Assembly: GCA_903919985.1 (NCBI GenBank)
Contig: CAIXKG010000204.1
Span: forward strand, 1-56,869
Reading direction: 5' to 3'
From: an uncultured Opitutia bacterium
GTDB lineage: Bacteria; Verrucomicrobiota; Verrucomicrobiia; Opitutales; Opitutaceae
Length of the DNA: 56,869 nt
Position numbers and translations under genes: made by a program. Below are positions 1-56,869 of this stretch, one piece after another. The notes beneath the pieces are model-generated. The model was not told the DNA's origin. It saw only the letters and a list, made by a program, of their open reading frames with translations, and did not search any database. Positions within the stretch are counted from its first letter, which is position 1. Each line of letters opens with the position of its first letter.

Positions 1-305
1 AACACATCGCACACCGCCGCGACGGCCGGAACCTGACTCGTCTCATGAATATCCGTCAGCACGGGAAACCCGTAGTCGCGTTTGATCAGCGCGAGCAATT
101 TCAAGCCCTCCTCCATGCCCGTGCCGCGGGCCCCGCCGAGCGAGGTGCGGTTGGCTTTGTCGAACGAGCCCTTGAAAATCAACGTCAGCTCCGGCTGCGC
201 GCGCGCGATGGCGGTGAGTTTCTCGGCGACCGCCCGGCAGACCGTCTCGTTTTCCAACGAACACGGTCCGGCAATGACGAGGAGTTTTTTGGGATCGAAG
301 AGCAC
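1..305 (-). CDS. kdsA: 3-deoxy-8-phosphooctulonate synthase, N-terminal part (cut by window edge)
   Basis: Condenses phosphoenolpyruvate with arabinose-5-phosphate to KDO-8-phosphate, the first committed step to the KDO sugar of lipopolysaccharide. Only about the first 101 residues lie in the window. The reading shows LVIAGPCSLEN near residues 9-19, then FKGSFDKANRTS, GTGMEEGLK and PVLTDIH, which together are diagnostic of KdsA. The GTG start at 303-305 is preceded in frame by a stop codon six bases upstream, so it is the only sensible start. It follows pyrG on the same strand after about 120 bp, a common neighbourhood, and is probably co-transcribed with it. Confidence 0.93.
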   Translation of the reverse strand, partial: MLFDPKKLLVIAGPCSLENETVCRAVAEKLTAIARAQPELTLIFKGSFDKANRTSLGGARGTGMEEGLKLLALIKRDYGFPVLTDIHETSQVPAVAAVCDV

Positions 306-424
306 GGATCAATTAGGCGTTTTCAGACGTAAATCGACACTTGGAGAGCGCGACGGCCGCGACCGTTTTATGACCATGCGGCCGGGGGCGGCCGCGCTCC
401 CATGGAGGTGTCATCAGGACGCGA

Positions 425-2131
<1,707 letters not shown>

Positions 2132-2341
2132 TCACGATCGCAACAATAGCGCTGCAGCCAACACGGCGCCGCCCACCAACAACGCGATCAGGGTGATCCA
2201 TAGCGCCCATTTCAGGAGTTTCACCAGCATCCAAATCAGGCCGGCGGCGACGACCGTCACGCACGCCACGACGAACCAGGGAGGGTAGTCGGCCAGCGCA
2301 TCAAAGAAAGTCGGCGGAACTTTGGGCAGCGGCGACAGCAT
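2132..2341 (-). CDS. Small two-segment membrane protein, function unknown
   Basis: A 69-residue protein with two strongly hydrophobic stretches (about residues 21-39 and 45-67) separated by a short basic/aromatic turn, so it probably spans the inner membrane twice. I do not recognise a family. It lies 60 bp upstream of the pyrG start on the same strand and may share its transcript. The gene on the other side is divergent, so the 2342-2424 gap likely holds promoters for both. The hydrophobic pattern and ATG start support it, but composition alone cannot exclude a chance reading frame. Confidence 0.6.
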   Translation of the reverse strand: MLSPLPKVPPTFFDALADYPPWFVVACVTVVAAGLIWMLVKLLKWALWITLIALLVGGAVLAAALLLRS

Positions 2342-2424
2342 CGATCGTTAACTCATCGGCGAAACCAACCTTCGCCAGCAAAATGATTTGCACCGCGCTG
2401 GGCGCGCCACCCAACCTCCGCCGC

Positions 2425-2808
2425 ATGAATTCCAAGCCCCAGCTCCTCTGCTGGCTCACCTGCGATGGGGTCCACCTCGATCCCGGCTCGGGCAAACACA
2501 CGATCCTCGGCGTATTTTCGAACATCAAGGCCCAGCAGTTCCCGGTGACCCATCCGTTCATGGTGTGGTTCATGACGCTCACCGATTGCGCGATCGGGCC
2601 GCACCGGATGAAAATCTCGATGGGCCTCGATCCGACCCACCTGCAGGAACTCATCGCCCGCCCCTTCGAGGCGCAAAGTCCGCTGCAACGGATCAATCTC
2701 ATCAACGAAATCCGCAACCTCACGTTCCCGCAACCCGGCGACTACTCACTCCTCATCGAAATCGACGACGAGCCGATCCTCGCGACCAACCTGACCGTTT
2801 CAGCGTAG
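2425..2808 (+). CDS. Conserved hypothetical protein (DUF6941-like)
   Basis: A 127-residue soluble protein without signal peptide. The opening (LLCWLTCDGVHLDPGSGK then HTILGVFSNI) and the end (GDYSLLIEIDDEPI) resemble the DUF6941 family of small bacterial proteins of unknown function; this assignment is from memory of the family pattern. The start at 2425 is preferred over an in-frame ATG at 2383 because homologues begin close to the conserved block. It is divergent from the small membrane protein and is followed, after about 130 bp, by a kinase gene on the same strand. Confidence 0.75.
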   Translation: MNSKPQLLCWLTCDGVHLDPGSGKHTILGVFSNIKAQQFPVTHPFMVWFMTLTDCAIGPHRMKISMGLDPTHLQELIARPFEAQSPLQRINLINEIRNLTFPQPGDYSLLIEIDDEPILATNLTVSA

Positions 2809-2888
2809 AAAAGTGAGCATCCAAACGGGGATCCATACCGTTTCTATTTCCTCCCCGCCCCCTGCCCTTTAAATTTTCGAGCGCTGCC

Positions 2889-2928
2889 CAATTTCCCAAT
2901 TTTCCGACGTTTCCGCCGTTTCCAATTT
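2889..2928 (+). repeat. Iterated pyrimidine-rich half-repeat before the kinase gene
   Basis: A short tract built from reiterated TTTCC units separated by a few bases, ending about ten bases before the kinase ATG. It resembles single arms of the inverted-repeat modules found elsewhere in this window, but no matching left arm is visible downstream of the preceding stop codon. It may be a decayed copy or chance low complexity. Confidence 0.3.
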
Positions 2929-2938
2929 ACGCTTAAAC

Positions 2939-3964
2939 ATGCCCTCTTCCGTTTCGCCCCTTCCCTACGACCTGATCGGTGCCGGTAATCCCATCATGGA
3001 TCTGCTCGCCCGCGTGCCCGAGGATTTCCTGACCCATCACGTGCGCGGAGCCAAGGGAGGCATGGAACTGGTCGATGCGGATGAAATGCACCGGTTGGTT
3101 TCGCAACTCCACGCCAGCCCATTGCGCGCGCCCGGCGGCTCCGCAGCCAATACCACGATCTCCGCCGCCCGCCTTGGTCTGCGCACGCGTTACCTCGGCA
3201 AAATTGGCAACGACGAGACCGCGGATACTTATTTCAAAAACTTTCTCGATCACGGCGTCGACGGGGCCTCGTTCAAACGGGCTCCGCTGCCCAACGCACG
3301 GTGTCTTTCTCTCATCACGCCCGACAGCCAGCGCACGCTCCGCACCTGTCTCGGTGCCGCGATGACGCTCTCGCCGGACGAAATCGCCGTTGAAGATTTC
3401 GCCACCAGTCGCCACGCGCACATCGAGGGCTACCTCATGTTCAACCCTGCGTTGGCCACCGCCGTCGTGAACGCGGCCCGCGCCGCCGGTTGCACCATCA
3501 GCATTGACCTCTCCTCCTTCGAAGTCGTCAACGTTGCCCGCGACTGGCTACTCGCCCAGATCAAGCAGGGCATCACGATCATCTTCGCCAACGAGGACGA
3601 AATCCGCGCCCTCTACCAAACCACTTCCTCGAACTACGAAGAACTCGCCCGCCGTCTTTCTGCCGAGGGTTCGGGCTCCATCGCCGCCGTGAAAATGGGC
3701 AAAGAGGGCGCCTGGATCGCCCGCGGCCAAGAACTTCATCGCATCCTGCCGATCACCGTCGACCAATCGATCGACACCACCGGCGCCGGTGACGCCTGGG
3801 CTGCCGGTTTTCTTTTCGGCTATCTGCGCGGTTGGACGCTCCCCGCCGCGGGCGCACTCGGCTCAATTTTGGGCGCGGAATGCGTGCAGCACATCGGCCC
3901 CGCGATTCCTGAAACGCACTGGCCCGAAATCAAAAATCGCGCGGTCATGCTGGCCGCGCGGTGA
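2939..3964 (+). CDS. Adenosine kinase-like PfkB family sugar/nucleoside kinase
   Basis: Phosphorylates a nucleoside or sugar with ATP; adenosine is the likeliest substrate in this subgroup (inference). The 341-residue protein has the PfkB layout: the N-terminal GAGNPIMDLL strand, the substrate-side GGSAANTT motif near residue 65, FANEDEI around residue 220, and the C-terminal anion-hole signature DTTGAGDAWAAGF near residues 280-293, whose GAGD Asp is the catalytic base. No signal peptide. Length is usual for adenosine/ribokinase-type enzymes. It is a single gene between intergenic regions with repeat arms on its upstream side. Confidence 0.88.
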   Translation: MPSSVSPLPYDLIGAGNPIMDLLARVPEDFLTHHVRGAKGGMELVDADEMHRLVSQLHASPLRAPGGSAANTTISAARLGLRTRYLGKIGNDETADTYFKNFLDHGVDGASFKRAPLPNARCLSLITPDSQRTLRTCLGAAMTLSPDEIAVEDFATSRHAHIEGYLMFNPALATAVVNAARAAGCTISIDLSSFEVVNVARDWLLAQIKQGITIIFANEDEIRALYQTTSSNYEELARRLSAEGSGSIAAVKMGKEGAWIARGQELHRILPITVDQSIDTTGAGDAWAAGFLFGYLRGWTLPAAGALGSILGAECVQHIGPAIPETHWPEIKNRAVMLAAR

Positions 3965-4436
3965 GGGCCAACCGCTTAACCGGAAACCCCGGAGGAGTTG
4001 GCCCCAAAGTGGCCTAAAAACGCTTCCTCCGTCCCCATCGTCAACGCGCCGATAGGCGCGAACGAGACTAAGCCGGAGCCCGCGAAATTCTCGGGTCTCT
4101 TTGCACCGAGATTCCGATGCCTTTCTTTCCTCCGCCGACGCCTGGCGCTGGATAGATTCAGGACTCGGGCGGAGACGACGCCATCGGCATGGAAGACGCG
4201 CGGTCGGCCGCGATGATCGAGTGAGTACTTAGGCCAATCGTTCGCGGAGGTTCAGACGCGGGCACGCGATTGCCATCCGGCGTTTCAATCGCGGAAAAAA
4301 ATTCGATCAAAGCACCGCGGTGATCTTGCTCGGAGCGCAACGTGAGACGCTAAAAAGCGGGCGTAACTTGGGCGCCTATTCCGTAGTTTAAAATTTTCCG
4401 TGTCTTCCGTGTGTTCCGTGGCAACCATCTCCTCTG
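3965..4436. other. Long intergenic region with hairpin and a half-repeat
   Basis: No credible gene is seen in these 470 bases. Just after the kinase stop, GGGCCAAC at 3965-3972 pairs with GTTGGCCC at 3997-4004, a hairpin that could end the transcript although it lacks a T tract. The rest has no recognised motif until the iterated half-repeat at 4394-4424 just before proA. Confidence 0.5.
4394..4424 (+). repeat. Half-repeat with TTCCGTGTG-type iterations
   Basis: Reiterated TTCCGTGT units ending in TTCCGTGGCA, about a dozen bases before the proA ATG. It is nearly the same sequence as the right arm of the inverted-repeat module at 37566-37596, so it belongs to the same repeat type. No opposing arm survives in the preceding 400 bases, suggesting a decayed or solo end. 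Confidence 0.6.
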
Positions 4437-5711
4437 ATGTCCGCCGATCTCGTCACTCTGGTCACGTCCCTGGCCCAACGCGCCCGCGCCGCGTCGCTCG
4501 TGCTCGCGACGGCCCCTACGGCTAAAAAAGACGACGCGCTCCGCCAGCTCGCTGATTTGATCGATGGCTCTCACGCCGCGCTGCTGGCGGCGAACTTGCA
4601 AGACCTCGCCAGCCCCGAAGCCGCCGCGATCACGGCCGCCGCGCGCGATCGTCTCACGCTCAACCCCGCCCGCCTGGACCATCTCGCGCAGTCCGTGCGC
4701 GAAGTTGCCGCCCTGCCCGATCCGGTCGGCGATCTGCTCGAGGCAACCACTCGGCCCAACGGCCTTCACATCCGCAAGGTCCGCGTGCCCATCGGCGTGA
4801 TCGGCATCATTTACGAGGCCCGCCCCAACGTGACGATCGACTGCGCCATCCTCTGCCTGAAGAGCGGCAACGCCTGTATTCTTCGCGGCGGCAAGGAATG
4901 CTTCCACACCAACACGGCCCTCGCCGATTTGATCGCGCGCGCCCTCGCTCGAGCCGGCTTGCCCGCCGATGCCGTGCAACTCGTACCGACGACCGATCGC
5001 GCCGCGCTCACCACGCTGTTAAAACTGGATACGTTGATTCACTGCATCATTCCACGCGGCGGCGAAAACCTCATCCGCTTTGTCGCTGAAAACGCTACGA
5101 TCCCCGTGATCAAACATTTTCAGGGCGTGTGCTTCGTCTACGTGGACGCCGCCGCCGATCTCGCCATGGCCGAGGCCATCACGGTCAACGCGAAAGCCTC
5201 CCGGCCCAGCGCGTGCAATGCCGCTGAGCAACTCCTCGTGCACCGCCACGTCGCGGCGCAATTTTTGCCGTCGGTCGCCCGCGCGCTGCTCGCGAAAAAA
5301 GTCCAGCTCCGTTGCGACGCCGCCAGCGCCGCCATCCTGGCGGCCGCAGGGCTCGATCACCGCCCTGCGACACCGGCGGATTACACCACGGAGTTCCTCG
5401 ACTACGTGATCGCGATTCGCGTCGTCGATTCGCTCGATGCCGCCATCGCGACGATCAACCGCGACAGTTCCAATCACAGTGAAGCGATTGTCACGGCCGA
5501 CGAAGCCGCCGCCCGTCGTTTTCTAGCCGAGATCGATAGCGCGACCGTTTATTGGAATGCCAGCACGCGTTTCACCGATGGCTTCGAATTTGGCTACGGC
5601 GCCGAGATCGGCATCAGCACCGACCGCCTCCACGCCCGCGGCCCGATGGGGCTGCGCGAACTGTGCAGTTACAAATTTCTGATCGAAGGCACGGGCCAAA
5701 TCCGGGCGTGA
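4437..5711 (+). CDS. proA: Gamma-glutamyl phosphate reductase
   Basis: NADPH-dependent reduction of gamma-glutamyl phosphate to glutamate semialdehyde, the second step of proline synthesis, in the cytoplasm. The 424-residue protein is full length for ProA. The Rossmann-side block VPIGVIGIIYEARPNVT, the GNACILRGGKE loop, the catalytic Cys in RPSACNAAE (about residue 260), and the C-terminal DGFEFGYGAEIGIST and HARGPMGL blocks are all present. The ATG at 4437 fits the family N-terminus. proB is not in the window. The stop codon is directly followed by an inverted-repeat module. Confidence 0.96.
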   Translation: MSADLVTLVTSLAQRARAASLVLATAPTAKKDDALRQLADLIDGSHAALLAANLQDLASPEAAAITAAARDRLTLNPARLDHLAQSVREVAALPDPVGDLLEATTRPNGLHIRKVRVPIGVIGIIYEARPNVTIDCAILCLKSGNACILRGGKECFHTNTALADLIARALARAGLPADAVQLVPTTDRAALTTLLKLDTLIHCIIPRGGENLIRFVAENATIPVIKHFQGVCFVYVDAAADLAMAEAITVNAKASRPSACNAAEQLLVHRHVAAQFLPSVARALLAKKVQLRCDAASAAILAAAGLDHRPATPADYTTEFLDYVIAIRVVDSLDAAIATINRDSSNHSEAIVTADEAAARRFLAEIDSATVYWNASTRFTDGFEFGYGAEIGISTDRLHARGPMGLRELCSYKFLIEGTGQIRA

Positions 5712-5712
5712 T

Positions 5713-5823
5713 TTCGGATTAAGCGCAAAGACGCGAAGGTCGGCCAAGTTCGCAAAGATTACCTTCTCCGGACTGACTTTGCGTTTTCTTTGCCAACCTT
5801 CGCGGCTTTGCGCTTAGTCCGAA
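5713..5823. repeat. Empty inverted-repeat module between proA and TPR gene
   Basis: Two opposed arms (about 5713-5757 and 5779-5823) share the iterated core TAAGCGCAAAG-CGCGAAGG with a few mismatches. The module starts one base after the proA stop codon and ends three bases before the next ATG, so it fills the gap almost exactly. It encodes no protein. It looks like a gene-less relative of the GxxExxY-carrying modules at 8958-9417 and 37035-37596, and as RNA could fold into a long hairpin. Confidence 0.75.
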
Positions 5824-5826
5824 TCC

Positions 5827-6324
5827 ATGAACCGGCGCTGGCTTCTCTCTCACGCTCGAGGCTACCTCGAACTGGGCTTGGTCGACGAAGCCGCGGCCGA
5901 ACTCGCGTTGCTCCCCGCCGGGCAATCCGACGACACGGAGGTAATGGGAATTCAGGCTTTGATTCTCCGCGAGCAATCCCGCTGGATCGAACTGCGCGCG
6001 ACCGCCGCGGAGTTGACCCGCCGGCAGCCCGAACTCGCCGACTGGTGGATCACGTTAGCTTACGCCACCCGCCGGGCCGTTTCGCTCCTCGAGGCCGAGG
6101 CCATCCTGCGCGAGGCCGAACTCCAGCACCCCAAAGAGCCCACCATCCAGTTTAATCTCGGATGCTACGCATGCCAGCGGGGCGATCTCGCGGAAGCGCG
6201 GCGGCGGGTCGATGCGGCGATCGCCCTCGACGCTCACTTCCTGGCGGCGGCGGCGACCGATCCCGACCTCGCCGCCTTGCGCACGAAGGCGAAAAACCCG
6301 CCGGACTGTCCTTCGACGCCTTAA
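5827..6324 (+). CDS. Tetratricopeptide-repeat protein
   Basis: A 165-residue soluble helical protein with about three to four degenerate TPR units (for example GLVDEAAAELALLP near residue 17, a LLEAEAILREAELQHP unit and GDLAEARRRVDAAIALD near residue 121). TPR proteins are scaffolds for protein contacts; the partner is unknown. No signal peptide. It lies immediately after an inverted-repeat module and 45 bp before the sugar-transporter ATPase, so it may be read into that operon. Confidence 0.8.
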   Translation: MNRRWLLSHARGYLELGLVDEAAAELALLPAGQSDDTEVMGIQALILREQSRWIELRATAAELTRRQPELADWWITLAYATRRAVSLLEAEAILREAELQHPKEPTIQFNLGCYACQRGDLAEARRRVDAAIALDAHFLAAAATDPDLAALRTKAKNPPDCPSTP

Positions 6325-6369
6325 ATTGCTGGGCTTTCGGGCCGCCCGCCTCCTGATTCTTTACGCTGC

Positions 6370-7869
6370 ATGTCCCCCCCTCCGCTGCTCGCCCTTCGTG
6401 GCATCATCAAGTCGTACGGTGGCGTGCGCGCGCTCCGTGGGGTGGATTTCGATTTGAAGGCCGGCGAAGTGCACGCGCTGCTTGGGGAAAACGGTGCGGG
6501 TAAAAGCACGCTCATTAAAATCATCACCGGTGCCCACCAGCCCAACGGCGGCACGCTCACCTTGGCCGGCCAGACCCTCACCGGTCTCACCCCATCGACT
6601 TCCCGGCAGCTGGGCATCGCCTGCATTTATCAGCAGCCGGCCCTGTTTCCCGACCTGACTGTCGCGGAAAACCTCGCCCTTCGCCTTGAACCTGCGTCCG
6701 CCGGCCGCGTGGTGAAATGGACCCACCGCCGCGCGCGCGCCAGCGAGCTGTTGTCCCGCATCGGCGCCCAAATCGATCCCGAAGCCGAGGTCCGGTCGCT
6801 CTCGATGCCCGAACAGCAGCTGGTGGAAATCGCCTGCGCGCTCGGCTCTGGTGCGCGGATCGTCATCATGGACGAGCCGACTGCTTCGCTGACTCAAAAA
6901 GAGCAGCACCTGCTCTTCGCCGTCGTGCGCGAGCTCCGCAAGAACGGCGTCGGTGTCATCTACATTTCCCACCGACTTGAGGAAATCTTCGCCCTCGCCG
7001 ACCGCGTCACGGTGCTGCGCGACGGCGAAAGCGTCGGCACGCAGCCCGTCGGCGCCATCGATGAAGCCGGCCTCATCCGCCTCATGGTTGGCCGCGAAGT
7101 GGCGCAAATTTATCCCGCGAGTGAAGCGGCCGCCGGCGAGGTCGTGCTTTCGCTGCGCGATGTGGGCTGCACCGCGTCGGGCGTACACGGCGTGACATTC
7201 GACGTCCGGGCCGGCGAAATTTTCGGCTTGGCCGGACTCGTCGGCGCCGGCCGGACCGAACTGGCGCGCGTGTTGTTCGGCCTGACGCCCGCGGACCGCG
7301 GCGAAATCCTGCTCAACGGCGAGCGCATCGTCCCGCATTCGCCCCAAGACGCCGTCGCCCGCGGCATCGGTTACGTGCCGGAGGATCGCCGGCGCCATGG
7401 CGTCGTGCTGGAGCTTCCGATCGCGCATAACATGACGATGGCAATTCACCGGCGGATTTTCCCTGCGACGTGGCTGCGCTTCTCTGCTGAGGCGGGACTC
7501 GCGCGCGATTTCATCCGCGACCTCGCCGTGAAATGTTTCGGGCCGGAAGCGCCGGGCGGCAGCCTCTCCGGTGGCAACCAACAAAAAGTTTCCCTCGCCC
7601 GGTGGCTCGCGACGAAACCGCGCCTGCTCATCCTCGACGAACCGACCCAGGGCGTAGACGTCGGCGCGAAAAGCGAAATCCACAAAATCGTCCGCCGCCT
7701 CGCCAAGGAAGGTCTCGCCGTGATTTTGATTTCAAGCGATCTGCCCGAGGTCATCGGCATGAGCGATCGCATCGGGGTGATGGGCGGCGGCACGCTCCGC
7801 GCGATCATGCCGGGTCAATCCGCTCCGCATGCAGTCATGGCGGCGGCGCTCGGGACGGCAGCAGCATGA
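6370..7869 (+). CDS. Sugar ABC transporter ATP-binding protein (rhamnose/ribose type, two ATPase domains)
   Basis: Energises import of a monosaccharide across the inner membrane. The 499-residue protein contains two ABC domains in tandem, as in RbsA/RhaT: Walker A GENGAGKST (about residue 40), SMPEQQLVEIACAL in place of a full signature, and Walker B VIMDEPTASL in the first half; then GLVGAGRTELARV, signature LSGGNQQKVSLARWL and Walker B LLILDEPTQGVDVG in the second. The partial degeneracy of the second P-loop is normal for this family. It is the first gene of a four-gene set ending with a binding lipoprotein. The neighbouring pectin enzymes make rhamnose the likeliest substrate; this is inference. 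Confidence 0.9.
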   Translation: MSPPPLLALRGIIKSYGGVRALRGVDFDLKAGEVHALLGENGAGKSTLIKIITGAHQPNGGTLTLAGQTLTGLTPSTSRQLGIACIYQQPALFPDLTVAENLALRLEPASAGRVVKWTHRRARASELLSRIGAQIDPEAEVRSLSMPEQQLVEIACALGSGARIVIMDEPTASLTQKEQHLLFAVVRELRKNGVGVIYISHRLEEIFALADRVTVLRDGESVGTQPVGAIDEAGLIRLMVGREVAQIYPASEAAAGEVVLSLRDVGCTASGVHGVTFDVRAGEIFGLAGLVGAGRTELARVLFGLTPADRGEILLNGERIVPHSPQDAVARGIGYVPEDRRRHGVVLELPIAHNMTMAIHRRIFPATWLRFSAEAGLARDFIRDLAVKCFGPEAPGGSLSGGNQQKVSLARWLATKPRLLILDEPTQGVDVGAKSEIHKIVRRLAKEGLAVILISSDLPEVIGMSDRIGVMGGGTLRAIMPGQSAPHAVMAAALGTAAA

Positions 7870-8000
7870 AAAATTTCAAACGCCAAAACCCAGTGACCAA
7901 AGAAATCCCAAGCTCCAGGCTCGGGCGCCGTGCCGCGTGCCCGATTGGGTTTTTATCTTTGATTTCTTTTTGGCGTTTGGAATCTGGCGTTTGGAATTTC
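7869..8000. repeat. Degenerate inverted-repeat module without gene, between transporter ATPase and permease
   Basis: The left arm (7869-7910) and right arm (7945-8000) share iterations of CAAACGCCA in opposite orientation, for example TTTCAAACGCCAAAA on the left and TTTTTGGCGTTTGGAAT on the right. The left arm starts on the last base of the ATPase stop codon and the right arm ends 20 bp before the permease ATG. Nothing is encoded between the arms. It separates two genes that are usually nearly contiguous, so it is probably an insertion. Confidence 0.6.
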
Positions 8001-8020
8001 CAGACCGAAGGGCGGGCGGC

Positions 8021-8953
8021 ATGAATCGTTATTTTCGTGAAATCTCAGTCGCCACCGCGCTGGGGATCATCCTGGTGGCGCTCGCGATTTTCGCCCCGGC
8101 ATTTTACCAGCCGCAGCCGCTGCTCACCCTGATCACCAGCCAGGTCGCGCCCACCTTGGTCGTCGCCTGCGGCATGGCGCTGGTGATCATCACGCGCCAA
8201 ATCGACATTTCCGTCGGCTCAACCTTCGCCATTTGCGGAGTCTGCGGCGGCCTGATGCTGAGTCACGGTTACCCGATCGCCCTCGCGCTGCCCGCTTCGA
8301 TTTTACTGGGGGCCGTGATGGGCGCGTTCAACGGCGGCCTCGTCGCTGGTTTGGGGCTGCCCTCGATCGTCGTGACGCTCGCCACGATGGTCACGTGGCG
8401 CGAGGCGCTGCGCTGGTTGCGCGAAGGCGTCTACGTCATCATTGGTTCGGGCGGGCAGTGGTTCGGCCTGAGTCAAAGCGCCGGGCAATGGACTATCATC
8501 AGTATCGCGCTCGCGCTCATGCTACTGCTCGCGCTGGCGATGCGGCATCTCGCCGCGGGCCGATTTGTCTACGCCGTCGGCACCGATGCCGAAGCCGCGC
8601 GGCTCGCCGGCATCCGTCCCCGCCTCGTTACATTTCTCACGTTCGTCTTCATTGGCGCGCTCACGGGCCTGGCGGCGATGATGTCGGCCGTGCAGTCGCC
8701 CCAAGTCGATCCGACGGCTGGAGCCGGGCTCGAGCTGCGGACGATCGCCGCCGTTGTGGTCGGCGGGGTTTCGATCTCCGGCGGACGAGGTAATCTTTGG
8801 GGTGTACTCGTCGGACTATTGTTGCTCTCAAGCATCAATCCCGCGCTGACGTACCTCGGCGTCTCCGCCTTCTGGGAAAAAGCGATCCAAGGCGCGATCA
8901 TCCTGCTCGCGGTCGTGGCCGATGGAGTAAGAAACCGGAAGGGAAACCGCTGA
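8021..8953 (+). CDS. Sugar ABC transporter permease (first of two)
   Basis: A 310-residue inner-membrane permease of the BPD_transp_2 (RbsC/AraH) family with about nine hydrophobic segments. Family markers are ITRQIDISVGS (about residues 65-75), GLGLPSIVVTLATM around residue 109, and GGVSISGGRGNLWGVLVG near residue 245. It partners with the ATPase upstream and a second permease downstream, giving a heteromeric channel as in RhaP/RhaQ-type systems. The ATG at 8021 follows the degenerate repeat; no Shine-Dalgarno is visible. Confidence 0.9.
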   Translation: MNRYFREISVATALGIILVALAIFAPAFYQPQPLLTLITSQVAPTLVVACGMALVIITRQIDISVGSTFAICGVCGGLMLSHGYPIALALPASILLGAVMGAFNGGLVAGLGLPSIVVTLATMVTWREALRWLREGVYVIIGSGGQWFGLSQSAGQWTIISIALALMLLLALAMRHLAAGRFVYAVGTDAEAARLAGIRPRLVTFLTFVFIGALTGLAAMMSAVQSPQVDPTAGAGLELRTIAAVVVGGVSISGGRGNLWGVLVGLLLLSSINPALTYLGVSAFWEKAIQGAIILLAVVADGVRNRKGNR

Positions 8954-8957
8954 GAGG

Positions 8958-9417
8958 GGGAACGCTAATCTTCGCTAATGAACGCTAATCTCATGAAACC
9001 GGAAATCTATAGGGAGGAGGGATACAAATTCATGGGCGCGGCATTCGAGGTCTACAACGACCGCGGTTACGGTATGGCGGAGGAGATTTACCAAGAGTGC
9101 TTGGAGATCGAACTGGAGCTACGGGCCTTCCCGTTCCATTCCAAACAAGAGCTGGTCAGTTTCTATAAAGGCCGCGAACTCAAGAAGGCGCTACCTGCCC
9201 GACCTGTTCGTATTTGGCTGCCTCGTCGTGGAACTAAAGGCCGTCACTCAACTCACTCCCGACCACGAGGCCCAACTCTACAATTACCTCCGCCTCACGC
9301 GTCAGCCCGTCGGGTACCTCATCAACTTCGGACACAAGGACGCCCTCGAATGGAAGCGTCTCATCCTCTCCGAGTTCATTCCGTCATCAGCGCAGATTAG
9401 CGCAGATTAGCGTTCCC
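8958..9417 (+). mobile_element. Inverted-repeat-bounded module carrying a GxxExxY gene
   Basis: The terminal arms at 8958-8979 and 9396-9417 are inverted copies of one another at 21 of 22 positions, built from iterated CGCTAATCT units and beginning GGGAACGCT. The module starts four bases after the upstream permease stop and ends one base before the next permease ATG. Its only content is a GxxExxY-family gene whose stop codon lies inside the right arm. No target-site duplication is evident. No transposase is encoded, so mobility would have to come from the GxxExxY product itself or from outside. Confidence 0.7.
8993..9410 (+). pseudogene. GxxExxY family protein, broken by a one-base frameshift
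   Basis: The N-terminal part reads GYKFMGAAFEVYNDRGYG, EEIYQECLEIEL and FYKGRELKK, the hallmark of the small GxxExxY family, often considered nuclease-like because of a PD-(D/E)xK-like core. After ELKK the frame breaks: an extra G at about 9187-9188 moves the rest (RYLPDLFVFGCLVVELKA, then YNYLRLTRQPVGYLINFG) into the +1 frame. Removing one base restores a normal protein of about 138 residues. An alternative ATG at 8978 lies inside the repeat arm. It sits between two transporter permeases with which it has no functional link. Confidence 0.82.
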
Positions 9418-9418
9418 A

Positions 9419-10474
9419 ATGTCTTCTCCTCCCCAAGCCCGCGATTGGAAAGCCCTGCTCCTCCGCCATGAGTTACTGCTCCTCTACGTGCTGATCGGCG
9501 AGTGGCTGTTTTTCTATTTCCGCGGCACGACCACCAACTTCAGCGGCCAGACCGTCGGCTTCGGCACGGCCGGCGCGCAAATCGATATCCTCCGGCACTC
9601 CTGCGAAATCGGGCTGCTCGCGCTCGTGATGACACCCGTGATTCTCACCGGCGGCATCGACCTCTCGGTCGGTTCGCTCATGGGCCTGAGCGCCGTGGTC
9701 TTCGGTAAACTCTGGCGCGACGCCGGCGTGCCGATCCCAGCGGCCATCGCGGCGACGCTCGCCCTCGGGGCTCTCGCCGGAGGACTCAACGCCACCCTGA
9801 TCACTTGGCTGCGTTTACCCCCGCTTATCGTCACGCTCGGGACGTTTTCACTCTTCCGCGGTTTGGCCGAAGCGATCACGCATGGCGCCGACACGTTCAC
9901 CGGTTTTCCCGCGGGATTTCAAGCGATCGGGCAGGAAAACTGGTTCGGGCTGCCCGCGCAGTTACTCGTTTTCGTCGTCGTCGCGCTCGCCGTTTGGCTG
10001 CTCGTGCATCGTACCACGCTAGGCCGCTCTTTCCGCGCCATCGGATATTCACCGGAAGGCGCGCGTTACGCCGGTCTGCCGGTGGCACGCCGGCTCGCAA
10101 CCGTTTATGTCCTGGCCGGCCTCGGCGCTGCGCTCGCGGGCTTGGTCTTCACCGCGCGGCTCAACCAAGCGGGCGCCAACACCGGTACCGGCTACGAGCT
10201 GTTCGCGATCACCGCGGTCGTGCTCGGCGGAACGAGTATCTTCGGCGGGAACGGCGGCGTGCACGGCACGTTGCTCGGCTGGGCGGCCGTCGCGGTATTG
10301 AGCGACAGCCTGCCTTACGTGGATTGGCCGCGCGAGGTCGGCGGGATGCTCACGGGCCTCATGCTCATCGTTGCCCTCTCCGCCGGCGTGCTGCCTAAAT
10401 TCTTGTCAGCTTGGCGCGCCCGCCGCCACACTCTTTCACCCTCAGCAATCCCTCCAACCTCCCCCGCCCCATGA
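9419..10474 (+). CDS. Sugar ABC transporter permease (second of two)
   Basis: A 351-residue polytopic inner-membrane protein of the RbsC/RhaQ family. Markers are TPVILTGGIDLSVGSLMGL (about residue 72-90), LRLPPLIVTLGTFSLFRGL, and VVLGGTSIFGGNGGVHGTLLG near residue 265. It is longer at the N-terminus than the first permease and its C-terminal Ser/Pro-rich tail overlaps the next gene. The stop codon overlaps the start of the binding-protein gene by four bases (ATGA), indicating translational coupling. The start abuts the GxxExxY module by one base. Confidence 0.9.
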   Translation: MSSPPQARDWKALLLRHELLLLYVLIGEWLFFYFRGTTTNFSGQTVGFGTAGAQIDILRHSCEIGLLALVMTPVILTGGIDLSVGSLMGLSAVVFGKLWRDAGVPIPAAIAATLALGALAGGLNATLITWLRLPPLIVTLGTFSLFRGLAEAITHGADTFTGFPAGFQAIGQENWFGLPAQLLVFVVVALAVWLLVHRTTLGRSFRAIGYSPEGARYAGLPVARRLATVYVLAGLGAALAGLVFTARLNQAGANTGTGYELFAITAVVLGGTSIFGGNGGVHGTLLGWAAVAVLSDSLPYVDWPREVGGMLTGLMLIVALSAGVLPKFLSAWRARRHTLSPSAIPPTSPAP

Positions 10475-11472
10475 AACGTCTCCTCCTCCTTTCCCTGGTC
10501 TCGGCCAGTTTGATTCTTTCCGGCTGCGGAAAGAAAGATGCCGCCAGCGCCGGCGCCCCTGCCGGCGCCAAGAAACTCACCGTCGCGATGCTGCCCAAAT
10601 CGAAGGGCAACGCCTATTTCCTCTCGGCCGCCAAGGGCGCGCAAAAAACCGCCGATGCGCTGGGCGATGCCCTGCTCTTCGACGGCCCCACGCAGACCGA
10701 TCCCGCGAAACAAAATGAAATCGTCGAGGGCTGGATCAACAAAGGCGTCGACGCGATCGCCGTCGCCGCGGAAGACAAAGCCGCGTTGTCCACCGCACTC
10801 CGTAAGGCCCAGCTCAAGGGCATCAAGGTTGTCAGCTTCGATGCCGACGTGCAGGCCGACGCCCGGACGTTCTTCGTGAACCAAGCCACGCCCCAAGGCA
10901 TCGGCTCAACCCTGATGGACGAAGCGGCGCGCCTCGTCGGTAGCGAGGGCGAATTCGCGATCATCACCGCATCGCTCACCGCCGCGAATCAGAACGAGTG
11001 GAAAAAGTACATCGACGAGCGCCTGAAGAATTACCCGAAGATGAAGCTCGTCGGCTTCCGCCCCTGCGACGACGACAAGGCCAAGGCCCAGGCCGAAGCT
11101 ACGACGTTGATGAGCGCGAACCCCAACTTGAAACTCATCATGGCCATCTGCTCGCCTGGCGTCCCCGGCGCGGCCGAAGCCGTCAAACAGGCCGGCAAGT
11201 CTGGCAAGGTAAAGGTCATCGGCCTCGGTCTGCCCAACGAAAACAAAACCTACGTCCACGAGGGCGTAACCGATAGCGTCATCCTCTGGAACACCGAGGA
11301 ACTGGGCTCGCTCGCGGTCTACGCCGCGGACGCACTCGCCAAGGGCACGCTGAAGGCCGGCGACAAAACGTTTACCGTCGGTGGCAAAACCTACGAAATT
11401 TCCGGTGACAACATCATGCTCGGAAAACCGTTCATCTTTAACAAAGCCAACATCGACCAGTTTAATTTCTGA
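10471..11472 (+). CDS. Sugar-binding lipoprotein of the rhamnose/AI-2 ABC transporter family
   Basis: A 333-residue periplasmic binding protein anchored as a lipoprotein: signal peptide with lipobox LILSGC, Cys about residue 20. The mature part follows the peripl_BP_4 family: MLPKSKGNAYFLSAAKGAQ, FDGPTQTDPAKQNEIV, GVDAIAVAAEDKAAL, VVSFDADVQADART and ITASLTAANQNEW. These match the RhaS/LsrB-like branch, so rhamnose or a similar deoxysugar is the expected ligand; autoinducer-2 is the main alternative. It overlaps the permease stop by four bases and is the last gene of the operon, followed by a strong terminator. Confidence 0.88.
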   Translation: MKRLLLLSLVSASLILSGCGKKDAASAGAPAGAKKLTVAMLPKSKGNAYFLSAAKGAQKTADALGDALLFDGPTQTDPAKQNEIVEGWINKGVDAIAVAAEDKAALSTALRKAQLKGIKVVSFDADVQADARTFFVNQATPQGIGSTLMDEAARLVGSEGEFAIITASLTAANQNEWKKYIDERLKNYPKMKLVGFRPCDDDKAKAQAEATTLMSANPNLKLIMAICSPGVPGAAEAVKQAGKSGKVKVIGLGLPNENKTYVHEGVTDSVILWNTEELGSLAVYAADALAKGTLKAGDKTFTVGGKTYEISGDNIMLGKPFIFNKANIDQFNF

Positions 11473-11498
11473 GTCGGAAGTTTCGGCTTACGCCGTTG

Positions 11499-11529
11499 CG
11501 CCGCACCTATACGGTGCGGCGTTTTTTTT
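11499..11529 (+). terminator. Intrinsic terminator after the sugar transporter operon
   Basis: A perfect nine-base stem CGCCGCACC / GGTGCGGCG with a five-base loop is followed by eight T residues. It starts 26 bp after the binding-protein stop codon and ends the plus-strand operon before the convergent DUF1552 gene. Confidence 0.93.
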
Positions 11530-11610
11530 GAGTCACGCGGAGATCCAACTCGCGCCGGAGATTTCGGAGCGCGGTCCCGCCAAGACGGGACTCGCGCTGC
11601 CTGGTGCCAC

Positions 11611-12978
11611 TCAGGCCTTGGCGAATACCTGATCGAGCTTGCCTGAGCTATCGCCGATTTTTTCGGTCTTCACGCCGCCGACATCGAGGACCGAGCGGTA
11701 AAGATTCGAGAGGGGCGTCAGGCGCTCGACTTGAACGTGCTGGCCGGACTTCACGGCGCCACCGCCGCCGCCCGCGAGGAGAATGGGGAGATCCTCGACG
11801 CTGTGGGCGTTGGGATTGCTCAGGCCACTGCCGTATTGAATCATGCAGTTATCAAGGACGGTGCCGTCGCCTTCCTTGATGGCCTTCAAACGGTCGAGGA
11901 AACGGGCGAACTGCGTGGTGTGGTAACGATTAATCTGCGCGAGTTTATTTTTCTTTTCCGCGTCGTTGCGGTGATGCGAAAGGTCGTGGTGGCCTTCGCG
12001 AATTCCGATCACCGGATACGGCCGGTTGCTGCCATCGTGCGAGATGACAAACGTCGCGATGCGGGTCGAATCCGTCTGGAAAGCCAGCGCCAGCACGTCG
12101 TACATGAGCTGCATCTGTTGCTCAAAATTCTCGACCATTTCAGGCGCTTCGGCCCCAGCCGGAGGCTTAGGGGTCGGAAACTGCGCGGCACGCGCGATCC
12201 GGGTTTCAAGGTCACGCACGGCCGTCAAATATTCGTCGAGCTTGCGACGGTCAGCGACGTCGAGCCGTTTTTCCAAACGGTGCGCATCGTCGAGCACGTA
12301 ATCGAGAACGCTCTTGCGATAGAGGGACCGGCGCACGCTCGCCTCCAGCGTTGCCGCTGGGTCGCCGCTGCCGAACAGGCGCTCAAACGCCGAACGCGGA
12401 TTTACCTCGGGGTTCATCGGCTGCGTCTCGGTTTTCCACGACATGTTGAACTGATAAACGCAACTGTAGCCTGAATCACACGAGCCCGCGCGCTGGCCGG
12501 CGTCGCAACTGAGCTCGAGCGATGGCAGCCGGGTCTGATCGCCGATCTGGCCGGCCGCAATCTGGTCCACCGAAACACCTGCCTTGATGTCGGCGCCCGC
12601 CGTCTTGCGCGGGTGCACGCCGGTGAGAAAAGACGCCGCCGCACGCGCGTGGCCGCCACCACCATCACCGAGCGCCTCGCCCATCGCGTTTTGCAGCCCG
12701 CTGATCACCGTGAGTTTCTCACGATGTGCCTCGAGCGGCTTAAGAATCATCGGCATCTCATAGCTCGCTCCGGTGGTCGCCGGCGTCCAGTCCGCCATGT
12801 TGGCGCCGTTCGGCACGTAGACCCACGCCATGCGTTTCGGATAAACTTTCGGCGCGGCCGCGGCCGCGCCGAACACGCGCGCCGGGAACATCGAGTCGAG
12901 CATCGGCAACGCGACCGCGGTGCCGAGTCCACGGAGAAAAGTACGGCGCGGAACTTGAAACGAAGGGAGGGTGCTCAT
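11611..12978 (-). CDS. DUF1552 domain protein, Tat-exported
   Basis: A 455-residue secreted protein of the DUF1552 family found in Planctomycetes and Verrucomicrobia, of unknown biochemical role. The N-terminus has a twin-arginine signal (PRRTFLRGLG, residues 10-19) followed by a hydrophobic stretch and an Ala-rich cleavage region. Conserved blocks include RMAWVYVPNGANM, GGGGHARAAASFLTG, LALAFQTDSTRIATFVIS and GREGHHDLSHH-like His-rich sequence (GIREGHHDLSHHRND). It is translated after the DUF1592 gene on the same strand; the two families nearly always occur as a pair. Probably periplasmic or outer-surface, acting with its partner. Confidence 0.93.
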   Translation of the reverse strand: MSTLPSFQVPRRTFLRGLGTAVALPMLDSMFPARVFGAAAAAPKVYPKRMAWVYVPNGANMADWTPATTGASYEMPMILKPLEAHREKLTVISGLQNAMGEALGDGGGGHARAAASFLTGVHPRKTAGADIKAGVSVDQIAAGQIGDQTRLPSLELSCDAGQRAGSCDSGYSCVYQFNMSWKTETQPMNPEVNPRSAFERLFGSGDPAATLEASVRRSLYRKSVLDYVLDDAHRLEKRLDVADRRKLDEYLTAVRDLETRIARAAQFPTPKPPAGAEAPEMVENFEQQMQLMYDVLALAFQTDSTRIATFVISHDGSNRPYPVIGIREGHHDLSHHRNDAEKKNKLAQINRYHTTQFARFLDRLKAIKEGDGTVLDNCMIQYGSGLSNPNAHSVEDLPILLAGGGGGAVKSGQHVQVERLTPLSNLYRSVLDVGGVKTEKIGDSSGKLDQVFAKA

Positions 12979-13091
12979 GGGAAACGTGGGTTTTCTAGCG
13001 ATTTATCTTAAGAGGGTCCAAACTGACTTATCCTGGCGAGGTGCCGAAGAGCGACTCGCCATGACGAACAATGGAAGCGCGAAACGTTGAA

Positions 13092-15998
13092 TTATTGCGC
13101 GGCGAGCGAAGTCTTTTCGGGCGTGCCGCGTTGCATCTGAAACGGAAAACTATCGGTGACGGCGAGCACGAGACTGGAGAACTTATCCTGGCCCTGCTCC
13201 ATCGACTTTACGATTTTCTCCAGCGCCGGGCGATCGTAGACTTCGGTGCCGCGGCCCAAGGCGTAGGTCAGCATCTTTTCGGCGAGGCATTGGCGGAATT
13301 CCTTCTGACGTTTAGTGGCCAGCACCGAAACGAGTTCCCCGGCGCCCGCGAAGACATCGCCGGTCGTAAGCTTACCGGCGGGATCGATCGCCGCTTCGCC
13401 ATCTTTTTCGCGGTAAGCTCCGATGGCGTTGAAATTCTCCAGCCCAAACCCGATCGGGTCCATGCGCGCATGGCACGAGGCACAAACCGCGTTGGCGCGG
13501 TGCTGTTCCATTTGCTGACGCAGCGTGCCGGCGAGCTTGCGTTCCTTGTCGTCCAGTTCCGGCACATTCGGCGGCGGCGGTGGCGGCGGCGTACCGAGCA
13601 GGTTATCGAGCACCCACTTGCCCCGCTTTACCGGCGACGTGCGCGTAGGATTAGAAGTCAACGTCAGCACGCTCGCTTGCGTGAGCACGCCGCGACGCGG
13701 GGTGCCGGCGAGCGAAACCTTGCGAAATTCATCCCCGTTCATCTCCGGCAAACCGTAGAACTTGGCCAGGCGGGAATTCACGAAAGTGTAATCGCCCGTG
13801 AGGAAATCGAAAACGCTACGATCTTCGCGCATTACGTTTTCGAAAAACAGCTCAGTTTCACGCTGCATCGCGATCCGGAGCGGCGGGTCAAATTCCGGGA
13901 AAAGCTTCTTGTCCGGCTGGAAGGTTTCGAGATTGCGAGTCTGCAACCACTGGCCGGCAAAATTTTCGACGAGCGCGCTGGCTTTAGGTGAAGCCAGCAT
14001 GCGCTTGACCTGGGCGGAGAGGTTGGCGCGCAGCTGCCCGCGTTCCGCGAGATTCAACAACTCGTCGTCGGGCATTGAACTCCAAAGGAAATACGAAAGG
14101 CGCGACGCGAGAGCCATGTCTTGCAGAGGGCGCGGCTCTTTCGAAGCAACCACGGGCGTCCGAGTTTCACCCAGAAAGAGAAAATGGGGCGAAACGAGCA
14201 CGGCTTTCATCGCGAGTTTTACGCCCGCTTCGAAACTGTCGCCCTGTTGGCGCGCCAGATCGTAGAGTTTCATCAGTCGGTCCAGCTCCGTTGGCTCGAC
14301 CGGACCGCGCCAGGCGCGGCGCGAGAATTCCGCCAAAATATTGCGGGCGTTTTCCGCCGGCGTGGCGGCTTTGGCTTCATTACCCGCGAGGCGAGCAAGC
14401 AAACCGGGCTTGGCGGCCGGCGCGCTGCGCTTCACGAAAAGATCGCGCACAGGATCCGGCATGGGCGGAATCAATACCGACTCGCCGAGCTGGGAAACTT
14501 CAAGGTGCTGCACGATCAAATTCCGATCGCGCAAATTCGGGTTCTTGTTTTCCAGGTCCTCAAAATCGTTGGTGAAGGCCGCCGCGAAGCGGTGCGAGCC
14601 TGCGGGCAGCTTGGCGCGGTACTCGTAAACGTAAGGCTGCGGTACGAGCAGCGAGAGGGAAAACACGCGCTGCCCGGGTATGGGCTGCATGGTGGCGGAC
14701 CCAATCACTTCGAACGTCTTGACGGGCTTGCCGTCGACGCGGAATTCCATCTTCGCCGTCTCCGGACCGGCCTGTTGCGCGTAGGCCTGTGCGCGCAGAA
14801 TGACCTCGGTCTCGCGCGGCAATTCGAACGCGGTCGCGACTTCGCCTTCCTTTTTGAGCAGGCGTTCACCGGCGGGCGTGAAGCGACCTTCACCCGTGAC
14901 CTCAATTTTGTCGGCGGGATAACGGCGCGTGGCGGACTGCAACGGACCTTCGATCTCGAGCCATTTCACAAAAACGATCCCCGGCTGTTGTTTGCCGAGG
15001 CGACCGTTGAGCATGGTGAGCTCATTGTCGCCGCCATGGATGCGGCCCACCGAGGCGCGGAAATATTGGCGCCCAGTTGGCACGCTCACGCGCGCTTCGT
15101 AAACGCCGGGATGGGCTTCATCGCGCGTCAGGTCGAAAGATTGAACAAACGCATCGTTTACCAGGATCGAAATTTTTGTCGGACCTGGGTCTTCTTTGTT
15201 TTCCACTTTTTTCTCGCTGCCCTGGCCCGCCAAGGCACCGCCGTCCTTGGTCGAAAACGCCTGCACGCGCACGAGGTATTCACCGCCGACCACGTTGAGT
15301 GGCACGGCCACGTCGTCTTCCTCAAGACTGATAAGTTGAACCCAACCATCACCCCGATCGCCGACGGCGTTGAAACCGATCTCCGCCATGCTGGCCGGGA
15401 TGTGCTTTAGCTGCGTCTTGATCGGATCGGTGACGATGGCCTGGTCGAGAATCTTGTCCGCCGCCGCGAGGTATTTTTCCAACAGCACGGGCGGTAGGGA
15501 AAGCACGTCGCCGATGTTGTCGAAACCATAGCCGGAATCATCCGGCGGGAAATCGCTCGCGGTCCTGAAATCCACGCCGACGAGATCGCGAATGGTGGCG
15601 TTGTATTCCGCGCGGTTGATCCGGCGCAGGGTGACCTTGCCCGGATCGGGACGAGCGGGATCAAAATGGTATAGCTCCTTCTCAAGCCAACTGGTGATGA
15701 CATCGCGTTCCGCTTGCGTGGGGAACAAGTCCGTGTCCCCGGTCGGGGGCATGTCCTGCGAGCGCACGTTGCGCAACACCGCTTCCCATGTCGCCTTCTT
15801 TTGGCTCACATCGGCCGCACTTTTGGTTTCGTCGAGTGCGATTTTGCCTTTGTGCGCTCCGTCGCCATGGCAGTCGTAACAGTACTTCTGCAGCAGCGGA
15901 ACCACATCGTGGTCGAACGTGGTTTCTTTCGCTGGGGCGACCGTCGTCGCGGCGCGGGCGACGGCGGCAACGGCAAGGGCGGCGATGAGTGGACGCAT
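13092..15998 (-). CDS. DUF1592 multidomain protein with planctomycete-type cytochrome c motifs
   Basis: A 968-residue exported protein with the usual domain order of this family: signal peptide; a c-type haem motif CYDCHGDG (about residues 40-47); DUF1587 (RRINRAEYNATIRDL); a carbohydrate-binding-like middle region; DUF1592 (LASRLSYFLWSSMPDDELL); DUF1588 with a second CxxCH, CASCHARMDPIGFG near residue 850; and DUF1585 at the end. The two CxxCH motifs predict covalent haem and an electron-transfer role. A proline run precedes NVPELDDKER. It lies upstream of DUF1552 in the same transcription unit. Polysaccharide breakdown is a guess from context. Confidence 0.93.
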   Translation of the reverse strand: MRPLIAALAVAAVARAATTVAPAKETTFDHDVVPLLQKYCYDCHGDGAHKGKIALDETKSAADVSQKKATWEAVLRNVRSQDMPPTGDTDLFPTQAERDVITSWLEKELYHFDPARPDPGKVTLRRINRAEYNATIRDLVGVDFRTASDFPPDDSGYGFDNIGDVLSLPPVLLEKYLAAADKILDQAIVTDPIKTQLKHIPASMAEIGFNAVGDRGDGWVQLISLEEDDVAVPLNVVGGEYLVRVQAFSTKDGGALAGQGSEKKVENKEDPGPTKISILVNDAFVQSFDLTRDEAHPGVYEARVSVPTGRQYFRASVGRIHGGDNELTMLNGRLGKQQPGIVFVKWLEIEGPLQSATRRYPADKIEVTGEGRFTPAGERLLKKEGEVATAFELPRETEVILRAQAYAQQAGPETAKMEFRVDGKPVKTFEVIGSATMQPIPGQRVFSLSLLVPQPYVYEYRAKLPAGSHRFAAAFTNDFEDLENKNPNLRDRNLIVQHLEVSQLGESVLIPPMPDPVRDLFVKRSAPAAKPGLLARLAGNEAKAATPAENARNILAEFSRRAWRGPVEPTELDRLMKLYDLARQQGDSFEAGVKLAMKAVLVSPHFLFLGETRTPVVASKEPRPLQDMALASRLSYFLWSSMPDDELLNLAERGQLRANLSAQVKRMLASPKASALVENFAGQWLQTRNLETFQPDKKLFPEFDPPLRIAMQRETELFFENVMREDRSVFDFLTGDYTFVNSRLAKFYGLPEMNGDEFRKVSLAGTPRRGVLTQASVLTLTSNPTRTSPVKRGKWVLDNLLGTPPPPPPPNVPELDDKERKLAGTLRQQMEQHRANAVCASCHARMDPIGFGLENFNAIGAYREKDGEAAIDPAGKLTTGDVFAGAGELVSVLATKRQKEFRQCLAEKMLTYALGRGTEVYDRPALEKIVKSMEQGQDKFSSLVLAVTDSFPFQMQRGTPEKTSLAAQ

Positions 15999-16003
15999 GA
16001 AAA

Positions 16004-16981
16004 TTAGTTTTTAAGGAAACCACGGTCACCGAGCCATTCGGTGAAACGGCTGGACCAGCCGGTGACGGCCATGTCGCGTTGACGCACGCCGAACCCGTGG
16101 CCGCCGCTGTTGTAGATGTGGAGTTCGGCGTTAACGCCGGCCTTGTGCAGCACGGTCAGAAAAGCAGCCATGGCTTCCGGCATACTATCGTCGTAAGCGC
16201 AGCAGAGAAAACAGGGCGGGATATTATCCTTTTTGATCTCGGCATCGTAGCGCGTGAAGCCGCCGGTGTAGATCGGGGCGAAGAAATCGGGGCGTGAGGA
16301 TTGACGCTCCACCAGATCGGCGGAGTCGGGCTTGCCGGCATCGTGGCGCATCGCCGCGGCGAGCGTAACGCCACCACCGGCCGAGAAACCGAGAATGCCA
16401 ACGCGGTCGGGCTTGACGCCCCACTCGGTCGCCCGGGCGCGCACTAGGCGGATCGCCCGGTGCGCATCTTCCGCCGCCATTTCCTGAGTGTAGGGCTGCG
16501 GCTTGTCCGCCGGATTCGAAAGATCGCGCACCAGCCGATACTTCAGAACAAACGCCGCGATGCCGCGATCCGCCAGCATGCGGGCAAAGTCGTAGCCTTC
16601 GCGATCGATCGTGTGAAACCAGTTGCCGCCGCCGGGAGCGATGATGACCGCCGCGCCGGTCGCCTTACCCTTTGCCGGGATGAACGGGGTGATCGAGGGA
16701 TTGTTGATGTTAGAGATAACCGCGAAAACGATTTCCTTTTCCTGACGGTAGCTGACGTGCTCCGGCTCGTCTTTGCGTGCTTCGAAACCAGGTGCACCTT
16801 TGGGCCAGAGCGGAACGGGCGCAGGATGGGCCGACTCCGACGGAGGGACGGTTGGAAAAGCCGGACCGCCAGCCGTGATGTTCATTGGAGCCGGAGGAAC
16901 GACTTTCGGCGCCGGCATTTCAGCGGCAAAAGCGGTTATTCCAGCGAACATGAATGGGGCAATAAAGCGAAGCGAGGTCAT
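16004..16981 (-). CDS. Secreted alpha/beta hydrolase, acetyl-ester hydrolase-like (copy 1)
   Basis: A 325-residue exported esterase of the BD-FAE/acetylxylan-esterase-like group. After a signal peptide and a Pro-rich linker come WPKGAPGFEARKDEPE, the oxyanion block IIAPGGGNW, the nucleophile elbow GILGFSAGGG (Ser about residue 198), CAYDDSMP with the likely acid and SGGHGFGVRQ with the catalytic His. It ends five bases before the DUF1592 gene start on the same strand. It is paralogous to the gene at 17048-17941. In a pectin locus its likely substrate is an O-acetylated or methylated galacturonan; this is inference. Confidence 0.88.
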   Translation of the reverse strand: MTSLRFIAPFMFAGITAFAAEMPAPKVVPPAPMNITAGGPAFPTVPPSESAHPAPVPLWPKGAPGFEARKDEPEHVSYRQEKEIVFAVISNINNPSITPFIPAKGKATGAAVIIAPGGGNWFHTIDREGYDFARMLADRGIAAFVLKYRLVRDLSNPADKPQPYTQEMAAEDAHRAIRLVRARATEWGVKPDRVGILGFSAGGGVTLAAAMRHDAGKPDSADLVERQSSRPDFFAPIYTGGFTRYDAEIKKDNIPPCFLCCAYDDSMPEAMAAFLTVLHKAGVNAELHIYNSGGHGFGVRQRDMAVTGWSSRFTEWLGDRGFLKN

Positions 16982-17047
16982 GGGGTCAGGGGGTGGGTGA
17001 AGCAGGGAAACAAGGCGCGAAAAATTGGCAAACGGGAGGAATAAATA

Positions 17048-17941
17048 TTAGGGCGTGGCAGCGCCAAGGAATTTTTGTTGGAAAAGGAATTCCCGGAAGC
17101 GATCCGGCCAGCCGGCCAGGGGCATTTTGCTGTTCGGCTTCAGCGTCTCTCTAATCCCGAAACCGTGTCCGACCCCCGCGTAGACATGAAGGTCGCACTG
17201 CACGCCGACCTGCTTGAACAAGGCGTAAACCTTGGGCACGCCCTCGGAAATATCAGGCCGGTCATTATATCCGCAGGCAAAAAACGTCGGCGGCGACTCT
17301 TTCGTCGGAATGATCAGAGCCGATTTCCCGGGGTAAACCAGCCCCTCGAAATCGATTTTTGTGCCAGAGCGTTCGATGAGGTCAGCCGAATCAGCGGCGC
17401 CAGCCTGCGGATGCATCATGACTTGAGCAATGATCTCACCGCCGGCCGAGAATCCGATCATGCCGATGGCCGACGGATTAAGGCCCCACTCCTGGGCGCG
17501 GCTGCGCACCAGCCGAACCGCGCGCTGACCGTCGGCGACACCGTGCACGTCCCATTTATAAGGTTGAGGCGTGCCAGCGGGATTCGATTCGTCGTTACCG
17601 AGACGATGACGCAAAACGAACGCTGCGACGCCGCGGTCGGCGAGCCACTGGGCCACATCGTCGCCTTCGTTAGCTAAAGTTAGAAAACGATGACCGCCGC
17701 CCGGCACGACGATGACACCGCACCCCGTCGCCGTCCCTTTCGCGGGCAGGTAAACCGTCAGCGACGGATGGTGAATATTGCTCAGCCCGCCATTGGCGTT
17801 GCGTTTTTCAGGCTCATCCTTGCGCGCTTCGGAACCCGGCGCACCCGCCGTCCAGAGCGGAATGAGCGGATGCGAATCGGCGCCAGCTAGGCGCGCAAAG
17901 GCCAAAACGACGGGCACTAGAAAACGGAACGGTAGCTTCAT
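17048..17941 (-). CDS. Secreted alpha/beta hydrolase, acetyl-ester hydrolase-like (copy 2)
   Basis: A 297-residue exported hydrolase, clearly related to the neighbour at 16004-16981 (both have GAPG-EARKDEPE, a PGGG oxyanion block, FSAGG elbow and GHGFG near the C-terminus). Here the nucleophile is in GMIGFSAGGEI (about residue 180), the acid is probably in CGYNDRPDI and the His in GVGHGFGI. A signal peptide is present (residues 1-21). The pair looks like a tandem duplication that diverged to handle different ester positions. The upstream gene on the same strand is the Gly-rich secreted protein. Confidence 0.88.
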   Translation of the reverse strand: MKLPFRFLVPVVLAFARLAGADSHPLIPLWTAGAPGSEARKDEPEKRNANGGLSNIHHPSLTVYLPAKGTATGCGVIVVPGGGHRFLTLANEGDDVAQWLADRGVAAFVLRHRLGNDESNPAGTPQPYKWDVHGVADGQRAVRLVRSRAQEWGLNPSAIGMIGFSAGGEIIAQVMMHPQAGAADSADLIERSGTKIDFEGLVYPGKSALIIPTKESPPTFFACGYNDRPDISEGVPKVYALFKQVGVQCDLHVYAGVGHGFGIRETLKPNSKMPLAGWPDRFREFLFQQKFLGAATP

Positions 17942-18030
17942 GGGGGAGAGACGGGGGGTGAAATCGACGACCGAGACCCCTTACTCATGCCCACAAGCCC
18001 GCGCAAAGAAACGGGCCGGAAACTGGACGG

Positions 18031-18822
18031 TCAGGCGCCGAGCTTCTTCTTCGCGGCTTCCGGGACTTCGATTTTCGTGGTGCCGATGTCCTTGATCTCG
18101 GTCGTCGTGGTCCGGTCGGTGTCACGCGGACCGTTGCGACCTTCGACCGTGCCTTTGACGTGCAGCTCGTATTTCGCGAGCGCACCGTCCTTCAGCCAAA
18201 ATTTAACCGAGCCCATTGCGTTCGTGGGGGCAGCCGGCGCTTGGCCGCCACCGAAACCACGACCACCGCCCATGGCGAGGCGTTGGCCCACGGCCGTCGC
18301 GTTCAGATCGCCCACGAGCACGCCATCGACCGCCTTAAGTTCTTTCACTTCGGTCAGGAGTGCCTCGACATCGTCGGCCGGGGCCGCACCGCCGCCGAAC
18401 ATTCCGAATCCACCGCCGCCGCCGGCGCGTCCGCCTTGACCACCAGGACCGCCGGGTGCGCCACCTGCGCCGCCGCCGGGACCGCCCGCGCCGCCGAACT
18501 GGGCCCGCATCTCGTCCATGGTCATCCAGTCGCCGCCCTGCGGGTTCTGCATCACGATGGTGTCGCCCTTGCGCAAGGTCTGCATCGCGCCGTTGGGGGT
18601 TTCGCGCGTGGTGATCGAAACGCCGCCTTTCTCCGCTTTACCGGAAGTGGCTCCACCGCCGAAGCCTCCCTGCCCTCCCGCATTTTCCGTGGTCGTGGAC
18701 CAGCTATAATTTGGAGCATCGGAAAGTTTCTTGGCGGCCGCTTTGAGATCGTCGACAGGAGCAGCGTGGGAAAACGCCGCGAACGCAGCGGCGGCAAACG
18801 TGGAGACAAGGATTTTTTTCAT
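18031..18822 (-). CDS. Secreted Gly-rich hypothetical protein
   Basis: A 263-residue exported protein that I do not recognise. It has a clear signal peptide (MKKILVSTFAAAAFAAFSHA), a short N-terminal domain (LKAAAKKLSDAPNYSW), a central Gly/Pro/Ala-rich stretch of about 40 residues (around 107-147), and a C-terminal domain ending in KIEVPEAAKKKLGA. The pattern, with a region stating dose-like terms such as GSVKFWLKDGALAKYEL, recalls lipoprotein-carrier or beta-rich periplasmic folds, but this is weak. The start at 18822 is set by the signal peptide. It sits inside the pectin-enzyme run, 40 bp from a PL22 gene. Confidence 0.78.
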   Translation of the reverse strand: MKKILVSTFAAAAFAAFSHAAPVDDLKAAAKKLSDAPNYSWSTTTENAGGQGGFGGGATSGKAEKGGVSITTRETPNGAMQTLRKGDTIVMQNPQGGDWMTMDEMRAQFGGAGGPGGGAGGAPGGPGGQGGRAGGGGGFGMFGGGAAPADDVEALLTEVKELKAVDGVLVGDLNATAVGQRLAMGGGRGFGGGQAPAAPTNAMGSVKFWLKDGALAKYELHVKGTVEGRNGPRDTDRTTTTEIKDIGTTKIEVPEAAKKKLGA

Positions 18823-18862
18823 GGGAGCTTTCCGGGGTTGGAAGGGGGGAAATCGCCAAGCG

Positions 18863-20143
18863 TTACTTCGCCTTCGCGAGTTCCACCGCATAGACGTGCA
18901 TCGCCCCGTGAAGGTTCGAACGAAAAATGATCCACTTCATGTCCGGGCTGAAATGCACGTTGGGCTCCAGTTGATAATTGTGCTGGCTCAGGTTGACGAG
19001 CCGTTCGGCCTTGAACACCCCGACGTCGATCAAGGTGTCGGCGCTCGGGTTCTTGATTCCGGCCACATCGGGCACGCGTTCCGGACTGAATAGGTAGAGC
19101 CATTTACCGTCGGGGGCATGCGCGACCATCTCGTGGTCGCCCCCATCGCCGGCGAACAGTTTGCCGTCGGGCGAAATTGTGAAATGCACCGACCAGTAGT
19201 TTCGATCGAGGTGATAACGCGTGCGCTTGCCGGTCGCGAAGTCGACACCCGCCACCCAGAAATCTTCGCCGCGCGGCGTCTGCAGATCGTACCACATGCC
19301 CTTGCCGTCGGGGGCGAAGAATTCGTGGCCGGCGATCTCCATGTTCATCGTGCGGGCGTGCAGATTTTTTAAGCCCGACCCGTCCGTGCGCACGGCCCAA
19401 AGTCGGTCGACCCGGTGCCACGGGCCTTCATGGCAAAATACCACGAGCTGCGGATCGGTGGGCGAAAATTGCACGTGACCGAGCCAGTCCGTGGCGCGGT
19501 TGAACTTCGTCACCTTCCCGTTGCGCAGATCGAGCGTGAAGAGCGCCATCGGAATCTTTTTCTCCAGCCGCTCATTGAGGAGAACTTCACGTTGTTCAGC
19601 GAACGGGAGTTCCTGGCCTTGCGGTCCGCGAATAATCTGGCCCGGCGCCGGCCAGCCTACGGTCCCGGTAGGCTTCTCCCCCTCGTACAGCGTGCCGGCT
19701 ACCAGGGTTTCGTCCGCGTTGATCGCCGACATCGCCGTGTCGGGCGGAAGCTTCGCGAGTTCGCGCGTGACCAGCGTATCGATGTGTGTGACCCAGATCG
19801 CACCGTCTTTTTCGTAGTAAACGTTGCGCGTCTTCCGCCCAACCTCAACGCCGCCGCTCCCGCGCACGGTGTACTTTAGACCGGGCACGATGAGTTTGAT
19901 TTCGTGGGTTTTAAGATCGATGACCGACAATCCGCCCGGCGTGACGAACACCATCTTGTCCCCTTCGGCAGTGAAAGGATTCTGGTGAAAGTAGAGGCTC
20001 GCACTCTCCGGCTCGCGCGAGAGGCGCACGACGCGATGGCCGGTGTCGGCATCAATCCATTCGGTCGGCGGTTCGGCCGCGACAAGCGAGACCGCGCGAA
20101 GCAGGCCGAGAAAAAGGAAAATTCGGAGCGATAGAGCGGACAT
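18863..20143 (-). CDS. Oligogalacturonate lyase, PL22 family (copy 1)
   Basis: Beta-elimination of small oligogalacturonides to 4,5-unsaturated products, in the periplasm. The 426-residue protein has an N-terminal signal peptide and a seven-bladed propeller pattern. Typical blocks are TEWIDADTGHRVVRLS, SLYFHQNPFT, the Cys-His-Glu-Gly motif FCHEGPWHRVDRLW, AGHEFFAPDGKGMWYD and DGGDHEMVAHAPDGK, whose His residues match the metal site expected for this family. The start at 20143 is chosen for the signal peptide; a longer in-frame start at 20191 is possible. It is followed downstream by a Gly-rich gene and preceded by a PL22 paralogue. Confidence 0.92.
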   Translation of the reverse strand: MSALSLRIFLFLGLLRAVSLVAAEPPTEWIDADTGHRVVRLSREPESASLYFHQNPFTAEGDKMVFVTPGGLSVIDLKTHEIKLIVPGLKYTVRGSGGVEVGRKTRNVYYEKDGAIWVTHIDTLVTRELAKLPPDTAMSAINADETLVAGTLYEGEKPTGTVGWPAPGQIIRGPQGQELPFAEQREVLLNERLEKKIPMALFTLDLRNGKVTKFNRATDWLGHVQFSPTDPQLVVFCHEGPWHRVDRLWAVRTDGSGLKNLHARTMNMEIAGHEFFAPDGKGMWYDLQTPRGEDFWVAGVDFATGKRTRYHLDRNYWSVHFTISPDGKLFAGDGGDHEMVAHAPDGKWLYLFSPERVPDVAGIKNPSADTLIDVGVFKAERLVNLSQHNYQLEPNVHFSPDMKWIIFRSNLHGAMHVYAVELAKAK

Positions 20144-20190
20144 GACGGGGAAGATGGAGGGAAGCGGCAGAAGATTAAGTCTTTTATTCA

Positions 20191-20306
20191 TGAGACACAC
20201 GGAGCACTCGGAATAGCACCAATAAGCGCGACGCCTTCATCCTTTGAGCGCGGATTCATGGCGTCCGGATAAAATCCATGACTGTTTCCAGGTGTTCTGT
20301 GGGCAA
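20191..20306. repeat. Decayed inverted-repeat module upstream of PL22 copy 1
   Basis: ACACGGAGCACTCGGAATAG at 20197-20216 opposes TTTCCAGGTGTTCTGTGGGC at 20285-20304. Both look like mutated arms of the ACACGGAA / TTCCGTGT repeat type seen at 37035-37596. The match is weak (several mismatches), so this is a tentative reading. Nothing is encoded between the arms. Confidence 0.35.
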
Positions 20307-20337
20307 ATAGCTAAATCCGTGCGCCCGATTCCGGCTC

Positions 20338-20383
20338 AGTGCGCCTTCGCGATTTCCACGGCGCAGCCGTGCGTGGCGCCGTG
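20338..20383 (-). pseudogene. 3' remnant of a third PL22 gene
   Basis: On the minus strand this stretch reads GATHGCAVEIAKAH and a stop, closely matching the C-terminus of the adjacent intact PL22 protein, GANHVYAVEIAKAKK. Only this tail is recognisable; the remaining upstream sequence runs directly into the stop region of PL22 copy 2. It marks an earlier tandem copy that has been deleted or degraded. Confidence 0.6.
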
Positions 20384-20423
20384 CCCGCACGCTGCGACGT
20401 CGAACGCGTAACCGACGCGACGC

Positions 20424-21875
20424 TTACTTTTTCGCCTTCGCGATTTCGACGGCGTAAACGTGGTTCGCGCCTTGGAAATTACCGGTGAAGATCACCCACT
20501 TGTTGTCGGGCGTGATCGAGCCGTTGGGCTCCACGCCCCCGCGGCCGGTCACGTAATTATGCTTCGCCATGTTGACGAGTTTCTCGCGCGGCATCGTGCC
20601 GTCGGCCTGCGGACGGAAAAGATTGATCCACATCCCGTTTTTCGAAAACGCCACCTGCGTCTCATCGCCGCCGTCGCCCATGAAAAGGGTGCCGTCGCGC
20701 GAACGATTGTAGTGTACGGACCAGGCATCGCGATCGACCGGGTAGCGCGTTTCTTTGCCACTCGCGAGGTCCACGCCCGCGATCCAGAAGACCTGGCTGC
20801 GCGGCGTCTGCAGGTCGAACCAGATGCTTTTGCCGTCGAAGGCCCACCACTCGTGCCCGGCGATTTCCATGTCCATCGTGCGCTTGTGGCGGAGCGTTTG
20901 CTCCGTGCCGTCGGTGCGGATGGTCCACACGCGATCCACTTCGTGCCACGTGCCTTCATAGCAATAGAGCAGCATCGTCGGATCGGTGGGTGAGAACTGC
21001 ATGTGGTTCAGCGAACCATATTGATAACCGACGGTCTTCGCTTCGCCGGTTTTGAGATTGGTAAAGATGTACGCCATGCCGGTCGGATTCACTGCGCGCC
21101 GGGCGAGACCTTCTTCCTTGTTGACCGCGTATTGCTGCTCGGGCGTGAGGTCGGTCAATTTCTTTCCGGGAAACATCCGCTCGAGCTGGGGCTTCGGTTC
21201 GCGAAAGGCCGGCTTGGGCGTAGCGCCAGATGGATCTTCGGCCGCGATCGTCGAGAGCGTGAACGTTTCATCGGCGTTGATCAGCGCGCGCGTGGCGTTC
21301 GGAACTTTGCGCTCAGCCTTCGTATCGACGTTGAACGCGAAGACTTCGCCACCGCCGAAGCCGCCGCCGCCGCCGCCGCGTCCACCGCGGGCGCTGGCCG
21401 CGGGAGATGCGCCGGGCGCCGGAGGCAGGGCCGCCGTCGTGGCCGCCGCGGGCGCGGCACCAGCGGCGGGATTCGCCGGAGCGCCAGGAGCAACCGCTCC
21501 CCGAGCACCGCGACCGCCGCCCTGCGCACCGCCGCGAACGAAATAAATTTCCCGAGTGCGGCGTGCCGCATAACTACCGCGACCGCCCTCGATCGCGATC
21601 TCCGACTGCGGCGGAGTGACGCCGAGCTTGGTGATATCGATCATCCCAACGCCACCGCTGGCTATTTCGAAAATCAGTTTATCGCCCTGTGGCGTATAGG
21701 AGTTGTCGTGGAAATAAAGCGTGCGGCTGCCCGGAACGGTCGAGAGGCGGATGATCCGGTGACCGGTGTCAGGATCGATCCAATCGGTGGCATCGGGCGG
21801 GATGTCGGCCGCATGCGCCAGCCAGGAGGCAGCGACAAAGACCAAAGCGGAAGCGAAACGAGCGGGATGATTCAT
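20424..21875 (-). CDS. Oligogalacturonate lyase-like protein, PL22 family (copy 2, with low-complexity insert)
   Basis: A 483-residue exported paralogue of the PL22 protein at 18863-20143, sharing TDWIDPDTGHRIIRLS, TLYFHDNSYTPQGDK, AGHEWWAFDGKSIWFDLQT and the C-terminal HVYAVEIAKAK. Two differences stand out. An Ala/Gly/Pro-rich insert of about 60 residues (roughly 115-176) interrupts one propeller blade. The CHEG motif reads YCYEGTWHEVDRVW, so the His is replaced by Tyr. It may act on a different uronide, or be a catalytically altered lyase. The start is set by the signal peptide beginning MNHPARFASA. Confidence 0.87.
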   Translation of the reverse strand: MNHPARFASALVFVAASWLAHAADIPPDATDWIDPDTGHRIIRLSTVPGSRTLYFHDNSYTPQGDKLIFEIASGGVGMIDITKLGVTPPQSEIAIEGGRGSYAARRTREIYFVRGGAQGGGRGARGAVAPGAPANPAAGAAPAAATTAALPPAPGASPAASARGGRGGGGGGFGGGEVFAFNVDTKAERKVPNATRALINADETFTLSTIAAEDPSGATPKPAFREPKPQLERMFPGKKLTDLTPEQQYAVNKEEGLARRAVNPTGMAYIFTNLKTGEAKTVGYQYGSLNHMQFSPTDPTMLLYCYEGTWHEVDRVWTIRTDGTEQTLRHKRTMDMEIAGHEWWAFDGKSIWFDLQTPRSQVFWIAGVDLASGKETRYPVDRDAWSVHYNRSRDGTLFMGDGGDETQVAFSKNGMWINLFRPQADGTMPREKLVNMAKHNYVTGRGGVEPNGSITPDNKWVIFTGNFQGANHVYAVEIAKAKK

Positions 21876-21971
21876 GGGGATAAATTGGTATTCCACGCGC
21901 AAAGACGGAGCCGGTCGGAAAACGGCTCGCGCCGATGAAAAACAGAGAACCAACGCGGCCGGACTAACCTA

Positions 21972-22078
21972 GCGCAGTTTAAGTTTTTCTGGGGCGATTT
22001 TTCGTAGCGGCAGGCGTCTCTGCCTGCCGGGTTTAGGGTTCTCGTAGCGGCTCCACTTGCGGTTAAACTGCTTTAGCG
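21972..22078 (-). repeat. Palindromic interspersed repeat, copy 1 (shortened)
   Basis: Read on the minus strand it begins GCTAAAGCAGTTTAACC, contains the hairpin core GGCAGGCAGAGACGCCTGCC and ends AAAAACTTAAACTGCGC. It is the shortest of four copies (others at 26567, 32632 and 34224), lacking one of the two inner palindrome halves. The TAA of the GH105 gene at 22073-22075 lies inside its terminal repeat. Confidence 0.85.
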
Positions 22079-23215
22079 CGCCACGGCCGATTTGCCGGCG
22101 AGCTGCCAGACTTCGCTGCCGGCCAGCAGGAAACAGCCGATGCCGAAATCTTCAAAGTCCGGCGCCTTGTCTACCGCCGTGGGTTGGCCCTCGCTCGGTT
22201 GTTTACCCGTGCCTTGGACATAACCCAGAAAACCGTTCGGCTGGGCCGACTCGGTGGCCAAGGCCTTCCACGCCTTCGCGATGACGGGCCGATAGACCGC
22301 GGCGTCGAGCACCCCGTGTCGCACGCCCCAAGCCATACCATAGGTAAACAGCGCCGTGCCCGAGGTCTCCTTGCCACCGAAATTATTCGGATCATGCAAA
22401 CTCGCGTTCCAGAAACCATCCGAACGCTGCACTTTTCGCAGCGCCTCGCACATCGTCTGGAGCATGGAAACATATTCCGCCCGGTGGGGCGCGTCGGCGG
22501 GCAGGATGTCGAGGACGCGGACCAGCGCAGCCACGACCCAGCCATTGCCACGGGACCAGTAGCAATCCTCGCCATTGGGCTCTTTGTAGGGGGCGACGAA
22601 ATCCTTGTCGCGCCACCAGAGACCGTCGGCCGGATTAAATAGTCCTTTGCCACCCTCCACGTTTTTCGTGTGGAGGTACATCGCGTGCATTTTCTCGAAA
22701 TACTTCGGATCCTTCGTGATCACGCCGAGACGGGCAAAAACCGGCATACCCATTTGGATCGCATCGATCCAAGTCCAGTCGTTGTCGCGATCGCCTGAGA
22801 CGATAAAATCGATGTCCGCCTTGATATCGCGCATCCGCTCCGGCTTCGGATCGAGCAGGTAAAGCTCCAAGTAGGTCTGGCCGCAGCACTGGTCGTCGGC
22901 ATTGCGCGTACGGGTGCCCGTGCGCAATCCCCACTTGTGAAAATCGCCCCAGCGTACCGCGTAGTCGAGCGCCTTCGCGTCAGGCGCAATCCGTTGCACC
23001 GCCGTCAGACCCTCGTAGTAAACGCCGCGCGTCCAGATGGTGCTCGGACGCGCGCGGTTGGTGACGATCTCTTTGCCCGGATCGGGCCACTTTTCCATGA
23101 AGTAGCGATTCACCCGTTGGAGCGGCTCCAGGATCTGGGCTTGCGAGGGCAACTCCTGCGCGGACAGCGAGGCGGCGAAGACGGCAAAGGCGACGAAAGA
23201 TGGGGCGAGTTTCAT
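22073..23215 (-). CDS. Unsaturated rhamnogalacturonyl/glucuronyl hydrolase, GH105 family
   Basis: Removes the unsaturated uronic acid from the non-reducing end of lyase products, completing pectin or rhamnogalacturonan-I oligosaccharide breakdown. The 380-residue protein has a signal peptide (to about residue 19), the alpha6/alpha6-barrel pattern TIWTRGVYYEGL, DWTWIDAIQMGMP with the likely catalytic Asp near residue 151, GLWWRDKDF and YWSRGNGWVVAAL. The start at 23215 is set by the signal peptide. Its stop codon lies within an interspersed repeat. It is the first gene of the minus-strand pectin run and divergent from the acetylesterase gene at 23394. Confidence 0.92.
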   Translation of the reverse strand: MKLAPSFVAFAVFAASLSAQELPSQAQILEPLQRVNRYFMEKWPDPGKEIVTNRARPSTIWTRGVYYEGLTAVQRIAPDAKALDYAVRWGDFHKWGLRTGTRTRNADDQCCGQTYLELYLLDPKPERMRDIKADIDFIVSGDRDNDWTWIDAIQMGMPVFARLGVITKDPKYFEKMHAMYLHTKNVEGGKGLFNPADGLWWRDKDFVAPYKEPNGEDCYWSRGNGWVVAALVRVLDILPADAPHRAEYVSMLQTMCEALRKVQRSDGFWNASLHDPNNFGGKETSGTALFTYGMAWGVRHGVLDAAVYRPVIAKAWKALATESAQPNGFLGYVQGTGKQPSEGQPTAVDKAPDFEDFGIGCFLLAGSEVWQLAGKSAVAR

Positions 23216-23393
23216 CAGTTTGACTAAATTTTGGCCGAAACAAAAATTGTTCAAGCCCTCGGATCGGCTCCAGCGTCCCAGATCCGCGGACAGTCCTTGA
23301 TGAATGCGCATCAGCCGATGTCTCGAAACAAAACGATCGAGTGCGCGTCTGTGCTTTCCGGCCTCTAATTTTACGTCGTATCCCTTACTTCCT

Positions 23394-24314
23394 ATGCCCT
23401 TCGTCCGCCTGCTCCAAACCGCCTTCCACTGTTTTGCATTCGTCGCTCCCGTCGCCGGCTTGATCGCGCAAACTCCGTCGGCGGCCCCAACCGCCAACAC
23501 CGCTGTGGCCGCCGCACCTGCCCCCGCGCGCCCGCGGCCGGGTCAACCCGAGCCGGCCAACGCCAAGCTGCCTTCCCTCTTTCTCATCGGTGACTCGACC
23601 GTGCGCAATGGCGCCGGCGATGGCGCCGGCGGCCAATGGGGTTGGGGCGAACCGCTCACGGCATTCTTCGATCCGGCAAAAATCAATGTCGTCAACCGGG
23701 CCGTCGGCGGACTCAGCAGCCGCACCTACCTCACGCTCGGCAATTGGGAGCGCGCGTTGCCCCTGATGAAGTCGGGCGACTTCGTCATCATGCAGTTCGG
23801 GCACAACGACGATTGGGCCCTGAACAACGAGATCGAGGGCCAGCCGCTCCGCGCCCGCGGCACGATCAAAGGCACCGGCGACGAATCCGTCGAAATCGAC
23901 AACGTCATGACCAAGAAACACGAGGTCGTGCACAGCTACGGCTGGTATCTGCGCCGTTTCATCGCCGACGCGCGCGAACGCGGCGTCACTCCGATCGTGG
24001 CCTCGCTCGTGCCCCGCAAGAAAATGGAAAACGGCAAGGTGCTCCACGAACCCTACGCGGCGTGGGCGGCCGAGGTCGCGCAGGCGACCAAAACGTGGTA
24101 CCTGCCATTGAATGAAATCATCTCCCGGCGCTACGAAGCGCTCGGCGCCGAGAAAGTGGGGCCGCTTTTCGCTGATGCCAACACTCACACCACGCGCGAG
24201 GGCGCGGAAATCAATGCGGCCAGCGTCGTCGGCGGATTAAAGGCGTTGCCCGGCCATCCGCTCGACGCCTATCTCTCGCCGCGAGGCGCCGCCGTGGAAA
24301 AGGAAACCAAATAA
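23394..24314 (+). CDS. Rhamnogalacturonan acetylesterase, SGNH hydrolase (CE12-like)
   Basis: Removes acetyl groups from rhamnogalacturonan so that lyases and hydrolases can act; exported. The 306-residue protein has a signal peptide, then an Ala/Pro-rich linker (about residues 28-58), block I with LIGDSTVRNG (Ser about residue 68), the block II Gly in VNRAVGGLSSRT, block III FGHNDDW, and a C-terminal ADANTHTTREGAEINA containing the His. These are the four SGNH blocks of the CE12 family. The ATG at 23394 is preferred because the signal peptide follows. It is divergent from GH105; the 178 bp between them likely holds both promoters. Confidence 0.93.
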   Translation: MPFVRLLQTAFHCFAFVAPVAGLIAQTPSAAPTANTAVAAAPAPARPRPGQPEPANAKLPSLFLIGDSTVRNGAGDGAGGQWGWGEPLTAFFDPAKINVVNRAVGGLSSRTYLTLGNWERALPLMKSGDFVIMQFGHNDDWALNNEIEGQPLRARGTIKGTGDESVEIDNVMTKKHEVVHSYGWYLRRFIADARERGVTPIVASLVPRKKMENGKVLHEPYAAWAAEVAQATKTWYLPLNEIISRRYEALGAEKVGPLFADANTHTTREGAEINAASVVGGLKALPGHPLDAYLSPRGAAVEKETK

Positions 24315-24360
24315 CGCGCCGTTTCCGGCGCGAAGACGCCGCGCCCGCCCCTCCCCTCTC

Positions 24361-25242
24361 ATGAACATCCCTGGCCCCATCGTCCTCGTCCTCGCGCTCG
24401 CCCTGCCCACGCTCGGCACCGCGGCGCAAATTTCCTCGGAAGGCGAGCCCATGCGTTCCGTGCGCGACGGAGATTTCATGTTTTCGTTTCTGCCCAAATC
24501 GCTCCAACGCAATCCCGTCATCGACATGACGGTGAACACCGAGGTCACCAACTACGGCCGTCTGATGCGTCCGGTGTCACCCGAGAGTCCGATGTACTAC
24601 GTCGCCGCACCTTCGGGATTCAAGCAGCTCGGCGCGGCGCTCTACGGCGAAAAGTCACCGCCCGTCACCGAGCTCGAACGGGCGATGAAAAAATCGTTGG
24701 CCACCACCGGCTATGTTGAGAGCACGCTGCCCGAACATCCGCCGACGCTCGCGGTCATCTATTATTGGGGCTCGCACAATAAACTCGATCCCGAGACCGC
24801 GGCGAATTTTCCGGACTTGGCTGCGCGTTACCAACTCGAACGCGCCGTCCTGGTCGGTGGAAAAAAATATTCTTCCAATCTGGCTCGGGCCCTCGAATAC
24901 GGCGCGGGGCCGGAAGACCGTTCGAACGATCGCGAATACCTGCGCTATCAAAGCGCCGACGATCTCTATTTTGTCGTCGCATCCGCCTACGACTATGCCG
25001 CCTTGTCTCGTGGCCAGCGAAAGCTCGTGTGGCGCACCACGATGACGGCGAATGCAACCGGCGTGAACATGAAGGACAGCATCGTGCCGTTGATCGCGAC
25101 GGCGGGGCCTTACTTCGGCAAGGAAACCGTCGATCCGCAAATCGCCGCCCGCAAAGTTTCGCGTGAGGGCCGCGTCGAGATCGGCGAATCGAAAGTAATT
25201 AACGACCCCGCGCCGGAGATCCCGGCCAGCAAGCAGCCTTGA
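24361..25242 (+). CDS. Secreted hypothetical protein, unknown family
   Basis: A 293-residue protein with a signal peptide (residues 1-22) and no transmembrane segment after it. I do not recognise a family. Notable stretches are FMFSFLPKSLQRNPVIDMTV, MYYVAAPSGFKQLG, LAVIYYWGSHNKLDPE, YFVVASAYDYAALSRGQRK and LVWRTTMTANATGVNM, suggesting a compact periplasmic fold with many Tyr/Trp residues. It follows the acetylesterase on the same strand by 46 bp, so the two may be co-transcribed. A GC-rich inverted repeat after the stop (about 25262-25308) could end the transcript. Confidence 0.8.
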   Translation: MNIPGPIVLVLALALPTLGTAAQISSEGEPMRSVRDGDFMFSFLPKSLQRNPVIDMTVNTEVTNYGRLMRPVSPESPMYYVAAPSGFKQLGAALYGEKSPPVTELERAMKKSLATTGYVESTLPEHPPTLAVIYYWGSHNKLDPETAANFPDLAARYQLERAVLVGGKKYSSNLARALEYGAGPEDRSNDREYLRYQSADDLYFVVASAYDYAALSRGQRKLVWRTTMTANATGVNMKDSIVPLIATAGPYFGKETVDPQIAARKVSREGRVEIGESKVINDPAPEIPASKQP

Positions 25243-25520
25243 AGAGGTCACGCGTTTAAAAGGTGGGGCGGGCTATCCTCGAACCGCCGGTTACGGCGCC
25301 CGCCCACGCGAGGTTTCTCAGGCCTGTTTTCAACGGCACCTCGAGCATCGGCGAACTCACCTCGGTCGGATTGTTGCCCATCACGACCGTCACGCTGACC
25401 GCACGATGAACGCGTCGGGGGCGATCGAGTAAGAAATCCTGCGCTTCATTGATCGCCTTGCTTCCGTTTGGAACGGGACCTTGACAGCGCCAAGGTCCTA
25501 CGCCTGCTTTTCGCCCAGAC

Positions 25521-25622
25521 ATGAACCTTAACGGCACGACGCTTCGCGTTTCGCTCCTCGCCCACTCCTCCGTGGTCGCAGTCGTCGTCGTGTCCGTTAG
25601 ACACGCGCCGAGAGGGTTCTGA
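25521..25622 (+). CDS. Val-rich leader peptide of an attenuator (ilv-type)
   Basis: A 33-codon frame, ATG to TGA, whose middle reads HSSVVAVVVVSV, with seven Val codons among twelve. The product resembles the E. coli ilvB leader in having a run of Val. It is followed after 16 bases by a perfect terminator hairpin. In such systems, ribosome stalling at Val codons when charged tRNA-Val is scarce prevents terminator formation. Here no branched-chain amino acid gene follows, so either the regulated operon has been lost or an unexpected gene is controlled. No Shine-Dalgarno is visible. Confidence 0.68.
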   Translation: MNLNGTTLRVSLLAHSSVVAVVVVSVRHAPRGF

Positions 25623-25638
25623 TCGTCTCCAGACTTTC

Positions 25639-25671
25639 GCCCCTCCGGTGCCACACCGGAGGGGCTTTTTT
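25639..25671 (+). terminator. Attenuator terminator after the Val-rich leader
   Basis: A perfect twelve-base stem GCCCCTCCGGTG / CACCGGAGGGGC with a three-base loop (CCA) is followed by six T residues. It sits 16 bases after the leader stop codon, the geometry expected for transcription attenuation. Confidence 0.9.
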
Positions 25672-25736
25672 ATGGGCCACTTTCCGGTGCCGGCCCGGGC
25701 GGGTTTTTAGCACAAAAACCAAAAACAACATCCGCC

Positions 25737-25928
25737 ATGTACACCGCCCTCCCAATCCAGCCGACGCGCCATGCCCGTCAGCCCATCCTCGCGTTCCGCC
25801 AGACAGCTACGCCCGCGCCCACACCGCCGCCGCCCACCCACGATTTTCTTGTGATGAGCGCCTGCCCGGATTTTACGCCGGAGCTGAGCCCCGCCTATCG
25901 CGAACGCATCGCTCAACGATGCGCGTGA
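25737..25928 (+). CDS. Possible small protein downstream of the attenuator
   Basis: A 63-codon frame beginning 65 bases after the terminator. It is Pro/Thr-rich in the middle ([13 protein letters not shown]) and ends [13 protein letters not shown]. It does not resemble acetolactate synthase or any family I know, and no ribosome binding site is seen. It is listed because it is the first frame an antiterminated transcript would reach. It could equally be a degraded gene start or chance. Confidence 0.25.
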
Positions 25929-26043
25929 TGGCCACAAACCTGCGGCGCGCCAGCGCCTTCATGGTCTTGAGGAGCGCGGCGCTACCTTCTGTCCGCGGCT
26001 TCGGGCTCGCCATCCGGGTCAACCGACCGCTCTTTTTGTGACT

Positions 26044-26571
26044 ATGGCGATTCTTCCAACTCCTCTTTCCAAACCGCAGCGCGGCCAGCCTTGCTCCTGC
26101 GGCAGCGGTCAGCTTTTCGAAGTGTGCTGCGAGCCGATCCTCACGCGCCAACGCCCGGCCGCCAACGCCGAGCAACTCATGCGTTCCCGCTTCACGGCTC
26201 ACGTCGCCGGCGACGACGCTCATCTCCACCGCTCCTACCAGGGCACGGCCAGTCTGCCCTACGTCGCCGAGCCAGCGTCCGAGGGCGCGCCGGCGTGGAC
26301 CCGACTCGTTGTTCACCGCCATGACGTCGGCCCGACACCGGGTCTGGCCTTCGTGGAATTCTCCGCCTTCTACATCGAGCAAGACGTCGAACGCGTGCTG
26401 CAGGAAAAAGCCGAGTTCCACCAGATCAACGGCGAATGGATCTACACCCGCGCCGTCCGCCAGGGCCCCGCGCCCTATCGCGCGGCGCAAGCCAAGCCCG
26501 GCCGCAACGATCCGTGTCCGTGCGGCAGCGGAAAAAAATTCAAACAGTGCTGTCTGCTGAAAACGGGCTAA
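26044..26571 (+). CDS. YchJ-family SEC-C motif protein
   Basis: A 175-residue soluble protein with zinc-binding SEC-C motifs at both ends: [15 protein letters not shown] near residue 17 and [14 protein letters not shown] near residues 158-171. The middle is the YchJ/UPF0225 NTF2-like domain ([23 protein letters not shown]). Function is unknown; SEC-C motifs in SecA bind zinc and ribosomes. The ATG at 26044 fits better than the GTG six bases upstream. Its TAA stop lies inside the terminal repeat of an interspersed palindromic element. Confidence 0.9.
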
Positions 26572-26708
26572 AGCGGTCTAACCAAAAGCGTAGCCGCTGA
26601 CGACGTAGCAGCCGGCGTCCCTGCCTGCCGAAATGAGGACGCTGAACGCAGCAGGCAGTGACGCCTGCGGCTACACAGAACGGCCACGGAAAAACTTAAC
26701 CGCGCCGC
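26567..26708 (+). repeat. Palindromic interspersed repeat, copy 2
   Basis: Begins GCTAAAGCGGTCTAACC, carries CGGCGTCCCTGCCTGCCG and GCAGGCAGTGACGCCTGC as opposed inner palindromes, and ends GAAAAACTTAACCGCG. It starts with the TAA stop codon of the YchJ gene at 26569-26571. Homologous copies are at 21972, 32632 and 34224. Confidence 0.88.
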
Positions 26709-26735
26709 TCAAGCCCGCGGCAAAGGGAAGACCGG

Positions 26736-27818
26736 TTACTTGGTCACCGGCTTGTACCCCTGCCAGACCCATTCGAGCGCTTGCGGGTACGTTTGGGCGA
26801 TGACCTTACCGTCGGTGTGGCCCGCCGCTTTGGCGTAGACCAGCTGATAGTGGTAGCCCTTGGCCTTGAGGACGGCGGCCATCTGCTTGTTCGCGATGAT
26901 CCAGTTACGGTAAGCCGAACCGGCGGTCGCGGCTCCATTGTCATTCTGTGAAACGTGCAGCCAGACGCGCAACGGTTTGGCCGGGCTCTTCGGGATGAAA
27001 TTCTCATGGTATTCCCATGCACCGTGCGGCGCGGACTCGTCGCGCTTCAAACCGACAAACGTGCCCGAATACGACAGCACGCGGCGATAAAGCTCCGGGT
27101 GAAACCACGCCATCGTAAACGCCGCCACCCCGCCCGAGCTGCCGCCGAGCGTCATGCGCCCGTCCGGGTCTTTCGTGATGACCACGCCGGCCTCTTTTTC
27201 CGCCCGCGGTAAAACCTCCGCTTCCACAAACTCAGCGTACTTAGCGGAGACGACGTCGTATTCCATGCTCCGCTCGGTCCCGCCGTTCGCGATCATCACC
27301 GCGACGATCACCGGCAGACGTTTGTCGGCGATCATGTTGTCGAGAATGTTGGGGAGCTGATTGTTTCGCGCCCCGTAGGCATCACACGACACGATCACAG
27401 CCGCCGGTTTGCCGGCGACGTATTGAGCGGGAACATAGACGGTCACCGCGCGCTTGAACGTGGCGCCGTCGACGCCGGGATAAAATTTACTGTCGGCCGA
27501 ATCCATCGTAAACGTGACGATCTTTCCGTGCGGCACACCCTCGCGCCCGGTCTGCTCGGGCGCGGGAGCGTACGTCGGGCCGACGGACTAGCTACCATCG
27601 CCGGCGCCGGCCGTCCAAGCGGGCAGCTCGCCGAGCTGGTCGATGTCGGCCTGCTCGGCCGGCGTGATCGGAGCAGCCGGAGGACCGCCCCTCCGCGCCG
27701 CGGGCGCGCCCGCCGGAGCGGCCGCCGGCGCGTCAGCGCCCAACACCGAATACGCGGACGAGAGCAGGACAAGCGCAGCGAGGGCGCGAATTAGGCGGAG
27801 GTTTGATTTTAGGGGCAT
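26736..27818 (-). pseudogene. Secreted esterase (CE1/enterochelin esterase-like) broken by an in-frame amber codon
   Basis: Read through a TAG at 27588-27590, this is a 360-codon exported esterase: signal peptide (start 27818), Ala/Pro linker, [18 protein letters not shown], then RAVTVYVPAQY, a LGGSSGGVAAF nucleophile elbow, and an AAGHTDGKV segment with the likely catalytic His. The TAG replaces a codon in GDGS-x-SVGPTYAP; the frame is intact on both sides, so a single substitution explains it. Alternatives are sequencing error or suppression. A downstream GTG at 27536 could in principle restart a leaderless fragment without signal peptide. It is divergent from an intact paralogue at 27953. 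Confidence 0.82.
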
Positions 27819-27952
27819 GGGTTTGGGGTTGGGCCATCGGGGTTGTGCTCGCTTCGTCAACGACGGGCCAGATCAAATCCCAAGTTCGGTGCACGGTCAT
27901 TTCAAACGGCTCGACGCCGGCCATCGTCGGCGTTCCATTTCTGCACTGCCCC

Positions 27953-29077
27953 ATGAAAACCCCCACTCCACTAACTCCACCGCCTTGGTCGTCCTGCCGC
28001 TTCGGTTCGACCCTCCTTCTCGCACTCGGCCTCGCCGCCGCGAGTGTCTCGGCCGCACCGACCGACGATGTTTACAAACTTGGTCCGGATTCCGCGCCGC
28101 AGCCGGGCGTGCCGCAAGGCAAGGTCTCGGGCTGGCGTCAGCTCCCGAGTCAGGCCTACCCCGGCACACTGCACGATTACTGCGTGTATGTGCCCGCCCA
28201 GTACGATGCGGCGAAGCCCGCCGCGTTAATGATCTTTCAGGACGGCCAAGCTTGGGCCAATTCCGAGGGTGAGTACCGCACGCCGTTCGTTTTGGACAAC
28301 TTGATCTATCGCCGCGAAATCCCGGTGACGATCGCGGTCTTCATCAACCCCGGCCGCACGCCCGAACAGGAAATGGCGATACTCTCCAACTGGGGCGACC
28401 GCGGCTCAAACCGCGGGCAGGAATACAACGCCCTCGACGACAAATACGCGCACGTGATCACGGACGAGCTGATGCCGGTGCTCGAAAAACAGTACAATCT
28501 CTCGAAAAATCCCGACGAACGCGCCCTCGCCGGAGCGAGCTCGGGTGCAATCGCGGCGTTCACGGTCGCCTGGCACCGGCCAGATCAGTTTCACAAAGTC
28601 ATCAGCACGATCGGCAGCTTCACGAATATCCGCGGCGGCCACGTTTATCCCGATCTCATCCGCAGCAACGACCGGAAGCCGATCCGGATTTTTTTGCAGG
28701 ACGGCTTGAACGACAACCGCGGCATCGGTCGCGGCGGTCCGCGCGGCGGACAACCGCCCGCTGGCGGCCGCGCGGCCGTTGCGAATACGCCGGCCCCCGC
28801 GACCGCGACCCCGGCGGCGCCCACGCCGGCCGCGCCGAGTTACGACGCCACACGCGACTGGCACGGGCAGAACATCAAGATGGTCGCCGCACTCACGGAG
28901 AAAGGATACGACGTAAACTACAGCTTCGGTATCGGCACGCACTCGAACAAACAGGGCGGCGCAATCCTGCCCGACATGCTCCGCTGGCTCTGGCGCGATT
29001 ATCCGCGCGCCGACGATCCGATCGACGCCAGCAACCGCACGCTGCTCACGCCGCCGGCCGCCGGGCCCGGTAGGTGA
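27953..29077 (+). CDS. Secreted esterase, CE1/enterochelin esterase-like, with low-complexity insert
   Basis: A 374-residue exported alpha/beta hydrolase of the putative-esterase family. Signal peptide to about residue 34, then [20 protein letters not shown], the nucleophile elbow [13 protein letters not shown] (Ser about residue 198) and [11 protein letters not shown] with the likely His. An Ala/Pro/Gly-rich insert of about 40 residues (roughly 256-296) lies between LNDNR and [11 protein letters not shown] and is absent from the divergent paralogue. It may deacetylate or deferuloylate plant polysaccharides; inference. The 134 bp between the two divergent genes should hold their promoters. 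Confidence 0.88.
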
Positions 29078-29097
29078 TCGCGCAAAACGCTGATTGA

Positions 29098-29170
29098 TGT
29101 GGGCGGGGTGTCCTCACCCCGCTTGGACATCGCTGATTGAACGACGTTTTGCGGGTTGAAGGCACCCCGC
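29098..29170. repeat. GC-rich hairpin repeat, copy 1
   Basis: TGTGGGCGGGGTG opens a block with a perfect hairpin (GCGGGGTG / CACCCCGC, loop TCCT, 29103-29122) and closes with GGCACCCCGC. A related block with the same TGTGGGCGGGGTG opening and GGCACCCCGC ending lies at 34119-34196. Confidence 0.6.
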
Positions 29171-29262
29171 ACAACGTTGCAACAGCCGCACCATCGAAAA
29201 CCGCACGTTGATTCCAGCGCTCCGAACGACACACGGGCTCGATCAACGTATCCCGAGACCAC

Positions 29263-29403
29263 TCAGACGTTCGTCCATCGGCCCGTCGAATCGCCGAAGC
29301 GCGAGATGCTCTTGGCGCCAATCCGCTCCATCATGAACGTCGCGACCCGCGTGTTTTCGGTCTGAAACGCGAGATACAGCATGAGGACCGAGTTGGTATC
29401 GTG
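29263..29403 (-). pseudogene. Fragment of a second DUF1552 gene
   Basis: On the minus strand this reads DTNSVLMLYLAFQTENTRV then ATFMMERIGAKSISRFGD and a stop, matching the intact DUF1552 protein at 11611-12978 (LMYDVLALAFQTDSTRIATF). Only about 45 codons survive; the start and the rest of the gene are gone. Confidence 0.6.
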
Positions 29404-29587
29404 CGCGCCCGCGCGCGCTCACGCGGATAAACGCGATGGGCGACGTAACAACCAGATTCCGGGGACGAATCGTAGTGCTGGCGCCGGCGATAGCGCGGCG
29501 CTTTCACAAAGGTAACATCGGGACGCCCAGGCCCGATCTTCTGCGATTGCCCACCCGCCAAACCGGTCGCGCCCGGAGCGCGCGCCT

Positions 29588-30580
29588 CTACCTTGGATTA
29601 AAACGCGCCACGTCCACCTCGACATCGAATGGCACGCCTGCGGTGAGATGGTTCACCCATTGCCGCGCCAGCATCGGCGCCAGCCACACGCCCTTCGCGC
29701 CCAGTCCGTTGAGCACGCCGAGCCGCGCGGTGGAAGGATGCCGTCCCGCCACCGGCTGTTTGTCCGGCAGATTCACGCGCACCCCGGAAAATTGCCGCGC
29801 GACCTCGAACGCCCGCCCGTCCAGTAATTCCGCCGCACTCACACTCAGCGTTGCCCGCGCCTCGGCGGTCGTCGTGGCCGTTGTCACTCCCGGATCGTGT
29901 GTCGCACCCACCCACGCCAAACCCGGCCCCACCGGCAACAGCCAGTGTCCGCGATTCAAAATCACATCGGGGTCCAGCCCCTCGATGGTCAGTTCGAGAA
30001 TTTCCCCGCGGGAATATTCCCAAGGCACCCGCGCCCACGCCACCTCGCGCGTCGTCGCAAATCCGCGACAATCGATCACGAGATCCGCCCGGGCCTCCGC
30101 GGCCGCGAGCGACATCGGCCCGTCGAGCCAGTGGCCCTGCGCTTTCCAACGCGCGGCGGCCGAATCAAGCAGCGCAACCACATCGACCCGGGCCGCTTCC
30201 TCCACCCAAAATCCAGCCTCATCCGCCTCGCCTGCAAACGGCGCGAGATCGCCCCGAACTTGTTTCTCCCCAAAAATGCGGCGCTCGCGATCGTCTCGGA
30301 AAATCCTCCGCAAACGCATCCTGCGCCATAGGTCCGTTTCCAGCGCGCCCTCCAATTCCCGATACGCCGCACGCGCAGCCGGCAGAAGCGAGTCGATCCG
30401 CCAGCTTTTCACCAAACGCCGGCCCGTGATCGGATTCACGATCCCCGCCGCGACGCGCGAGGCCGACGGCTCCCGTTGCCCCGCGTCACTGATCACGAAC
30501 GAAATCCCGGCCCGTTCGCACTCCCACGCCAACCACGTGCCCGCGAGTCCTTGCCCGAAGATCAGAATATCCCGACGCAT
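29588..30580 (-). CDS. FAD-dependent oxidoreductase, DAO family
   Basis: A 330-residue cytoplasmic flavoprotein of the D-amino-acid oxidase fold (glycine oxidase/MnmC-like). The N-terminal dinucleotide-binding motif GQGLAGTWLAWECERAG occupies residues 9-25, followed by AAGIVNPITGRR near residue 45, a VIDCRGFA block around residue 167, and the C-terminal PVAGRHPSTARLGVLNGLG and GVWLAPMLA blocks typical of the family. The substrate is unknown; a secondary amine or tRNA-side substrate is possible. It is read in the same direction as the glucokinase gene upstream, after about 250 bp. Confidence 0.82.
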   Translation of the reverse strand: MRRDILIFGQGLAGTWLAWECERAGISFVISDAGQREPSASRVAAGIVNPITGRRLVKSWRIDSLLPAARAAYRELEGALETDLWRRMRLRRIFRDDRERRIFGEKQVRGDLAPFAGEADEAGFWVEEAARVDVVALLDSAAARWKAQGHWLDGPMSLAAAEARADLVIDCRGFATTREVAWARVPWEYSRGEILELTIEGLDPDVILNRGHWLLPVGPGLAWVGATHDPGVTTATTTAEARATLSVSAAELLDGRAFEVARQFSGVRVNLPDKQPVAGRHPSTARLGVLNGLGAKGVWLAPMLARQWVNHLTAGVPFDVEVDVARFNPR

Positions 30581-30690
30581 CGTTCAGAGGAAGTTTGGTC
30601 GACCAACGACCCGCTCGTGCTCGTGATTCATGATCGTAGGCTTAGACGAAGGCACGCTACGAGTACGAGTAATACCAAACGCGCGACCGA

Positions 30691-30760
30691 ATTTAACCCC
30701 AGATCACACGGACAACACGGCCAACTCGCGCTGCTGTATCCGTGTCATTCGTGCTTAAGA
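30691..30760. repeat. Degenerate inverted-repeat module between FAD oxidoreductase and glucokinase genes
   Basis: A left arm with ACCCCAGATCACACGGACAA and ACACGG (to 30720) faces a right arm with TATCCGTGTCATTCGTG (30737-30753). The pattern of short iterated CACGGA units in opposite orientation is the same design as at 37035-37596, with much decay and no gene inside. Confidence 0.4.
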
Positions 30761-30827
30761 GTTCCTCTCCGATCGCGTCGCACGCTCTGCCAACTCCCAT
30801 CATAAAAATTCGCGATTCGGTCGACGC

Positions 30828-31559
30828 TCACGAATCGACCGCGTGCAACGCGGCGCCGACGATGCCAGCTTCGTTGAAAAACTCGGCGGGAACCAATTTG
30901 GCGCGACACTTGATGTACGGGAAAAACTTCTTGTGCTTCGCGCTCACCCCGCCGCCGATGATGATCAACTCGGGCCACAAAATCGCCTCAAGAATGCCAA
31001 TATATTTATTGAGCCGCTTGCCCCACTCTTCCCACGAGAGATCCTCCTTTTCCTTGACCGACGAGGCCACGCGTTTTTCCGCCGAATCGCCTTTCAAAGG
31101 CAGGTGACCGAGTTCGCACGGGATGAGCGTGCCGCGATAAAACAGCGCGGACCCCACCCCCGTGCCGAGCGTCAGCAGCAACGCCTTCCCGTCGAACCCA
31201 AGCCCGGCGCCAAAGCGCATCTCGGCCAATCCCGCGGCCGCCGCATCATTGATCAACGCAACCGGACCGCCCAACGTCCCGGAAAAGAGTTTGACCGCGT
31301 CGCACCCGATGAAGTCCCGGTGCAGGTTGGACGACGTATAGATCCGCGAGCCCATGACCACACCCGGAAAGCCCACGCCGATGGGACCCGTCCAGTCGAA
31401 CTGTTTTGCAATATTTTTGATCGCCCGCGCCATCTGCGCCGGAGTGAGCCGCTCGGGGGTTTCGAGGCGGTAACGTTCCGCCAAAAGACAGCCGGTCTTG
31501 GTGTCCACGGGCGCGCCCTTGAGCGCGGAGCCGCCGATATCGATGCCGAGGATATTCAC
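30828..31559 (-). CDS. ppgK: Polyphosphate glucokinase-like ROK family kinase
   Basis: Phosphorylates glucose using polyphosphate and/or ATP. The 243-residue protein matches bacterial PpgK in length and order: phosphate-1 motif GIDIGGSALKGAPVD (residues 5-19), GPIGVGFPGVV, the active-site region ALINDAAAAGLAE with the catalytic Asp, phosphate-2 TLGTGVGSALF, CELGHLPLKGD, and the adenosine motif PELIIIGGGVSAKHKKF. The start is GTG at 31559, since no ATG precedes the conserved MNILGIDIGG start. It is preceded by a region containing a perfect inverted repeat. Confidence 0.9.
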   Translation of the reverse strand: MNILGIDIGGSALKGAPVDTKTGCLLAERYRLETPERLTPAQMARAIKNIAKQFDWTGPIGVGFPGVVMGSRIYTSSNLHRDFIGCDAVKLFSGTLGGPVALINDAAAAGLAEMRFGAGLGFDGKALLLTLGTGVGSALFYRGTLIPCELGHLPLKGDSAEKRVASSVKEKEDLSWEEWGKRLNKYIGILEAILWPELIIIGGGVSAKHKKFFPYIKCRAKLVPAEFFNEAGIVGAALHAVDS

Positions 31560-31979
31560 GGGGAATTGGAGTCTGTGATCATACCCACCCGCCCGCAGAC
31601 TTCAATCGCGGACACCACAAACCGGCATCATGCGACGCCGCTGAAAACCAGCGCGGCGAACCGAACCCGATAAAGACAGCGGCGAAATAAGGCCCGGTGC
31701 CGCACCTGCAACACGTCACCTATTAAGTGACATTCCCGCGGAAAACCACGCCCTCAAGGCGAGCGAGGATCAACCCGACGTGGCGCGCCAGCGCCGAAGA
31801 AAAACCCGAAGTCCGACCCGTAGTTCACCACGCAGGACTCCATACGGACGGCTCTTGAACTCGGAAAACGTCCCCGTCTCAAACGGTGAATGTCACTTAA
31901 TAGGTGACGTTCAGCTCGGCTGAGCTCCGTGAGCTCGTGGAGGGCCGAAATCAGCGCGGAGTTTTTCAGGCGAGCGGGC
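31560..31979. other. Intergenic region dominated by an inverted-repeat element
   Basis: About 420 bases with no convincing gene. The centre is the 198-bp inverted-repeat element at 31713-31910. A minus-strand frame crossing its right end has no recognisable product. Confidence 0.5.
31713..31910. mobile_element. MITE-like element with perfect 23-bp terminal inverted repeats
   Basis: Positions 31713-31735 and 31888-31910 are exact inverted copies (23 of 23) containing GTCACCTATTAAGTGAC, itself a hairpin. The 152 bases between encode no transposase. No target-site duplication is obvious. It fits a small non-autonomous element or a pair of protein-binding palindromes. Confidence 0.6.
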
Positions 31980-32456
31980 TCAACCGTGGCCGCAGCCACC
32001 GGCGCCGTGCGCGTGGCCGTGCCGCAATTCCTCGTCGGTCGCAGGCCGCACGCTCACGACTTCGACGTCGAAATTTAGGTCCACGCCCGCGAGCGGATGG
32101 TTCGCATCGAGCAACACCATGTCGCCTTCAATCCCGGCGACGGTGACCACCGGATCGAACCGGTCCGTCCCCGTCTGAAACTGGTCGCCCACATGCAACT
32201 CGCCCTCGACGGGCAATTGCGCGCGCGGCACCCGCTGCACCTGGGCAGGATCACGTTCGCCGTATGCCTGCGCCGCGGCCACCTGCACGCGCGTCTTCGT
32301 GCCCGCCGCGAAGCCCCGCAATTGGGTGTCGAGTCCGTCGATGATTTGCCCCGCCCCTTCAAGATAGGTGATCCCCTCGCCGCCCGCGGAAGTGTCCAGG
32401 ACATTCCCGGCGGAATCGCGCAAAGTGTAGTGAAAGTTGACGACGTGACGCTTCAT
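31980..32456 (-). CDS. FKBP-type peptidyl-prolyl isomerase, SlyD-like
   Basis: A 158-residue cytoplasmic prolyl isomerase and chaperone. The N-terminal FKBP half (FHYTLRDSAGNVLDTS, ITYLEGAGQIIDGLDTQLRG), the inserted IF chaperone domain (QAYGERDPAQVQRVPR to DRFDPVVTVAGIEGDMVLLD) and the NHPLAGVDLNFDVEVV return strand follow the SlyD order. The C-terminus is a short His/Gly/Cys tail (HGHAHGAGGCGHG) that should bind Ni or Zn. The ATG at 32456 begins MKRHVVNFHY; a GGAGG lies 13 bases upstream, unusually far for a ribosome binding site. Confidence 0.92.
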   Translation of the reverse strand: MKRHVVNFHYTLRDSAGNVLDTSAGGEGITYLEGAGQIIDGLDTQLRGFAAGTKTRVQVAAAQAYGERDPAQVQRVPRAQLPVEGELHVGDQFQTGTDRFDPVVTVAGIEGDMVLLDANHPLAGVDLNFDVEVVSVRPATDEELRHGHAHGAGGCGHG

Positions 32457-32631
32457 AAAAGATGGAAGCCTCCACGCTGGGCCAGACTTCCCGCCGCTGG
32501 CAATCCGCAGAATAAAAATTCTCCTGACAAGGTGACGGCCCGACCGCCAGACGCGCCCGATTGGCAATGTCGCCCGATATGAAAGCGGCCGTGCCCCAGT
32601 GATGGCCACAACGAGTCCCCAAACTTCGGGC

Positions 32632-32769
32632 GAGCGGTTTCACCAAAAGCGTGGCCGCTAGCGACGTAGCGGCAGGCGTCCCTGCCTGCGGAAACGACTT
32701 TGCCGAACCCGCCACGCAGAGACGCCTGCCGCTACCCAATACGGCCAGGGAAAACTCAAACCGCTTTCG
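32632..32769 (+). repeat. Palindromic interspersed repeat, copy 3
   Basis: Begins GAGCGGTTTCACCAAAAGCG, contains GCGGCAGGCGTCCCTGCCTG and CAGAGACGCCTGCCGCTACC as opposed palindromes and ends AAACTCAAACCGCTTT. Same family as the copies at 21972, 26567 and 34224. Confidence 0.88.
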
Positions 32770-32921
32770 CTGCGGCGGAGTTTCCGTTGCGCCGATGCGC
32801 GCGTCGGAGGCCTGAACGCGGGAGAAGAAATTTTTCATGCCTTTTCGTGGGAAAAGTCCGACTCGCGATATCCGGAACCACATCGTTGACGCACCTCCTC
32901 CCCGCCCCGATCACTGCTCGG

Positions 32922-34109
32922 GTGACCTCAGCGGAACGAATCAAAGACGGCTACGAACGTCGTCCTTATCCCGGCACCGATCTGGGCCGACTCATCAAAA
33001 AGGGCGGCTCCCTGCCCGCGCTCAAATGGATGCTCGCCCTCGGCCGGCCCGGCCGGCCCGCTCCCTCTCGCGTGCTCATCGCGGGCTGCGGCACCGGCGT
33101 GGAGGCGTTCATCCTGCGGCAGCGATTGCCAAAGGCGGAAATCGTGGCGGTCGATTTCAGCCCACGCTCCATCGCGACGGCCGACCGTCTGCAACGCACC
33201 TCCAGGCCTAAACGGCCAATCACGTTTCTCGCGGCCGACCTCGCCGACCCGGGCCTCGCCGAGCGAACCGGTGGGCATTTTGATCTCATCTCTTGCCACG
33301 GCGTTCTCAGTTACGTCCCCGACCCTAGTCCCGTCCTGAAAAATCTCGCGGCCTGTCTCAGCCCGGGCGGCGCCGTTTATCTAGGCGTCAACGGCGGCGC
33401 GCATCCGGCGACCGCGCTGCGGCCCTGGCTCGCGGGGTTCGGTCTCGCCGTCGATGCGTTGAAAGACGAACGCCGGCTGCGCGAACTGCTCGGCCTCTGG
33501 GATACCCTGCACGACGAGGGCGGCGGCGAACTCGCCACTATGTCCGCGAGCTACCTGGCGAGCGACATTTGCGGCGCCCATTTCAATAACTGGCCGCTCG
33601 ACCAATGGCGAACTGCAGCAAATCGCGCCGGCTTGGAAATTGCCGGCACAGACATTCTACCGATGGCGTTGCGCCTCACAATGGACCGGGATCAGCATCG
33701 CTTCTTTTTTCCCGGCAGCCCCGGCGAAGTCGCGGCACGCATGGATCAGTTACGACCGGCGGGGTTTCACCGCATCATGTTGCGACCCGTCGAAACCGGC
33801 GGACTGATTCAGGCCTTCGATCGCACTCCCGGCCAAAGCGTACAGTGGACCGACCTTTACTCGGCGCGCTTCCGCAAATCTAACGGCGGCCGAACGATGA
33901 TCGTCGTGCTGAGCTGCGCGATCTTTCACCTACGCCTGGAGTGGACGCTGACGCTGGCGCAAACGAAGTCGCTGCTCCAATTGATCGAAACCGGCGTCGC
34001 ATCCGCGGCCGATCTGAAACCCTGGACGCGCACCGAAGCAGGCCGGCGCTTGCTCTGGCTCTGGTCCGCTCTCGGGGCCATCGCCGTCAACGCGCCCACG
34101 CGGGCCTAG
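32922..34109 (+). CDS. Class I SAM-dependent methyltransferase with C-terminal regulatory-like region
   Basis: A roughly 395-residue cytoplasmic protein. The N-terminal half is a Rossmann methyltransferase: VLIAGCGTGVEAFILRQR is motif I (about residue 47), EIVAVDFSPRSIATADR motif II, and FDLISCHGVLSYVPDP motif IV/post-I. The C-terminal half has no motif I can name and resembles the regulatory domains seen in some bacterial methyltransferases. The substrate is unknown. No ATG precedes motif I in a sensible position, so a GTG at 32922 is proposed; other start codons further upstream in frame are possible. Confidence 0.78.
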   Translation: MTSAERIKDGYERRPYPGTDLGRLIKKGGSLPALKWMLALGRPGRPAPSRVLIAGCGTGVEAFILRQRLPKAEIVAVDFSPRSIATADRLQRTSRPKRPITFLAADLADPGLAERTGGHFDLISCHGVLSYVPDPSPVLKNLAACLSPGGAVYLGVNGGAHPATALRPWLAGFGLAVDALKDERRLRELLGLWDTLHDEGGGELATMSASYLASDICGAHFNNWPLDQWRTAANRAGLEIAGTDILPMALRLTMDRDQHRFFFPGSPGEVAARMDQLRPAGFHRIMLRPVETGGLIQAFDRTPGQSVQWTDLYSARFRKSNGGRTMIVVLSCAIFHLRLEWTLTLAQTKSLLQLIETGVASAADLKPWTRTEAGRRLLWLWSALGAIAVNAPTRA

Positions 34110-34118
34110 CGTTCGTTT

Positions 34119-34196
34119 TTGTGGGCGGGGTGCCCCGACCACGCATTGACGTTATCCTGCGCGGGACGTCGCTCGCGGGGTGAGGGCACCCCGCCT
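34119..34196. repeat. GC-rich hairpin repeat, copy 2
   Basis: Opens with TGTGGGCGGGGTG and ends with GCGGGGTGAGGGCACCCCGC, a self-complementary block, similar to 29098-29170. It directly follows the methyltransferase gene and may act as a transcript end, but lacks a T tract. Confidence 0.6.
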
Positions 34197-34223
34197 CCAT
34201 TTTCAAACCTGTCTGCCTCTACA

Positions 34224-34362
34224 CCGGTTTAACCCAAAGCGTAGCCGCTAACGACGTAGCGGCAGGCGTCCCTGCCGGCCGGAACGAGGACGCCGAACCC
34301 GGCAGGCAGAGACGCCTGCCGCGACCCAAGACGGCCGCGAAAAAACTGAAACCGCTTTAGCG
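34224..34362 (+). repeat. Palindromic interspersed repeat, copy 4
   Basis: Begins CGGTTTAACCCAAAGCGTAG, carries GCGGCAGGCGTCCCTGCC and GGCAGGCAGAGACGCCTGCC in opposition, and ends AAACTGAAACCGCTTTAGCG. It is the most complete copy: its ends form a terminal inverted repeat of the GCTAAAGCGGTTT type. Confidence 0.9.
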
Positions 34363-34385
34363 ACGCGATCCGTGGCCGCCGTGAC

Positions 34386-37028
34386 TCATGTCTCCTGCCG
34401 CAAAATTTCCAGCGGCGGATGATCCGTCACGCCGCGATTGGCGAGCAGCCCAGTGATGAGCGTCACGCTCGACGCTATCGCGACCGCTCCGAGCACCAGC
34501 AGCGGCGGAGCCGAGGGGGCGAGATGGAAAACATACTTAGCCAACAGCGCGTTACCCGCGATCGCGAGTCCGCCACCGACCACCGCCGCGAGCACGCCGA
34601 GGATCGCGTATTCCACCATCTGGATTTGCACGAGTTGGCGCCGCGTCGCACCGAGCGTCCGCAGCAAAACCGTTTCGCGCACGCGTTGATACCGCCCTGA
34701 CAGCACCGCACCCGCCAGCACGATGATACCCGTCGCCACGGTGAACAGCGCCATGAACTGAATCACGAACGCGACCTTTGAAAAAATGCTGTCGAGCGTT
34801 TCCATCACGAGCGCGAGATCGATCGCCGACACATTCGGAAACGCGCCCACTACCTCGCGCTGGACTCGCGCCGAATCCGCCGGCGTGGCCGTGCGCAGCG
34901 CCGCGACAAATGTCTTCGGAGCGCCCTCGATCGCGCCCTCGGGAAATACCACAAAAAAATTGGAGTCGAGCCGCCGCCATTCCACGGCGCGCACACTCGT
35001 TACTTTAGTCCGCACCGGTACGCCCTGCACGTCCCACTCGATTTCGTCGCCCAGCTCCAGTTGAAGGCTTTTCAGAAAACTTTCCTCGACCGAAATGGGC
35101 ACCACCGCTACGCCGGCCGACACCTGGCCGTCGAACTTGCCCGCGACCACGCGCTCGGTGCCGCTCAATTTACCGCGGTACGTCGAACGGTATTCGCGTC
35201 CCAACATGCCATTGGCCATACGTCCGCCGGGTTCACCCCCACGACCCAACCGCCCGCCACCTGCACCACGCCGCGTCCCGCTGCCTGGGGGCGGCGGGTT
35301 GGGATCATCCGACAGTGAGAGGTCCGGCGCAGCACTCACCCGCGGACGCGTGATTTCCTGCACCGTGCGGCCTTTGAGCGCGGCGATTTTCATCGTCACA
35401 ATCGGAGCCTGCTGCAGCACCGGCGCACCCTGAGCGACCGCCAGTTTATCGAAGGCCTCGATTTGGTCGTCCTGGATATCGAAGAACAAGAGATTGGGCC
35501 GCGAGCCGCCGCCGACGGCATCGATTTCGCGCAGCAAGGTTGTGCGCGTGAGGTAAAGCGTGAGAATTAAAAACGTCCCAAGACCGAGCGAAAGCAGCAG
35601 CAACACGGTGCGGTTGTTCGGCCGGTGCAGATTCGCCACGCCCTGCCGCACCACGTACGGCAGCGCGCGGGGTACCCAGCGACGGGCGGCCCACGCCACC
35701 CCCGCTGCGAGGCCGGCGAGCACGCCGAAGCCCACCGCCAGCATACCCGTGAAACCCAGGCCAATCCGCCAGTTGTGCGTCTGCGTATAGGCGAAGCCCG
35801 TGACGGCGACGACGATCAAGGCCACGATCAGGATACGCCAAGGATCACCCACGCCCCCGACGCGTTCCGCGAACGCCGAGCGCAGCGCCACGAGTGGCGA
35901 AACTCGCCGTACCGCGAGCAGCGGCAGCAGCGTGAAGAGAAGCGAGATCACCAGCCCGGCGGCCATGCCGCGTCCGACCTCCGCCCACGCGATGAAGAAA
36001 TCGACCTGAAACGGCAGCATACCCTTCAACATCGCGGGCAACGAGAGCTGCAGCGCCACACCGAGTGCGCCGCCCAGCACCGCGCCAAAAATCCCAAGCG
36101 CGAAGCCCTGCACCAGATAAACCGCAAAACTCTGCCCGGCGCTCGCACCCAGACAGCGCAGCACGGCCACCGTGGTGATTTTTTGCCGTACATACACATG
36201 GATGGCGCTCGCGACGCCGATCGCGCCGAGGAACAGCGCGATAAAACCCACTAGATTAAGAAAGCCCTCGATGTTAGTCAGCACCTGACCGAGATCACGT
36301 TTGCGCTCGGCGACGGTCGCCGCCGACACCCGGCGTCCGCGAAATTTGTCCCGAATCTCACGATCGATGACATCGGGATCGCGTCCCGCCGGCAGCTTCA
36401 GCAGCACGCGGTGTACGGCGAGATTTTCTTTGTTCCCGAGCTCGGTCGATTCCAGCCGGCTCATTGGAATAAAAGCGCGCGGGGCAAACGTCGCAATGGC
36501 GGACGACTCGCCGGGGACTTTTTTCAAGGCCGCAGCGACGATGAACGTGGCCTTGCCAAGCTTCACGCTGTCGCCGGGTTTGACGTTAAACTGATTGAGT
36601 AACGTCTCCTCGAGAATCACGACCGCTTCACCGGCCCGCAGCCGGGCGGGAGCGTCGGCGGGCGACGTTTCAAAATCGCCGAAGAAAGGAAAATTTTTCT
36701 CAACCGCCCGCACCTGCACGAGCCGCGTGGCATTCGCCGCGGTGGGAAACACCAGCATCGACGAAAATTCGGTGGTGGCCGATTGTTCGCCGCCGAGCGC
36801 GTCAAGGTAGGTCTTAAGGTCCGCATCCGGAGCAGCGCGGGAGGTCACGATCAGATCCGCGCCGAGGAGGCCCTTGGCCTGCAGATCGATGGCGTCCTTG
36901 AGATTGACGGTGAATGAACCGATCGCCACGAGCGCGGCGATGCCGAGGACCACCGACGACGAGAACAGCGCCAGCCGCTGCCGCGAAGCCCGCGAATCCC
37001 GCCAGGCCATTTTTAAGATGAAGTTCAT
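34386..37028 (-). CDS. ybbP: FtsX-like ABC exporter permease, YbbP-like
   Basis: An 880-residue inner-membrane permease with two FtsX-type modules. Four hydrophobic segments lie near the N-terminus and around residues 260-420, two follow at about 430-520, and the final module (VAFVIQFMALFTVATGIIVL onwards) closes the C-terminus. Each module has a large periplasmic loop; the second contains a Pro/Gly/Arg-rich insert of about 35 residues (near PNPPPPGSGTRRG). Size and architecture fit E. coli YbbP, the partner of YbbA. Here a GxxExxY module separates it from ybbA by about 570 bp, and a TesA-like gene is divergent from ybbA, as in E. coli. Confidence 0.88.
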   Translation of the reverse strand: MNFILKMAWRDSRASRQRLALFSSSVVLGIAALVAIGSFTVNLKDAIDLQAKGLLGADLIVTSRAAPDADLKTYLDALGGEQSATTEFSSMLVFPTAANATRLVQVRAVEKNFPFFGDFETSPADAPARLRAGEAVVILEETLLNQFNVKPGDSVKLGKATFIVAAALKKVPGESSAIATFAPRAFIPMSRLESTELGNKENLAVHRVLLKLPAGRDPDVIDREIRDKFRGRRVSAATVAERKRDLGQVLTNIEGFLNLVGFIALFLGAIGVASAIHVYVRQKITTVAVLRCLGASAGQSFAVYLVQGFALGIFGAVLGGALGVALQLSLPAMLKGMLPFQVDFFIAWAEVGRGMAAGLVISLLFTLLPLLAVRRVSPLVALRSAFAERVGGVGDPWRILIVALIVVAVTGFAYTQTHNWRIGLGFTGMLAVGFGVLAGLAAGVAWAARRWVPRALPYVVRQGVANLHRPNNRTVLLLLSLGLGTFLILTLYLTRTTLLREIDAVGGGSRPNLLFFDIQDDQIEAFDKLAVAQGAPVLQQAPIVTMKIAALKGRTVQEITRPRVSAAPDLSLSDDPNPPPPGSGTRRGAGGGRLGRGGEPGGRMANGMLGREYRSTYRGKLSGTERVVAGKFDGQVSAGVAVVPISVEESFLKSLQLELGDEIEWDVQGVPVRTKVTSVRAVEWRRLDSNFFVVFPEGAIEGAPKTFVAALRTATPADSARVQREVVGAFPNVSAIDLALVMETLDSIFSKVAFVIQFMALFTVATGIIVLAGAVLSGRYQRVRETVLLRTLGATRRQLVQIQMVEYAILGVLAAVVGGGLAIAGNALLAKYVFHLAPSAPPLLVLGAVAIASSVTLITGLLANRGVTDHPPLEILRQET

Positions 37029-37034
37029 GAAGAA

Positions 37035-37596
37035 TTGCCCACGGAACACACGGAATACACGGAAATCTCAGAGGACGAAGCGCTCATGTTCGATTTTGGG
37101 AAAGTGGCCAAAGTTTACGAGCAGCCCGACCCGAAGGCCCGTCGCGTGAAGATAATTTTGAACCTGAGCGCGATGCTCGTCGACCAGCTTGGACACCGCT
37201 TTTATTTCCACGATCACTTTGCCGAAGCAGACAAAATCCGCGACGTAGCGCTGCTTGAGCGGATGCCCCTTGTAGTTCAAGGCGAGCTGCACGAGCGCCT
37301 TCGCCGGAATTTCCCTCAGTTGGAATTCTATTTCGAGGCACTCCTGAAATACCGCCTCAAGAAACCCACAGCCCTTGTCACGATAAACTTCAAAGCATGC
37401 TCCGAGAAGCCGGTACGTTTCGTCCTCGTTGATAAGTTTACCCATGATCCCTCTTCCGTGAATGCGGTTTTTTCGGTGAACAACTTCAGCCTCTGTCATA
37501 ACTCCTCCTTCGCGGAGGGGACATTCGATCATTTGCTCGAAATAAATCCTGCGCCTCATTTCTTGTTTCCGTGTGTTCCGTGTGTTCCGTGGGCAA
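37035..37596. mobile_element. Inverted-repeat-bounded module carrying an intact GxxExxY gene
   Basis: Arms at 37035-37065 and 37566-37596 are inverted copies matching at 30 of 31 positions, starting TTGCCCACGG and built from CACGGAA iterations. The module begins six bases from the ybbP start codon and ends two bases from the ybbA stop codon, so it occupies exactly the gap within the ybbA-ybbP pair. The only cargo is a GxxExxY gene on the minus strand whose stop codon is next to the left arm. No transposase is present. Confidence 0.75.
37068..37445 (-). CDS. GxxExxY family protein (intact)
   Basis: A 125-residue soluble protein of the GxxExxY family: ETYRLLGACFEVYRDKGCG, FLEAVFQECLEIEF, LNYKGHPLKQRYVADFVCFG, VIVEIKAVSKL and LHATGLRVGLLVNFGH. 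The D-x(n)-E-x-K arrangement (ADFVCFG, VEIKAV) looks like a PD-(D/E)xK nuclease core; the biological role is undefined. The start at 37445 is preferred because MGKLINEDETY matches the family and an AGAGGG lies just upstream, one of the few Shine-Dalgarno sequences in this window. It is boxed by inverted repeats and its stop codon nearly touches the left arm. Confidence 0.88.
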   Translation of the reverse strand: MGKLINEDETYRLLGACFEVYRDKGCGFLEAVFQECLEIEFQLREIPAKALVQLALNYKGHPLKQRYVADFVCFGKVIVEIKAVSKLVDEHRAQVQNYLHATGLRVGLLVNFGHFPKIEHERFVL

Positions 37597-37598
37597 AC

Positions 37599-38291
37599 TC
37601 AGCTTCTGTCATCGCTCACCACCGCGCCGTTTTTGAGCCGGATCACGCGCTGACATTTCCGCGCCAGCTCCATGTCGTGGGTGACGAGCACCAGCGTCGT
37701 TCCTTTTTCGCGGTTCAATCCGAACACCAAATCCACCATCGCCGCCGCGGTGTCGCCATCGAGATTTCCCGTCGGCTCGTCGCAAAACAAAATCTTCGGC
37801 CGGTTCATGAACGCCCGCGCCAGCGCCACGCGCTGCTGTTCGCCGCCAGAAAGCTGCACCGGATAATGTTCACACCGCTCGGCCAACCCAACCCGTCCAA
37901 GCAAGGCCCGCGCTTCCGCTTCGGTCGCCGCGCCGCCTTCACCGCGCAATTCGAGCGGGACGAGCACGTTCTCCAGTGCCGTCAGCGTCGGGATCAATTG
38001 GAAATTCTGAAACACAAAACCCACGTGCGCGTTTCGCACCCGTGCGCGGCCGTCTTCGTCGAGCGCACCCAGTTCTGAGCCGGCCACGCTGACGGTCCCG
38101 CTCGAAGCCCGGTCGAGCCCCGCGCACAAACCGAGGAGCGTCGTCTTCCCGCTCCCGCTCGGGCCCACGATCGCCAGACTCGCACCGGCCTCGAGGTCGA
38201 AGCTCACCTCCCGCAATACCGTCAAAGGGCCCGCCGCCGTGCGGTAACTTTTGGTGAGTCGCTCGACTTTCAAAATGGATTGGACACTCAT
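37599..38291 (-). CDS. ybbA: ABC exporter ATP-binding protein, YbbA/LolD-like
   Basis: A 230-residue ABC ATPase of the MacB/LolD/YbbA type. Walker A GPSGSGKTTLLGL (about residue 42), Q-loop FVFQNFQLIPTLTAL, signature LSGGEQQRVALARAF, Walker B ILFCDEPTGNLDGDTA and switch His in LVTHDMELA are all present. It works with the FtsX-type permease encoded downstream. In E. coli, YbbAP is linked to the divergent esterase TesA and the same arrangement exists here (38400, divergent). The GxxExxY module begins two bases after the stop codon. Confidence 0.9.
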   Translation of the reverse strand: MSVQSILKVERLTKSYRTAAGPLTVLREVSFDLEAGASLAIVGPSGSGKTTLLGLCAGLDRASSGTVSVAGSELGALDEDGRARVRNAHVGFVFQNFQLIPTLTALENVLVPLELRGEGGAATEAEARALLGRVGLAERCEHYPVQLSGGEQQRVALARAFMNRPKILFCDEPTGNLDGDTAAAMVDLVFGLNREKGTTLVLVTHDMELARKCQRVIRLKNGAVVSDDRS

Positions 38292-38301
38292 TAAGTCGCT
38301 T

Positions 38302-38325
38302 ACGAAACACACGAAACCCACGAAA
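38302..38325 (+). repeat. Half-repeat with iterated ACGAAAC units
   Basis: TACGAAACACACGAAACCCA with one further CACGAAAA unit, in the divergent gap between ybbA and the TesA-like gene. It resembles one arm of the iterated inverted-repeat modules. No convincing opposite arm is seen. Confidence 0.4.
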
Positions 38326-38399
38326 AGAAAGCCGGAGATGCCGATTGGTCCAAAAACACTACGAGCGGTCGACCCTCAACGGGCCGCGGAACCCCAGCC

Positions 38400-39059
38400 A
38401 TGAAACTTAACCGCCCTCTGCTGTTTTCCCTTTCCCTTTGTCTCGTGGGTTTCCTCCGTCCGCTACTCGCAGCCGACACCAAAACCATCGTGTTCTTCGG
38501 CGACAGTCTCACCGCCGGCTACGGTCTGGCCAGCGCCGCCACCGACGCTTTTCCCGCCCTCATTCAGGGAAAAATCGACGGGCTTCCAATCGCGCCGGAC
38601 TCGCGGGTTCCCGCCGTGACTTGGCGTGTAGTCAACGCCGGTCTGAGCGGCGAAACCACTGCAGGCGGCCTCCGTCGGGTCGATTGGATCCTGCGCCAGC
38701 CCGTCGATATTTTCGTTCTGGCGTTGGGCGGCAACGACGGCCTCCGCGGCATCGATCCGGCGATATCCAAAAAAAATCTTCAGGCCCTGATTGACCGGGT
38801 GCACGCCCGATATCCCGCGGCGAAAATCGTGATCGCAGGCATGATGATGCCGGGCTTCATGGGCGAAGATTACGTGAAAGCGTTCGCCGCGATGTATCCC
38901 GCGCTCGCCGAACAAAACCATCTGGACCTCATCCCATTTCTCCTCGACCGCGTAGGCGGGCACCAAAATCTCAACCAACCTGATGGTATCCATCCCACCG
39001 CCGCCGGCCACGCGATCGTCGCGGAAACGGTCTGGAACCACCTAAAACCGCTGCTGTGA
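38400..39059 (+). CDS. tesA: Arylesterase/lysophospholipase, TesA-like SGNH hydrolase
   Basis: A 219-residue periplasmic SGNH esterase/thioesterase. Signal peptide to about residue 25, block I FFGDSLTAGYGL (Ser about residue 36), block II Gly in NAGLSGETTAGG, block III LALGGNDGLRG and block V DGIHPTAAGH with the Asp-His pair. This is the TesA set in order and length. It is divergent from ybbA, as in E. coli, consistent with a shared role of YbbAP and TesA in handling hydrophobic esters. The next small frame overlaps its stop by four bases. Confidence 0.92.
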   Translation: MKLNRPLLFSLSLCLVGFLRPLLAADTKTIVFFGDSLTAGYGLASAATDAFPALIQGKIDGLPIAPDSRVPAVTWRVVNAGLSGETTAGGLRRVDWILRQPVDIFVLALGGNDGLRGIDPAISKKNLQALIDRVHARYPAAKIVIAGMMMPGFMGEDYVKAFAAMYPALAEQNHLDLIPFLLDRVGGHQNLNQPDGIHPTAAGHAIVAETVWNHLKPLL

Positions 39060-39304
39060 AATCCCTCCACGCCGCCCTCCTTCTACTGCTAACACCCTGC
39101 CTTTCCCGCGCATCAGGCCTGGCCCCGAATCGCACGACGACGGCGGTCTGGCAAATCAACGCCACCAACACAAACCGCGCCTCCGACACGATCAACTTCG
39201 CGCCGAATTCTTCTCCCGCTTTCAAGTTCCGTCCGCTCGGCACCGTACCCGTCAAAGGCCGCGCCGAGCCCGTGGAAATCTTCGCCGTTGATCAGACCGG
39301 GTAG
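39056..39304 (+). CDS. Small secreted frame ending in an adenylate-cyclase-like tail
   Basis: An 82-codon frame starting with GTG that overlaps the TesA-like stop. It begins with a signal-peptide-like stretch (MKSLHAALLLLLTPCLSRA) and ends with FRPLGTVPVKGRAEPVEIFAV, which strongly resembles the last strand of class III adenylate/guanylate cyclases; RASDTINFAP in between recalls the cyclase GDTVNLASR block. The catalytic core is missing. It is most likely a deletion remnant of a cyclase gene fused to an upstream signal-like sequence, rather than an active enzyme. Confidence 0.5.
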   Translation: MKSLHAALLLLLTPCLSRASGLAPNRTTTAVWQINATNTNRASDTINFAPNSSPAFKFRPLGTVPVKGRAEPVEIFAVDQTG

Positions 39305-39417
39305 TACCAGAGCTTCGGCCCGCGTTCCGGAAAAAAACCGCGGGTGAAGCGGGGCTATCCGCCTCCAAAAACAATCTCGTTCCCTGCGCTTTCAGCCGGA
39401 AGGCTCCATTCCAACGC

Positions 39418-39915
39418 ATGAATGCCCCGAAGCTTCTCCACGTCGTCGTCGCCTGTGCGGAAAACCGCGTGATCGGCCGTGAGGGACGTCTGCCTTGGCG
39501 CATTCCGGAAGACGTCGCCCAATTTCACGCGCTCACCGCCGGCCAGACTGTCGTGATGGGCCCGCTTTGTTATAAAGGCTGGCCGCGCGCCCGCACCGAA
39601 GGGCGCCACCCGATCGTGATCACGCGCGATCGCACCGTCGCCCAGCCGGGCACCGACGTCGTTGCCTCACTCCACGACGCGCTCGTCCTCGCCGAGAAGC
39701 TGCCCGGCGCAATCATGATCTGCGGCGGCGAACGGATCTACGCGGAATCGCTCGCCCTCGATCGCCCGATGCGTCTCCACCTCACCCTCGTGCACGCCAC
39801 CCTCCCCGGCGATCGCTTCTTCCCCGATTGGCGAAATGGCTCTTGGCGTGAACTCAGCCGGCGCGAGAGCGCCGATGAGAACTTCCGGTATAGTTTTATC
39901 GAATTGGAAAAATAG
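39418..39915 (+). CDS. folA: Dihydrofolate reductase
   Basis: Reduces dihydrofolate to tetrahydrofolate with NADPH. The 165-residue protein has the DHFR blocks: VVVACAENRVIGREGRLPW (residues 9-27), IPEDVAQFHALT with the acidic active-site residue, the NADPH loop TVVMG followed by GWPRARTEGRHPIVITR, IMICGGERIYAESL and LHLTLVHATLPGDRFFP. Length is normal. One feature differs from common DHFRs: PLCYKGWP replaces the usual RKTWES-like sequence after VMG, so the cofactor loop is atypical. The gene stands alone between a small remnant and a convergent carbonic anhydrase gene. Confidence 0.9.
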   Translation: MNAPKLLHVVVACAENRVIGREGRLPWRIPEDVAQFHALTAGQTVVMGPLCYKGWPRARTEGRHPIVITRDRTVAQPGTDVVASLHDALVLAEKLPGAIMICGGERIYAESLALDRPMRLHLTLVHATLPGDRFFPDWRNGSWRELSRRESADENFRYSFIELEK

Positions 39916-39951
39916 CGCGGCCCGAAACCGGACCTAAAGGTCCCACCGCAT

Positions 39952-40494
39952 TTACCGAGATTTAAGGGCCGCGTGGGCCTTTGCCACCTCAACGTATTTT
40001 TCCGCCCATGGCTTCAGGCCTTTTATTTCCTCGGCGGTAAGTGGACGCACCACTTTGGCCGGCGAGCCGTAAACCATGGAGCCCGGCGGACACGTGAAAC
40101 GCTGCGGCACGAGCGAGTTCGCGCCCACGATGCTCTGAGCGCCGATTTTCGCTCCGTCGAGGACCGTCGCCCCCATACCGATCAGGCATTCGTCCTCGAT
40201 CGTGCAGGCGTGAATGATCGCTGCGTGTCCGATTGTGCACCACGCCCCGATGTGCGCCCCAAGATCGTCGGCCAGATGCACGATCGCGTTGTCCTGAATA
40301 TTCGTCCCCTCGCCCACGCGGATTTCCTGGATGTCGCCGCGCAACACCGCGCCGTAGAAAACGCTGCTCGACGGACCCAACACGACATCGCCGACCACCG
40401 TGGCATTATCGGCGACGAAGAGCGCATGGCCTGTGTCGGGAGTTTTTCCGAGGTGAGACGCGAGCAGCAATTGGGTGTTCGTGATGGGATTCAT
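39952..40494 (-). CDS. Gamma-class carbonic anhydrase-like hexapeptide-repeat protein
   Basis: A 180-residue left-handed beta-helix protein. Hexapeptide turns are clear (VVGDVVLGPSSSVFYGAVLR, NIQDNAIVHLADDLG, CTIGHAAIIHACTIEDECLI). The zinc ligands expected for gamma carbonic anhydrases are at His73, His90 and His95. Related proteins (YrdA, PaaY) include inactive ones, so activity is uncertain. It overlaps the end of the upstream permease gene by four bases (translational coupling) and is preceded by an AAGGA sequence, one of few Shine-Dalgarno-like sites here. Confidence 0.88.
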   Translation of the reverse strand: MNPITNTQLLLASHLGKTPDTGHALFVADNATVVGDVVLGPSSSVFYGAVLRGDIQEIRVGEGTNIQDNAIVHLADDLGAHIGAWCTIGHAAIIHACTIEDECLIGMGATVLDGAKIGAQSIVGANSLVPQRFTCPPGSMVYGSPAKVVRPLTAEEIKGLKPWAEKYVEVAKAHAALKSR

Positions 40495-41465
40495 TTTTCC
40501 TTCGAGTAAGGTAAGCCGATAACTTTGGGAGGATGCGCCTGACCGACGAATCCGGCGAGCAACAACACCGTGAGCGCATAGGGCAGCGCGAGAATGAACT
40601 GCACCGGCACGACACCCACCAACGGCAGCGCGACGCCTTGCAGCCGGGTCGCAAGCGCATCGGTAAAAGCAAACAGCAAGCACGCCCCGAGCGTGGGCCA
40701 CGGACGCCATTTGCCGAAAATCAACGCCGCGAGCGCGAGGTAACCTTTGCCCGCCGTCATGTCGCGGACAAAACCCGAATTCGCCGCCGTCGACAGGTAC
40801 GCACCCGCGACGCCACACAACACGCCGGAAATCGTCACCGCTTGGTAGCGCAATCGCGTCACGGAAATTCCAGCCGTGTCGACCGCGTGCGGATTCTCGC
40901 CAACGGCGCGCAACCGCAGCCCGAAACGCGTGCGAAACAGGATCCACGCACTCAACGGTACCAGCCCGCCCGCGAGGTAAACCACGAGGTTGTGCCCGCT
41001 CAAAAGTTCCGCGTAGAGCAACCCGGGGAAAGGCGCCTCCCGTGCCGTCTGCGCCCACGGCAGCATCACCGCCGTGAAACGCTGGCCCGGCGCATCGAGC
41101 TGCGGCGTTTGTCCGCCGAGGTTAAACCACGCGAGCCCAAGGGTCGGCGCGAGCCCGACAACGATAATCGTCACTGCCATGCCGGCGACGACTTGGTTGC
41201 CGCGATGCGTAATGCACGCGAACCCAATCAACCACGCCAGCAAAACGCCGGTGGCGATGCCCGCCCCCAAACCGAACCAAGCCGAACCCGTCATCGCTGA
41301 AACCGCGGCCGCAGCGAAGGCCGCGCCGAGCATTTTCCCTTCGAGGCCAAGATCGATCACGCCCGAACGCTCCGAAAACAGTCCCGCGAGCGCCGCCAGC
41401 AGCAGCGGCGTCGCCACGCGTATCGTGGCGGCGAGCAAGAGGACGATCAGCGTGTAGGTTTCCAT
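40491..41465 (-). CDS. BMP-type nucleoside ABC transporter permease (second)
   Basis: A 324-residue inner-membrane permease of the BPD_transp_2 branch used by BmpA/Nup nucleoside importers, with about eight to nine hydrophobic segments. Family blocks are FSERSGVIDLGLEGKMLGAA (about residues 31-50), ITHRGNQVVAGMAVTI, RAVGENPHAVDTAGISV and MTAGKGYLALAALIFGKW. It pairs with the permease at 41575-42675 and the double ATPase at 42755. Its end overlaps the carbonic anhydrase start by four bases. Confidence 0.9.
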   Translation of the reverse strand: METYTLIVLLLAATIRVATPLLLAALAGLFSERSGVIDLGLEGKMLGAAFAAAAVSAMTGSAWFGLGAGIATGVLLAWLIGFACITHRGNQVVAGMAVTIIVVGLAPTLGLAWFNLGGQTPQLDAPGQRFTAVMLPWAQTAREAPFPGLLYAELLSGHNLVVYLAGGLVPLSAWILFRTRFGLRLRAVGENPHAVDTAGISVTRLRYQAVTISGVLCGVAGAYLSTAANSGFVRDMTAGKGYLALAALIFGKWRPWPTLGACLLFAFTDALATRLQGVALPLVGVVPVQFILALPYALTVLLLAGFVGQAHPPKVIGLPYSKEK

Positions 41466-41574
41466 CGTCAGAGAGAGCGCCCGAGGCCGCGCGCGTTAAC
41501 CCTCACGCACCGGTGCGACGGGGTCGGAGCCTTACGCGGCGGATTAAGAATCATCCACCCTAACCTTAATGTCT

Positions 41575-42675
41575 TCATACCTTCACCCTCCGCGTCAGCA
41601 CCGCCGCCAGCGGCCGCCGGAAAACATTTCCCAACGCCCCGCAAAAAAGGATCACGAGACCTTGGATCACGACGACCATATCCCGATTCACCCGCGGCAT
41701 ATCGAACGAGAGCTGCGACCCGCCTTGGTACAACGCACCAAAAAGCACGGCCGCGAAAAAAATGCCGGCCGGATGATTTCTTCCCATCAACGCCACCGCG
41801 ATGCCGACAAAGCCCGCCCCGCCCGGAAAATCCATCAGGATGCGATGCTGCGAACCCATCAATTCGTTGAGGCCGAGCCCGCCCGCCAGTGCCCCCGAAA
41901 GCAGCATCGCACCCAGCGTGATATTGGCGGGTTTGATCCCAGCATACACCGCCGCGGCCGGACTTTCCCCCACGACGCGCAGCGCGTAACCCCAGCGCGT
42001 GTGCCAGATCAAAACCCACACGAACGCGGACGCCGCCAGCGCAAAAATGAACGCCAAATTAAACGGCGTCGCCGCAAACGTTACGCCCATTTTCGCGAGC
42101 AGTTCGTGCATCGCCGGCATCACCGCGTTGGCCGCGAACTCGCGCGTCTCGGGCGATTGCTGGCCGGGTTTGATCAGAACGTTGACCAGCAGGTAGGTCA
42201 CCACCGCCGAAGCGATGAAGTTGAACATGATCGTCGTGATGACGATATGGCTGCCGCGTTTCGCCTGCAGCCAGCCCGGGATCAACGCCCACGCTGCGCC
42301 ACCGAACGCGCCCGCGAGCACGGCCAGCGGCAGCACCAGCCAGAACGACCACGTGCCGAACCAAAGACAGACCAGCCCGGTGCAAAGTCCCCCGATGTAG
42401 GCCTGGCCTTCGCCACCGATGTTGAAAAGCCCGGCGTGGTAGGCGACCGCCACTGCGAGCCCGGTGAACATAAAATTGGTCGCGTAATAGAGCGTATAGC
42501 CAACTCCCTCCTGCGAGCCGAGTGAGCCCGCGGCCATGAGTTTGAGCGCGGCCCACGGACTCTCGCCGAGCAGAAGGATGATCGCGCCCGAGACCAGCAA
42601 CGCCGCGAGCAAGTTCACGACGGGCAACAGCGCGAGTTCCGCCCAGCGCGGGAGTTTGGCCGGAGAGCTCATCAC
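41575..42675 (-). CDS. BMP-type nucleoside ABC transporter permease (first)
   Basis: A 366-residue inner-membrane permease, partner of the one at 40491-41465. Blocks typical of this subfamily are FNIGGEGQAYIGGL (about residue 84), KRGSHIVITTIMFNFIA, RVVGESPAAAVYAGI, GGAGFVGIAVALMGRNHPAG and GSQLSFDMPRVN. About ten hydrophobic segments are visible. It follows the ATPase gene by 79 bp and precedes the second permease by 109 bp in one transcription unit. The substrate family is purine or pyrimidine nucleosides by homology. Confidence 0.9.
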   Translation of the reverse strand: MMSSPAKLPRWAELALLPVVNLLAALLVSGAIILLLGESPWAALKLMAAGSLGSQEGVGYTLYYATNFMFTGLAVAVAYHAGLFNIGGEGQAYIGGLCTGLVCLWFGTWSFWLVLPLAVLAGAFGGAAWALIPGWLQAKRGSHIVITTIMFNFIASAVVTYLLVNVLIKPGQQSPETREFAANAVMPAMHELLAKMGVTFAATPFNLAFIFALAASAFVWVLIWHTRWGYALRVVGESPAAAVYAGIKPANITLGAMLLSGALAGGLGLNELMGSQHRILMDFPGGAGFVGIAVALMGRNHPAGIFFAAVLFGALYQGGSQLSFDMPRVNRDMVVVIQGLVILFCGALGNVFRRPLAAVLTRRVKV

Positions 42676-42754
42676 CTGAGCGCGCCGCCGCCCTCGGCCG
42701 AGATGGTAAATTCCGGAAATGACCGGGCGCAGGCGCGCTCTCGCCGGATCGCCT

Positions 42755-44281
42755 TCATCCGCGTCCCTCCCCTTTCACACCCGCCATCATCAACCCGACT
42801 TTCCCCTCGGTCGCCTCATCGCCCGATAGCTCGCCCACGAGTTCGCCGCCGGCCAGCACAAGGATACGATCAGCGAGGCCCAGAATCTCATCGAGCTCGA
42901 CCGAAACGACGAGCAACGCTTTGCCGGCATCGCGCAGCGCGATGAGTTTTTTGTGGATAAACTCAATCGCACCAATATCGACGCCGCGCGTTGGCTGGCC
43001 AATCAGCAGCACGCGCGGGTCGGAATCGATTTCGCGGGCCAGCACGAGCTTCTGCTGGTTGCCGCCCGAAAACGCACCGAGGCGCAACGCGGGATTCGGC
43101 GGGCGCACATCGTGCCCGCGCATTTTCTGCTCACAGTCAGCGAGTATCGCCGCGCCATTCATCAGCAGTCCGCGCTGAAACGCCGGAGCGTCGTGATAGC
43201 CAAGGATCGCGTTGTCCTGCGCCGAAAACTGCGCGACCACCCCGAGGCGAAGCCGGTCCTCGGGCACGTGCGCAAGCCCCAGCCGCCGACGCTCGTGCGG
43301 ACCAAGCTCCTCGCGCACCAGCGCGCGCCCGCCCAGCGTGATCTCGCCCTGATCGGGCCGGCGGATACCCGCCAAAACTTCCAACAGCTCCGACTGCCCG
43401 TTGCCCGCGACGCCCGCGATGCCGACGATTTCGCCCGCGCGCAAATCGAGGCTCACGCCCTTAAGGCGTAAGACGCCCAACCGGTCACGCACTTCCAAGT
43501 CGCGGCCCGAAAGAACGACCTCACCCGGCCGGGCCGGCGTTTTCTCCACCTTTAGCAGCACAGAACGACCGACCATCTGTTCGGCGAGCGCGCGCGGCGA
43601 CGTTTCCGCCGTGGCCGTTTCATGCACGATCGCGCCCTGTCGCATCACGGTCACGCGGTCGGTGATCGCCATGATCTCGCGCAATTTGTGCGTCACGAGA
43701 ATAACGGCTTTCCCTTCCGCGCGCAGCCGCGCCAGCATTTTGAAAAATTGATCCGTCTCCTGCGGTGTGAGCACCGCCGTCGGTTCATCGAGAATGAGAA
43801 TGTCCGCGCCGCGGTGCAGCGCCTTCAAAATTTCCACCCGCTGCTGCAGACCGACCGGCAGTTCGGAAACGACGGTGTCGAGCGGCACATCGAGACCGTA
43901 GTCACGCGCCAGCCGTTCCAATGCCGTGCGCGCCCGTGCTAGCCCACCGGCGAGTCGCGCTCCGCCTTCGACCCCGAGAATCACGTTTTCCAGCACCGTG
44001 AAATTTTCCACGAGCATGAAATGCTGGTGGACCATGCCAATGCCCGCGGCAATCGCGGCCTGTGGCGTGCGGATTTCGGCCGGCTGGCCATGGACGAAAA
44101 TTTCCCCCGCATCGGCCGGATGAAAACCGTAGACGATATTCATCAGCGTCGATTTGCCCGCACCGTTTTCACCGATCAGCCCGTGAATGCTGCCGGCCGC
44201 GACCGAGAACGAAACGGAACGATTCGCATGCACGGCACCGAAGCGTTTATCGATGCCGCGAAGCTCGAGCGCCGGGGACAC
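42755..44281 (-). CDS. BMP-type nucleoside ABC transporter ATP-binding protein (two ATPase domains)
   Basis: A 508-residue double ABC ATPase like NupO/YufO. First domain: Walker A GENGAGKSTLMNI, Q-loop GMVHQHFMLVENFT, signature-like LPVGLQQRVEILKAL, Walker B ILILDEPTAVLTPQE. Second domain: GVAGNGQSELLEVL, signature FSGGNQQKLVLAREI and LLIGQPTRGVDIG, the usual degenerate Walker B of this group. The GTG at 44281 is proposed since homologues start just before ALELRGIDKRFG; GTG codons at 44308 and 44389 are alternatives. It lies downstream of the substrate-binding gene, with a repeat-containing gap between. Confidence 0.9.
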   Translation of the reverse strand: MSPALELRGIDKRFGAVHANRSVSFSVAAGSIHGLIGENGAGKSTLMNIVYGFHPADAGEIFVHGQPAEIRTPQAAIAAGIGMVHQHFMLVENFTVLENVILGVEGGARLAGGLARARTALERLARDYGLDVPLDTVVSELPVGLQQRVEILKALHRGADILILDEPTAVLTPQETDQFFKMLARLRAEGKAVILVTHKLREIMAITDRVTVMRQGAIVHETATAETSPRALAEQMVGRSVLLKVEKTPARPGEVVLSGRDLEVRDRLGVLRLKGVSLDLRAGEIVGIAGVAGNGQSELLEVLAGIRRPDQGEITLGGRALVREELGPHERRRLGLAHVPEDRLRLGVVAQFSAQDNAILGYHDAPAFQRGLLMNGAAILADCEQKMRGHDVRPPNPALRLGAFSGGNQQKLVLAREIDSDPRVLLIGQPTRGVDIGAIEFIHKKLIALRDAGKALLVVSVELDEILGLADRILVLAGGELVGELSGDEATEGKVGLMMAGVKGEGRG

Positions 44282-44500
44282 CGAGGACGTTTCCCGATTT
44301 TCAACCACGAGGTGAAACGGTTGAGGGCGCCGATGCGGAAAGCGAAAACAAATCGCGATCGCCGCAAAATTCCACGGAAATTTGGCCACGAAAAGGCATC
44401 AGACTTTCTCCGATGCTGCGGCCGGCGGAAGAGGCAGACAGAAGGAGCGGCAATCTTGGCGCCTCGGCGCGGCCAAACCTCCGGTCCGCCGCATCGACGC

Positions 44501-44530
44501 GAAACCCTAAACTCCAAACTCGAAACTCTA
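44501..44530 (-). repeat. Half-repeat with iterated AAACTCC-type units
   Basis: GAAACCCTAAACTCCAAACT followed by CGAAACTCTA, located 14 bases after the stop codon of the binding-protein gene. It has the same iterated design as the arms at 7869-8000. No clear opposite arm remains in the gap to the ATPase gene. Confidence 0.45.
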
Positions 44531-44544
44531 GCGCTCGATGGCCG

Positions 44545-45564
44545 CTACGGCGCCTTGTACTCGGATACTTTGAGTTTCCCGGAAATGATGTCGGCCTTCG
44601 CCGCGTTCAAGCGCTGCTCGATGGCAGGCGTGACGAGCGCGCGGTTGAATTCATCGATCGAGTAATCGACGCCCTGGTCGGACAGCCCGAGGACAAACTG
44701 GCCTGGTTTCCACGAGCCGCTTCTCGCGTCGGCGAACGCCTTGTAGACGGCGACATCGACGCGTTTGATCGCGGACGTCAGGACGCTGCCCGGATGCAGA
44801 TAGTCCTGATTGCTATCACACCCGATACTGAGCTTGCCGGCGTCCTTTGCCGCCTGCATCACGCCCAATCCCGTTGCGCCCGCAGCGTGAAATACCACGT
44901 CGGCGCCGCGCCCAAACTGACTCTTCGCCAGCTCGGCGCCCTTGGCCGGATCGCCCCAGGCGGCGGGCGTGGAGCCGGTCATGTTTTGAAACACTTCCAC
45001 GTCCGCCTTCACGTATTTTGCGCCTTCGGTGTAGCCCAGCGCGAATTTGCGGATAAGCGGGATATCCATGCCGCCGATAAAACCGATTTTCCCCGTTTTC
45101 GAAACGAGCGCGGCCGCCATGCCGCAAAGAAACGAGGATTCCTGTTCGCGAAAATTGACCGACTGGACGTTGGGCAGGTCGACGACGGCGTCGATGATGA
45201 CGAACTTCACCTCGGGAAATTGTTTCGCGACCTTCTCGACGGCGGACGCCTGGGTGAAGCCCACGGCAACGATCACGGTGGCGCCGCGTTTGGCGAGCTG
45301 CGCCATCGCCTGTTCGCGTTGAGCGGCGTTGGTGATTTCGAATTCACGGAAGGCGACGCCGGAATCTTTTTTAAACCGTTCGGCGCCTTCGCTGGCGGAT
45401 TGGTTGAAGGAGCGGTCAAACTTGCCGCCGAAATCGTAAACGATCGCCGGTGCGAACGCCTGGTCCGCCGCGCGACCGATCGGCGCAAAAAAAGCCGCGA
45501 CGCCAAAGGCGCACGCGGCAAAGGAAAGAAGGCGACCGAACGAGATCAAAGGGGTGGTTTCCAT
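44545..45564 (-). CDS. BMP family nucleoside-binding protein
   Basis: A 339-residue periplasmic binding protein of the BmpA/Med family, first gene of the nucleoside ABC transporter. After a signal peptide (cleavage after about GRAADQ), the mature protein shows AIVYDFGGKFDRSFNQSA, EGAERFKKDSG, VIVAVGFTQASAVEKVAK, QESSFLCGMAAALVSKTG, IGFIGGMDIPLI and DVVFHAAGATGLGVMQAA. No standard lipobox Cys is seen, so it may be soluble or anchored differently. The start at 45564 is set by the signal peptide. The gene upstream on the same strand encodes a DUF1318 protein. Confidence 0.9.
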   Translation of the reverse strand: METTPLISFGRLLSFAACAFGVAAFFAPIGRAADQAFAPAIVYDFGGKFDRSFNQSASEGAERFKKDSGVAFREFEITNAAQREQAMAQLAKRGATVIVAVGFTQASAVEKVAKQFPEVKFVIIDAVVDLPNVQSVNFREQESSFLCGMAAALVSKTGKIGFIGGMDIPLIRKFALGYTEGAKYVKADVEVFQNMTGSTPAAWGDPAKGAELAKSQFGRGADVVFHAAGATGLGVMQAAKDAGKLSIGCDSNQDYLHPGSVLTSAIKRVDVAVYKAFADARSGSWKPGQFVLGLSDQGVDYSIDEFNRALVTPAIEQRLNAAKADIISGKLKVSEYKAP

Positions 45565-45651
45565 ACGGTGGCGTTCACGCTGCAAGAATCGGAGCAAGGT
45601 TCAATCGCGCAGACGCGTTTTTCGCCGGCGACGCGCGCCAAACATCAAAGC

Positions 45652-46026
45652 CTACTTCTTATACCAATCGCCGCTGTCTTTCTGGATCCAAACACCGGCG
45701 GCGCTGCTGGCCGCCAGCTGTTTCGCGCGGGCCCGGGCAACGGTTTCAGGGGAAGAGCCCGTCTGCTTGGCCAACGCGGCGTACACCGCTTCACGATCGC
45801 GATTCTCAGCTGCGACGACATCGCCGGCTTCCGCATTGCTCCCGCGCAACTCAACCAAGCCACGGTTATTTTCGCCGATAGCGCCCTGACTTTTAAGGGC
45901 ATCGAGTTTGGACAAGCGCTGATCCATGCGCGCTTTAATCGCGCCCAGATCCTGGCCTTGGGACGGAGCGATACCGAACACCAGCGCGGTCATTAAAAGG
46001 ACGAGACGGAGAAAATTCGTTTTCAT
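45652..46026 (-). CDS. ydbL: YdbL family DUF1318 protein
   Basis: A 124-residue exported protein. Signal peptide to about residue 25, then a DUF1318 domain: IKARMDQRLSKLDALKSQG, IGENNRGLVELR, AAENRDREAVYAALAKQTG and the C-terminal GVWIQKDSGDWYKK. In E. coli YdbL works with the lipoprotein YnbE and the large AsmA-like protein YdbH in moving lipids to the outer membrane. Here YnbE is present five bases upstream but no YdbH gene is nearby. Confidence 0.85.
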   Translation of the reverse strand: MKTNFLRLVLLMTALVFGIAPSQGQDLGAIKARMDQRLSKLDALKSQGAIGENNRGLVELRGSNAEAGDVVAAENRDREAVYAALAKQTGSSPETVARARAKQLAASSAAGVWIQKDSGDWYKK

Positions 46027-46031
46027 GGGAT

Positions 46032-46226
46032 TCAGGGTTTGGCGGAATTAACCGGGGAAGCGATGGAGGCCGATTTCTTGTCGAGATCGCCAAAGAAATC
46101 GCCGAGCGCCTGGTCGACCTTGACGTTCACGTCGAGGGTCGCGTGAACCTCGATGGGTTCGAGTTTCACATTGATGCAACCGGCCAGGAAAACAGCGCAG
46201 CTAAAAAGTAGAAAAACACGAGGCAT
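46032..46226 (-). CDS. ynbE: YnbE-like lipoprotein
   Basis: A 64-residue lipoprotein: signal peptide with lipobox FLAGC (Cys about residue 17) then INVKLEPIEVHATLDVNVKV, the conserved YnbE block, which pairs with the C-terminal end of YdbH in E. coli. The C-terminal extension (DKKSASIASPVNSAKP) is specific to this copy. It is directly upstream of the YdbL gene, so the two are surely co-expressed. The start at 46226 is set by the lipobox. Confidence 0.8.
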   Translation of the reverse strand: MPRVFLLFSCAVFLAGCINVKLEPIEVHATLDVNVKVDQALGDFFGDLDKKSASIASPVNSAKP

Positions 46227-46484
46227 CGCAAAAAGGGGTACCGCTCGGACTGCGCGTGGCAACGAAAGTTTCAAAATGCGGCGCCCAACTGACGCCCGAT
46301 CGTGGAACCTCGCAGCTCAGCGCGGAGGGTCGCACGGCGCGAGCAGCACAAAAAGCGCGGCACCTAAGATAGGTCCGAAGATAAGGCGGGCAGCCTTAAT
46401 CCGCCGCTTCAAGGCCCCTTATCCCGATTGAGCACCGCCAAACGGGCCCGTTAAACGTAACGCGCCCTACCCTTCAGACCCACG

Positions 46485-47789
46485 CTAGGGCTTGGGCGCC
46501 GCGGCCGCCGGCAACACAAAATCCTTGCCGTTCACTTTCACGTTTTTCAGCACCAGGTTTTCGACCTTACCCAACGCGAGCCGATCGTCGGCGAGAGTGA
46601 GATCAATGTTTTCCAACGTGATATTGCTGATCGTGCTTTTCTCGTGCCCACCGAGGGCGCCAAGCGTGCGAAATTGACCGCTGACGTTTCGAATCGTGAC
46701 CCCGTTGACCGTCGACATTGGCGGCGGCTGACCCTTCAAATCGAAAAACTGAGACCACGGCGCGACGTTCATGATGCGGCCACCGCCGCCGCTCACCTTG
46801 ATGTTCTCGATCAGAATATTTTCGTAGTGCTGGGGAGTGTCGGGCCGAAGCTTGAGCGTCAGCAACGTGGCTCGCCCGGAGATCACGTTATTGCGCGCGG
46901 TGACGTTGCGTACGGTGGTCGCCTCGCTGCCGCAGGTGATCATGCCGTTACCGTCGCCGAATTCACAGTCCTCGATCAAAATATTTTCGACCGGCGGGCT
47001 GTCTTTGTCGTTCGCCGCGAATGGACCCTTGCTGCCTTTCAACGCGACGTTGTCGTCGTTGCACGAAATGTAGCACTTCCGGATGGTGACGTTTTGGGAA
47101 CTGTCGATGTCCATGCCATCCGTGCTCGGCCCGCGCAGCGCGGCGGTGACGCTCGGGACGGTGATGCGCACGCCTTCGACCACGACATCGCGGCAATTGT
47201 AGATGTGAAGATTCCAGAAACCGGAATCTTGGAGCGAAATGCCTTCGATGCGTACGTCGCGGCAACGGTCGATAAACATCAGGCGAGGACGCTCGACTTC
47301 GAGGTTGGTGCATTTCGGATTTTCCCGGCGCCGTTGCCAGAAGGCTTCCCAGTAGACCGGGCCGCTACCATCCAGCTTGCCCTTGCCGGTGATGCGCACG
47401 CGATCCATGCCCTGCGCGTTTACGAGCGCCATGCGCCACGGTTCAAAGTGACCTTCGATGCGGGTTTCGCGCTTCGGGTAATCCTCGATTTGCTTCGAGC
47501 CGAGCAGCACCGCGCCTTCCGCGAGATAGAGTTCGACGCCAGATTTTAGAAAAATTGAACCACTGCGAAAAACACCCGTCGGGATCTCGACCACGCCGCC
47601 GCCCGCCGCACTGGCCGTGTCGATCGCTTTCTGGATGGCTGCGGTGTTTAGCGTCACGCCGCCCGCTTCCGCGCCGAACTCAGCGATCGAGTAATGTTTC
47701 GCCGCAGCCGCCGCGAACGCGGACGGCGGCATGGCCGCGGCAATAAGAACGATCAGGGCAGCAGTGAAGGGACGGAAACCGCAGGGCAT
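46485..47789 (-). CDS. Secreted GH28 family polygalacturonase-like protein with altered active site
   Basis: A 434-residue exported right-handed parallel beta-helix protein. After the signal peptide come SIAEFGAEAGG, GGVVEIPTGVFRSGSIFLKS and the helix rungs. Active-site motifs: GPSTDGMDIDSSQNV (NTD equivalent) and ISCNDDNVALKG keep the catalytic Asp pair, but the G-H-G loop reads FGDGNGMITCGSE, with no His, and the R-I-K motif reads LTLKLRPD. It therefore belongs to GH28 by fold but may have a modified or lost activity. It is isolated from the main pectin run (18.0-24.3 kb). Confidence 0.88.
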   Translation of the reverse strand: MPCGFRPFTAALIVLIAAAMPPSAFAAAAAKHYSIAEFGAEAGGVTLNTAAIQKAIDTASAAGGGVVEIPTGVFRSGSIFLKSGVELYLAEGAVLLGSKQIEDYPKRETRIEGHFEPWRMALVNAQGMDRVRITGKGKLDGSGPVYWEAFWQRRRENPKCTNLEVERPRLMFIDRCRDVRIEGISLQDSGFWNLHIYNCRDVVVEGVRITVPSVTAALRGPSTDGMDIDSSQNVTIRKCYISCNDDNVALKGSKGPFAANDKDSPPVENILIEDCEFGDGNGMITCGSEATTVRNVTARNNVISGRATLLTLKLRPDTPQHYENILIENIKVSGGGGRIMNVAPWSQFFDLKGQPPPMSTVNGVTIRNVSGQFRTLGALGGHEKSTISNITLENIDLTLADDRLALGKVENLVLKNVKVNGKDFVLPAAAAPKP

Positions 47790-47870
47790 AGGAGTGAAGG
47801 GGTTGATTAAAATCAGGACACAAGCCTTCCCGTTTACAGTCACGCGGGAATCGGACAGTGGAATTTGAGT

Positions 47871-48087
47871 CTACCACCTGTCCCAATCAGGTCCGGCCGG
47901 TCGCACCAGCAAGCGGTCCGCGAGGTAAATCGATTCCTCGATGCCATGCGCGACGCAGACGATGGTTTTCCGGAACTCAGCCCAGATGCGAAGCAACTCG
48001 TGTTGCAACGAGCGACGGGTGAGCGCATCGAGCGTGTGGAACGGTTAATCTACGAGCAGAACGGGTAAATCCAACGGCAGCGCGGAA
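47871..48087 (-). pseudogene. Remnant of a NitT/TauT/SsuB-type ABC transporter ATPase gene
   Basis: The minus strand reads LPVLLVD-stop-PFHTLDALTRRSL then QHELLRIWAEFRKTIVCVAH and GIEESIYLADRLLVRPAGPD before a stop. This is the Walker B to switch region of nitrate/sulfonate-type ATPases (LLMDEPFGALDALTR, LFVTHDIDEAVYLADR). The Walker B Glu codon is now TAA, and the N-terminal half with the P-loop is missing. It is a clear gene relic beside an intact yifB. Confidence 0.75.
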
Positions 48088-48147
48088 CCAGCTCGTGGGA
48101 TGGAGGCAGATTGCGGCGGCTTTTTGGATCTAGGCGACGCGTTTCCC

Positions 48148-49692
48148 TCAGTAAAATACGCTGCGGTCCAGCGAACGGTACTGGATGGCCTCGAGCAGAT
48201 GATTCGCCTCGATGGAGTCCGTCGCGGCGAGATCGGCGATGGTGCGGGCCACTTTCAAAATGCGATCGTAAGCGCGCGCCGACAGGTTGAGTTGCTCCAT
48301 CGCCTGTTGCAGCAGATCGCCGAGCGTGGAGTCGATCGCGCCGTGTTTGCGGATCTGGGCGTGGGACATACGGGCGTTGGTCGTGGTCTTCGAGCCGGCG
48401 AAGCGGGCATGCTGGCGCGTGCGGGCGGCCTGCACCCGCTCGCGTAAAACCGCCGACGTTTCGCCGGGCAGGCTCGAGCGGAGTTCGGTGATGCCCACCG
48501 CCGGCGCCTCGATGTGGAGGTCAATCCGGTCGAGCAACGGCCCGCTGATGCGCGCCCGATAGCGCTGCACTTGGGAAGGCGCGCAACGACACTCGTGCTT
48601 GGGATCGCCGAGATATCCGCACGGACACGGATTCATGGCCGCAACCAACATGAAGGCACACGGGAGAGTGACTTTGCCGGCACTGCGCGAGATCGTGACC
48701 ACGCCGTCTTCGAGCGGTTGCCGCAGGACTTCGAGAGCGGAGCGCTTGAACTCGGGTAATTCGTCGAGAAACAACACGCCGTGATGCGCCAGCGAAATTT
48801 CCCCAGGACCGGGAATGGTGCCGCCACCCAGCAGAGCGATGTCCGACACCGTGTGATGCGGCGAACGAAAGGGCCGCGCACCCCACGTTGTCTCACCCGA
48901 AATCGTGCGACCCGCCGCCGAGTGAATGCTCAGAATTTCGAGATGCTCTTCGAGGGTCGGCGGCGGCATGATCGTCGGCAGACGTTTCGCGACCATCGAT
49001 TTGCCGGCACCTGGCGGTCCGATCACCAGAAGATTATGCGAACCCGCCACCGCAACTTCGACCGCCCGACGCAGCGCGTGCTGGCCCTTGATCTCCGAAA
49101 AATCAGCCGTGGCATCGAGCGACGGCGCCGCCGTGGCGCGATGGCGGGCCAGTGCGGGGTCCAGCGGCACCAGCGGCTTTTCGCCGCTGAGAAAACGAAA
49201 AGCCTGGTCGAGGGATTCGACGCGGTAGACCGCGACGCCCTCCACCAACGCGGCCTCCTCGGCCGAAAGCGCGGGTAGCAACACGCCCCGTTTCCCGAGC
49301 GAGCGGGCGAGTCGCGTCATCGCGAGCGCACCTCGGACTGGACGCGTCGCACCGGAAAGACTCAGTTCGCCCGCGATCAGAAAATCATCCAGCGCAGGCG
49401 CGAGCAGTTGTTTCGTCGCCACGAGAATGCCGAGCGCGATCGGGAGATCGTAGATCGGGCCTTCCTTGCGCAGATGGCCCGGAGCGAGGTTGATCGTGGT
49501 GCGGGTGCGCGGGGGTTTGAAGCCGCTGTTGCCAAGCGCGGAAAAAACGCGGTCCTCTGATTCCTTCACAGCAGCGTCGGGCAAACCGACGAGATAGATG
49601 CGGGGTTCGCCCGCTTCGCCGGCGTTGACTTCGACGTGAACGGGCGCGGCCTCGATGCCTTGCAGCGCCGCCGAGGAGATTGTGGCGAGCAT
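48148..49692 (-). CDS. comM: YifB/ComM-like AAA+ ATPase (magnesium-chelatase family)
   Basis: A 514-residue ATPase with three parts: an N-terminal Lon-protease-like domain ([41 protein letters not shown]), the Mg-chelatase/AAA core with Walker [17 protein letters not shown] (about residue 225) and Walker [12 protein letters not shown], and a C-terminal Mg-chelatase domain ([28 protein letters not shown]). The zinc-like [13 protein letters not shown] insert is typical. In naturally competent bacteria ComM drives branch migration during recombination. Length and order are standard. Confidence 0.94.
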
Positions 49693-49696
49693 AACG

Positions 49697-49801
49697 TCAG
49701 CCGCCCTTCAGTCCGCGTTTGATGATCTCGATATTTTGCCCGGCGGCGACGAGGTAACGATTGGCTCCACCCGGATAGGGCGCGGCGAGCGGGCGGTTCA
49801 T
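49697..49801 (-). CDS. Small protein, second part of a possible split gene upstream of yifB
   Basis: A 34-codon frame, [20 protein letters not shown] then [14 protein letters not shown], ending four bases before the yifB start. Its ATG overlaps the stop of the frame upstream. An ATGAA-TTT-ATGAA direct repeat lies at the junction. If one eight-base unit is removed, both frames fuse into one protein of about 85 residues. Confidence 0.45.
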
Positions 49802-49962
49802 AAATTCATCCGACTCTCGAAATTCGCGGTCAAGCGCGCCGAGTTCATCGGGTTAAGGATCGACGCGCCCGGAAACAGGACGCGAAAGATGACGCCGGTG
49901 AAGTGCTCCAGCGCGACCAGATCCTTGGTGCTGACCGGGAACGGCGACGTCGCGGGAGTCAT
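49798..49962 (-). CDS. Small protein, first part of a possible split gene upstream of yifB
   Basis: A 54-codon frame with coding-like composition (LVALEHFTGVIFRVLFPGAS, then [20 protein letters not shown]). It is not a family I know. Its stop overlaps the start of the 34-codon frame by four bases, so the two are translationally coupled or are halves of a single gene broken by a short duplication. It lies in the same orientation as yifB and may be the head of that operon. Confidence 0.5.
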   Translation of the reverse strand: MTPATSPFPVSTKDLVALEHFTGVIFRVLFPGASILNPMNSARLTANFESRMNL

Positions 49963-50063
49963 GCGGATCGATCGTTAAAATCCCCTTGAAGGCCCGTTGG
50001 CATTGGCGCGATTACGAATTTGCAGAAAAGCGGAGCAAGGCCTAACCCTGTCTTTCACGTTGT

Positions 50064-50648
50064 ATGACACTGGGTATTACCGGCGGGATCGGATGCGGCA
50101 AATCAAGCGCTGCGCAGGCTTTCGCGGCGCGGGGCTTTGCCCTGATCGACTCCGATGCTTTGATCCGCGAACAGGTCCTGACCGCGCCGTCCATCGTCGA
50201 GGCCGTGCGGCAGCGCTATGGCGATGGCGTCGTGACTGCCGCCGGCACCATCGATCGCTCCGCGCTGGCGAGTCGCATCTTCACTGATGACACAGAACGC
50301 CATTGGCTGGAAAGCCTGACGCATCCGGTCCTTTTGGAACTGTGGCGTCGGCTGCTCGCTGGAAACCCGGCAGGGCCTTGGGCCGTGGAGGTACCGCTGC
50401 TGTTTGAGCAAAGTTTGGAAAATTGGTTTGATTTCACGATCTGCGTGGCCTGTTCTCCGAGCCAGCAACTCGCCCGTCTGGAGCAACGCGGCCTCTCGCG
50501 CACGCTCGCCGGCCAACGTATCTCAAAGCAATTGCCGCTGGCGCGCAAAATCGAGTTGGCTGACATGGTCCTGTGGAACGACGGCTCCGCCGCTTTTCTC
50601 CAAGCTCAGGTCGACCACCTCATCGCTGCGCTGCCGGCCCTCCGCTAA
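50064..50648 (+). CDS. coaE: Dephospho-CoA kinase
   Basis: Last step of coenzyme A synthesis: phosphorylation of dephospho-CoA at the ribose 3'-hydroxyl. The 194-residue protein has the P-loop GITGGIGCGKSSA (residues 4-16), the acceptor-side GFALIDSDALIREQV with the Asp pair, HPVLLELWRRL, EVPLLFEQ and the ACSPSQQLARLEQRGL lid region. Length is normal. It is upstream of rho in the same direction (56 bp gap). Confidence 0.95.
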   Translation: MTLGITGGIGCGKSSAAQAFAARGFALIDSDALIREQVLTAPSIVEAVRQRYGDGVVTAAGTIDRSALASRIFTDDTERHWLESLTHPVLLELWRRLLAGNPAGPWAVEVPLLFEQSLENWFDFTICVACSPSQQLARLEQRGLSRTLAGQRISKQLPLARKIELADMVLWNDGSAAFLQAQVDHLIAALPALR

Positions 50649-50704
50649 CTCCCATTTCGCGCCTTTATCCGGGCGCACCCTCCCTGTTTTTCGTTCAATT
50701 TTTC

Positions 50705-52666
50705 ATGGAAATTCCTCCCAGCCACGACGACTCCGCGTCGTCCGCCCAGCCCGATTCGACGGGCGGCAAAACCAAGAAGACGGTGCGTCCCCGCGCCAGC
50801 GCCCGCGCTCCCCGCAAGCCGAAGGCCGCCAAGTCAGACGCTGCCTCTGAGGCGCCTGCTGGCCAGCCGGCTTCCGCCCGCGAACCCGACGCGCCCCGTC
50901 AGACGGAGATTTTTCAACCCGAACCGCCTGCGCCCCGCGCTTCATTTTCTCCGGACCCGAGCGCTTCGCGTGAAAACAATGCCCCGGCCGATCAGGGCAG
51001 CAGCTCCGGCCCTGCCGGCGATGGCCCGAATCACGACAGTGCCGCTCAGGATCACGGTGGTGGTGGGAGTGGCGAAGGAAACTTCCAAGGCGGCGGCCAG
51101 CCCCAACACCGCGGCGGTGGTGGGGGTCATGGCGGTGGCGGCGGTCAGGGCGAGTGGCAGGACCGCAACGCTTGGAAGCGCAACAAGCGCAAGCGTGGGC
51201 GCCATGGCGGCGGCCCGTGGCAACCCAATGGTCCGGGTCCCAGTTCCGGCGGCGGTGGTGGTGGCGCCCCCAGCGCCCCGTTTCATCCGCCCCAACCTCC
51301 CCCACCCAGCGCGCCGAAACATTTTGGCGACTTGCCGAATCCCGCGCGATTCTCCGATCTCACCGCGCTGGCCGCGACCGCCCAGGATATTTCATCCGGC
51401 GGCGGCGAACCAGTCGTGTTGGAAAAACTCTACGCGCTGAGTCTCGCCGATCTCACCGCTTACACGCGGGCCCAAGGTATCGCTTTCGAGGGCGCACCCA
51501 CCCGAAAACAATTTCAGGCGATGATCTTCGCGGCCGCCACCGCGGCCAAACGCCCGATTCTCGATCGCGGCTACATCGATATCAACGATCTCGGCGCCTT
51601 CATCGTCCACGAGCAGGGCAACTACCGGCTTTACTCAGACGACGCCTTTCTCCCCGAGACGTTGATCGCTCGCTACGGCCTCAAACGCGGGCACCAAGTT
51701 GAAGTCCAGGTCCAAGCCCCGCTCCCCGGCGAACGCTGCCCGTCAGTGGTGCGCATCGATAAAGTCATGGGCATGGCGCCGGGCGACATCGCGAACGTCG
51801 TGCCGTTTGAGGAGCTCGTGCCTTACTACCCGTTGAAACGCATCCTGCTCGAAGATGCCGAGGTCGTGAAGGACGTCTCGATGCGCGCGATCGATATCCT
51901 GACCCCGATCGGCTTTGGCCAGCGCGCGCTCATCGTCGCACCGCCGCGCACGGGCAAAACCGTGTTGCTGCAAAATATCGCGAACTCGATCTCGGCGAAC
52001 AGCCCCGACGTAAAGCTCATCCTGCTGCTCATCGACGAACGCCCCGAGGAGGTCACGGATTTCCGCCGCCACACGAAAGGGGAAGTCGTTTCCTCGACCT
52101 TCGACGAAACGCCCGAGAGCCACGTTCACTGCGCCGAAATGGTCGGTGAAAAAGCCCGCCGCCTCGTCGAGCAAGGCCAGCATGTCGTCATCCTTCTCGA
52201 CTCGATCACGCGTCTCGCCCGCGCCTACAACGCCCTGACGGGCAACGCCGGAAAAACGATGTCGGGCGGTCTCGAATCAAACGCGCTGCAAAAGCCGAAA
52301 CGTTTCTTCGGCGCCGCGCGCAACATCGAGGGCGCCGGCAGTCTCACGATCATCGCCACCGCGCTGATCGACACCGGCTCGCGCATGGACGAGATCATCT
52401 TCGAGGAATTCAAGGGCACCGGTAATTGCGAGGTGCATCTGGACCGCGGCCTGGTCGAGCGCCGGATTTTCCCCGCGATCAACATCGACCGCTCCGGCAC
52501 GCGCAAGGAAGAGCTCATTTATCACCCCGAGGAATTGCAGCGCATCTTTGGCCTGCGCCGCGCGATGCAGGGCCTCGGCCCGATCGAATCGATGGAAATG
52601 CTGATCACCCGGCTCAAGAAGACGAAGTCCAACGCCGAGTTCCTCCTCAGCCTGAGCCGGCAGTAA
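50705..52666 (+). CDS. rho: Transcription termination factor Rho with long disordered N-terminus
   Basis: A 653-residue Rho. The first about 215 residues are low complexity: basic Ala/Lys/Arg (RPRASARAPRKPKAA), acidic/Pro, then Gly/His runs and a basic patch (AWKRNKRKRGRHGGG). The canonical part follows: RNA-binding oligonucleotide/CSD domain (RGYIDINDLGAFIVHEQGNY), Walker A APPRTGKTVLLQNIA, Walker B LILLLIDERPEEVTDF, the Q-loop LLDSITRLARAYN and R-loop GKTMSGGLE. The N-terminal extension is several times longer than in E. coli Rho. The pilB gene starts 14 bp after the stop. Confidence 0.95.
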   Translation: MEIPPSHDDSASSAQPDSTGGKTKKTVRPRASARAPRKPKAAKSDAASEAPAGQPASAREPDAPRQTEIFQPEPPAPRASFSPDPSASRENNAPADQGSSSGPAGDGPNHDSAAQDHGGGGSGEGNFQGGGQPQHRGGGGGHGGGGGQGEWQDRNAWKRNKRKRGRHGGGPWQPNGPGPSSGGGGGGAPSAPFHPPQPPPPSAPKHFGDLPNPARFSDLTALAATAQDISSGGGEPVVLEKLYALSLADLTAYTRAQGIAFEGAPTRKQFQAMIFAAATAAKRPILDRGYIDINDLGAFIVHEQGNYRLYSDDAFLPETLIARYGLKRGHQVEVQVQAPLPGERCPSVVRIDKVMGMAPGDIANVVPFEELVPYYPLKRILLEDAEVVKDVSMRAIDILTPIGFGQRALIVAPPRTGKTVLLQNIANSISANSPDVKLILLLIDERPEEVTDFRRHTKGEVVSSTFDETPESHVHCAEMVGEKARRLVEQGQHVVILLDSITRLARAYNALTGNAGKTMSGGLESNALQKPKRFFGAARNIEGAGSLTIIATALIDTGSRMDEIIFEEFKGTGNCEVHLDRGLVERRIFPAINIDRSGTRKEELIYHPEELQRIFGLRRAMQGLGPIESMEMLITRLKKTKSNAEFLLSLSRQ

Positions 52667-52679
52667 ACCACCCCGCCCG

Positions 52680-54452
52680 ATGTCCTCGTCACCGACCCGT
52701 TCCGCGCTTTCCGCCAAGACGGGCGGAGCCGACGATTTCATCGTCCAGCTGGCGCTCAGCAAAGGCCTGCTCACCGAGCAACAAATCGCCCACGCCCGGA
52801 GCATCGCCGCCACCCACGACGATCTCACGGTGCCGGCACGGCGGCTGTTCGATGTGCTGGTGGACGCAGCGCTCATCGACGCCCAACGCGTCGCGGCCCT
52901 GCTGGCCGAGGAGTTCGGCATGCCGCTCGCGCCGGACCTCGCCGCGCTCCGCGTCCCCGGCGATGTCCTGGGCCTCGTGCCCCGCGAACTCGCCGCCCAC
53001 TATCACCTGCTGCCCTTCGCGCACGACGGTCGCACGCTTCGGGTCGCAGTGGCCGATCCCTTGGATAGCGACGGCATCGACAGCCTCGGCCACATGCTGA
53101 AGCTCACCATCGAGCCGCATGTCGCCGCGGCGGCCGACATCGCCGCCGCGATCGACCGTTTCTACGGAAAAGACGCGGGCTCGATCGACGAGCTGCTCAA
53201 TAATCTCTCCGCCGCCGGCAATGGCGGCCCGGCCGCCACCACGACCGCGAGCAGCGCCGGCGACATCAGCGACACCGAGGCCGATGCGCCCGTGGTGAAA
53301 CTCGTCCACACCATTATTCTCGAGGCGATCCAGCGCCGCGCTTCCGACATTCACCTCGAGCCGTTAGAGAAACGTTTCCGCGTGCGCTACCGCATCGACG
53401 GCGTGCTCCTCGAAGTTGAAAATCCGCCGAAGCGACTCCAGCTCGCGATGATCTCCCGCCTGAAAATCATGGCGAACATCAGCATCGCGGAGAAACGCAT
53501 CCCGCAGGACGGCCGCATCCAGATCGTCATGAACGGCCGTCAGCTCGACCTGCGCGTGTCGTCGCTGCCCACCGCCCACGGCGAGAGCATCGTGATGCGC
53601 ATCCTCGACAAGGAAGGCCTGCAACTCGGCCTGCCCGAACTCGGTTTTTTCAGCGACGACCAGCAAACCCTCGAGCGCCTCATCGCCCTGCCCGACGGCA
53701 TCGTACTCGTCACGGGACCGACCGGCTCCGGCAAGACCACCACGCTCTACAGCTGCCTCCACGTCATCAACAAACCCGACCGCAAGATCATCACCGTCGA
53801 GGATCCGGTCGAGTATCAGCTCAACGGCATCAACCAGGTCCCGGTGCGCGCGGAAGTCGGCCTCACCTTCGCCGCCGCGCTGCGGGCGATGCTCCGGCAG
53901 GCGCCGAATATCGTGATGATCGGCGAAATCCGCGACCTCGAGACGGCGGAGATCGCCATCAACGCCTCGCTCACGGGCCACATGGTATTCTCCACGTTGC
54001 ACACGAACGACGCGCCCAGCGCCGTCACCCGCCTCATCGACATCGGCGTGAAACCGTTCCTTGTTTCCACCGCGCTCCGCGCGACGATGGCGCAGCGCCT
54101 CGTGCGTAAAATCTGTGCGAAGTGCCGCCAGCCCTACACGCCCGAACCGCACGAACTGCGCGCGCTCGAACTCAACGCATCCCAGATCGCCACCGCAAAT
54201 TTCTCCCGCGGCGCCGGTTGTGCGGCCTGCAACGGCACCGGTTTTCGCGGCCGCCTCAGCATCGTCGAGATTTTCTCCGTCAACGAAGAGCTCCAGCGCA
54301 TGATCTATGATCACGCCGGGTCCGCCAAACTCCGCGAAAAAGCCCGCGCCCTCGGCATGCGCACGATGCGCGAAGATGGCGCCCGCAAAGTCATCGCCGG
54401 TCTCACGACGTTCGAGGAAGTCGTCTCGATCACCGTGGGGGACGCAAGCTGA
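52680..54452 (+). CDS. pilB: Type IV pilus assembly / type II secretion ATPase, PilB/GspE family
   Basis: A 590-residue extension ATPase. An N-terminal T2SSE_N domain ([35 protein letters not shown]) precedes the catalytic core: [20 protein letters not shown], Walker [14 protein letters not shown], Asp box [11 protein letters not shown], Walker [18 protein letters not shown], His box [15 protein letters not shown] and the paired zinc Cys CAKC...CAAC near the end. It polymerises pilins. It sits between rho and pilT in one direction. Confidence 0.94.
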
Positions 54453-54487
54453 CCGGCATCGCCCACGTTCGTCCGACCGCCTTCACC

Positions 54488-55570
54488 GTGCCCTACGAAA
54501 TGAACGATCTGCTCGAACTCGTCGTCGAGCAAAACGCGTCCGATCTCCACTTGCAGGTCGGCCAGCCGCCTACGCTGCGGCTGAGCGGCAGCATGACCCC
54601 CATCGACGGGCCGGATCTCACGCCGGCCGACACCGAGCTGCTCATGCAGGCGATCACGCCGGACAATCACATCAGCGCCGTGAAGCTGAATGGCGGCACC
54701 GATTTCGGTTTCGCGTTCGGCGCGAAAGCCCGGTTCCGCGTCTCCGTGCTGCGCTCGAAGGGTTACTACGGCTTGGTCCTCCGCCAGATTCCCTGCAAAA
54801 TGTTCGGCCTGCGCGACATTGGCCTGCCCGACAAGATCCGCGAACTGCTTTACCGTCCGCGCGGCCTGATTCTCGTCACGGGCCCGACCGGCTCCGGCAA
54901 ATCCACCACGCTCGCCTCGATGGTGAACTACATCAACGAGCACCGCGAAGGTCACATCATCACGATCGAGGACCCGATCGAGTATTACCATCCGCACAAA
55001 CGCTGCATCGTGACGCAGCGGGAAGTGCACGTCGATGTGCCGAGCTTTTCGGAGGCGATCCGCCGCGCGCTTCGCCAGGACCCGGACATCATCCTGGTCG
55101 GTGAAATGCGCGACCTCGAAACCATCGAGGCCGCGATCAGCGCCGCCGAGACCGGCCACTTGGTCTTCGGTACGCTACACACGAACAGCGCGGCCAAGAC
55201 CGTCGACCGCATCGTCGACGCGTTTCCGGCGAGCATAAAGGACCTGATTCGTACCCAGCTTGCGTCGTCGCTGATCGCGGTCGTTTCCCAAGTGCTCTGC
55301 AAGAAAATCGGCGGCGGCCGCATCGCGGGCTACGAGATCATGGTTACCACGACCTCGATCGCCGCGCTCATTCGCGAAAACAAAACCTTCCGCATCACCT
55401 CGGATATTCAGACCGGTGCCAACCTCGGCATGATCACGATGGACACGCATCTGATGAGTCTGGTGAACCGAGAACTCATTTCACCCGACGAGGCCCTGGA
55501 AAAAGCGCAAGACCCGCTCGTGATGCGCGAGAAGCTCCTCGCGAGCGGCGCGCAGTTGCGGGAGTTGTGA
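54488..55570 (+). CDS. pilT: Twitching motility retraction ATPase, PilT family
   Basis: A 360-residue pilus-retraction ATPase. [19 protein letters not shown] opens the PAS-like N-domain, then Walker [15 protein letters not shown], Asp box [16 protein letters not shown], Walker [16 protein letters not shown], His box [18 protein letters not shown] and a C-terminal [19 protein letters not shown]. The GTG at 54488 gives the usual short N-terminal extension; an in-frame ATG at 54500 is an alternative. Pairs with pilB upstream (35 bp). Confidence 0.94.
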
Positions 55571-55950
55571 GCGCGCTGTTCGGAAAAAGTTAGAGCGGCT
55601 CCGCTTGGTATCAGGCGGACCGACGCCGTTGCATCCGAGGTGGGCCAGCTCGCTTGCGAGCGCCGGAGCGTTCCGCCAGGCAGACGGCCCACGCACTCAC
55701 TCAACCATCGCGGCCGTCCGAGTGTCCTTCATTTCAACCGCATCGTTCAGACTGAGATGATGCCCAAAACGCCACGAATCCGAATTTTCGAGTAGCAAAA
55801 CGCGTGAGCGTTTCGGAGGAACTCCTCGAACGGCCTCACGACTTCGCTACGCGGGAAAGCCCTTTTAGACGCCTTCTTGTGCCGTAACCTCTGGCGCATA
55901 TCTTGGGTTGATTGAGGAATCCGTTCCCAGCTTCGTCGTATAGTTCCAGA
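55571..55950. other. Intergenic region before the edge gene
   Basis: 380 bases without a convincing gene. A short hairpin (CTCGCTTGCGAG) lies at about 55650; the sequence becomes less GC-rich toward the following gene. A minus-strand frame here has no recognisable product. Confidence 0.5.
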
Positions 55951-56869
55951 ATGGCTCCCGTGAAAAAGCAAAATACAATTATCCTCATCGCTATCGTGGT
56001 TTTGTCGGGAGGCGCCATTGCAATCTGGCCGAAACAGGAGCTATCCCGAGCTACTGATAAAGCGGTAGAGATGCTGCGCCACCCGGCACCGGTTGGTCCT
56101 GATGCTAAACAGGGGCTGTTTGTAGTAGCGCCAGTTCAAACTGAGGTAACACCTGGCGCCGGAAGTCCTCAAAAAAAATTTGCCGATATGGATGTTTTGG
56201 AGCGGAACGCCATCAGGCGAGAGATCGCAAAACAAGAATTGCCCGCAATTTTTCAGGCTATGCTTAACGCCGAACGGGTAGAGCATGATCCGATGAAGCA
56301 GATGGGGCTCCAAACAACCTTGGCTGGCGCTTTGACGGAAAAGCCAGCGAGCCCAGAGTTTCTGAAGCAGCTACGAGCATTCTTGACCGACCGTTCGAAC
56401 TCCTACTTTGAGAGACAGTTACTAATTGGAGCTCTTGAATCCGCTTCAACTAAAGAAACGGTAGATTTGTTAATCAACGTTGCGAATAGTTCCTCAGAGC
56501 AAGAAATCAAGGAGTCGGCGGGCAACGTCGCCGCAGTGGGAAACTTGGGCCGGGGTCGCTCGGAACTGTCTCCGGCCCTCGAACGGGTTTGGCGAGAATC
56601 TAAAAACCCGAACGAGCTGTTGAGTACGGCCTCATCGATGGCGAAAATTGGAACACCCAGCGGCATTGACCTTTTGCTGTCAGCTGTGTTGTCACCCGAT
56701 GGACGGGATAAAGCTCGGCTGGATGCGGCCCAACGTGCGCTGCAGAAAATATTTTCCCAATGCAGTGCCGCCGTTGATCGCTCGGCTCGCCAACCAATCG
56801 CCCATGAGCACCAACGCCAAGCTGGTGGCTCCCATACTCGTCAAAATTGGCGATGCCGCCGCCGGAAAA
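55951..56869 (+). CDS. Membrane-anchored helical-repeat (HEAT-like) protein, frameshifted, cut by window edge
   Basis: A frame open from ATG 55951 to the window end. It starts with a basic N-terminus and one hydrophobic segment (NTIILIAIVVLSGGAIAI), then a helical region (RQLLIGALESASTKETVDLL, SPALERVWRES, PSGIDLLLSAVLS, LDAAQRALQKIFS) resembling HEAT repeats. At about 56756-56758 an extra C breaks the frame: downstream the neighbouring frame reads VPPLIARLANQSPMSTNAKL then VAPILVKIGDAAAGK, a natural continuation. Codon use is visibly less GC-rich than the pil genes (TTA, ATA, GTA appear), which suggests recent acquisition. Function unknown. Confidence 0.7.
   Translation, partial: MAPVKKQNTIILIAIVVLSGGAIAIWPKQELSRATDKAVEMLRHPAPVGPDAKQGLFVVAPVQTEVTPGAGSPQKKFADMDVLERNAIRREIAKQELPAIFQAMLNAERVEHDPMKQMGLQTTLAGALTEKPASPEFLKQLRAFLTDRSNSYFERQLLIGALESASTKETVDLLINVANSSSEQEIKESAGNVAAVGNLGRGRSELSPALERVWRESKNPNELLSTASSMAKIGTPSGIDLLLSAVLSPDGRDKARLDAAQRALQKIFSQCSAAVDRSARQPIAHEHQRQAGGSHTRQNWRCRRRK

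Follow-up and report, generated by a model that had tools for sequence, protein, structure and literature searches.

In the window, by which we mean the whole 56,869-nt stretch of DNA analysed, the genes for a ybbA-like ABC ATPase (37599..38321, ORF as listed) and a ybbP-like FtsX permease (34386..37028) lie on the minus strand and are separated by a block at 37035-37596. In the direction of its gene the block begins with a 5' arm (37566..37596, minus strand; TTGCCCACGGAACACACGGAACACACGGAAA) that consists of three CACGGAA units with 2-nt spacers. It ends with a 3' arm (37035..37065, minus strand) that is the 5' arm inverted, matching at 30 of 31 positions. The two arms of 31 nt each are 97% complementary and 500 nt apart, and they enclose a single GxxExxY gene (37068..37445, minus strand; 125 aa from the ATG at 37445). 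The 5' arm is separated from the ybbA stop by 2 nt and the 3' arm from the ATG of ybbP by 6 nt. Both this design and this placement had been claimed in the initial annotation and were confirmed by reading the sequence. The enclosed protein is a full GxxExxY / PDDEXK_3 protein which scored 130.4 bits with TIGR04256 (cut-off 35) and 132.8 bits with PF13366 (cut-off 22). In a Pfam scan of the element PF13366 was the only match and belonged to its single gene, and no DDE or HUH transposase was found in it, which bears out the claim of a unit that carries no classical transposase.

An in-frame ATG at 37499, upstream of the ATG at 37445, is preceded by a Shine-Dalgarno-like GGAGG. Besides, the ybbA tail and the 5' arm occur once more inside the element as a degenerate copy (37454..37504, minus strand; 73% against 37567-37617), which lies in another frame and lengthens the GxxExxY ORF. 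Across the 56.9 kb, three inverted pairs reached a blastn score of at least 34 with a span below 700, namely 37035-37596, 8958-9417 and 31713-31910. The pair at 8958-9417 belongs to a second element on the plus strand, with a 5' arm of CGCTAAT units (8958..8989), a GxxExxY gene that carries a frameshift and appears as two HMM pieces (8993..9359; pieces 9017-9187 and 9156-9359) and a CGCTAAT-type 3' arm (9386..9417). A second copy at 8958 had been proposed; it shares the design of the block but is a different element, with arms of another type and a frameshifted gene. The pair at 31713-31910 (ACGTCACCTATTAAGTGACATTC, 23 nt, 198 nt span) is unrelated, contains GTGAC repeats and is perhaps another small hairpin element.

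Arms and heptamer words of GxxExxY loci

The genome to which the window belongs (G000; 2.6 Mb, 213 contigs, 79% complete) contains four GxxExxY genes. Clear arms with differing words flank three of them; the fourth, the frameshifted L003, has a 25-nt pair that is 80% complementary and whose score of 25 lies below the control 95th percentile. Among G000 and 37 relatives GxxExxY was found in 24 of the 38 genomes, and 12 congeners had 0 to 7 matches each, with none in six. Merging split matches of one gene, we obtained 92 loci from the matches in these 38 genomes (the relatives' set). Their inverted-arm score averaged 40.6 compared to 18.9 for mismatched flank pairs, and 61 of the 92 loci reached the mismatched-pair 99th percentile (35) and 77 the 95th percentile (26). 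Outer-flank control pairs from 85 loci had a mean of 19.0 and a maximum of 25. A multi-phylum set was built from one genome per species within one protein clade and comprised 80 loci among the matches listed (585 confirmed relatives), to which 3 IMG/VR loci were added; 79 of the 83 were scorable. Among the matches listed, 66 of 79 loci scored above the maximum (26) of 62 outer controls and 30 of 79 reached the mismatched 99th percentile; at 45 this percentile is high, as one and the same word recurs at different loci. According to the record titles these listed loci represent many phyla, and clear arms were present at two of three archaeal loci. Arms had been expected around other GxxExxY genes and were indeed found at most of those tested in both sets, in which the median element span was 468 and 465.

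The usual arm unit is CRCNRAN, present three times per arm and inverted at the two ends, with spacers of mostly 1-3 nt. In 51 of 64 arms a shift of 9 or 10 nt gave the best match of the arm to itself. For the analysis of the word, 175 loci were narrowed to 142 with an arm score of at least 27, to 113 with at least 4 units and to 110 with an open frame, including the frameshifted L004; this count favours the main word type, since elements with TCAGGAA, AACGAAG and other words fall outside it. In these 110 elements base 7 equalled the majority of its element in 617 of 633 units and was the same in both arms without exception (110/110; shuffled mean 53.7), being G in 71, T in 26 and A in 13 elements. 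The arms agreed at base 2 in 108, at base 5 in 107 and at base 4 in 90 of the 110 elements. On the protein tree, which is based on 128 columns and has many unresolved forks, base 7 changed 7 times (shuffled mean 35.2, minimum 28), or 6 times compared to 24.1 in the relatives' set alone. Bases 2, 5 and 4 changed 19, 14 and 23 times (shuffled 29.2, 25.8 and 41.8), and genome labels changed 45 times over 54 rows. Therefore, the word follows the protein clade and not the host. Joint descent alone could be the source of this link between arm and protein.

In 40 sequences, the window protein and relatives, E30, D70 and K82 were invariant and E80 nearly so. The window protein keeps the catalytic residues of PD-(D/E)XK enzymes and is predicted to be a nuclease. 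Several T-word clades have D-x-K in place of E-x-K. The copy at the ybbA-ybbP site of G006 (L029) has QPK where others have E-x-K and has thereby lost the glutamate, so this copy may be catalytically dead. Moreover, the protein showed weak similarity to Cas4 (E 0.008), and a search for relatives among defence proteins, phage families and solved structures returned weak matches only.

Occupied and empty junctions among relatives

Among 18 ybbA loci 16 junctions were read (14 plus those of G004 and G007); G016 was left out, and ybbA of G001 ends at the contig end. As the initial annotation had assumed, the gene pair is nearly contiguous elsewhere: the junction was empty with overlapping stop and start in six congeners (G002, G003, G005, G008, G009 and G012) and also in G019, and a gap of ~20 nt was present in G018. 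Inverted hairpins that contain no gene occupied the junction in G011 and G017. Elements filled it in G000, G010, G004, G006, G007 and G015, and arms plus the downstream flank were seen in G001. These elements belong to the types CACGGAA (G000, G010, G001), CACGAAA (G006, G007) and CGCGAAT (G004, G015), and G004, G010 and G007 differ in type although their loci share 85-92% identity. A second junction, which is occupied by element L060 in G007, was compared in genomes other than G008. Six congeners have a gap of 18-23 nt there, other hairpins are located in G010, G004, G006 and, in degenerate form, G000, and G011 has 277 nt of other sequence.

Two copies in G031 lie 2.3 kb apart and are 95% identical with unlike flanks, and the match ends at the arm ends. 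Their pS of 0.115 and pN of 0.024 show purifying selection on the GxxExxY protein in this recent pair. Likewise, a pair in G017 (83%) and an S23 pair in G031 (92.7%) match only between the arm ends. Sites shared by descent also exist, as L023 and L025 are 95% identical over 3.3 kb. When the ends of 102 elements, taken as they stand with no empty site of the same species for reference, were scanned for target duplications at offsets of 0-12 on both sides and lengths of 2-9 (1,352 combinations), no consistent direct repeat emerged and the largest excess was 5 matches compared to 0.9 expected. Carriage by phages or plasmids was rejected, as the window protein matched none of 50,697 phage records and 7 of 72,556 plasmid records, and one GxxExxY clade yielded 3 loci in IMG/VR. 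A scan of inverted pairs for site preference in ~30 kb around ybbA was dropped; it was unusable because at its threshold the ybbA elements of G004 and G007 went unnoticed and other pairs were picked up in G007 and G003. Away from ybbA, G007 has an iterated inverted pair (AATCGAAAATCGAAAATCCG, 261 nt span; L323 19123-19383, C68, about 46.1 kb).

The CACGGAT arms of L060 match dozens more places, chiefly in G006 (49) and G010 (41), with flanks and both strands counted. Forty such places were fetched, and 17 of them have inverted CACGGAT-like arms with a score of at least 30 and spans of 72-190 bp; the remaining ones are weaker, single arms or unclear. The neighbours of 20 places with longer flanks, including 3 single arms, were co-directional in 17 and divergent in 3 cases and never convergent, and the background junctions of six congeners around ybbA comprised 82 co-directional, 26 divergent and 26 convergent ones. 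Ten of the 17 hairpins with a defined span are located in co-directional gaps that would measure at most 40 nt if the hairpin were removed, where negative remaining gaps, caused by ORFs running into the arms, were counted as tight. Such gaps make up 1.6% of the background intergenic bases (p 2e-14) and 25% of the junctions (p 0.003). Four CACGGAT hairpins (L284, L288, L300 and L307) are enclosed by or adjacent to a larger palindrome that has GGAACGATGC-like ends, and here a small element seems to be nested in another.

The proposal of a small mobile unit is strongly supported by the empty or variously filled junctions of congeners, by copies that are limited to the arm ends, by the gene-less relatives and by the patchy presence. 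The block is not found at this locus in all relatives, and arms flank most of the other GxxExxY genes tested. Presence and absence at a fixed site among relatives is joined by copies at unrelated sites, as is looked for in a mobile element. Hence, that the mobility of the family is real and general is well supported.

Sense placement and possible modes of movement

With a codon-model caller both neighbours ran in the direction of the element gene at 61 of 68 loci of the relatives' set, at 25 of 26 loci with S23 genes (PF05635) and, among the matches listed, at 51 of 59 multi-phylum loci. The input was 92, 30 and 83 loci, and the others had no called neighbour within 450 nt. A stricter score gave 49/52, 20/20 and, again among the matches listed, 29/30. 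When GxxExxY sites were grouped into flank clusters, with multi-phylum loci counted singly, 99 of 113 were sense, 4 antisense, 7 convergent and 3 divergent (stricter score 65/68). As a control, neighbouring genes elsewhere in these loci, with no element between them, both ran in the element direction in 43 of 58 pairs, which is what operons would give. RAYT elements, evaluated with the same kind of caller, were in sense at 8 of 16 loci (Fisher p 0.002 compared to GxxExxY plus S23); of 20 fetched one was left out and three were missing one or both neighbours, and the ends of four loci were set by eye. The orientation result depends on the codon-model caller because this replaced a cruder first caller, which had given 34/72 sense pairs in the relatives' and 47/65 in the multi-phylum set, was poor in GC-rich loci and was contradictory at orthologous sites. 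Applied to the element's own gene, the codon-model caller chose the right strand in 70 of 92 cases and the wrong one in 4, with 18 uncalled, and at the ybbA site L001 and L026 were left without their left neighbour. Where both neighbours were in sense (55 and 49 loci of the two GxxExxY sets), a median of 9-10 nt separated the upstream stop from the 5' arm and 13-14 nt the 3' arm from the downstream start; for S23 (16 loci) the medians were 16 nt and 6 nt.

The coupling of protein and word and the sense placement are the surprising parts of these results. Ordinary DNA transposition does not explain a sense orientation in operon gaps. This placement requires either that insertion is coupled to transcription or to translation signals, or that expression of the element gene is strongly selected. 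Gene-less forms occupy similar places, which favours coupled insertion, yet they may be remnants left behind.

We consider it probable (roughly 0.6) that the block is a member of a widespread mobile family whose very small elements (~465 bp) are moved by their own GxxExxY proteins. Movement by the protein itself is inferred, and so are the following steps. The GxxExxY protein would bind DNA at the arm heptamers of its own element and read base 7 above all. A multimer could hold both element ends together, and the protein would nick or cut at the arms. Subsequently, the element would be copied or pasted into the gap between stop and start in a transcribed operon, with no duplication of the target, and gene-less hairpins might be moved in trans by proteins of the same word.

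A different possibility is movement at the RNA level, in which the arms pair in the transcript and the excised piece re-enters transcribed regions in sense by splicing or retro-copying. The sense placement at 99 of 113 sites between co-directional genes would fit such a process, and the similarly built intervening sequence (IVS) of the 23S rRNA of Coxiella is cut out of the rRNA by RNase III (PMC4990558). A stem that is selected in the sense transcript should, however, show an excess of mismatches that keep a G-U pair. No such excess was observed, since 137 mismatches keep and 160 break the pair (p 0.20), and in the relatives' set the values of 45 and 72 (p 0.016) point in the opposite direction. 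Selection on an RNA stem was therefore rejected. Moreover, PF00078, the only reverse transcriptase family searched, had no match in the element-rich genomes G015, G017 and G031, which disfavours a dependence on reverse transcriptase. Spacer lengths were the same in both arms in 72/74 and 67/74 cases, where the alignment helps. The spacer bases agreed between arms at 75 of 130 and 79 of 145 positions (shuffled means 50.9 and 53.9; maxima 63 and 69), which is above chance, as RNA pairing would predict, yet far below the agreement of the units. The arms look like DNA sites for a protein at fixed spacing, with both arms of shared recent ancestry; protein sites alone do not explain the agreement of the spacer bases. 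Taken together, we regard a route through RNA as quite unlikely.

It is also unlikely, in our view, that a factor from another part of the genome moves the hairpins and that GxxExxY is cargo; a RAYT/Y1 transposase would be one example of such a factor, and machinery that also serves S23 elements another. GxxExxY genomes tend to hold S23 and Y1 genes, which makes such a factor possible: PF05635 was found in 21 of 24 GxxExxY genomes and in 0 of 14 others (G000-G037), long-frame Y1 proteins co-occur with GxxExxY, and some sites are used by both S23 and GxxExxY elements. Nevertheless, GxxExxY genes occur in G035, where Y1 had no match, and conversely G009 and G012 contain a long-frame Y1 but lack GxxExxY. 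The RAYT-like Y1 genes of the same genomes (L351-L370) have a spanning inverted pair of their own in 15 of 20 loci, mostly GGGTCA with variable inner parts, and these ends are of a different kind from those of GxxExxY. RAYT was therefore rejected as the mover despite its co-occurrence. Besides, the arm word tracks the GxxExxY tree and the protein is under purifying selection in the recent pair, which is not what cargo would suggest. Finally, the block might be a fixed, vertically inherited regulatory module whose hairpin tunes operon expression and whose protein acts on the hairpin. Some sites are occupied in several species, as for L023 and L025, and the 3' arm lies close ahead of the next start codon. 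We consider this explanation very improbable given the congeners with an empty site, the three element types at one junction and the copies at unrelated sites.

If movement by the GxxExxY protein is true, it would provide a role for a widespread protein family for which no known function was found in the papers retrieved, and it would tell where the CACAGAG- and CACGGAT-like repeats of GxxExxY genomes come from. An arm word that varies with the protein would represent a natural recognition code that is open to testing. If autonomous, the element would to our knowledge be among the smallest autonomous mobile elements. A search of the literature other than subscription journals and preprints for GxxExxY, PDDEXK_3/PF13366/TIGR04256 and arm-like strings found no description of these elements.

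Relation to known systems

PD-(D/E)XK proteins linked to mobility include TnsA and the Rpn/YhgA-like proteins of PF12784. They belong to the same nuclease superfamily as the GxxExxY protein; here, in contrast, PF13366 is the only family present and the whole element consists of one 125-aa gene. PF12784 has been mentioned together with a MITE in one report (PMC4853749). As with MITEs and REPIN/RAYT systems, there are hairpins that lack a gene, share their ends with a coding relative and are dispersed in intergenic regions. However, the ends of the element are unlike RAYT ends, no DDE or HUH protein is present and no target duplication was detected. Heptamers that resemble the GxxExxY arms were described for the TAACTGA repeats of Beggiatoaceae, which are direct, mostly intergenic and mostly in forward direction to the downstream start; in the part of that report consulted no gene or inverted partner is tied to them (PMC4679880).

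The closest resemblance is to the 23S rRNA IVS. Its inverted stem measures 28 bp in Coxiella, where three GACAGAT heptamers lie ahead of an S23 ORF, and it was called selfish and of unclear origin in that study (PMC4990558). As in the GxxExxY element, one small ORF lies between inverted ends with tandem heptamers. The Coxiella heptamer (PMC4990558) differs from the GxxExxY word CACAGAT in the first base only, a hint that the two may share a recogniser or an origin. However, S23 (PF05635 / TIGR02436) is a four-helix bundle unrelated to GxxExxY, and the IVS lies inside 23S rRNA with a 7-nt period, whereas GxxExxY elements lie between protein genes with a period of 9-10 nt. Tested as an IVS, the window element had no PF05635 protein and was not located in a 23S rRNA gene. 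With another protein and another place but the same architecture, the block is therefore not an IVS by membership, yet it is built like one. Moreover, iterated inverted arms were present at PF05635 loci of the genomes analysed here, where 17 of 30 tested loci (L126-L155) were at or above the control 99th percentile and 12 of these 17 had a period of 7. These PF05635 genes lie between protein genes, in sense with co-directional neighbours at 18 of 19 sites.

Tentatively, and with somewhat less than even odds, we suggest that the GxxExxY elements form a class of their own. This class would be defined by an autonomous unit of ~465 bp that is run by a single 125-aa PD-(D/E)XK protein, by about six end heptamers which this protein reads, by a word (CRCNRA plus G, T or A) that the protein clade dictates in bacteria as in archaea, and by insertion in sense between stop and start within transcribed operons, and the IVS would be its counterpart with a four-helix bundle. 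In that case the open origin of the 23S rRNA IVS becomes testable, as it would have relatives outside rRNA and a parallel family with a nuclease.
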